DNA from: Planctomyces sp.
GTDB taxonomy: Bacteria > Planctomycetota > Planctomycetia > Planctomycetales > Planctomycetaceae
Direction: 5' to 3'
Assembly: GCA_016795105.1 (NCBI GenBank)
Contig: JAEUIH010000082.1
Span: forward strand, 1 to 32,855
Length of the DNA: 32,855 nucleotides
Position 1 is the first letter of the stretch; every line of letters begins with the position of its first letter. The notes below the pieces were generated by a model. It ran no database searches. It was not told the DNA's origin and saw only the letters and a program-made list of their open reading frames with translations. Made by a program: the position numbers and the translations under genes. Positions 1-32,855 of this stretch are shown one piece after another.

Positions 1-155
1 TGATTACCTACCAACGCAAAGATTGGGCCAATCAATTTTCCCAGCATTTCCCGAAGAAATCTCTACCTGCTCGTTGCCAGATTTACAAAGAATGTGGGTA
101 ACACTCAGGCATTCCTGCCCGTCCCGTCCCTTTGTGGCGTTAGTCGCGTTGGGCC

Positions 156-192
156 GGTACTCGTCATCACGACGAAGCGTGATGAGTACTTT
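156..192. repeat. 37 bp dispersed hairpin repeat, copy 1
   Basis: The element is a hairpin: GTACTC and ATCACG on the left pair with CGTGAT and GAGTAC on the right, with a GTC bulge on the left arm and an ACGAAG loop. It begins 4 bases past the stop codon of the minus-strand DUF1501 gene. On the plus strand it is followed by a run of T, as in a rho-independent terminator; on the minus strand no T run follows. An almost identical copy (one mismatch in 37) lies in opposite orientation at 32692-32728. It may be a bidirectional terminator or a REP-like element. Upstream, 1-155 holds only a small inverted repeat at 21-33 (GATTG/CAATC) and no gene I can support. Confidence 0.8.
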
Positions 193-195
193 TTG

Positions 196-1644
196 TCATG
201 ACAGAATTTCCGGAACGATGTTTCCATGAATATCTGTCAGGCGGTAATCTCGGCCCTGGAATCGGTACGTGAGCTGTTTGTGGTTGAAACCGAGCAGATG
301 CAGGATCGTGGCATGCAGGTCATGCACATGAAGTCGTCCGTCTATCGGTCCGAAGCCAAGTTCGTCGGTAGTTCCATGAAGGTATCCCGGCTTCAGGCCA
401 CCTCCGGCCATCCACATCGTGAAGGCGTCGATATGATGATCGCGTCCCATGAGATCTCGAACTTCGCCCATGGGAGTGCGTCCAAATTCGCCGCCCCAGA
501 CCACCAGAGTTTCTTCAAGGAGTCCTCGGTTCCTGAGATCCATGACAAGTGCGGCGGCGGCCTGGTCCACTTCTTTGCAGGCCTTCTGCAGAGCTTCATT
601 CAGATCGAAGCCCTTAGTGCCATGATGATCCCAGTCTGTGTGATACAGTTGCACAAAACGGACGCCGCGTTCCACCATGCGACGAGCGAGAAGGCAATTG
701 TTGGCAAATGATGCTTCGCCGGGAACTGCACCATAGCTTTGGAGCGTCTCCAGCGTTTCTCCCTGCAGTTCCGTCAATTCCGGGGCAGACATCTGCATTG
801 CGAAGGCGGTTTCGTAGGCATTGATACGAGTCGCAATTTCAGGATCAGAAACCGTGTCGAGTCGATTCTGGTTCAGTTTCCGAAGCGTATCGACAAAGTC
901 CTGCTGAGCTGGCCGACTGACCCCGGGCGGATTGGACAGGTTAAGAATTGGACTTCCCTTGCCCCGGAACGGGACGCCCTGAAACGACGTTGGAAGAAAT
1001 CCGCTGGACCAGAGGGTATTTCCTGATCGAGGTCCTCGCGGGCCGGATTGTAATACGACGAAACCAGGGAGGTTTTCAGATTCACTTCCCAGACCATAAG
1101 TGACCCATGAACCCAGGCTTGGTCGACCGGGGGACTGAAACCCGCAATTCATAAACAGTTTTGCGGGCCCGTGATTAAATACATCGGTAGCGACAGCACG
1201 AAGCCAGCAGACATCGTCGACGATACTCCGATGATGAGGCAGCAGGTCGCTGAGGTCCATGCCGCATTCACCCCACTTCTGGAAACGACGATTCGTACCC
1301 AGCAGCATTGCGTCGTCTTTCAGAAACGCAAATCGTCTGCCTTCGATCAGATGTTGAGGTGGTCGCTGCCCGTGATACTTGTTGAGTTCAGGTTTGGGAT
1401 CAAATAATTCGAGCTGGCTTGGACCTCCTGCCATAAACATAAAGATCACGTTCCGGATCCGCCCTGGCTTTGGCGCAGGCCGTTCCTGCATTGGACGACT
1501 GTTGGTTCGAGCTGATGCTGATTCGTCTGCGGAAGCAGTTCCGGCAGTATTGCCAGCCCCCATTTGTGCGAGTGCCATCGCTCCGATGCCGAGAGGCGCA
1601 GACTCCAGAAAATAGCGACGCGTCACCGCAGATTCATTCACCAT
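196..1644 (-). CDS. DUF1501 family protein, Tat-exported
   Basis: This 482-residue protein belongs to DUF1501, a family related to the alkaline phosphatase/sulfatase superfamily and very abundant in planctomycetes; its reaction is not established. The N-terminus carries a clear twin-arginine signal (TRRYFLE at residues 8-14) followed by a hydrophobic, alanine-rich stretch. Family hallmarks are visible: GGPSQLELFDPKPE near residue 73, a GEFGRTPM motif near residue 386, then GRDHH and MAGGGLKPG. The ATG at 1644 has a GGGG Shine-Dalgarno-like stretch about 7 bases upstream. It starts 11 bp after the stop of the DUF1553 gene, so the two are almost certainly co-transcribed. This pairing recurs widely in planctomycetes and is usually taken to mean exported polymer or sulfate-ester processing, which is inference. 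The protein is full length. Confidence 0.93.
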   Translation of the reverse strand: MVNESAVTRRYFLESAPLGIGAMALAQMGAGNTAGTASADESASARTNSRPMQERPAPKPGRIRNVIFMFMAGGPSQLELFDPKPELNKYHGQRPPQHLIEGRRFAFLKDDAMLLGTNRRFQKWGECGMDLSDLLPHHRSIVDDVCWLRAVATDVFNHGPAKLFMNCGFQSPGRPSLGSWVTYGLGSESENLPGFVVLQSGPRGPRSGNTLWSSGFLPTSFQGVPFRGKGSPILNLSNPPGVSRPAQQDFVDTLRKLNQNRLDTVSDPEIATRINAYETAFAMQMSAPELTELQGETLETLQSYGAVPGEASFANNCLLARRMVERGVRFVQLYHTDWDHHGTKGFDLNEALQKACKEVDQAAAALVMDLRNRGLLEETLVVWGGEFGRTPMGEVRDLMGRDHHIDAFTMWMAGGGLKPGYLHGTTDELGFGPIDGRLHVHDLHATILHLLGFNHKQLTYRFQGRDYRLTDIHGNIVPEILS

Positions 1645-1655
1645 GGATCAGCCCC

Positions 1656-4600
1656 TTAATTGCGCATCACAAATTCATCGGTATTGACAAGAACTCGAGC
1701 AACACTGCCCCAGGCAGCCAGTTGAGGAATCCTGTCGGAGGTTTGCTGATGACTGAAGCACGAAACAAACGCAGTCGCCTGATCCGGCGAATCCGTGAAT
1801 CGGGACAGTTCCCGCGAGTAAAACTCAAGAAGTGTCTGAACTTCATCTGACGCAGGAGTCCTCGTCAGGCAGCAGCGGAACATCGTGCGGCAGAACTCCT
1901 CGTCCGTCATCGGTAATCGACCGCTCTTAATGGCCTCTGGTCCGAGATTTTGTGTCATTAGATGATCCGCAAGACCAACCGCAATTTCCAGCATCACGCT
2001 GTCGTTTGCGAGTGTCAGAGCCTGCAGTGGCGTATTTGATCGGACTCGCTGCGTGCACGCAGTGCTGAAGTCAGGACTGTCAAATGTTGTCAGAAGGGGA
2101 TACGGAGCGCTTCGGAAGAACGTTGTATACATGGTTCGTCGGTATCGATCTGAACCAGTGCTGACCGGCCATTCTTTTTTGTGTTGAGTAAAATCGTAAA
2201 CGCCTTCCGGCTGGGGAGGAAAGAAGCCCGGTCCGCCGATCGTCGGCTGCAGGAGGCCACTGGCAGCCAGTAACTGGTCCCTGACGATCTCCGCTTCAAC
2301 TCGAAACCGCTGCTGATGTCCCAGCAGCCGATTGTCCGGATCGACGGCAGCATAGTCAGCGGTGACATTGCTGTTCTGCTGCCAGGTTGCGGACTTCAGG
2401 ATGATTCGATGGAGTTCCTTCATGGACCAGCCACGGTCCATCCACTCAGCGGCAAGCCAGTCAAGTAGTTCCGGATGTGATGGAGGTGTGCCCTGGTAGC
2501 CAAAGTCGTTGTCGGTCTCCACGAGTCCTCGACCAAAATGCCTCTGCCAGACTCGATTGACATAGACTCGGGCTGTTAAAGGGTTGTCTCTGGAAGTCAA
2601 CCACGCTGCAAGCTGCAGCCTGCCATTTGGAGCAACATCCGGCGAGAGTTGTCCGAGAGCAGCCGGAATACCCGGACTCAGCGGACCGCGTTCGCGATCA
2701 GGTGCCAGGAAATCACCACGTTTCAGAAGGTAGGTCAAAGGAGGCTGCGGCAATTCACGAACAATCATCTGCAGAGTCGGAATTCCTTTGCCGGGCAGAG
2801 ACTCTCGCAGAGATTCCACTTGAGCTTTAAGGTCACTAAGTGTCTTTCCGGCGTTCTGCACCGTTGTACGGCTGGAGAGTGATACCGGCAGCGGTATGGA
2901 TGAGACTTCAACCGAAAAACAGCCGACGAGGTACATCTTGTTGAGAGCATGTTTCATAACCAGCGTGACTGGCTGATCAGTGAACGAAACTCCCGCAGGA
3001 ACGACGAAGATTGCTTCATGGGCGACATTCATCTGAATACCGCGAGACGCCTGATCTGCATCGACGTTGATCGCCCAGCCAGTATCCTTGCTCCCATCAA
3101 TCGCGTCCGCTACTGGATAACCGGGTTGACTATGATCGGCCCATGCGATTTGAAATGGGACGACGGCCCCATCGACCTTTAATTCGATTTCGGACAGCAG
3201 AAAATTGCCATTGTCAGCCAGTCCAGGGCCGTTCATGGGGAGTGACGGATCCGGCAGAACACGAATGCGAAGTGCGGTCAGTCGCCGTCCGTTTTCCGGC
3301 GGGCTGACAACCGGGGGAACGATATCAATCAGATACGCATCATTTTCGGCAAAGCTCATACTGGCAAGGAATGCCGCATCCTGACGTCGAATGAACCGGA
3401 AATTGCTTTCACTGATTGCGGATCGAACCTCTGCTGGTTGCCAATTCCAGTCGATCGTCGCAAGTGATGCGTCGGTTTTCGAAGCATCTTCCATGGCCTT
3501 CAGTTGTTCTTCCAGCAGCCGAAGATTGTCGCGAATCTGCTGCTGCTTCGGTGAAAATCCAAACATCTCATCGCGATAAACCGGGACTGTATCTCCGGCG
3601 TTGTTTGAATCCGATGCGCCATTAAAGAACGCATACAAACGATAATACTCTTCGTGCGTGACCGGATCGAATTTATGAGAATGACATTGAGCACATCCGA
3701 TGGTCAAACCAAGCCAGACCGATCCAGTTGTATTGACTCGATCGACAATTGCTTCATTTCGATACTGATCCGGTTTTACACCCCCTTCTTCGTTAATCAT
3801 CGTATTTCGATGAAACCCGGTGGCGACGAGTTGAGAAGTGGAGGGATTTGCGAGCAGATCACCGGCAAGTTGTTCGACTGTAAACTGATCGAACGGCATA
3901 TCGGAATTGAACGCATGGATGACCCAGTCCCGCCATGGCCATGCTTCACGTTTTCCATCGATCGTATAGCCATTCGAATCTGCATAGCGTGCATGATCGA
4001 GCCAATGTCGGCCCCAGCGTTCTCCATAATGCGGGCTGGAGAGAATTCGGTTAATGAGATGATCCCATGCGTCGGGCGATTCGTCACGAACAAAAGCGTC
4101 TGTCTCTTCGGGAGTTGGCAGCAGCCCGAGCATATCCTGGTATGCCCTTCGGATCAGGGTTTCGCGGTTTGCAATTCGTGAAGGCTGAAGTCCGGCGGCC
4201 TCGAGTCTCTCCAGGATAAAGGCATCAACTTCGTTGTGGGACCAGGTGTCGTTTTCCCGACGAGGTACGACAGGTTTTTCAATTCGCCGAAACGCCCAGT
4301 GCTGATCGTAGCGTCCACCGGCTGAAATCCACTGCCTGAGAGTTTCAATCTGAGCGTCCGACAGCGGTTTGTTCGCGTGCTCGGGCGGCATTTTTTCATC
4401 GGCGTTTACATTCGTAATTCTACGAATGATTTCACTGTCTTCCGGATGCCCCGGTTTGATGGCACCGGACGCAAACGCGGACTCCTGCAAGTCAAGCCGA
4501 ATGCGGTCGGTTTCTGCATCCTGCCCATGACACTGGAAGCAATGGTTCGACAGGATGGGGCGGACATCTCTGTTAAAATCTGGCCCGGGATCAGGGTTTG

Positions 4601-4724
4601 AACCTGAGACCGGGCTTAAACCAAACACCACCGGGATGAAGAAGGGGATGAGTAAAATATAAATCAGTTGGAGAACGAATCGAAAGCAGAGACTAACGAA
4701 CGGAATCCGTTGAAATTCTGCCAC
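1656..4724 (-). CDS. c-type cytochrome/DUF1549/DUF1553 (PSD1) protein
   Basis: This 1022-residue exported protein has the standard planctomycete architecture: a hydrophobic N-terminal segment (about residues 10-36), a planctomycete-type cytochrome c domain with CFQCH haem motif near residue 62, a DUF1549 domain holding a second CxxCH (CAQCH, near residue 346), a less conserved middle region, and a C-terminal DUF1553 domain (about 690-990) with NPLTARVYVNRVWQRHFG and RSNTPLQALTLAND. Haem attachment would occur outside the cytoplasmic membrane. The function of the family is unproven; a redox role beside the DUF1501 partner is inference. The start is GTG, with GGAG 8 bases upstream. It heads a two-gene operon with the DUF1501 gene 11 bp downstream. 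It is intact. Confidence 0.93.
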   Translation of the reverse strand: MAEFQRIPFVSLCFRFVLQLIYILLIPFFIPVVFGLSPVSGSNPDPGPDFNRDVRPILSNHCFQCHGQDAETDRIRLDLQESAFASGAIKPGHPEDSEIIRRITNVNADEKMPPEHANKPLSDAQIETLRQWISAGGRYDQHWAFRRIEKPVVPRRENDTWSHNEVDAFILERLEAAGLQPSRIANRETLIRRAYQDMLGLLPTPEETDAFVRDESPDAWDHLINRILSSPHYGERWGRHWLDHARYADSNGYTIDGKREAWPWRDWVIHAFNSDMPFDQFTVEQLAGDLLANPSTSQLVATGFHRNTMINEEGGVKPDQYRNEAIVDRVNTTGSVWLGLTIGCAQCHSHKFDPVTHEEYYRLYAFFNGASDSNNAGDTVPVYRDEMFGFSPKQQQIRDNLRLLEEQLKAMEDASKTDASLATIDWNWQPAEVRSAISESNFRFIRRQDAAFLASMSFAENDAYLIDIVPPVVSPPENGRRLTALRIRVLPDPSLPMNGPGLADNGNFLLSEIELKVDGAVVPFQIAWADHSQPGYPVADAIDGSKDTGWAINVDADQASRGIQMNVAHEAIFVVPAGVSFTDQPVTLVMKHALNKMYLVGCFSVEVSSIPLPVSLSSRTTVQNAGKTLSDLKAQVESLRESLPGKGIPTLQMIVRELPQPPLTYLLKRGDFLAPDRERGPLSPGIPAALGQLSPDVAPNGRLQLAAWLTSRDNPLTARVYVNRVWQRHFGRGLVETDNDFGYQGTPPSHPELLDWLAAEWMDRGWSMKELHRIILKSATWQQNSNVTADYAAVDPDNRLLGHQQRFRVEAEIVRDQLLAASGLLQPTIGGPGFFPPQPEGVYDFTQHKKEWPVSTGSDRYRRTMYTTFFRSAPYPLLTTFDSPDFSTACTQRVRSNTPLQALTLANDSVMLEIAVGLADHLMTQNLGPEAIKSGRLPMTDEEFCRTMFRCCLTRTPASDEVQTLLEFYSRELSRFTDSPDQATAFVSCFSHQQTSDRIPQLAAWGSVARVLVNTDEFVMRN

Positions 4725-4774
4725 AGATCAGTCTCCCTGAAAGATTAGAGCCTGTCAGACCACCGTGGGTTTTC

Positions 4775-4814
4775 ACACGACCGCCTTCCGCTTTCACGTG
4801 GAGGGCAGTCGTGT
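4775..4814 (-). terminator. Terminator-like hairpin after ilvD
   Basis: ACACGACCGCCTTCC at 4775-4789 pairs with GGAGGGCAGTCGTGT at 4800-4814, giving a 15-position stem with one mismatch and one G-T wobble around a 10-base loop. It lies 30 bp beyond the ilvD stop codon and about 50 bp before the GTG of the DUF1553 gene, so it separates the two transcripts. No T tract follows on the minus strand, so classical intrinsic termination is not certain. Confidence 0.6.
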
Positions 4815-4844
4815 ACGGAGAAACTCCGGATTGTTACAGGAGAA

Positions 4845-6527
4845 TCAGTCTTCGTCGGTGACGCAACCTTCAGAGGCTGATTTTACGGAACGAATGTACT
4901 TGAACAAAGTGCCGCGTTGAGCTTTGAATGGAGGAGCCACCCAGGCTTTTCTGCGAGTTTCGAGTTCGGCGGCGGTGATGTCGATATTGATTTCGTTCTT
5001 TTCCGCGTCGATGATGATTCTGTCACCATTTTTCACGAGAGCGATTGGGCCGCCGACCTGAGCTTCCGGAGTGACATGTCCGACGATGAAGCCGTGTGAA
5101 CCGCCGCTGAAGCGACCGTCGGTCAGGAGAGCAACATCGCTGCCAAGTCCTGCACCCATGATTGCCGAAGTTGGTGTGAGCATTTCCGGCATGCCTGGAC
5201 CGCCCTTTGGACCTTCGTAGCGGATGATCACAATATCACCCTTTGCAATCCTGCCTTCTTCAAGGCCCTTGAGCATCAACTCTTCAGAATCGAAGCAACG
5301 GGCTGTCCCTGAGAAGACAAGACCTTCTTTGCCCGTGATTTTTGCAACGGCACCGTCAGGACACATGTTGCCCCGCATAATGCGAATATGGCCTGACGAC
5401 TTAATCGGTTTCTCGATTGGCTGAATGATGGACTGTCCGGGAGTTAACCCTGGCAATGGAGCCAGATTTTCGGCAATCGTCTTGCCAGTCACGGTCATGC
5501 AGCTGCCATCCAGAAGTCCTTTTTCGAGCAGATACTTCATGACGGCCGGAGTTCCTCCGACAGTCTGAACATCCTCCATCACATATTTCCCACTTGGCTT
5601 CAGGTCCGCAATATAAGGGATGCGGTCACTGACTTTCTGGAAGTCGTCAATGGTCAGGGGGACATTCACGGCACGTGCCATGGCAATCAGGTGAAGAACT
5701 GCGTTGGTGGATCCACCGAGAGCCATCACGATCACCATGGCGTTTTCGAATGCCGTGCGTGTCATGATGTCGCTGGGCTTGATGTCCTTTTCGAGCAGCA
5801 CACGAATGGCAGCCCCGGCCCGAAAACACTCGTCCAGCTTCGCCGGGTCTTCGGCCGGAATTGAAGAACTGTAGGGTAAAGACATACCGAGTGCTTCAAT
5901 CGCGGATGCCATCGTATTGGCTGTGTACATACCTCCGCACGCACCGGCACCGGGGCAGCTCTTGCGGACAATATTCTGCCGCTGTTCATCGTCAATCTTG
6001 TGACCGAGATATTCTCCGTAGGATTGGAATGCGGAAACGATATCCAGTTTTTCGCCCTTCAGTCCACAACCTGCCCGGATTGTTCCACCGTAAATCATCA
6101 GCGATGGTCGGTTCAGGCGTCCCATGGCAATCAGGCAACCGGGCATGTTTTTGTCACAGCCTGGCAAGGAGATGTTGGCATCATACCACTGTGCAGACAT
6201 CACGGTTTCGATCGAGTCGGCGATCAAATCGCGAGACTGAAGGGAATAGGACATGCCGTCCGTGCCCATGGAAATCCCGTCACTGACGCCAATTGTGTTA
6301 AACCGCATTCCGACCATGCCGGCTGCTTCGACACCTTCGCGTACTTTTGCAGCGAGATCCATCAGGTGCATATTGCATGGGTTGCCGTCGTACCAGACGC
6401 TGGAGATCCCAATCTGCGGTTTGTTCATGTCGGCCGGCTGCATGCCGGTCGCATAAAGCATTGCCTGAGAAGCTCCCTGCGATGCAGGCTGGGTGATGCG
6501 GCTACTGTATTTGTTGAGCTGAGTCAT
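4845..6527 (-). CDS. ilvD: Dihydroxy-acid dehydratase
   Basis: IlvD dehydrates 2,3-dihydroxy-isovalerate and 2,3-dihydroxy-3-methylvalerate to the 2-keto acids that precede valine and isoleucine, in the cytoplasm. The 560-residue length is normal for the family. The three cysteines expected to hold the iron-sulfur cluster are visible at 51 (GNPCN), 124 ([11 protein letters not shown]) and 197 ([14 protein letters not shown]). The C-terminal part carries [19 protein letters not shown] and the [16 protein letters not shown] signature. The gene is alone: no other branched-chain genes are adjacent, and it faces away from the tat genes. No good Shine-Dalgarno precedes the ATG, but the N-terminus matches the family well. 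Confidence 0.97.
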
Positions 6528-6871
6528 GATTGCGTGCAGAATTCCTGACTTCGGAATAAGGGTTGTTTCAGGGTGGGGAGGAACGAGTATTCGGCGGGCG
6601 AATGCAGATTGTAATCAATCACCAGAAAAAGAAACGCTCACGGTGGGCATCAGTTGTCCATGAATACCAATTGCAACTCCACACTCCCGGGTTATCATTT
6701 TTGGCAGAATGCTCCGATTAAACGAGATTCGCGGCCCTTTTTTTCCGCCTCTTCGCAGAAACCCACCATTGAGCAGAGGAATTTCACTGACAGACCAGCG
6801 ACTCCGACACGCTCACACGTTACAATTTCGTCAGTCACATCCCGCCTCACAACAGCTTCGGAGTATTTCCG
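6528..6871. promoter_or_regulatory. Divergent intergenic region, ilvD / tat genes
   Basis: This 344 bp stretch separates ilvD (-) from the first tatA-like gene (+) and must hold promoters for both. An inverted repeat GATTG-TAAT-CAATC at 6607-6620, about 80 bp before ilvD, is a possible operator. TACAAT at 6821-6826, 45 bp before the tatA start, resembles a -10 box, but I see no matching -35 box. Two overlapping short reading frames here have no recognisable protein features and I do not regard them as genes. No T-box or attenuator-like structure is evident before ilvD. Confidence 0.45.
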
Positions 6872-7117
6872 ATGTTCCAGTCAACCGCAAATATCGTATC
6901 CGGCATCGGACAGGGCACGTCCGTATTGGCCGTTTTTGGCATGCCCGGTCATCTTGAACTGGTGATCCTGCTGGTGATCATCGTCCTTCTGTTTGGAAAG
7001 CGACTTCCCGGAGCAATGATGTCTCTGGGGCAGAGCTTTGGCGCATTCAAGAAGGGGATCAAAGAGGGCAATGAGGAAAATGGTGGTTCGGACGTCGAGT
7101 CCGCACGACCAAACTGA
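6872..7117 (+). CDS. tatA: TatA/TatE-type twin-arginine translocase subunit (first copy)
   Basis: TatA subunits oligomerise in the cytoplasmic membrane to form the conduit for folded proteins with twin-arginine signals. This 81-residue protein has the usual layout: a short N-terminus, one hydrophobic helix (LELVILLVIIVLLF, about 28-41), the FGKRLPG hinge, an amphipathic helix (MSLGQSFGAFKKGI), and a short acidic tail. The residues before MPGHLEL (1-23) make the N-terminus longer than in most TatA proteins. The ATG at 6872 has GGAG 8 bases upstream, which supports this start; the methionine at residue 24 is the alternative. A second tatA-like gene follows after 29 bp. TatB and TatE are hard to separate by sequence at this size. 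Confidence 0.93.
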   Translation: MFQSTANIVSGIGQGTSVLAVFGMPGHLELVILLVIIVLLFGKRLPGAMMSLGQSFGAFKKGIKEGNEENGGSDVESARPN

Positions 7118-7146
7118 TCTCTGCGAGCGATTCCAGGAGTTTTCCT

Positions 7147-7497
7147 ATGTCATCATTTCTCACACAAATCCTGGCACAAAAGCCATTGTTGTCGTTCATC
7201 GGAAGCCCCGGGCCTCAGGAGATGCTCATCGTTGGCATTATTGCTCTCCTGTTATTCGGCAAACGGCTTCCAGAGGTTGCTCGCAATCTGGGTAAGGGGT
7301 TCTCTGAGTTCAAGAAGGGTATGTCAGGTTTCCAGGACGAATTTCGAAATGCGTCTCGTGAGACCGATCGAACTTTGAACTACACACCTCCTGCCTCTTC
7401 CACAACTCGCCCAACCACCGAGAACCGCCCTGCACCATCCACCACCACGGTACCGGTAGATGACGAGTTTGCAGCTCCCCGTTTCGACCTCGATTAG
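7147..7497 (+). CDS. tatA: TatA/TatE-type twin-arginine translocase subunit (second copy)
   Basis: This second TatA-like protein has 116 residues: a membrane helix (MLIVGIIALLLF, about 26-37), the FGKRLPEVARNLGKGFSEFKKG hinge and amphipathic helix, then a long low-complexity tail rich in threonine, proline and serine (about 80-105) ending in acidic residues. The longer tail could reflect a TatB-like role, but the helix motif reads as TatA/E. AGGAG lies 7 bases before the ATG. The gene is 29 bp behind the first copy and 115 bp ahead of a gene whose product needs the Tat route. No tatC is in the window. Confidence 0.93.
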   Translation: MSSFLTQILAQKPLLSFIGSPGPQEMLIVGIIALLLFGKRLPEVARNLGKGFSEFKKGMSGFQDEFRNASRETDRTLNYTPPASSTTRPTTENRPAPSTTTVPVDDEFAAPRFDLD

Positions 7498-7612
7498 ATC
7501 TTTAACCTTCGGTGAGTGTTAGGCCTTCGGTGAATTTCGGGTGTGAGTGAACTTCCGGAACCCGCCAGACCTTCGTCTGGTCCTGCCCTTTCTCAATCGA
7601 AGATGGGCCGAC

Positions 7613-9025
7613 ATGGCATTGACTCAACGACCGCTTACTCAACGACGTCTGACTCGACGACGTCTGCTTCATGCAGGCGGCATTGGCGCACTTGCCGCAA
7701 GTGGTCTTCCGATGGTTGGCCTCGCAGACCTTTTGGCCAACAAGGCTACTGAAGGTCGAGGAAACTCTGCAAAGTCCTGCATCTTCATCTATCAGTATGG
7801 AGGACTGAGCCAGCTGGATTCCTGGGATCCCAAGCCGGCGGCACCCGCAGAGATTCGCGGTCCATATCGCCCCATCTCCACTCGGACACCTGGTCTTCAG
7901 GTTGGCGAACTGATGCCGCGACTGGCGGAACTGTCAGATCGATACTGTGTGATTCGATCGATGAGCCACGGAGTTCCCGTGCACAATATTGCCAACGAGA
8001 TGCTGTTGGCCGGTCGTTCCGATCCACGTCGCGATTCACCATCGCTTGGTTCGATTGTTACTCGACTCAGGCCCGTTCATGATGGACTTCCGGCTCATGT
8101 CTGGCTGCAGAAGTTTGGCGGCGGTGCAGCGCCGGCAGATTCAGCGTATTTGACGGGTGGTTTTCTTGGAATGTCACACGCGCCCCTGGTTCTGGGAGAA
8201 CGACACGACGACAATCCGGCAACATCCGGATTTCGTGTGCGTGCTTTTGAATCGGCAGAGGATGTCGGAGCAGATCGACTTCGCATACGCTGGGAGCTCC
8301 TTCAGAGTCTTCGTATGCTGGAGGCTGATTCAGGTGATCCGGCAAACCGAGTCCTGTCGGACTTTCAGAAACGTGCGATGACACTGCTGAGTACCGAAGA
8401 GTCTCAGCAGGCTTTTGATTTGGAACAGGAGCCACCTTCAGTTCGGGATCGCTATGGAAGAAATCCCTTTGGACAAAACCTGTTGATGGCGCGGCGGTTG
8501 ATTGAATCCGGTGTGCGGCTGGTCAACGTTGTGGCGTGGACCGGCCTTGCGGCGAACGAGAAATTTGTCAGCGTCGAAACATGGGATATGCATGGTAACG
8601 CAGGGATCGGTATCTTTGACAACGGCTGGAATGGACTCGGCTGGGCACTGCCTCGCTGTGATATGGCGGTCGCGGCTCTGCTGGAAGACCTGACGGATCG
8701 AGGGCTTCTGGACGAGACATTGGTTGTGCTCGTTGGAGAATTCGGAAGAACTCCGAAAATCAGCCGAGGGGCTTCCGCAATTGGCAGAGACCACTGGCCC
8801 AACTGTTATTCGGCAATGCTGGCCGGGGCCGGGATTCAGGGAGGATTAGTGTATGGTCAATCGGACGATACCGCCGCATATGTTCGAGAAAAGCCAGTAC
8901 GGCCTGAAGACTTCAGCGCCACAATCCTTCATGCACTCGACATCGACCCCGCCACTCGCCTAAGCCCCGACGGATTTACTCTTCCCGCAAGCTCAGGTCA
9001 GCCAATCCTGGAACTTTTCGGATAA
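7613..9025 (+). CDS. DUF1501 family protein, Tat-exported, behind tatA genes
   Basis: This DUF1501 protein has 470 residues from the ATG chosen here. An upstream GTG at 7547 would add 22 residues before the twin-arginine signal and is less likely. Family motifs are IFIYQYGGLSQLDSWDPKP, RSMSHGVPVHNIANEMLLAGR, LVGEFGRTPKI, GRDHW and a C-terminal ATILHALDID. The signal peptide is odd: residues 3-17 are three copies of a pentapeptide (LTQRP, LTQRR, LTRRR) encoded by three near-identical 15 bp units at 7619-7663, ending in the twin-arginine motif and followed by the hydrophobic region GGIGALAASGLPMVGLA. Unlike the copy at 196-1644 it has no DUF1553 partner. Its substrate is unknown. It could share the tat transcript, but the 115 bp gap leaves that open. 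Confidence 0.9.
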   Translation: MALTQRPLTQRRLTRRRLLHAGGIGALAASGLPMVGLADLLANKATEGRGNSAKSCIFIYQYGGLSQLDSWDPKPAAPAEIRGPYRPISTRTPGLQVGELMPRLAELSDRYCVIRSMSHGVPVHNIANEMLLAGRSDPRRDSPSLGSIVTRLRPVHDGLPAHVWLQKFGGGAAPADSAYLTGGFLGMSHAPLVLGERHDDNPATSGFRVRAFESAEDVGADRLRIRWELLQSLRMLEADSGDPANRVLSDFQKRAMTLLSTEESQQAFDLEQEPPSVRDRYGRNPFGQNLLMARRLIESGVRLVNVVAWTGLAANEKFVSVETWDMHGNAGIGIFDNGWNGLGWALPRCDMAVAALLEDLTDRGLLDETLVVLVGEFGRTPKISRGASAIGRDHWPNCYSAMLAGAGIQGGLVYGQSDDTAAYVREKPVRPEDFSATILHALDIDPATRLSPDGFTLPASSGQPILELFG

Positions 9026-9030
9026 CGTAG

Positions 9031-9226
9031 CCAGGGTGCAGCGGACGGCACATGGAATGTGCCTGCTACTGTAGCAGGCAGACTCCGTCTGCCGTCCGCC
9101 GGCGCACCAGGGAGTGCAGCGGACGGCACATGGAATGTGCCTGCTACAGTAGCAGGCAGACTCCGTCTGCCGTCCGCCGGCGCAGCAGGGAGTGCAGCGG
9201 ACGGCACATGGAATGTGCCTGCTACT
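9031..9226. repeat. Tandem cloverleaf-forming repeat, 2.5 copies
   Basis: Three tandem units start at 9031, 9107 and 9185; the third breaks off at 9226, one base before the stop codon of the minus-strand DUF2088 gene. In unit 1 every base from 9041 to 9099 can pair, apart from three tiny loops: outer stem GCGGACGG (9041-9048) with CCGTCCGC (9092-9099); hairpin CACAT-GGA-ATGTG (9049-9061); hairpin CCTGCTAC-T-GTAGCAGG (9062-9078); hairpin CAGAC-TCC-GTCTG (9079-9091). Unit 2 (9119-9177) repeats this with the central T changed to A, which keeps the symmetry. Unit 3 has the outer left arm, the first hairpin and half of the second. Loops GGA and TCC are complementary. The array fills the space between convergent genes. 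Short reading frames within it are by-products of the repeat. Confidence 0.9.
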
Positions 9227-10489
9227 TTAATCGACGTCAGACATTGAGCCGTCGGGGTTGACGGGGAAATCGAACGGGTTGCCATCGAAGCTAAGATTTG
9301 GGTTTTGTCGAACCTCTTCAAAATACGCTTCGGAGACTCGAACTTTGGTCAGGTGCAGGGTGTTGCTGATCTGGATGACTCGAGCATTTTCAGGTTCGAC
9401 AAGTCCGATTGTCTGAAGAGCTGCCTCAACGGCGGCGGCATCCGTGGGCAGGGTGATGGGGATCATCGCAGCTTCCGGGTGCAGTCCAGTGATGCAGTTG
9501 ATTCTGGTAATGACAGGATCAATCTGACGAACACAGCGTTCTGTTGTGAATTCTGCGATCCCAATACCGGTACCATTTCCTTCCGTTTCCGGCGTCAGTG
9601 AGCGAACAAGAATGCGGCGGCAGCGGGCGAGGTCGCGAGGGGTTGCGAGGTGATCAATGAACTTTCGCCCGATGACATTTGCGTCCATTCCGAGACCGCT
9701 GATGTTCTTTCCAATATGGTCGACAATCAGCAAATCCACATCGGGAAACGGCAGTCGTGGAAGCCACTGATTTGCCAGATTCAAGAGCTCGGGCTCTCGA
9801 GTAGCAAACTTTTCGGGTGGCACAGCATCGAGCATCGCCGTTTCATCTTCAGCGTTCTCAATAATCGCAAGTCCACCACAGACGCGACAGACGTTCAAAA
9901 CACGCTCCGCCACAGATTCGAGGATTTCCGGAAAACTGTTATCCAGAATGGCTCTATGATAAACCTTCGCTCCCTCGTGCTTACCCAATCCGATCAGCAT
10001 CATCTTGTGGAGACCGGATTCAATCGGACCTACGAAACGAGTATGTGGTTTGACTCGGTTACAGACAAACACATGATCGGCTTCTGAAGCAAAACGATCA
10101 AAATGTACGGGCAGGCCTTTGTTTGTCTTTGCGACAATGACAGTCTCCATCGTTCCGCGAATCGGAGCGCCGATGTAATCCTCTGTGACGCCGAATCCCT
10201 TCAAAACCTTTAGCTGGCCTTCAACTGTTCCGCCTCCATGACTTCCCATGGCAGGGACGATGAATGGTTTCGCTCCCAGACTCTGAAAATGTCGGACGAC
10301 TTCCCTCAGAATCAGGGCGATATTCGCGATTCCGCGACTGCCACCGCTGATTGCCACTGACTGTCCAGGCTTGACCTTCTGTTCAAGGTGAAGGCTTTGC
10401 ATCTGAGCTTTGACAGTAGCTGGAATATCGTCCACCCGCGGACAGTCAAAACGCTGACGGAGATTGCACATTCGTGGGAAACGAGTCAC
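9227..10489 (-). CDS. LarA-like / DUF2088 domain protein
   Basis: This 420-residue protein belongs to the lactate racemase N-terminal-like (DUF2088) family. Evidence is the N-terminal region with QSVAISGGSRGIANIALILREVV, the PAMGSHGGGTVEGQ loop, and HFDRFASEADHVFVCNRVKPHTRF in the middle, followed by a SGLHKMMLIGLGKHEGA segment. True LarA uses a nickel-pincer nucleotide made by LarB, LarC and LarE, none of which is nearby, so racemase activity cannot be assumed. The start is GTG at 10489, with AAGGA 6 bases upstream; an ATG at 10471 is the alternative. It is the last gene of the sppA operon, 20 bp behind the pterin dehydratase gene. Its stop codon abuts the tandem repeat array. Confidence 0.85.
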   Translation of the reverse strand: MTRFPRMCNLRQRFDCPRVDDIPATVKAQMQSLHLEQKVKPGQSVAISGGSRGIANIALILREVVRHFQSLGAKPFIVPAMGSHGGGTVEGQLKVLKGFGVTEDYIGAPIRGTMETVIVAKTNKGLPVHFDRFASEADHVFVCNRVKPHTRFVGPIESGLHKMMLIGLGKHEGAKVYHRAILDNSFPEILESVAERVLNVCRVCGGLAIIENAEDETAMLDAVPPEKFATREPELLNLANQWLPRLPFPDVDLLIVDHIGKNISGLGMDANVIGRKFIDHLATPRDLARCRRILVRSLTPETEGNGTGIGIAEFTTERCVRQIDPVITRINCITGLHPEAAMIPITLPTDAAAVEAALQTIGLVEPENARVIQISNTLHLTKVRVSEAYFEEVRQNPNLSFDGNPFDFPVNPDGSMSDVD

Positions 10490-10509
10490 GGGAGTTCCTT
10501 CGGAGAAAA

Positions 10510-10884
10510 TCAGCGAGCTGCTGAGCGGAGTTCAATGGGAAGCTGATCAATGCGAGCAGCCAGAATGAAGTCATTGATCGATAAGCCCTGGATCGCATGT
10601 GTCCAGATTTCGATAGTGACGTTTCGAAATCCGACGAGATGAAGATCCGGGTGATGGCCTTCACTCTCAGCAACACGTTCGACTTCACGAAAGAAGTTCA
10701 TTCCTGCTGCGAAATTTCGAACAACCCACGACTTTCGAATTCGATCGGGCTGAGCAGCATACTCCCAGCCCGGCGTTGCACTCAACTGTGCCTGAATCTC
10801 ATCCATCGTCATTTTGGGCACCCCACCTTCGCAGGGCACACATCGGGTTGAACAGAGTTGTTGAGTTGTCTGAAATTCCTGCAC
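10510..10884 (-). CDS. phhB: 4a-hydroxytetrahydrobiopterin (pterin carbinolamine) dehydratase
   Basis: This enzyme dehydrates 4a-hydroxytetrahydrobiopterin to the quinonoid dihydropterin, recycling the cofactor of aromatic amino acid hydroxylases. The family core is complete: SWVVRNFAAGMNFFREVERVAE, the catalytic EGHHPDLHL segment, then IEIWTHAIQGLSINDFILAARID. I chose GTG at 10884 because AGAAGGAG sits 7 bases before it; a TTG at 10917 would extend the protein into the sppA stop region. The 124-residue product has a short N-terminal extension with CSTRCVPCEGG, a cysteine cluster seen in other bacterial members. No phenylalanine hydroxylase gene is in the window, so its pterin substrate here is uncertain. 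It lies between sppA and the DUF2088 gene in an operon. Confidence 0.93.
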   Translation of the reverse strand: MQEFQTTQQLCSTRCVPCEGGVPKMTMDEIQAQLSATPGWEYAAQPDRIRKSWVVRNFAAGMNFFREVERVAESEGHHPDLHLVGFRNVTIEIWTHAIQGLSINDFILAARIDQLPIELRSAAR

Positions 10885-10909
10885 GGGTCGACTCCTTCTT
10901 TCAGTGACG

Positions 10910-12667
10910 TTATTCAATCGTAACCGCGTATGGAAGGATTGTCAGGCCGGGTTCTTTCGCTAACTGCTCAATTGCCGACCAGTGGCGAATTGCGGGGACA
11001 AGTGCTTCCGGCAGTTGTTTTGACAGCGAAGCGAGCGGGTCTGTTGCAGGGCGTTCTCCCCCGAGCAGCATTTCCAGTGGACTGGAAGGTTTTGGAAGTG
11101 TTTCGATTTCCAGCTTTGAATCCGGGTCGTCTGAAAGTTTGCGAGCATAAGCAACTGCATCTGCCAGCGTGCCGATTTCATCAATCAACCCAAGTTCTTT
11201 CGCACGGTGACCTGTGTAGACGCGACCGCGAGCCAGCGCTTCTAGCTTGTCATACTCCATCTTTCGTCCCGTGGCGGCTTTCTGAGTAAACTGCGTGTAA
11301 ATGGTATTCAGCATATTCTGCATCGCTTCGCGTTCAGAATCTGAGAAACCCTCGGTGATACTCAGCACACCACTGTTGCGACCTCGGCGAATTACAGATG
11401 TCGTCACGCCCACTTTTTTCATCAGGCCTTCGAACGAGACTTTTCCGCCGACAACTCCAATGGATCCTGTCAGAGTTCCTGGTTCTGCATAGATTCGATC
11501 AGCCCCCATGGAGATGTAGTAACCACCGCTGGCCGCTGTATCTCCCATACTCGCAACAACAGGCTTACCGGTTGCCTCAAGTGCTCGCCAGATCAAATCG
11601 CTGGCGAGTGCACTTCCACCAGGACTGTCGACTCGCAGTACAATTGCTTTCACATTTGGGTCTTTTCCGATCTTCTCGATCAGCGGAACGAAGCGATCAG
11701 AGCTGATGCTGGCTTCTCCCAGTAATCCAGTAGGAGCATTCCCCGTGACGATCATACCTTCTGCGTTCAGCACAACGATTCGTGGTGCTGTATTGGCGGC
11801 CTGCTGCTCGCCACCACTCAGAACTTCCATCAGAGAAAACAGTGTCAGTTCAGTGTCCGGTTTCTTCTTTCGATAATCTTTACGCATCCGAAGGTCCAGG
11901 GAAGCATCACCACCCTGGATAAGTGATTCCAGCTGATCTGTGTATGCCAGCTCATCAATCAGTCCAAGTTCTTTGGCACGAGCTGCTGAGATCAGGCCTT
12001 CGTCAATAATCTCGGACGCCTTCTCTTCCGTGAGGCTGCGTCGTTTTGCGATGTGTTGAATTGTCAACGTATGGTAGTCATTCAGGATCTCTTCCATTTC
12101 CGCACGAAACTCAGGACTCATCTCCGTTCGCGTGTACGGTTCGGCGGCCGACTTGTATGCACCAACCCGCAGCATTTCGGCTTTGATGTCGAGCATATCA
12201 AACAGGTTGCGGTAAAACGTGACTTCCGCCCGCAATCCGGTCAGCATCAAAGTCGCAGACTCCGGGATCAGAATTCGGTCACATGAGCACGCAAGCAGAT
12301 AGTCTTTGGTACTGGCATCCGTCGTAAATGCCCAAACCGGTTTCCCGGCACTGCGGATTGATTCGATCGCAATCTGAAGTTCGTGCAGCTTCGCCCATCC
12401 CACCTGCACTCCATCAAGTCGCAGTAAAACACCCTTGATGGCCTTGTCTTTTGCTGCCTGTCGAAGTCTGTCGAGACAGACCGGAAGAGACTCACTGAGT
12501 TCTCCGAAAAGGCCGGGCATTTGCTGACTCTCAGGATAGGAGCCGCTCAGTTGGATCTCAGCCCAGTCGGTTCGAACTTTTTTGGGTTCAGAAGGTCGAT
12601 TTTCGTCCGCAACACCGACAGGAATCGACAGAAGTGCGGCGAGAGCAAGAGCGAAGTACAAACGCAT
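10910..12667 (-). CDS. sppA: Signal peptide peptidase SppA, long (67K) type
   Basis: SppA cuts cleaved signal peptides in the membrane with a Ser/Lys dyad. This protein has the two tandem protease-like domains of the long type: domain 1 supplies the lysine in VGAYKSAAEPY (Lys172 from the start used here) and domain 2 the serine in GDTAASGGYYISMGADRIYAEP (Ser380). Both key residues are present. The N-terminus is a signal sequence or anchor (RLYFALALAALLSIPVGVA). I chose ATG at 12667, 9 bases after AAGGA; TTG and GTG codons just upstream fall inside the spacer. Length is 585 residues. It heads an operon with the pterin dehydratase and DUF2088 genes, whose products have no evident functional link to peptide cleavage. 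Confidence 0.95.
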   Translation of the reverse strand: MRLYFALALAALLSIPVGVADENRPSEPKKVRTDWAEIQLSGSYPESQQMPGLFGELSESLPVCLDRLRQAAKDKAIKGVLLRLDGVQVGWAKLHELQIAIESIRSAGKPVWAFTTDASTKDYLLACSCDRILIPESATLMLTGLRAEVTFYRNLFDMLDIKAEMLRVGAYKSAAEPYTRTEMSPEFRAEMEEILNDYHTLTIQHIAKRRSLTEEKASEIIDEGLISAARAKELGLIDELAYTDQLESLIQGGDASLDLRMRKDYRKKKPDTELTLFSLMEVLSGGEQQAANTAPRIVVLNAEGMIVTGNAPTGLLGEASISSDRFVPLIEKIGKDPNVKAIVLRVDSPGGSALASDLIWRALEATGKPVVASMGDTAASGGYYISMGADRIYAEPGTLTGSIGVVGGKVSFEGLMKKVGVTTSVIRRGRNSGVLSITEGFSDSEREAMQNMLNTIYTQFTQKAATGRKMEYDKLEALARGRVYTGHRAKELGLIDEIGTLADAVAYARKLSDDPDSKLEIETLPKPSSPLEMLLGGERPATDPLASLSKQLPEALVPAIRHWSAIEQLAKEPGLTILPYAVTIE

Positions 12668-12839
12668 AGTCACCAATCCTTCGAAGACAGGAAATCATTT
12701 GAAACGGGATGTTCCCGATTTCTGGTGATCCTGGCAAGCTGAACGCCTCTTTTTGAAAAAGCTGCATTTCGATGCGTGCAGCGATGCGTTGTTGACTGTT
12801 ATCCTTCCCCGTTCAATTCTTGTGTACACATGACAACTC

Positions 12840-12885
12840 AGAATCCTGTTTCAGCGGGATTCTTATTCAAAAAACGGGCAGAATC
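12840..12885 (+). promoter_or_regulatory. Leader with alternative pairings before the symporter
   Basis: AGAATCC (12840-12846) pairs with GGATTCT (12857-12863) in a 7 bp hairpin. A second AGAATC (12880-12885) lies directly before the ATG and can pair with the same GATTCT (12858-12863). The two pairings exclude each other, so the segment next to the start codon could be either free or sequestered. No strong Shine-Dalgarno precedes the ATG. This could be chance in a short leader. Confidence 0.3.
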
Positions 12886-14499
12886 ATGGACCCATTGACA
12901 CTGGGATCGTTCGTTTTCTTCACCGCGATGGTCGGTTTGCTGACCTGGCTATTGACGCGCAATGATCGTCATGACACTTCCGTTGGTTATTTCCTTGCGG
13001 GCAGAACGCTTACGGGTGGCTACATCGCGGGTTCGCTGTTGCTGACAAATCTATCCACTGAACAGTTGGTTGGGCTCAATGGTTCAGCGTTTTCGGATGG
13101 GATCAGCGTGATGGCCTGGGAAGTGATTGCCGGTGTTTCTCTGGTGATCATGGGATTGATATTTCTTCCGATCTATCTTCGCTGCGGGATCACAACCATT
13201 CCTGAGTTTCTTGAGATGAGATACGACTCGGCAACTCGCTCGATCACTTCTTTCATCTTCATCATTGCCTACGCAGTTTTGACACTGCCGATCATCCTGT
13301 ATACGGGGGCGACCGGATTGAATGGCATCCTGGATATGAAAACAATTCTTGGGACCAGCAATCCACAGGTAGAATTGTGGGTTATGGTCTGGATGGTCGG
13401 AATTCTGGGGTCAATCTATGCGATTTTTGGAGGTCTTCGGACCGTTGCGGTGAGTGATACTCTGAATGGTTTTGGGCTACTGGTGGGAGGCATTGCGATC
13501 AGCTGGTTTGGGTTGAAAGCGATTAACGCCGACTCGCCACTCGCTGCAATCGCGACATTAAGGGAAGCCCATCCGGAGAAGTTCAATTCACTGGGGAGCG
13601 CTGATCAGCAAGTCCCGTTTTCCACATTATTTACAGGGGTGTTGCTGCTGAACTTGTTTTACTGGTGCACGAACCAGCAGATTATTCAGCGTGCGTTTGC
13701 TGCGTCGACTTTGAAGGAAGGGCAGAAGGGGGTGCTGATTGCAGGTGTACTTAAGATTCTTGCACCGCTGATTCTGGTTCTTCCCGGGATTATTGCCTTT
13801 CACCTTTATTCTGCAGAGGACCTGAAGGCAGATCAGGCGTATGGGCACCTCGTGAGAAATGTCCTGCCGCCACATTTTCGAGGTTTCTTTGCAGCCGTTG
13901 TTGTCGGAGCAATTCTCAGCAGCTTTAACTCTGTTCTGAACAGTACGGCAACGATGTTTAGTCTTGGGGTCTACAAGAAGCTATTGAAGCCCGATGCCAC
14001 CGAAGCGCAGGTAATTGATTCCGGAAAGCGGTTTGGCTGGATCATTGCGATCGCTTCTATGCTGGCCGCTCCTTTGCTTCAGGATCAAAAGAGCATCTTT
14101 GCTTATCTGCAGACGATGAATGGTCTGTACTTCATACCGATCTTTGCAGTTGTTGTTGCGGGTTTGGTCAATCGTCGAGTACCTGCGTGGTCAGCAAACC
14201 TGTCGCTGATTGCGGGATGCGTCATCATGGGAGTCGTCGAGTTCGTCACGCCGATCAAGGAGGCCATGGCCTGGCTCCATTCATTCCACTTCTTTGGAAT
14301 TGTGTTTGCCGGATTGGTGATCTTCATGTTTATCGCCTCAACTGTCTCGCCGAGACCGACTCGATGGGTGCCTTCAGAGGATGCTCAAATTGATCTGACA
14401 CCATGGAAACCCGCGATTCCAATTGGACTGGCGCTCATCACATTTGTGCTGTGCGTCTATGTTTATTTCGCAGACTTCAGCGTAGTGGCCTCAAAGTGA
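12886..14499 (+). CDS. Sodium/solute symporter (SSS family, SLC5-like)
   Basis: This 537-residue polytopic membrane protein belongs to the sodium:solute symporter family, which couples Na+ entry to uptake of sugars, amino acids or vitamins. Family features are GYFLAGRTLTGGYIAGSLLLTNLSTEQLVG near the N-terminus, GITTIPEFLEMRYD, the GGLRTVAVSD loop, YWCTNQQIIQRAFAA, and SSFNSVLNSTATMFSLGVYKK. About 13-14 hydrophobic helices can be counted. The motifs resemble the sugar-transporting (SGLT-like) branch, but the substrate cannot be read from sequence. ATG at 12886 is preferred because it places the first helix (SFVFFTAMVGLLTWLL) at the N-terminus; a TTG 66 bases upstream would add a polar extension. 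It is divergent from sppA, with about 218 bp between the starts. Confidence 0.93.
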   Translation: MDPLTLGSFVFFTAMVGLLTWLLTRNDRHDTSVGYFLAGRTLTGGYIAGSLLLTNLSTEQLVGLNGSAFSDGISVMAWEVIAGVSLVIMGLIFLPIYLRCGITTIPEFLEMRYDSATRSITSFIFIIAYAVLTLPIILYTGATGLNGILDMKTILGTSNPQVELWVMVWMVGILGSIYAIFGGLRTVAVSDTLNGFGLLVGGIAISWFGLKAINADSPLAAIATLREAHPEKFNSLGSADQQVPFSTLFTGVLLLNLFYWCTNQQIIQRAFAASTLKEGQKGVLIAGVLKILAPLILVLPGIIAFHLYSAEDLKADQAYGHLVRNVLPPHFRGFFAAVVVGAILSSFNSVLNSTATMFSLGVYKKLLKPDATEAQVIDSGKRFGWIIAIASMLAAPLLQDQKSIFAYLQTMNGLYFIPIFAVVVAGLVNRRVPAWSANLSLIAGCVIMGVVEFVTPIKEAMAWLHSFHFFGIVFAGLVIFMFIASTVSPRPTRWVPSEDAQIDLTPWKPAIPIGLALITFVLCVYVYFADFSVVASK

Positions 14500-14502
14500 A
14501 TG

Positions 14503-14528
14503 CAGCTCGGGCATTTCTGCCCGAGCTG
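14503..14528. terminator. Bidirectional terminator hairpin
   Basis: CAGCTCGGGCA (14503-14513) and TGCCCGAGCTG (14518-14528) form a perfect 11 bp stem with a TTTC loop. It begins 3 bases after the symporter stop and lies 40 bp beyond the end of the convergent DUF1559 gene, where a terminator for both is expected. There is no T run on either side. Confidence 0.75.
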
Positions 14529-14567
14529 GCCGTACTTCATGTGAGGTGAAGAGTTCAGTGACGTTGA

Positions 14568-15572
14568 TCAGAACTCGCCGACCACTTCCCCACCCTGACG
14601 AGTGATGAGTCCCACGAGAGTTCCTGCGTTGATGTTTTCGCTGACAAATCGAACTGACCCGTCAGCAAGAACTGTTTGAACGCCACCGATATGGAACGAA
14701 TACAACTCACTGTCGTTCGTGCAGTTCATGCTGCAGGTACCGACGATCGTGGTGCCACCGCTTCCGCTTGTATTGTTCTGCAGACCGGCAGAGTTTGCTC
14801 CATCAACACTGAACCCGTTGTTGATATCGGCCCAGCCCCAGCCGTCAGCAGTGAACGGGAGGCCAAATGCCGGATTTCCCACACGTGGATTATTCGCTAC
14901 AACGCGACCTACATACTGGCGGGGACGACCGGCATCTTCAGCCAGCATCATCGTGTTGGATGTTCCGTCGGTGATCTCGCTAATTCTGGTTCCGCCTGGA
15001 CCTCGTCCCAGACATCCCATTGCATCCTTCGTTCCAATGGATGGCATGCCAGCCATCACGATGAATGCATTGCGAACTGCATTGATGGAACCATAGTCCG
15101 TGTAACCCCACCGTGGCTGATCTGTTCGAACTCCGCCAGTCATTGCAGAATAGAGTGATGATGGCGGGGTTGGACGTTCGCCGGGTGTTGAAGGGCAGAC
15201 AAAGGCCGACAACTGCACGGTTGTCATTGGATCATTTGACGCATCGAACCAGTTGCGGTTGAAGTTGTACTGCTGATACATGTTTGCCTGTTCGAGGAAC
15301 GGCAGAACCATCACATTCCAGGTCTGCTGAAAGACGAATGGCGTCGAAAGATTAATGCGGCTGGGTGGGAACATACCATAGGTGCTCTCGTAGTTGTGGA
15401 GAGCAAGACCGAGCTGCTTCAGGTTGTTCTTGCACTGCGTTCTGCGTGCAGATTCTCTTGCCTGCTGAACGGCTGGGAGGAGTAGTGCGATCAGGATCGC
15501 GATGATTGCAATAACAACGAGCAGTTCAATGAGCGTGAATCCGCGATTCCGCTTCGATGGACGAGTCAACAT
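14568..15572 (-). CDS. DUF1559 prepilin-like (pseudopilin) protein
   Basis: This 334-residue protein has a type IV prepilin N-terminus: a basic leader, the GFTLIELLVVIAIIAILIALLLP cleavage/methylation motif at residues 11-33, and VQQARESARR. This is followed by the DUF1559 domain typical of planctomycetes, with CKNNLKQLGLALHNYE, a WNVMVLPFLEQ motif and the C-terminal LADGSVRFVSENIN signature. Members are present in dozens of copies per genome and are thought to be cell-surface pseudopilins; the exact role is not established. A strong GAGGAGG lies just before the ATG. It follows the lipoprotein gene by 47 bp, with a hairpin and T run between them, so it may be partly uncoupled from the upstream gene. 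Confidence 0.95.
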   Translation of the reverse strand: MLTRPSKRNRGFTLIELLVVIAIIAILIALLLPAVQQARESARRTQCKNNLKQLGLALHNYESTYGMFPPSRINLSTPFVFQQTWNVMVLPFLEQANMYQQYNFNRNWFDASNDPMTTVQLSAFVCPSTPGERPTPPSSLYSAMTGGVRTDQPRWGYTDYGSINAVRNAFIVMAGMPSIGTKDAMGCLGRGPGGTRISEITDGTSNTMMLAEDAGRPRQYVGRVVANNPRVGNPAFGLPFTADGWGWADINNGFSVDGANSAGLQNNTSGSGGTTIVGTCSMNCTNDSELYSFHIGGVQTVLADGSVRFVSENINAGTLVGLITRQGGEVVGEF

Positions 15573-15596
15573 ACTTCCTCCTCAGGAATTGACAAC

Positions 15597-15637
15597 AAAA
15601 AAATTGGTTTATGGAGAACTCACTTACTTGTGAGTTC
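15597..15637 (-). terminator. Stop-codon hairpin plus T7, intra-operon terminator/attenuator
   Basis: On the minus strand GAACTCAC-AAGTAA-GTGAGTTC forms a perfect 8 bp hairpin (15616-15637) that contains the TGA stop of the lipoprotein gene. A run of seven T follows after 12 bases (15597-15603), just before the Shine-Dalgarno of the DUF1559 gene. The gap between stem and T run is longer than in a classical terminator. It may cause partial termination or set the expression ratio of the two genes. Confidence 0.5.
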
Positions 15638-16081
15638 AAGTGTTCTTGGATCGTTGGTTCCGGCGACAATCGCGATCTCAAGGCCGGAAGAGTCGGGCTG
15701 GGAATACCTCAGGGGCAGTTTTGACTTGCCATAATCCGGCTCACTGGCTCCCGGATTCAGCACTTCTGCCCACGAAACTGTAACGCGATAAGTGCCAGCT
15801 GGAGCTCCATCGCCCGGCTGATAGGTTGTGACGGCGAACAACCCGAGGTCGTCTGCAAGACCGGAAGGCGTAACAACACCGAGTCCATTGTCTTCGACCG
15901 GGTGAAGAGTCACAACCGCGCCGTGCGCCGGTTCGTTATCCACAAGCACTATGCCCGTGAACGGATGGAGTTCAGCCGTGGGTGCATCTGCTGGATGCGA
16001 ACCACAGCCACTCAAAAACACAACTGTCAACAGACCCGCGACTTTGAATCGTTGTGTGAGTTTTTTATTCAGATTCAACAA
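15620..16081 (-). CDS. Small lipoprotein with carboxypeptidase-regulatory-like domain
   Basis: This protein has a lipoprotein signal ending in LSGC, then one small beta-sandwich domain: FTGIVLVDNEPAHGAVVTLHPV, DDLGLFAVTTYQPGDGAPAGTYRVTVSW and a short tail (KLPLRYSQPDSSGLEIAI). This is the carboxypeptidase regulatory-like fold common in planctomycete exported proteins. The start is uncertain: an ATG at 16114 would add 11 mostly basic residues, but AGAAGGAG lies inside that extension, 7 bases before the TTG at 16081, giving a conventional lipoprotein signal (153 residues). Such lipoproteins often sit beside DUF1559 genes, as here, which suggests a shared surface role (inference). The leader upstream, 16082-16257, is AT-rich and likely holds the promoter. 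Confidence 0.85.
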   Translation of the reverse strand: MLNLNKKLTQRFKVAGLLTVVFLSGCGSHPADAPTAELHPFTGIVLVDNEPAHGAVVTLHPVEDNGLGVVTPSGLADDLGLFAVTTYQPGDGAPAGTYRVTVSWAEVLNPGASEPDYGKSKLPLRYSQPDSSGLEIAIVAGTNDPRTLELTSK

Positions 16082-16257
16082 ACATTTTCTCCTTCTGCGA
16101 ACGCGAATGAACAAATCCTTCGAGTTGGCGGAAGTCTTGAAATATTTGTGAACGAATGGTTATTGAAGTGTTAAGAAAATGTGTGTTTGCGAATTCTCCA
16201 GATTGCTTCGCATCCGAAATCGCATCACTTCATGTTAACACATTGCCAAGTGTGAAT

Positions 16258-16719
16258 TTAATCCGGTGGCAGCAGATCAGAATCTGTCAGTCGCCGAACG
16301 TCACTTCGACTTTTGCCGGAGACCGTCGCTTTTCCGTCAGGTGTACCAAAACCCTGATCAAGCTCTCCGGCATCGGGGATGACTGGCAGCATTTCTGTGA
16401 CACCATCCGGAGTGACGGCAGTTTGTGGTCGATCAGGGCCAAGATGGACTTTGTAGGTGACCCCGGAAAATGAGAGCTTGTCGCCCGGCAGAAGGGCTCC
16501 ACGAATCACGCGCTGGCCATTAACCCGAGTTCCGTTGGTACTGCCGAGATCTCTCATGTAAAGCAGACCATCGGTCTTCACAAGGATGCAGTGCATCTTT
16601 GAGACGCTTGTGTGATTCACAACGAGGTCACAGAGTTTTGAGCTGCGTCCGACGACTGTGATCGCTTTGTGAAGTGTGATCGGTGGTTCGCCGTTTGGCG
16701 GAATCAACTGTGCAAGCAT
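16258..16719 (-). CDS. FHA domain protein
   Basis: FHA domains bind phosphothreonine peptides, usually in Ser/Thr-kinase signalling. This 153-residue protein holds one FHA domain (about 12-95) with the expected binding-loop residues: VVGRSSKLCDL, SVSKMHCILV (the Ser and His), and the DLGSTNGTRVNG loop. The remaining 60 residues look disordered and carry no recognisable domain (TPDGVTEMLPV, acidic DAGELDQGFG). There is no signal peptide or membrane segment, so it is cytoplasmic. No kinase or phosphatase gene is adjacent, so its partner is unknown. It lies 176 bp before the lipoprotein gene. A GAGGAC stretch upstream of the ATG is a possible ribosome site. Confidence 0.92.
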   Translation of the reverse strand: MLAQLIPPNGEPPITLHKAITVVGRSSKLCDLVVNHTSVSKMHCILVKTDGLLYMRDLGSTNGTRVNGQRVIRGALLPGDKLSFSGVTYKVHLGPDRPQTAVTPDGVTEMLPVIPDAGELDQGFGTPDGKATVSGKSRSDVRRLTDSDLLPPD

Positions 16720-16995
16720 CCCCGCACCGCGTCCTCGAACATCTGTTTCTTAAGGCTCAGCAGCATGAAATCGCCATGCAGCATGAAAAACACTCTGCTG
16801 GAAAAAAAGCCCAGGAACCATTATTTCCGAGCCATCTCTCCAATTACAAGGTCTTGTTTCGCAGAGATCGAGTCCTCAGGTTCAATTGTATTCAATTTGC
16901 GGGATAGTCCGGGCGATTGAGTGTGGATGTTCCAAACTTCCGGGCAGAGGCTCCGACGCCTGCGGCTCGCCGTTAAACTGAATGGTCACGTTGAT

Positions 16996-18210
16996 CTATT
17001 GAGGGCGGAGGAACCACGGAATGAGGTTACTGCCGGCGGCGAAGCGGAGAGGGGATTCAGATGCGGTGATTTCGTTGTACGACTGGGAGTTGTCAACAGG
17101 TAGTCCTGTGCCGCAGGCCGCAAAGGGACAGTCTCCGTGGCTATGGGTCTTTGTCCGCAGGAATGTCGGGTGATCCGGACAGATCAGCAGTCGGTATTCA
17201 CCCTGCTGTTTCAGCCAGTTATGCAGCGGTCGGACGATGTGTTCATCAATCTGTTCAACCGCATTGACTTTTGCGTCGACATTGCCCTCATGGGATGCTT
17301 CGTCGGTTGCTTCAACGTGAACAACAACGAAATCGATGTCAGGACGTTTCAGTGTTTCGATTGCTGCTTTGCCTTTCGCAGCGTAGTTAGTATCGAGATA
17401 TCCGGTGGCTCCTTCGACCTCGACAACATCCCATCCAATCAGGCGACCGATTCCTCGCAGGAGATCGACCGCCGTGATCACAGCGCCGCGAACGCCAAAT
17501 CGTTCTTTAAATGGAATCAAAGCTGGTCGTTGTCCCTGTCCCCACAGCCAAATCTGTGTTGCCGGAGATTCGCCATGTGCAATTCTTCGGAGGTTTGCCG
17601 GGGCACTGGCAAACAGTTTTCTGCTGGCCATCATCAATTCCAGCAGTTGGTCTGATCCTGGGCCTGAGGGAAGATACGGGCCAATTGGCTGTTCGGTAAT
17701 ATCGTGTGGTGGGATGCTGTTCGTTGCGGAAGTAAATGGCGCCGCGGCTCCTCGAGAACGATACACAAGGAGATTGCGATAACTGACGCCCGGAAAAAAC
17801 TTCCAGTGACTGCTGCCGCACTGCTCCTTCTGAAGCAATGCAATCAATTCCCGGGCCGCTTCATTTGGAATCTGTTCGGCCGTGAAACTCCTCATCACCT
17901 CATCAATCACGGTGACCAGATTGCAGCGAATCGCCCAGTCACCATCATGGAGTTCAATGCCCTGAGCTGCGGCTTCGAGCGGAGCCCGCCCGGTATGAAA
18001 TACGAGCGGGTCATAGCCAAACAGGCTCATCGTTCCGACGTCACTTCCGGATGGCATACTGGCCGGCACGTTATCGGTGCGGCCTGTGGACCCGAGTCGT
18101 GCAACTTCGTCCATCCCAGGGATCCTGGCTGCCTGAAGAGGCGTCCGTCCGCCAAGGGCAGGCTGAGATTCGTCGGCAACTCCGTCCGGAATGACTAATG
18201 CAAGTTTCAT
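16996..18210 (-). CDS. apgM: Cofactor-independent phosphoglycerate mutase, archaeal type
   Basis: This enzyme interconverts 3- and 2-phosphoglycerate in glycolysis without a bisphosphoglycerate cofactor. It belongs to the alkaline phosphatase superfamily. The 404-residue length and motifs fit the archaeal-type (ApgM) branch: LVIPDGVADE at the N-terminus with the metal-binding Asp, VPASMPSGSDVGTMSLFGYDP with the catalytic Ser, ATGYLDTNYAAKGKA, VVHVEATDEASHEGN, and ICPDHPTFLRTKTHSHGDCPFA with the late metal ligands. It starts 53 bp after yacG and is probably co-transcribed with it. After the stop, 16720-16995 is noncoding; it holds a short GC-rich inverted repeat (about 16945-16970) and no gene or tRNA. 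Confidence 0.95.
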   Translation of the reverse strand: MKLALVIPDGVADESQPALGGRTPLQAARIPGMDEVARLGSTGRTDNVPASMPSGSDVGTMSLFGYDPLVFHTGRAPLEAAAQGIELHDGDWAIRCNLVTVIDEVMRSFTAEQIPNEAARELIALLQKEQCGSSHWKFFPGVSYRNLLVYRSRGAAAPFTSATNSIPPHDITEQPIGPYLPSGPGSDQLLELMMASRKLFASAPANLRRIAHGESPATQIWLWGQGQRPALIPFKERFGVRGAVITAVDLLRGIGRLIGWDVVEVEGATGYLDTNYAAKGKAAIETLKRPDIDFVVVHVEATDEASHEGNVDAKVNAVEQIDEHIVRPLHNWLKQQGEYRLLICPDHPTFLRTKTHSHGDCPFAACGTGLPVDNSQSYNEITASESPLRFAAGSNLIPWFLRPQ

Positions 18211-18263
18211 GGCTGTTCAGAGTTTCTTTCGACGACTTCTCTGCTCGGTTTCTTTCTCATCGA

Positions 18264-18485
18264 TCACTTTCCCGTCTCATCGATTACTTCAATGTCCGGG
18301 TCCATCTGCAGAATCTCGACGTCCTGAACATCCAACTGTTCAACGACAGCGTACCGACCTTCGGCCCAGCGAAACAGATCGACCTGTCGGCACCTCGTGC
18401 TGCAGAACGGCATCGTGCGCCGAGCCTCGGAGATTTCTTCAGGCAGCGGCTTGTTGCACACTGGGCATGTCATTCTCTTGATCAT
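18264..18485 (-). CDS. yacG: YacG family zinc protein (DNA gyrase inhibitor)
   Basis: YacG is a small zinc-finger protein that binds GyrB and inhibits gyrase in E. coli. This 73-residue protein has both cysteine pairs: TCPVCNKP near the N-terminus and PFCSTRCRQVDLFRWAEGRY, matching the family in spacing and in the residues after the second pair. The acidic C-terminal tail is poorly conserved. I start it at the ATG at 18485 (MIKRMTCP); a longer frame from 18554 would run through the upstream terminator-like hairpin and adds nothing family-like. MTCP at 18470 is another option. Whether gyrase inhibition holds in planctomycetes is not known. Confidence 0.9.
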   Translation of the reverse strand: MIKRMTCPVCNKPLPEEISEARRTMPFCSTRCRQVDLFRWAEGRYAVVEQLDVQDVEILQMDPDIEVIDETGK

Positions 18486-18517
18486 CGTTGAACGTCCAAC
18501 CTCAGAGCAAAGGCAGC

Positions 18518-18545
18518 GTGCTTCGGGATCTGTGTCCCGAAGCAC
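18518..18545 (-). terminator. Terminator-like hairpin after the DUF1080 gene
   Basis: GTGCTTCGGGA (18518-18528) and TCCCGAAGCAC (18535-18545) form a perfect 11 bp stem with a 6-base loop. It lies about 60 bp beyond the DUF1080 stop and 32 bp before the yacG start, so it probably ends the DUF1080 transcript. No T tract follows. Confidence 0.65.
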
Positions 18546-18606
18546 ACCTGCCATCTGTTTTCCGGCAGAACCGCGATTTCATCGCACTCCCTGACCTGAT
18601 CAGGTA

Positions 18607-19923
18607 CTAAGGCAGTGTCTTGATTGATACGTTCCGGAATTCAACCGGATCGCTGTGCCCTGCAAATCCGAAGTAGCCGGATGTGCGAGTCTTTCCGGGA
18701 TGGGGTGAGTCAGCCATATACTTTGTCACCTTTGCCACATCACCGTCCAGAATGATATTGCCGTTCAGTTCTACTTTAATCCGGCTGCCATCCACAGTCA
18801 CTTCCTGATAGTTCCACTCTCCAGGAGCCCTCAGGAATCCTCGGTGTGCCGGAATCATACCATAGGCAGAACCGTGATACTGGCGAGCATCCAGGTTTGC
18901 GTATTTTGGATCTTCTGAATCCAGTACCTGCAGTTCCGTCATTGCAACATAAGCTGGGTCTCCCGATCCTGGAGAGCGAATCGCAAGACCATTGTTGCCA
19001 CCTGGAGGCAGTCGGAATTCAAGACGAACTGCGAAATTCGAGTACTCTTTTTCTGTGTGCAGCAATCCGCCGTGTCCGTCTTTACAACGGATCGCACCAT
19101 CAACAACTTCATAGTTGTCTTTCGCCCCTGCCCATCCTGTCAGGTCAGTTCCATTAAACAGAGATTCAAAGCCGTCTGCTGTATGTCGTGACAGAAGTTC
19201 ATTCGCTTCTTCTGGCGGGATTTCCCGAACATAGATGTTCTTCCAGCGGATCTCTCCACCATGAGTCTGCAGTTCAACAGAACCTTTCGCAAACAATGGG
19301 GACTCTCGATCCCAGAAGTTCTCCATTGTTGCGTTGTCGACAACCAGTTTATCGTTCAGCCAGACTGTCGTCCGAGCGCCGATCTGACGAATGCGGAAAC
19401 TATTCCATTCTCCAAATGCCTTGTCGGCCAGAACAAATGGGTCTTTGCCAGGAGCCCCGGGACTATTGTTCCATAGTCCCCCACTCCCCTTATCGGAGCC
19501 AATGCTGAATTTCTCCGGATCTGTGAAGTCCCAGATTTGAACCTGAGGATTCCCCTTCAGATAAATTCCACTGTCTGCACGAGCAACTGTCTTGTAGTCG
19601 ATGAGCAGTTCATAGTCAGTAAACTGTTCTTCGGAAACCAGGTAAGCGCCATGTCCATCATTGACAAGCTCACCATTTTCAACGGACCAGTGCATTTTCG
19701 CATCCGCTGTCCATTCCGCGATCTTCGCGTCGCGTTCTTCTTTGGAGAGTTTGGCGAGGTCGATTGGGCTGAAATGGGGTTTCCCGTACCAGCCTGAGAG
19801 GTCCTTCTCGTTAAACAGCGGACGGAAACCTTCGGGAGGTGCTGCCGCTGCTGATGAATCAGAAATCCATGGGGCGACGATCGTCACCAGGATGGCCAGC
19901 AGTGCGAGTTTTAGGCGAGGCAT
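18607..19923 (-). CDS. Secreted protein with two DUF1080 (3-keto-disaccharide hydrolase-like) domains
   Basis: This 438-residue protein has a signal peptide (LKLALLAILVTIVAPWISDSSAAAA) and two DUF1080 domains in tandem. The first starts at GFRPLFNEKDLSGWYGKPHF (about residue 32), the second at GFESLFNGTDLTGWAGAKDN (about residue 252). Each shows the concanavalin-like jelly-roll pattern: GNPQVQIWDF and AIRSPGSGDPA on the ligand face, and closing RWKNIYVREI and EFRNVSIKTL strands. Some members hydrolyse 3-keto-glycosides; many planctomycete copies have no known substrate. GGAG lies 7 bases before the ATG. The gene is flanked by hairpins and appears to be a single-gene unit. It is intact. Confidence 0.93.
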   Translation of the reverse strand: MPRLKLALLAILVTIVAPWISDSSAAAAPPEGFRPLFNEKDLSGWYGKPHFSPIDLAKLSKEERDAKIAEWTADAKMHWSVENGELVNDGHGAYLVSEEQFTDYELLIDYKTVARADSGIYLKGNPQVQIWDFTDPEKFSIGSDKGSGGLWNNSPGAPGKDPFVLADKAFGEWNSFRIRQIGARTTVWLNDKLVVDNATMENFWDRESPLFAKGSVELQTHGGEIRWKNIYVREIPPEEANELLSRHTADGFESLFNGTDLTGWAGAKDNYEVVDGAIRCKDGHGGLLHTEKEYSNFAVRLEFRLPPGGNNGLAIRSPGSGDPAYVAMTELQVLDSEDPKYANLDARQYHGSAYGMIPAHRGFLRAPGEWNYQEVTVDGSRIKVELNGNIILDGDVAKVTKYMADSPHPGKTRTSGYFGFAGHSDPVEFRNVSIKTLP

Positions 19924-19998
19924 TCAGGAACTCCGAGGTGGGATAGAAACGGTTCCGGCGAAAACCGGGGATTGAGGTTGAACACAATCTCTGAGAGT

Positions 19999-20015
19999 AC
20001 CGAATTTCTTTCGGT
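19999..20015. terminator. Weak hairpin after hemY
   Basis: ACCGAA (19999-20004) and TTCGGT (20010-20015) form a 6 bp stem with a 5-base loop, 4 bases beyond the hemY stop. It is short and has no T tract, so its role is uncertain. Confidence 0.3.
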
Positions 20016-20018
20016 GTG

Positions 20019-21518
20019 TCAGCCGTCGGAGGGGTTCAGGACGCACCGAACAGAATTTTCCAGCTGACCAAGGATGCGATCAGCTTCCTGACGCCCGCTG
20101 GTGATGCTGTCGGGGATTCCAACCCCATAGAATGAGCTTCCACAAACGGCGAGCCCGGGAAATTTCAGGACCTCACGTTCGATCGCAAGGATTCGATCAA
20201 GGTGCCCCACATGGTATTGAGGCATTGCTTTTGGATAACGGACAAGCTCCGCTGACCCTGGAGGACGACGCATACCAAGAATTTCTTTCAGTTCCCGATT
20301 GACGATCGCAAGAATCTCCTCGTCCGTTCGTTCAAGAAGATGTGGCTGCATTGCGCCGCCAACAAACGTCCGAAGCACAATCGTGCCGTCCGGTGCTCGA
20401 CCTTCAAATTTACGGCTGGAGAATGACACCGCAAGGATATCACGTTTTTCAATGTCCGGGATCACCAGTCCAAACGCGTCCATCGGATGATCGAAGTCTG
20501 AAATCTTATGAATACTCACCACAATCGCACTTGATGCATATTCAATTTGTTCAAGCGCTGTTCGCAGGCTGCGAAATTCGTCGCGGGGCAGCATGCGTGA
20601 AATCATCCATGCAGGAAGAGTGACAAGTACAGCATCATACGATCGAGGCTGATGTTCTCCGGCGACACTGACCTGCCAGGAGGCTGTCGCTTCGTTTTTG
20701 TGATCGCGCAGACTTTGAGAGATTTCCAGCACCTTCCGTCCGTTTTCAATCTGAACCCGACCGGAATTTCGACATGCATCAGCGACTGCATGAATCAGCT
20801 GACCCAGTCCATGTCGAGCCGACACGAACAGACCGTACCGAGCTCCGCTGCCGGATTCCGAAGCGTTGCGGTCCGCATTCCGTGTCGATGAACCCTGCCT
20901 GAGAGTTGCCCGAATGACGCTGCCGTGCGTTCGCTCCATCTCCGGGAACCGCGGCAGCGTGGCCTCGATACTTAACTTTTCCGGGTCGGACGTATAGATC
21001 CCGCCGACAAGGGGCTGCACAAGTCGTTCGAGAGCTTCCTGTCCAAACCGTCGTCGAACGAAATTGGATAAAGACTCATCACCCTCCGTTTTTCGCCGCG
21101 GGACGAACGCTTCCCACAACAATCGAAGTTTTCCTTGCCACGACAAAATCGGAGTCGTCAGAATCGCTCCAACATTCGATGGAGCCATCAGCATAAATCC
21201 TTCGGGGACCGGCAGCGGCTTTCCGTTTCGAAGGACAAGAGATTTTCGAAAACGCTTATCCGTTGGAATCAGCTCTGAAGTGAAATTCAGGTCTCGGCAG
21301 AGATCAAGCCCCCCAGGTTTGTTTGTGATAAATGAGTCCGGGCCGAGTTCAATCGTAAAGCCGTCGCGCTCAACTGTCTGAATAATGCCGCCGATTCGAT
21401 CCGACGCTTCAAGAACCGTGACTTGTACAGACGGATGTCTGGTGATCAGACGATGGGCGGCTGCCAGTCCGGTGATTCCCGCACCAACCACAGCAATTTT
21501 CAACGGCGTTCCTGTCAT
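20019..21518 (-). CDS. hemY: Protoporphyrinogen oxidase (HemY type, also called HemG)
   Basis: This FAD enzyme oxidises protoporphyrinogen IX to protoporphyrin IX, or coproporphyrinogen III to coproporphyrin III in the coproporphyrin branch; sequence alone does not decide which. The N-terminus has the dinucleotide-binding motif VVGAGITGLAAAHRL and LEASDRIGGIIQT. Further family motifs are ELGPDSFITNKPGG, RRRFGQEALERLVQPLVGGIYTSDPEKLS, and the C-terminal GLAVCGSSFYGVGIPDSITSGRQEADRI that closes the FAD site. ATG at 21518 gives 499 residues; the frame continues upstream into hemE without family similarity. It follows hemE by 40 bp as the second gene of a haem operon. Confidence 0.94.
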   Translation of the reverse strand: MTGTPLKIAVVGAGITGLAAAHRLITRHPSVQVTVLEASDRIGGIIQTVERDGFTIELGPDSFITNKPGGLDLCRDLNFTSELIPTDKRFRKSLVLRNGKPLPVPEGFMLMAPSNVGAILTTPILSWQGKLRLLWEAFVPRRKTEGDESLSNFVRRRFGQEALERLVQPLVGGIYTSDPEKLSIEATLPRFPEMERTHGSVIRATLRQGSSTRNADRNASESGSGARYGLFVSARHGLGQLIHAVADACRNSGRVQIENGRKVLEISQSLRDHKNEATASWQVSVAGEHQPRSYDAVLVTLPAWMISRMLPRDEFRSLRTALEQIEYASSAIVVSIHKISDFDHPMDAFGLVIPDIEKRDILAVSFSSRKFEGRAPDGTIVLRTFVGGAMQPHLLERTDEEILAIVNRELKEILGMRRPPGSAELVRYPKAMPQYHVGHLDRILAIEREVLKFPGLAVCGSSFYGVGIPDSITSGRQEADRILGQLENSVRCVLNPSDG

Positions 21519-21558
21519 GATCGGATGTTCCCGAGATGTCCTTTCCTGAACTGACTGG

Positions 21559-22653
21559 TTAGCTGGCTGCCGACGTCTTGTGTTCAGCGCCGAGCTCATG
21601 AACGATCTCAACGAGCGTTTTGACATGATCCGGATTCATATCGGGCATCACGCCGTGACCGAGGTTGAAGATATGTCCCGGGCGACCGGCTGCGGCTGCA
21701 AGGACATCAGCTGCTCTGCGACGAAGGACTGGAATGTCTGCATAGAGAGACACCGGATCCATGTTCCCCTGCACGGCGAATTCCGGACCAAAAATCTTCC
21801 ATGCATCGTCCAGCTGGATTCTCCAGTCGATCCCCATGACGGTACCGCCAGCTTCTTTTTGCAACGGCAACAACGCAGGGTTACCTGTCAGAAAATTAAT
21901 CACTGGTGCAAAGGGGACCACGGACTGGATGAGTCTGCGAGTATGAGGAAGCACATATCGCCGATAGTCTGCCGGGGAAAGACATCCGGCCCAGCTGTCA
22001 AAAACCTGCACCGCCTGGCATCCGGAATCAATCTGAGCCTTCAGGTAGATGATGACAGAATCAACGAGCCGCGACATGAGCATGTTCCACGCGCCTTCGT
22101 CGTTGTACATCATCGATTTCGTATGAATATAGTTCTTTGAACCGCCGCCTTCGATGCAGTAAGAAGCCAGAGTAAACGGAGCACCTGCAAAGCCCAGCAG
22201 TGGGATATCAGCCGCGAGCGCACTGCGGATCATCCGAACGGCCTGAAACACGTATTCAAGCGGTTCCACAGTTGCAAGTGCTGTCAGTCGATCCACATCT
22301 CGACCCGTACGCAGCGGGTTGTGGATCACCGGACCCTCACCTTTCTGATACTCCAGATCGATCCCCATCGGCTCCAATATTGGCAGCAGATCGGCAAACA
22401 GAATCGCGGCATCTACTCCCAGCACCTGCTGAGCAGTCACAGTGACTTCACAGGCCAGTTCCGGCGTTTTGCAAAGCTCCATGAACGTGACTTTGCTCCG
22501 TACCGCCATGTATTCCGGCAGGTAACGGCCGGCCTGCCGCATAATCCACAATGGAGTGGTGTCGGTGGCTTCTCGCCGAACGGCTTTCATGAAGCGACTT
22601 TGGGCGAGTGCGGGAGTGAGCGAGGCTGGAGCAGGATTCACAGGTGGTCTCAA
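21559..22653 (-). CDS. hemE: Uroporphyrinogen decarboxylase
   Basis: HemE removes four carboxyl groups from uroporphyrinogen III to give coproporphyrinogen III. Signature motifs are present: [16 protein letters not shown] near the N-terminus with the substrate-binding arginines, [17 protein letters not shown] with the catalytic Asp, [34 protein letters not shown], and the C-terminal [13 protein letters not shown]. The start is uncertain: TTG at 22653, GTG at 22641 and ATG at 22590 are all possible and none has a strong ribosome site; the family core begins near [10 protein letters not shown]. Length is about 343-364 residues. The hemY gene follows 40 bp downstream. Confidence 0.96.
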
Positions 22654-22791
22654 CTTGGCTGGCGGGTCTGAGTCCGGACGGCTTCCCGCAGTGTTGCTGA
22701 AAGCGACATCGGATTCGATCTGTCAGCCGAGAAGCGTACCAGAATCCCGTTCGAAAATCCCATCCTGAGAATTCGCAGTTGGAGGAATTCT

Positions 22792-24027
22792 CTATTCGTC
22801 AAACATGGTGACAACGACCGCCTTTTCCCGCAAATCGCTGACCACTTTTTTGCGTGCCGCGTCGGCTCGCTGCTGAAGAATCTGCTTTTCTATCTCTTTT
22901 TGAACTTCCTGGAACGGCACAACATGCGACTTTTGAATGTCGGACACCTGGTAGACTTCAAATCGGTCTTCTCGCACAAACACTCGTGTCATATCACCTT
23001 TGGGCAGAGCCAGCAGAGCGGCTTCCACCTCTTTGTCCGCCAGATAGCCTTCCTCGATCCAGCCAAGATCTCCCTGTTTCGAAGATGTGCTTGCATCAGA
23101 GAACGATTCTGCCACTTTGCCGAAATCTGTGTTCTGCTGAAGCTGAGTCACCGCATTCGCCATGACCTGCTCCGCGCCCTTACGACCTCCGTGGGCCGAG
23201 AACCTGACGATAATCTCACGGCATCGAATCCGCTGCCGATGGGAATAGTCATCGATATGGTCCTGGTAAAACTGAACCATCTCTTCGCGGTCAACCAAAT
23301 CCGAAGTGGATGCTTCGGCTGCCACATAGCCATTCACCATCTGAATGCGGATGAATGTTTCCTTCAGCTGCGAAACCGTTAGTCCCTCTTTGCCAAGTTC
23401 TTCATCCAACTGCTGATCCGTCTGGATGTTCTTATCCTTGCGAATATTCTGAAGCACCTTCTGGAATGACGGTTCAAGTTGTTCCCGAATCGCATCGCGC
23501 CGGTCCTCCGGAACCTTCGCATACAGCGCCTGCAGGACGACTTCCTGATTGATATGTTCGGGGAGCCGTTTCTGGACGTACTGTCGAATGAGCGTCTGTT
23601 TCTGCTGATCTCGAATTCGCCCGTCTGCTTCAATCTTGTCTCGAATGCCGGGAATGACATCATCTACAAACACAGGTTTGCCGTTGATTTCAGCAACAAT
23701 CGAATTGCCCGTGAGCACAGCGGGATCTGTCGATGAGAAACCAACGTTCTTGACGCCCCCATCCTGGCCTCGGCTGACATACTTTTGTTCGTTCACGTCG
23801 GCCGACTGATTGACCAGCGATCTCCGTGGAGGTGCCGGAGCAAAGACGGGATTATCCTCGTCAACGCTCTTTCCAAGACACCCTGCCAGCAACATCATCA
23901 TACCGAAAGCTACCATCCATAATCGGCCAGCAGCGATCCACATCCGGACGGATCGATCGTTCACGGGTTGCGTGAAGCTTCGATATTCAGCGGTATGAAT
24001 GAGCTGCGTTAACACGAAATGTTCCAT
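22792..24027 (-). CDS. PpiC/SurA-type peptidylprolyl isomerase lipoprotein
   Basis: The protein has an LLAGC lipobox (Cys50 from this start), an N-terminal SurA-like helical region (about 110-255, with IVAEINGKPVFVDDVIPGI and QKQTLIRQYVQKRLPEHINQEVVLQAL), and a parvulin domain (about 265-360) with RIRCREIIVRFS, AESFSDASTSSKQGDLGWIEEGYL and FVREDRFEVYQVSDI, then a charged helix. It probably acts as a chaperone or prolyl isomerase for exported proteins. The signal would be unusually long from the ATG at 24027; the GTG at 23964 or ATG at 23943 would give more normal lipoprotein signals of 28 or 21 residues, but no start has a clear ribosome site. The 138 bp before hemE's start shows nothing notable. 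Confidence 0.88.
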   Translation of the reverse strand: MEHFVLTQLIHTAEYRSFTQPVNDRSVRMWIAAGRLWMVAFGMMMLLAGCLGKSVDEDNPVFAPAPPRRSLVNQSADVNEQKYVSRGQDGGVKNVGFSSTDPAVLTGNSIVAEINGKPVFVDDVIPGIRDKIEADGRIRDQQKQTLIRQYVQKRLPEHINQEVVLQALYAKVPEDRRDAIREQLEPSFQKVLQNIRKDKNIQTDQQLDEELGKEGLTVSQLKETFIRIQMVNGYVAAEASTSDLVDREEMVQFYQDHIDDYSHRQRIRCREIIVRFSAHGGRKGAEQVMANAVTQLQQNTDFGKVAESFSDASTSSKQGDLGWIEEGYLADKEVEAALLALPKGDMTRVFVREDRFEVYQVSDIQKSHVVPFQEVQKEIEKQILQQRADAARKKVVSDLREKAVVVTMFDE

Positions 24028-24309
24028 TGAGCTTTGGGCACGATCCGGACCACATTGTCGCAGAACATCGGGATTCTATTTGGTTTTTGCAAATCAAGGC
24101 AAGCCCGTTTTTTAGACGCAAGTTCATGTCATGACTTGACTTCGGACGGCAAAATCTGCCGCTTTCGGGTATTGCGGATTTCTCTTGATTCGTCTGTCAC
24201 CTTGTTTCTTCGCGTGACGCAGCGAATTCAGAGGTTTATCGTACGCCCGCCGTGGAGTTCAGATGTCCGGTCAGAACTCAGTTTTTGCACCTGAATTTAC
24301 TGGGATGAA

Positions 24310-25221
24310 ATGAAGAGAACAGTCATGCTTGGCTGGAGACTGCTGATTTCTGCTTTTCTGATTCCATCGCTGATCGGGCTTTTCTGGCTCGATGCACGGC
24401 TCGGACGGGAAGCATGGATTCTGTTTGCGTTCTGTTTATTTGTGGCTGTCCGCAATGCTTTTGAGCTTACTGTCCTGCTGAAGACTCGAAACATGAAGCC
24501 CTCGTTTCCAGTCAGCGCCGGCCTGAGTTTGCTTGTTGTCTGCAGTGGCTGGGTTCACCTCGTCGGCAATGCAGATCAGCAGCCGGCCGCCGCATTGGTC
24601 TCGCTGGGTTTGATCTGCGGTACGCTGGTGATCGGATTTTGTGGACTGATGGCCCGTGAATGCAGTGTTTATGAAAAGCCAGGGAATTCCATGGAGTCCC
24701 TTGGAGCGCATGCAATCATCGTGATGTATGCCGGAGGACTTCTGGCAGTCACCGCTCAGTTTCGCTGGTTTCCAAAGCCTGAATTTGCCTATTTTGCCAT
24801 CGGGTCGATGATTATTGCAGTGAAATGCGGTGACACGGGGGCGTACACATTTGGTCGCCTTTGGGGTAAGCGGAAAATGGCACCGGTGCTCAGTCCTGGC
24901 AAGACCTGGATGGGATTTGTTGGGGCCCTTGCAGGAAGCATTGTGGGAGGGTGCCTGTGGTTAATGTTTGCGGGGGCAATGTTCGAAGCAAAGCCGCAGG
25001 TTCAAAGTCTGTTGATTGCTGTACTTTATTCAGCCTCGATGGGAGTCATTGGACTGATTGGTGATCTTTGTGAGTCTCTCATTAAGCGTGACGTTGAAAA
25101 GAAGGACTCCGCCGCCCTGATGCCAGGATTTGGCGGACTGCTGGATTTGCTTGACAGTCCGTTGTATGCCGGACCATTTGCCCTGTTGTGGTGGCATTTG
25201 ATTCCTCCGGCATGGTCCTGA
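24310..25221 (+). CDS. cdsA: Phosphatidate cytidylyltransferase
   Basis: CdsA makes CDP-diacylglycerol from phosphatidic acid and CTP, the precursor of bacterial phospholipids. The 303-residue protein has about eight hydrophobic helices and the family motifs: KCGDTGAYTFGRLWGKRKMAPVLSPGKTWMGFVGAL, then GLIGDLCESLIKRDVEKKDSAALMPGFGGLLDLLDS, which is the CDP-alcohol-binding signature with Leu where many members have Arg. Ribosome-site support at 24310 is weak, and an ATG at 24325 is an alternative. The 282 bp region upstream, divergent from the PpiC gene, contains the palindrome GTCATGAC near 24127 and no gene. The next gene begins 136 bp downstream. Confidence 0.95.
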   Translation: MKRTVMLGWRLLISAFLIPSLIGLFWLDARLGREAWILFAFCLFVAVRNAFELTVLLKTRNMKPSFPVSAGLSLLVVCSGWVHLVGNADQQPAAALVSLGLICGTLVIGFCGLMARECSVYEKPGNSMESLGAHAIIVMYAGGLLAVTAQFRWFPKPEFAYFAIGSMIIAVKCGDTGAYTFGRLWGKRKMAPVLSPGKTWMGFVGALAGSIVGGCLWLMFAGAMFEAKPQVQSLLIAVLYSASMGVIGLIGDLCESLIKRDVEKKDSAALMPGFGGLLDLLDSPLYAGPFALLWWHLIPPAWS

Positions 25222-25357
25222 ATCTTTGATAGTGCAGCATGCTGAGCTTGAATTCGGTGGGAGTCGGTGAACAATCCGCTTCTCAGCACATGCTCCGCCT
25301 GGTGCCAGAGTGTTATGACCAGCGGAAGCGATGGGACGAAAGAAAGGTAAGAGTTGA

Positions 25358-25882
25358 ATGAGTGAGACCATACCTGTTGACAGCGGATTGACAGACGCTG
25401 CTCGCAGCAGAATTGCTCCACTGCTTGGCCGCATCCCAAGCGGCGTGTTTATTTTGATCGCTGGAATTCCGGACGACGAATTGACAGGTATGCTTGCCAG
25501 TTGGGTACAGCAGGCTTCATTTGAGCCGCCGCAGGTAACATTTGCCGTCAATAAGACTCGCTACCTGAACGACTGGCTTCGAATTGGTGCAAATGTCACG
25601 CTGAATCAGGTGATCAAGGGTGATGCAACACTGTTTCGACACTTTGGGAAGGGTTTTGATCGAGGCGCGGACGCGTTTGTCGGGGTCGAGACAACAACCG
25701 GGGCAACCGGACTCCCACTGTTGAAGGCGGCTTTAGGGGCACTCGAATGTCGCGTGTGTGGTCAGCTGGAGGCCGGTGATCATGTGATTTATCTGGCGGA
25801 CGTGCTTGATGCTCACGGATTCCGAGATCCCGCCGAACATGAAGTCTTTGTCCATCTGCGAAAGAACGGGTTCTCGTACTAA
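25358..25882 (+). CDS. Flavin reductase-like domain protein
   Basis: This 174-residue protein fits the flavin reductase-like (FMN-binding split barrel) family. Features are the opening LLGRIPSGVFILIAG, GMLASWVQQASFEPPQVTFAVNKTRY, the NVTLNQ strand, KGFDRGADAFVGVET and the closing GALECRVCGQLEAGDHVIYLADVLDAH. The family binds FMN or FAD and reduces it with NAD(P)H, or acts as a flavin or haem-type electron protein. It is soluble, with no signal peptide. It is the first gene of a three-gene run: the GcvH-like gene begins 18 bp downstream and the ferredoxin gene follows it. The electron partner is therefore probably one of these (inference). Confidence 0.88.
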   Translation: MSETIPVDSGLTDAARSRIAPLLGRIPSGVFILIAGIPDDELTGMLASWVQQASFEPPQVTFAVNKTRYLNDWLRIGANVTLNQVIKGDATLFRHFGKGFDRGADAFVGVETTTGATGLPLLKAALGALECRVCGQLEAGDHVIYLADVLDAHGFRDPAEHEVFVHLRKNGFSY

Positions 25883-25900
25883 GAACCTGATGGAGAGTGT

Positions 25901-26356
25901 ATGTCTGAGCCACTTCACTTTATGATGGGGAACTTCAAAGCGTTCATCCCGGAAGACAGGCTCTATTCTCGCAGGCACTTGTGGCTGCAGGAGGTTTCTG
26001 GGGGGCTCTACCGAGTGGGTTTAACGGCGTATTCGGTGCGGCTGCTTCAGGATGTCTACTTTTTGGAGTGGTCTGTGGATCCTGGAACACAGGTGCGGGA
26101 TCGTCAGGAAATCGGAGAAGTCGAGAGTTCGAAAGCGATTTCGTCGATGTATCCGCCGTGTGCGGGCGAAGTTGTTCGGTTTAATCCGCAGTTACTTCAG
26201 GATCCATCGGGAATCAACGCTGACAACTATGGTTCAGGATGGTTGTACGAATTTCGTCCTGCAGAAACCTTGTTACAGCCCGCTGAGTACATTGAAGTTC
26301 TCGAAGCCGGCTGGGAAAATACTCAGCGGACAATCAAAGGGCAAATGAACGAATAG
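25901..26356 (+). CDS. GcvH-like lipoyl-carrier protein
   Basis: The protein matches glycine cleavage H protein over most of its length: RLYSRRHLWLQEV, YRVGLTAYSVRLLQDVYFLEW, GTQVRDRQEIGEVESSKAISSMYPPCAGEVVRFNPQLL and GSGWLYEFRP. The lysine normally lipoylated is present (Lys78 in ESSKA). It has 151 residues, longer than usual (about 125-130), with an extra N-terminal stretch (MSEPLHFMMGNFKAFIPED). GGAG lies 5 bases before the ATG. No gcvT, gcvP, lipB or lipA is in the window; it is flanked instead by a flavin reductase-like and a ferredoxin-like gene, which suggests a redox role for a lipoyl arm rather than glycine cleavage (inference). Some sulfur-oxidation systems use stand-alone lipoyl carriers of this fold. 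Confidence 0.92.
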   Translation: MSEPLHFMMGNFKAFIPEDRLYSRRHLWLQEVSGGLYRVGLTAYSVRLLQDVYFLEWSVDPGTQVRDRQEIGEVESSKAISSMYPPCAGEVVRFNPQLLQDPSGINADNYGSGWLYEFRPAETLLQPAEYIEVLEAGWENTQRTIKGQMNE

Positions 26357-26400
26357 TCGTCTCTGGTGCAGATATCATCCAAACCGGAAAGCAGAATCCG

Positions 26401-27450
26401 ATGGCAGGTGCTCGTGTAACAGTCGTAATCTCGCAGGCGCAGGGGCGAAATCCCGTCAAACGCCAGCTGGAAGAAGACATTGCTACGGCGTTGATTGCCG
26501 AGCCAGGTGTGGACGTTTCGCTGGTACCACATCTTTACGACATGTCACAGGACCATACTGGATATTTGTTCCTGAGGTCCGTTCCTGGAAATCTGATTGT
26601 GTTGAGCTGGCTCTACGAACGCGCGACTCGATGGACGCTGGACCGAGCCGGTGTGCGTGGTCAGGTCGGAACCACGGTCCTGAAATCTGCAGATGACGAA
26701 CTGGACGAGGATGCCGATGATGACAATGAAAAAGAGTCATCGGGTTCCGACGGCATTGGCAGTCTCAATGTTCCGGATCGTCGACTCTATTGCATCGACC
26801 TGCGAGTTTCAGAATCTGCCAGCGTGTACCTCAACGAAATTCGACGGATTGTAAATGAGAATTCGGTGCAGGTTGTGGACCTGATGTCATGGATCGGAGG
26901 CAGTCCGAAGCAGGAACAGCTTGAACGATATCTGCAGCCGGAACGCATGTTGGAAGCAAGGCGTGCTCTCGACAGTGGTACGGCCAACCATCAGGACAAA
27001 GTGTCTCTGCCGGAAGATACGGGACGGCGCTGGTATCCGGTCATCGACTACAGTCGATGTACGAACTGCATGGAGTGCATCGATTTTTGCCTGTTTGGAG
27101 TCTACGGCGTTGATCAGCTGGATCGTATTCTTGTGGAGCAGCAGGACAACTGCAAAAAGGGGTGTCCTGCCTGCAGTCGAGTCTGCCCTGCCAATGCGAT
27201 TATCTTTCCTCAGCACAAGACTCCTGCGATCGCGGGTGCGGAAGGCGAAGTCGGGGGTGTCAAGATCGACCTGTCGCAACTCTTTGGCGGGGATACCGGA
27301 GAATCGGCTGTTGAGCTTGCGGTAAAGGAACGAGATGCAGAATTGATTTTGGCCGGACGACATGCAGTGGGCATGTCAGTTGGAGTTCGGCAGGCTCACC
27401 GGGAAGAGATTGATCAGCTGATTGAAGATCTGGATGCACTGGATTTTTAA
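26401..27450 (+). CDS. 2x[4Fe-4S] ferredoxin-domain protein with novel N-terminal region
   Basis: The C-terminal half holds two cysteine clusters: CTNCMECIDFC (Cys220, 223, 226, 230) and CKKGCPACSRVCP (Cys251, 255, 258, 262), as expected for two [4Fe-4S] clusters; the second has CX3C at its start rather than CX2C. Residues 1-95 (VTVVISQAQGRNPVKRQLEEDIATAL and VPGNLIVLSWLYERATRWTLDR) form a folded-looking domain I do not recognise. They are followed by an acidic linker (about 98-113), then a second segment containing LYCIDLRVSESASVYLNEIRRIV and IGGSPKQEQLERYL. There is no signal or membrane helix, so the protein is cytoplasmic. It is 44 bp behind the GcvH-like gene and is probably the electron donor or acceptor for that pair (inference). 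Confidence 0.9.
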   Translation: MAGARVTVVISQAQGRNPVKRQLEEDIATALIAEPGVDVSLVPHLYDMSQDHTGYLFLRSVPGNLIVLSWLYERATRWTLDRAGVRGQVGTTVLKSADDELDEDADDDNEKESSGSDGIGSLNVPDRRLYCIDLRVSESASVYLNEIRRIVNENSVQVVDLMSWIGGSPKQEQLERYLQPERMLEARRALDSGTANHQDKVSLPEDTGRRWYPVIDYSRCTNCMECIDFCLFGVYGVDQLDRILVEQQDNCKKGCPACSRVCPANAIIFPQHKTPAIAGAEGEVGGVKIDLSQLFGGDTGESAVELAVKERDAELILAGRHAVGMSVGVRQAHREEIDQLIEDLDALDF

Positions 27451-27468
27451 TTCGGAATGTGTTTATTG

Positions 27469-27509
27469 GCCATCACCGCGAGATGAGGCTGAATCGCTCA
27501 GGGGATGGC
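27469..27509. terminator. Convergent terminator hairpin
   Basis: GCCATCACC (27469-27477) pairs with GGGGATGGC (27501-27509) with one mismatch, and an inner GCGA (27478-27481) pairs with TCGC nearby. It lies between the convergent ferredoxin and HDOD genes, 18 and 26 bp from their ends. No T tract is present. Confidence 0.5.
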
Positions 27510-27535
27510 GTGTCCCTCGATCTACGCAACTCAGC

Positions 27536-28432
27536 TCATGAAAAAACCGCTGTAATTTCGTCGACTTCCCGGACAAGTCGTTCGCGGATTTCATCGTAGT
27601 CTTTGCGGTCAAGACGAACTTCTTCCAGCAGGGTATCCGGACAATCCAGTGCGAGATAGTCGAGTCGGAATCCAGCTGGCAATCCTGCCGCCATGATATC
27701 TGCGATTGCGATCAGGCACGTTGATCCTCTGTTTGAACTGCAGACGTCCAGAGGGCGGTGATGGTTGCCAACAATCTCACACAGGGAGTTCGGGAACCGC
27801 CATTCTTCGCACAGCATTCCGCCAAAAGAGCTGTGTTCGTCGCCAAAGAGTTCGACTTCGGCGTCCATCAGGTTTCTCTGTGGATTTCCATCAGCATCAG
27901 GACCGCACATTTTTACAGCATCGAGAAATCGGGTGCGGTCGGAATGCAGTTCTCCGATAATCCCAACATCATGGATCAGACCCGCGAGAAACAACTCATC
28001 CGCACGGCCAAATCGCAGAGTGTCAGCAACGAGCTTTGCGGCTGCGGCAGTAGCAGTCGCATGCCGCCAGAGATTCTCAACCAGAGTTCGATGAAGTTCA
28101 CTATGGCCTCCAACCTCAAAGATCTTCACCATCGAAGCCACGATGGCTAGATTTCGAGTCGCCTGAAGTCCGAGGATTGAGATCGCTCGTGATACCGATG
28201 CAACCTGGCGAGAAAGCCCGTAGAAGCTTGAGTTCACAACTTTCAGGAGTCGGCAACTCAATGATGGGTCGCGTGAGATTACACGATTCAGGTCATCTAT
28301 GGTTGAAGCGGGGTCCTCAACCAGTCTGAGAATTTCAACCGTCATTGCCGGCAGCATGGGAAGCGAAGAGAGCTTCGGACGTCGGGCCGTCGGCAAAGAG
28401 TCCAGTGGGGCATTCATGCTGTCCGGTTCCAT
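27536..28432 (-). CDS. HDOD domain signalling protein
   Basis: HDOD proteins are HD-domain relatives that act in bacterial signalling, often alongside c-di-GMP or chemotaxis. The 298-residue protein is a single HDOD domain: KLSSLPMLPAMTVEILRLVEDP at the N-terminus, DPSLSCRLLKVVNSSFYGLSRQVASVSRAISILG, LWRHATATAAAAK with a conserved His, LFLAGLIHDVGII with the HD pair, and GDEHSSFGGMLCEEWRFPNSLCEIVGNHHRP. No second domain or signal is present. The start may be the ATG at 28432 or MNAP 15 bases on; neither has a strong ribosome site. It is divergent from the GGDEF/EAL gene, which suggests a shared regulatory theme (inference). Confidence 0.93.
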   Translation of the reverse strand: MEPDSMNAPLDSLPTARRPKLSSLPMLPAMTVEILRLVEDPASTIDDLNRVISRDPSLSCRLLKVVNSSFYGLSRQVASVSRAISILGLQATRNLAIVASMVKIFEVGGHSELHRTLVENLWRHATATAAAAKLVADTLRFGRADELFLAGLIHDVGIIGELHSDRTRFLDAVKMCGPDADGNPQRNLMDAEVELFGDEHSSFGGMLCEEWRFPNSLCEIVGNHHRPLDVCSSNRGSTCLIAIADIMAAGLPAGFRLDYLALDCPDTLLEEVRLDRKDYDEIRERLVREVDEITAVFS

Positions 28433-28781
28433 TCAGTTCAGAAATGTTCTGCTTGAAGTATGGCCTGTCAGTCATCGAAGGACTGGCAAAATACTGACGT
28501 TGCTGGTTTACCCGACACGCGACTTATTTCAATCCTCGGTTGAAGCTAACGACTCTTCCGATTGAATGAAGAAACCTCACCCTGGGAGTTTCCCGACCAT
28601 CCTCGACGAATTGGTAGTGAGAACCCGCGGGTCCGGTTGTGACTATGACATCTTTGACGCTGGTTCAATGATGCAAAAAAAGAACTTCGGGTGAGGAAAG
28701 AAATGCTGCCTGTGCGGGTGTTTCGCAGGAGCTAGGTTTTTCCAGTGATGTCATTGGAAAAAAAATCCCCAGGGCTTTTTT
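28433..28781. promoter_or_regulatory. Divergent intergenic region, HDOD / GGDEF-EAL genes
   Basis: This 349 bp stretch must hold both promoters. An A-rich patch lies near 28675-28683. At 28737-28762 TTTTTCCA and TGGAAAAA form an 8 bp hairpin with a 10-base loop, ending 19 bp before the GGDEF-EAL start; the AGGG at 28771-28774 remains free as the likely ribosome site. I looked for a c-di-GMP riboswitch and did not see the conserved core. No small gene is supported. Confidence 0.4.
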
Positions 28782-31373
28782 ATGCTCTTCTTTGTTTTGC
28801 ACTATTATCTCGACCTACTGGCATTCCTCGCCACCGCGATGGGGATTGCTGCCTACATCGATGCGCAGACTCAGAAAGCAGGAGCATTACGGCGAGGTCG
28901 ATTGATAACATGGGGCCTGACACTGTCACTCGCTTTAATCGGTACCGCAGCCGCTCACTGGACCTGTGAATATCAACGAAGCCGGTTGAAAGCCAGCATC
29001 GAAGGACTCGCTCCTACATACGCGATTGAACTGGAGAATGCTGGTCATGAAAATGTGGGACTTGACACCGATCCATCGGATCCTCTTTATCTGCGGTTGA
29101 TCGAACGTCAACGAGACTGGCTGACTGCGAATCAGGCGGTTGCTGATATCTACACTCTGAAGAAGACGCCAGATGGTCGAATGGCATTCGTGGTGGACTC
29201 CGAAACCGACTACAACCATGATGGCTTGTTTCTTGGTGAGATTGAGTCACGGACGAAGATCGGAGAAATCTACGAAGACACTCCCGACAAGATGTACGAG
29301 GCTTTGGCCGGCAAGGTGATTTTCGATGATGTTCCAATCACCGATAAATGGGGGACATGGGTCGGAACGTATGTCCCGATGAGGAATTCGAAGGGGCAGG
29401 TTGATGCGATTTTGGGTGTTGACTTTCCGGCCTCTCACTGGTTGTTCGTACTTGTTCTCAATCGCGGCGGTGTCCTCGGTGTCTTCCTTGCTCTGATTGC
29501 CGGCTACCAGGTGGCAATCCTGCAGTGGTACCAGAACCGGGCCGAAATTCGCTTTCACCGCGAAGTTGCAATCCAAAAACAGGCACAGGCGCAGGCTCTG
29601 GAAGACGCCATTCGTCGACTGAGGGCTTATGAACTGGTGATTGATGCACATACCAGCCTGTCCATTACTGATCATCGAGGCATTTTGACTCACGTAAATG
29701 AGAAGTTCTGTGAACTAAGCGGATTCGAATGGGAGGAACTCATCGGCCGATCTCCGTCGATCGTGAAGTCCGGCTATCACTCGCGTTCATTCTGGGAAAC
29801 GGTCTGGTCCACAATGCTTCGGGGGCAGGCATGGCGGGGGGAGATCTGCAACCGCAATCGGACGGGCGAACTGTATTGGGTTGATACGACAATTGTGCCC
29901 TATAAGGACGCTACAGACACCATCACGCAGTTTATCTCTGTCGGTACAGACATAACCGCAAGAAAGAAATTTGAAGCAGAACTGCTGAGTGCGGCACGAG
30001 TTGATAAGCTGACCGGACTGCCAAATCGCGCGCTCATTCAGGATCGACTCAGACAGGCAATTGATCGAAGTCGTCGAGTTCCCAGCTATCTGTTTGCTGT
30101 TATGTTCATGGACTTCGACCGTTTCAAGCTTGTCAATGACTGCCTTGGTCATGACGTGGGTGACATGCTGCTTCAGCAGATCGCCGGACGTTTGAGTAAT
30201 CTTCTGCGAAGCGGAGATTCTCTTGCAGTGGATGCTTCCGGTACGACGGTGGCACGTCTTGGAGGCGACGAGTTTGTAATTCTACTGGATGGAATCTCCA
30301 GACCAACTGATGTCTCTCTGGTGGCAGAACGGATCCTTACCGCCTGCGACACTCCATATCAGATCGGTGAACATCTTGTTCGTTCATCGGCCAGTATTGG
30401 AATTGTCTGCTCGGATCCTCGCTACAAAACAGCCGAAGAAATGCTGCGCGATGCTGACATCGCAATGTACGAAGCAAAGGCTCAGGGCAAAGCGCGATTC
30501 GTCATCTTTGATTCAAGCATGCAGCAGGCTGTACATGAACGGGTACAGATCGAAACGGACATGCGAGCTGGTGTTGGAACTGATCAGTTCTTCCTCAGAT
30601 ATCAGCCCATCATCGGACTCGAAGATCGCATCCTCCGAGGCGCTGAAGCACTGGTTCGCTGGAAACATCCAGTGCGTGGGGAAATCAGTCCGGTGAATTT
30701 TATTCCAATTGCCGAAGAAACAAGACTAATCCTGCCCCTCACCGTGTGGATCATGGAACAAGCCTGCTGGCAGTTCATGCAGTGGAAAACACTGGCTCCT
30801 GATCGTTGTCCGGACTATATGAGCGTTAACCTGTCCCGAGTTCAGTTCTCTGAGCCAGGGATCGTTCGGGAAATCCTGCGGATTATCGAAGCCTCAGGTA
30901 TGAAGGCTTCGGAACTCCAGCTCGAAGTGACCGAATCAGAAATTATGTCGAACCGTGAGTCTGCCATTGAGATTCTGCGAAGTCTCAAGGCGTTTGGCTT
31001 CCGACTCGCCATGGATGACTTCGGGACCGGACACTCATCGCTCGCCTGCCTGCATCAGTTCCCGTTCGATGTGATCAAGATCGATCGAGCCTTTATCGCC
31101 AATCTTGCTCATGGTCGCACATTTATCGCCCTGGCAAATGCGGTCGTGACACTCGCAGAGAATCTCGGTCTGACATGTGTCGCGGAAGGGATCGAGACGT
31201 TTGATCAGATCGTGCTGTTACAGTCGATGGGATGCCGGTGCGGCCAGGGATACTACTTTGGACGACCAGTCTCGCCGGAGGACTTCATCTCAGGAAACTG
31301 GGCTGGAAGTCTGGCCAGACCAAAACATCTCGAGATGCTGGCCCCCGAAGCTTCCCAGGCCGTCGGTATCTGA
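28782..31373 (+). CDS. Membrane-bound PAS-GGDEF-EAL c-di-GMP enzyme
   Basis: This 863-residue protein has two N-terminal membrane helices (about 5-25 and 41-60), an extracytoplasmic Cache-like sensor (about 61-220, with IYTLKKTPDGRMAFVVDSETDY and WGTWVGTYVPMRNSKGQ), a third helix (about 221-245), a coiled stretch, a PAS domain (about 282-395), GGDEF (about 400-580) and EAL (about 590-845). Both catalytic domains look active: GGDEF is intact at 494-498, EAL at 622-624, with NLSRVQF, ELEVTES-type QLEVTES, MDDFGTGHSS, KIDRAFI and VAEGIET all present. The inhibitory-type RSGD (476-479) stands 14 residues before GGDEF instead of the usual 5, because of an insert (SLAVDASGTT). AGGG lies 7 bases before the ATG. 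Confidence 0.95.
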   Translation: MLFFVLHYYLDLLAFLATAMGIAAYIDAQTQKAGALRRGRLITWGLTLSLALIGTAAAHWTCEYQRSRLKASIEGLAPTYAIELENAGHENVGLDTDPSDPLYLRLIERQRDWLTANQAVADIYTLKKTPDGRMAFVVDSETDYNHDGLFLGEIESRTKIGEIYEDTPDKMYEALAGKVIFDDVPITDKWGTWVGTYVPMRNSKGQVDAILGVDFPASHWLFVLVLNRGGVLGVFLALIAGYQVAILQWYQNRAEIRFHREVAIQKQAQAQALEDAIRRLRAYELVIDAHTSLSITDHRGILTHVNEKFCELSGFEWEELIGRSPSIVKSGYHSRSFWETVWSTMLRGQAWRGEICNRNRTGELYWVDTTIVPYKDATDTITQFISVGTDITARKKFEAELLSAARVDKLTGLPNRALIQDRLRQAIDRSRRVPSYLFAVMFMDFDRFKLVNDCLGHDVGDMLLQQIAGRLSNLLRSGDSLAVDASGTTVARLGGDEFVILLDGISRPTDVSLVAERILTACDTPYQIGEHLVRSSASIGIVCSDPRYKTAEEMLRDADIAMYEAKAQGKARFVIFDSSMQQAVHERVQIETDMRAGVGTDQFFLRYQPIIGLEDRILRGAEALVRWKHPVRGEISPVNFIPIAEETRLILPLTVWIMEQACWQFMQWKTLAPDRCPDYMSVNLSRVQFSEPGIVREILRIIEASGMKASELQLEVTESEIMSNRESAIEILRSLKAFGFRLAMDDFGTGHSSLACLHQFPFDVIKIDRAFIANLAHGRTFIALANAVVTLAENLGLTCVAEGIETFDQIVLLQSMGCRCGQGYYFGRPVSPEDFISGNWAGSLARPKHLEMLAPEASQAVGI

Positions 31374-31382
31374 GTCGTCTGA

Positions 31383-31410
31383 GCTGACAGCGCTCGAGCA
31401 GGTTGTCAGC
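31383..31410. terminator. Possible convergent terminator hairpin
   Basis: GCTGACA (31383-31389) pairs with TGTCAGC (31404-31410), with GCT/AGC able to pair inside the loop. It lies 9 bp past the GGDEF-EAL stop and 17 bp past the end of the convergent propeller gene. No T tract is seen. Confidence 0.4.
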
Positions 31411-31427
31411 GCCAGGCAATTCGATGA

Positions 31428-32543
31428 TCAAAATGATCGTGACTTTGGAGCCGCCGGACCTTCCGGGGAAAGTATCAGTCGAGTTGGTTTACCGCAGTGA
31501 GGGCATGGAACCATAAAGGTTGTTGTCACTCTCGTAACCGCCCGCAATCCCGGATTCACCATCGAGACATTCCCAAGGCGGTCAAACGCAACGGCTGCGG
31601 TACCCTGGGGAACTGTTGCATAAACGTGCGGCTTCATTTCGGATTCGACTTCTGAGTCCGCGATTGGTGTGGATTCATTGAATCGGACGGCCGTTTGAAT
31701 CTCTGCTCGAACCCCCGCACGAACTTCGCCGCTTCGTTGTCTCTCCGGGCTGAGTGCCGCCAATTGGCCTTCGGGGAGTGAGAACAGCCGAGCACATCCG
31801 GCGGTAACACGACCGATTTCTGAAACTCCTCCGTCGAGGCCAACATACGAAATACGACCAGTAGAGTGCAGAACATGCACCTGACCGGAAGAACTCAGTG
31901 CGATGTCGGTGATTGCTTCAGGTAAAGTCGCCAGCAACGTGGTTCCCGAGTCCGGAGATGACATTGTCAGTGTTCGTGTTGATTTCGAATTGACGAGAAA
32001 CTCACCTGTCGTCAACCGGACCATTGCAGTCGCTTCGAACGGAAAGGTGGCAACTTCGACACTCAATCCGGTCGGAGTAAAGTGCAGGATTCGGCTGACG
32101 TTTGATTCCACAATCAGAGTGTAAATGTTGTCAGACGAATCGACAGCGATACGAATTATCCCGCGGGTGTTCTTGACCGGGGCGTCGACATGACCATCTG
32201 CCGACAGCCGAAACACCGTCTCAGCCCCGCGGTCCGCAACATAGATCATTCCTGATTCTGTTGATACTATGTCAACCGGTTCGATCACGCTCACCGGCAG
32301 TCGTTCAATCACTGGTTTCGATCGCACAATCACCGGTTCATGCCGATGACCTCGCAGCTGACCAAGCCCTGCATCGCTGTTGTCAGAATGGTCTTTTTCA
32401 CCGACTGCATTGACCTGCGGCTGTGTGTTGCTTTGGGCGTCCGCGTTCTTTTGAGTCAGCAATGTGGCAAAACAGATCAGGAGCGCGCAAGACAGCATCT
32501 GAAAGAAATCAACTTGCACACGGCTTGTGATTTCAGGATTCAT
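31428..32543 (-). CDS. Secreted beta-propeller-like (NHL-type) protein
   Basis: This protein of about 371 residues starts with a signal peptide (MNPEITSRVQVDFFQMLSCALLICFATLLT, cleavage near ADAQS). The body repeats a propeller pattern of short strands: PVDIVSTESGMIYVADRGAETVFRLSADG, IIRIAVDSSDNIYTLIVESNVSRILHFTPTG, AMVRLTTGEFLVNS and ITDIALSSSGQVHVLHSTGRISYVGLDG, as in NHL/SMP-30-like proteins. The tail has a lone CPHCGKP pair and a basic end (AAPKSRSF). ATG at 32543 is chosen because GGAGG lies 10 bases upstream; an ATG at 32591 would place 16 extra residues before the signal. Its partner or ligand is unknown. It is convergent with the GGDEF-EAL gene. Confidence 0.8.
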   Translation of the reverse strand: MNPEITSRVQVDFFQMLSCALLICFATLLTQKNADAQSNTQPQVNAVGEKDHSDNSDAGLGQLRGHRHEPVIVRSKPVIERLPVSVIEPVDIVSTESGMIYVADRGAETVFRLSADGHVDAPVKNTRGIIRIAVDSSDNIYTLIVESNVSRILHFTPTGLSVEVATFPFEATAMVRLTTGEFLVNSKSTRTLTMSSPDSGTTLLATLPEAITDIALSSSGQVHVLHSTGRISYVGLDGGVSEIGRVTAGCARLFSLPEGQLAALSPERQRSGEVRAGVRAEIQTAVRFNESTPIADSEVESEMKPHVYATVPQGTAAVAFDRLGNVSMVNPGLRAVTRVTTTFMVPCPHCGKPTRLILSPEGPAAPKSRSF

Positions 32544-32691
32544 CCGCTGTGATCCTCCCCCTCTGGAACGCTTCTGGCAGGTACCCGACATCGCTCGTTC
32601 ACGATTGCAGCCCGCGGATTATCTGAATCCCGAACCCCGTCGTCAATGAAAATGCCGATTTCAGGTCACACCAAAGCAAAAAGTGTGCCGT

Positions 32692-32728
32692 AAAGTACTC
32701 ATCACGCTCCGTCGTGATGACGAGTACC
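32692..32728. repeat. 37 bp dispersed hairpin repeat, copy 2
   Basis: This is the reverse complement of the element at 156-192, differing by one base in the loop region. It pairs GTACTC and ATCACG with CGTGAT and GAGTAC as in copy 1, with the same unpaired GTC. It lies about 150 bp upstream of the propeller gene rather than after a gene, so here it is not a terminator for an obvious neighbour within the window. The remaining 32544-32855 shows no supported gene. Confidence 0.8.
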
Positions 32729-32855
32729 TGGCTGCGGTTCTTGAGATTTCACAGGGAGTCGGTGGGAGCCGGCAACGCTCGACATCACGACGTGGCGTCC
32801 GATGTTGTAAACAGTTGGTTTGTGGTACACGTCGTATGCCCCCGCGAAGGCCGGA

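Follow-up and report, generated by a model that had tools for sequence, protein, structure and literature searches.

Three tandem REPINs of a GTAG-tagged REP family between two convergent planctomycete genes, and a candidate RAYT transposase on another contig

We think, with a probability of about 0.93, that the repeats at 9027-9225 of the window (the whole stretch of 32,855 nucleotides analysed here) are three REPINs of a GTAG-tagged REP family, for which the RAYT P0001 would be the cognate mover. A REP of this family has a GTAG tag, two bases, a 7-bp stem and the loop TCC; in a complete unit of the array 19 nt of spacer separate GTAGCAGGCAGACTCCGTCTGCCGTCCGC from the inverted GCGGACGGCACATGGAATGTGCCTGCTAC, with the GTAG tags outward, which makes 77 nt, followed by one base. 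What is unusual in the window's genome is that the two halves of a REPIN almost never carry the same stem.

Table 1. Parts of the array and its flanking genes (positions in the window)
Feature	Position	Strand	Description	Basis
Tandem array of three REPINs	9027-9225		Between two convergent genes, gap nearly filled	Sequence
REPIN 1, internally deleted	9027-9069		GTAGC of left REP, spacer remnant, intact right REP	Sequence
Right REP of REPIN 1	9041-9069	-	Stem GGCACAT/ATGTGCC; exact REP match 9047-9069	
Joint base T, REPIN 1 to 2	9070		CTAC-T-GTAG	Sequence
REPIN 2	9071-9147			Sequence, repeat and pattern match
Left REP of REPIN 2	9071-9099	+	Stem GGCAGAC/GTCTGCC	
Spacer of REPIN 2	9100-9118			
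Right REP of REPIN 2	9119-9147	-	Stem GGCACAT/ATGTGCC	
Joint base A, REPIN 2 to 3	9148			Sequence
REPIN 3	9149-9225		REP 9149-9177 (+), spacer 9178-9196, REP 9197-9225 (-)	Sequence, repeat and pattern match
Left flanking gene, DUF1501 protein (PF07394)	7547-9025	+	TAA stop 9023-9025, one base before array	
Right flanking gene, Lar_N-like (PF09861)	9227-10489	-	Stop codon 9227-9229, one base beyond array	

The earlier note had described a tandem element here in another register. Its two complete 59-nt cores (9041-9099 and 9119-9177) and half core (9197-9225) are indeed present, and the sole difference between the two cores is, as it said, the central base, which is T at 9070 and A at 9148; the element, however, really extends over 9027-9225, and, biologically, what repeats is a REPIN of 77 nt together with one base. 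Tandem-repeat analysis finds the 78-nt period at 9036-9225 (2.4 copies, 98% matches). Each of the window's five intact REPs, GTAG tag included, fits the family pattern exactly, when 0.09 matches would be expected at up to three mismatches. The left GTAG begins at 9027, one base past the TAA of the DUF1501 gene, and this outer end reads TAAC-GTAG, without an AAA flank; at the other end the third copy stops, as noted before, just short of the stop codon at 9227-9229, its closing CTAC ending at 9225 and a single T lying between. The right-hand gene belongs to the family PF09861 (Lar_N), which we take to be the one formerly named DUF2088. Rfam covariance models at gathering score gave no match in the window. 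Near its 5' end the DUF1501 gene also carries three in-frame copies of a 15-nt repeat (7620-7666), perhaps in a signal region.

A genome search of the kind that the earlier note proposed reveals hundreds of dispersed copies: GTAGCAGGCANNNTCCNNNTGCC has 393 exact matches on the two strands of the 8.9 Mb genome (391 contigs), against none for the same pattern read backward. Site-level counts refer to the 113 sites among the matches listed, which hold 356 REPs if degenerate ones are included, 307 of them exact (hereafter the listed sites). There, an unpaired GTAG lies 5' of the short palindrome in 318 of 356 REPs, and the loop is TCC in 346, although the search pattern itself required at least two of these three letters. 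The variable triplet of the 321 perfect stems is CAT in 113, GAC in 91, TTC in 53 and CTC in 53, with CTT (4), CAC (4), GTC (2) and GAT (1) as rarer forms. Sixty-eight listed sites are intergenic, 20 lie at contig ends, and 25 overlap an ORF of at least 90 codons, many of these ORFs being perhaps spurious. Since several contigs start or end in REPs, arrays are probably under-assembled and the copy numbers are lower bounds. At C358:17, C366:35, C330:3, C60:45, C266:49 and C25:56 a contig of this genome starts and a REP array follows after a few dozen bases at most.

The compensatory changes that the note had asked about are present in the stems. In a set of 18 distinct sequences that we chose ourselves, 96.0% of cells are paired, changes compensate at three of the seven stem pairs, and 23 double-change cells are observed, against 8.2 after shuffling and at most three with the partner slid.

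The listed sites contain 126 head-to-head pairs, with spacers of 18-21 nt in 54 and mainly of 37-67 nt in the others, 82 tail-to-tail junctions, exactly 1 nt long in 74, and 35 same-direction neighbours. The base at the 74 one-nucleotide joints is T in 33, A in 21, C in 14 and G in 6. Similar whole REPIN units are dispersed at unlike flanks: the window's spacer, for example, recurs at C77:86808 with 89% identity between flanks that differ. A comparison of spacers gave 53 against 9.15 in the null, a contrast that is slightly too favourable, the length filter being applied in the null and absent from the observed set. At the listed sites 83 of 146 outer ends have AAA just before GTAG, also where no gene ends upstream (29/50, background 1.5%); in other genomes 40 of 80 ends have it, with 0/11 in G272 and 0/3 in G226. 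The TAG of the tag is itself the stop codon at 38 of 89 gene 3' ends at the listed sites and at 10 of 48 in other genomes.

P0001 is encoded at C42:175-834, on a contig other than the window's. Its best NCBIfam match is REP_Tyr_transpos (E 1.8e-17, 63.6 bits, short of the curated cut-off of 80), and it scores 27.6 bits against Pfam Y1_Tnp, for which the cut-off is 23; a search by sequence gave no PDB relative at E 0.01. The HUH motif and the tyrosine are kept, with H136 in 73 of 73 aligned RAYTs and H138 and Y196 in 72. The stop codon of P0001 is the TAG of the first GTAG in an array of three REPINs directly 3' on C42; the note had suggested looking for a REP-associated transposase gene, and this one ends in the very same REP. 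Among the functions it had offered, that of a REP-like element moved by a RAYT-type transposase is well supported by dispersed copies, compensatory stems and this gene; these REPINs very probably spread by means of the matching RAYT, a mobility deduced from sequence. Of 80 RAYT relatives (L104-L183), 29 end in GTAG, 11 of these with a perfect hairpin right behind, and the REP at the stop codon is possibly a translational self-limit.

The association extends to relatives of the gene. In the 35 of 80 RAYT loci for which neighbouring hairpins were listed, 15 show hairpins of the form GTAG-YA-GGC(N4)-TCC, and the more distant RAYTs have other stems, mostly with a TCC loop. On a RAYT tree of 73 rows (8 of 80 loci were omitted by length) the REP type, labelled by hand, changes four times, the fewest possible for five groups, and none of 200 shuffles is as low; 36 rows have no REP label, including L114, which lies inside the YA-GGC clade with another hairpin. 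RAYTs from Candidatus Poribacteria MAGs (L108, L109, L111, L112) are 61-64% identical to P0001 and have GTAG-TA-GGC REPs; these four loci nest within the clade of the planctomycetes, a hint of transfer from one phylum to another or of errors in binning. The nearly identical loci L123 and L124 come from MAGs titled Candidatus Kuenenia and Planctomycetaceae, and one of the two bins is probably contaminated. A second RAYT of the window's genome, P0002 (L040, C350:351-587 and flanks), adjoins another REP family, GTAGCTTGGGCATTCCTGCCCGAGCC / GTAGGATGGGCATTCCTGCCCGTCC, single copies of whose stem occur at other sites (L015, L025). In the window, positions 14509-14522 and 107-120 are near matches to the inner hairpin of this other family, with one mismatch each (2 against 0.32 expected; 4 of 100 shuffles reach 2).

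REPs and close RAYTs also co-occur among 397 genomes of the class, 58 of which contain the REP pattern, 32 with at least 10 copies. At least 10 REPs are present in 11 of the 14 genomes having a RAYT at least 53% identical to P0001, versus 21 of the other 383 (Fisher 4.8e-11; 10/13 and 4.7e-10 without the window's own genome). The 53% cut was chosen after the list was seen; with all 59 genomes at E<=1e-50 the figures are 16/59 versus 16/338 (7.9e-7). Against a strict association, 21 of the 32 genomes with at least 10 REPs lack a RAYT that reaches 53% identity, and G035, G146 and G210, three of the 14 with a close RAYT, have no REP of this pattern. The family is patchy even among close congeners: these REPs are absent from G001 and G003, and the covariance model finds a single one in G002 (66% complete); G001 carries another RAYT (47% identical) with another REP. 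The right-hand gene, used as a protein query in 59 relatives (17 loci parsed, its own included), led to no empty site: the gene order of the window is not shared by relatives, and the intergenic stretches cannot be aligned.

How might such an array arise? P0001, as a HUH single-strand nuclease, would bind the folded REP in single-stranded DNA, be directed by GTAG to a dinucleotide for cleavage, C|T or C|A, and move or copy the REPIN, a non-autonomous unit with GTAG and CTAC ends. For the TnpAREP enzymes described in PMC8266576, GTAG guides a cut at C|T and, in one of the enzymes, at C|A as well. In the array the joint offers both dinucleotides again, since the C that closes CTAC is followed by T on one strand and by A on the other; cleavage at successive joints might then release 78-nt units whose rejoining gives a tandem, and this would explain the exact 78-nt period. 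It has to be said against this scheme that the joint base is C or G in 20 of 74 junctions at the listed sites, where at least one of the two strands offers neither C|T nor C|A. On either side only a single base separates the array from a stop codon, and the RNA hairpins of the array could protect the 3' ends and slow ribosomes at termination.

The idea of a perfect four-way junction, which the earlier note had favoured, has to be considered at the level of the 59-nt core, which is simply two REPs meeting back to back (tail-to-tail); two REP pairs thus meet at their tags, which gives the four-way symmetry. A partition into 8, 5, 8 and 5 bp can be drawn, as it said, and the GGA and TCC loops are complementary; still, at most 52 of the 59 bases can pair, and the middle hairpin of 8 bp would leave a 1-nt loop that cannot close, so that it becomes a 7-bp arm with a 3-nt loop. 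The core folds far beyond chance (z -8.5 for DNA and -9.6 for RNA, with 0 of 200 shuffles each). Its predicted minimum is, with both RNA and DNA parameters, the single long imperfect hairpin that the note had given as an alternative: -44.2 versus -31.5 kcal/mol for the four-way form as RNA (12.7 higher), and -24.7 versus -18.4 as DNA (6.3 higher), in nearest-neighbour models that include neither tertiary stacking nor protein. On these energies we reject the four-way junction as the stable form. One could nevertheless imagine a true Holliday-like cruciform bound by a junction-specific protein, given the existing partition, the possible kissing contact of GGA with TCC, and the tight tail-to-tail joint that forms such a core at 57 of the 113 listed sites. 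We regard this as very improbable in view of a form 6 to 7 (DNA) or 13 (RNA) kcal/mol above the long imperfect hairpin, of the many sites without such a core (a single head-to-head pair at 55 of the 113), and of the 38 pairs from other genomes, most of which lack the tight joint. What recurs genome-wide is the single REP and the head-to-head pair, which does not support the junction as the selected unit.

Two further readings concern the locus itself. If an ordinary inverted repeat, belonging to no family and having no function, had been duplicated locally in tandem, this could account for near-identical units (97-98%) within the array; the note had held that a single locus without compensatory changes would speak for it, and with hundreds of dispersed copies (the 393 exact REPs refute it directly), compensatory stems and the RAYT association, the probability of this reading is practically nil. 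It is less easy to dismiss, but in our opinion still unlikely, that selection maintains the array at the convergent pair as a bidirectional transcription terminator or 3'-end element, mobility being only its origin. The 68 listed sites with two callable flanks are 37 convergent, 25 tandem and 6 divergent, as compared with 7, 29 and 15 among the 51 remaining gaps of these loci (Fisher 6.8e-6), and in E. coli ribosomes stall at REPs that follow a stop codon by less than 16 nt, according to an earlier study cited in PMC12306157. The orientation bias is, however, equally explained by tolerance of insertions after genes; the array is not conserved at the gene pair (none of the 16 parsed relatives' loci has the same neighbour and array); and there is no T-tract. 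A search for intrinsic terminators (GC hairpin plus T-tract) gave no terminator-like site in 8900-9400 (0.4 in shuffles), which tells against the terminator between convergent genes proposed in the note.

We return to the REPINs and to the pairing of their halves. Leaving out five of the 126 head-to-head pairs, which have other stems, only 2 of 121 pairs with classic stems at the listed sites are matched. Counted per site and pair type, 89 of 91 join different stems; 20,000 shuffles gave 23.5 matched on average and never fewer than 9, against these 2, a result that is not a strict probability, the listed sites sharing ancestry. CAT-TTC (29), CAT-GAC (29) and CTC-GAC (20) make up 78 of the 91. 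Neighbours in the same direction behave the other way, with matched stems in 30 of 35, and every pair is unmatched in the seven arrays of the listed sites that mix pair types. Homotypic pairs are the usual state in the other genomes sampled: at the first loci of ten of them 34 of 38 pairs are matched and 4 unmatched, in a small and non-random sample.

The contrast between 89/91 unmatched here and 4/38 there suggests selection against long perfect hairpins. In models of single-stranded DNA, cores with matched stems reach -38.6 to -40.8 kcal/mol, against about -24.7 for the two commonest combinations; the mean over 86 pairs is -26.2, as compared with -30.2 when shuffled, and the effect is weak once only unmatched pairs are considered (P about 0.013, with swaps that are not independent). 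That tight tandem arrays need unmatched stems is weakened as the sole cause by the sites without a tight joint, where 29 of 30 pairs are unmatched; the pairing rule is therefore more than a condition for tandem growth. In other genomes, a tight joint lies between two matched, degenerate REPs at L337, and the tight array of G226 is unmatched. We would tentatively propose, as a reading that we hold to be somewhat doubtful, that REPINs here have been under selection against self-complementarity and went from homotypic ancestors to at least four interchangeable stem types in almost only heterotypic pairs. If so, the long hairpin would lose strength, going from about -40 kcal/mol to between about -25 and -29, and each REP would keep the ability to fold for the RAYT. 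The pairing rule may also reflect a founder effect, since the sites share ancestry.

GTAG REPs, REPINs, heterodimers and stop-supplying tags are already published (PMC3733652, PMC8266576), and our comparisons refer to the parts of these texts that we could draw on. Like the GTAG families of Di Nocera et al. (2013, PMC3733652), the present one has a GTAG tag, a stem within their 6-9 bp and a short loop; these families too form dimers with tags outside or inside, many preferring heterodimers, lie beside the 3' ends of convergent or unidirectional genes, have RAYT genes flanked by repeats, and often supply a TAG stop codon with their termini. Several REP families are listed there for R. baltica, and our family, set beside the 24 GTAG consensus families by description and not by consensus, may be one of them. 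What differs from those descriptions is the near-absolute heterotypic pairing and the 1-nt tandem joints. As in the REPINs and RAYTs of Bertels and Rainey (PMC8049555) and the BIMEs of E. coli, going by the portion of that source considered, there are two inverted REPs, a fast-changing spacer, local tandem amplification and one dedicated transposase gene; unlike them, this planctomycete family has a TCC loop, a perfect stem and three partner combinations in 78 of the 91 site-and-pair combinations at the listed sites. The Group 3 TnpAREP of Stenotrophomonas and Marinomonas resemble it in their short, perfectly paired REP, 3-4 nt loop and GTAG; for these, the text of PMC8266576 consulted reports a GTAG guide and C|T or C|A cleavage in vitro, whereas for P0001 such cleavage is a prediction. 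The literature searched contains, in its text, figures and supplements apart, no description of the REP sequence found here.

In a phylum about which little has been published on the subject, these results document a REPIN/RAYT system with many members, name a transposase candidate for it and give counts over the whole genome. According to Di Nocera et al. (PMC3733652), in their treatment of REP dimers, the preference for heterodimers "has no obvious explanation". A near-absolute rule, beside relatives that pair the same REP with itself, makes the heterodimer question testable: is a perfect REPIN lost, or not amplified, through hairpin-cutting enzymes, or does the RAYT need REPs that fold separately?
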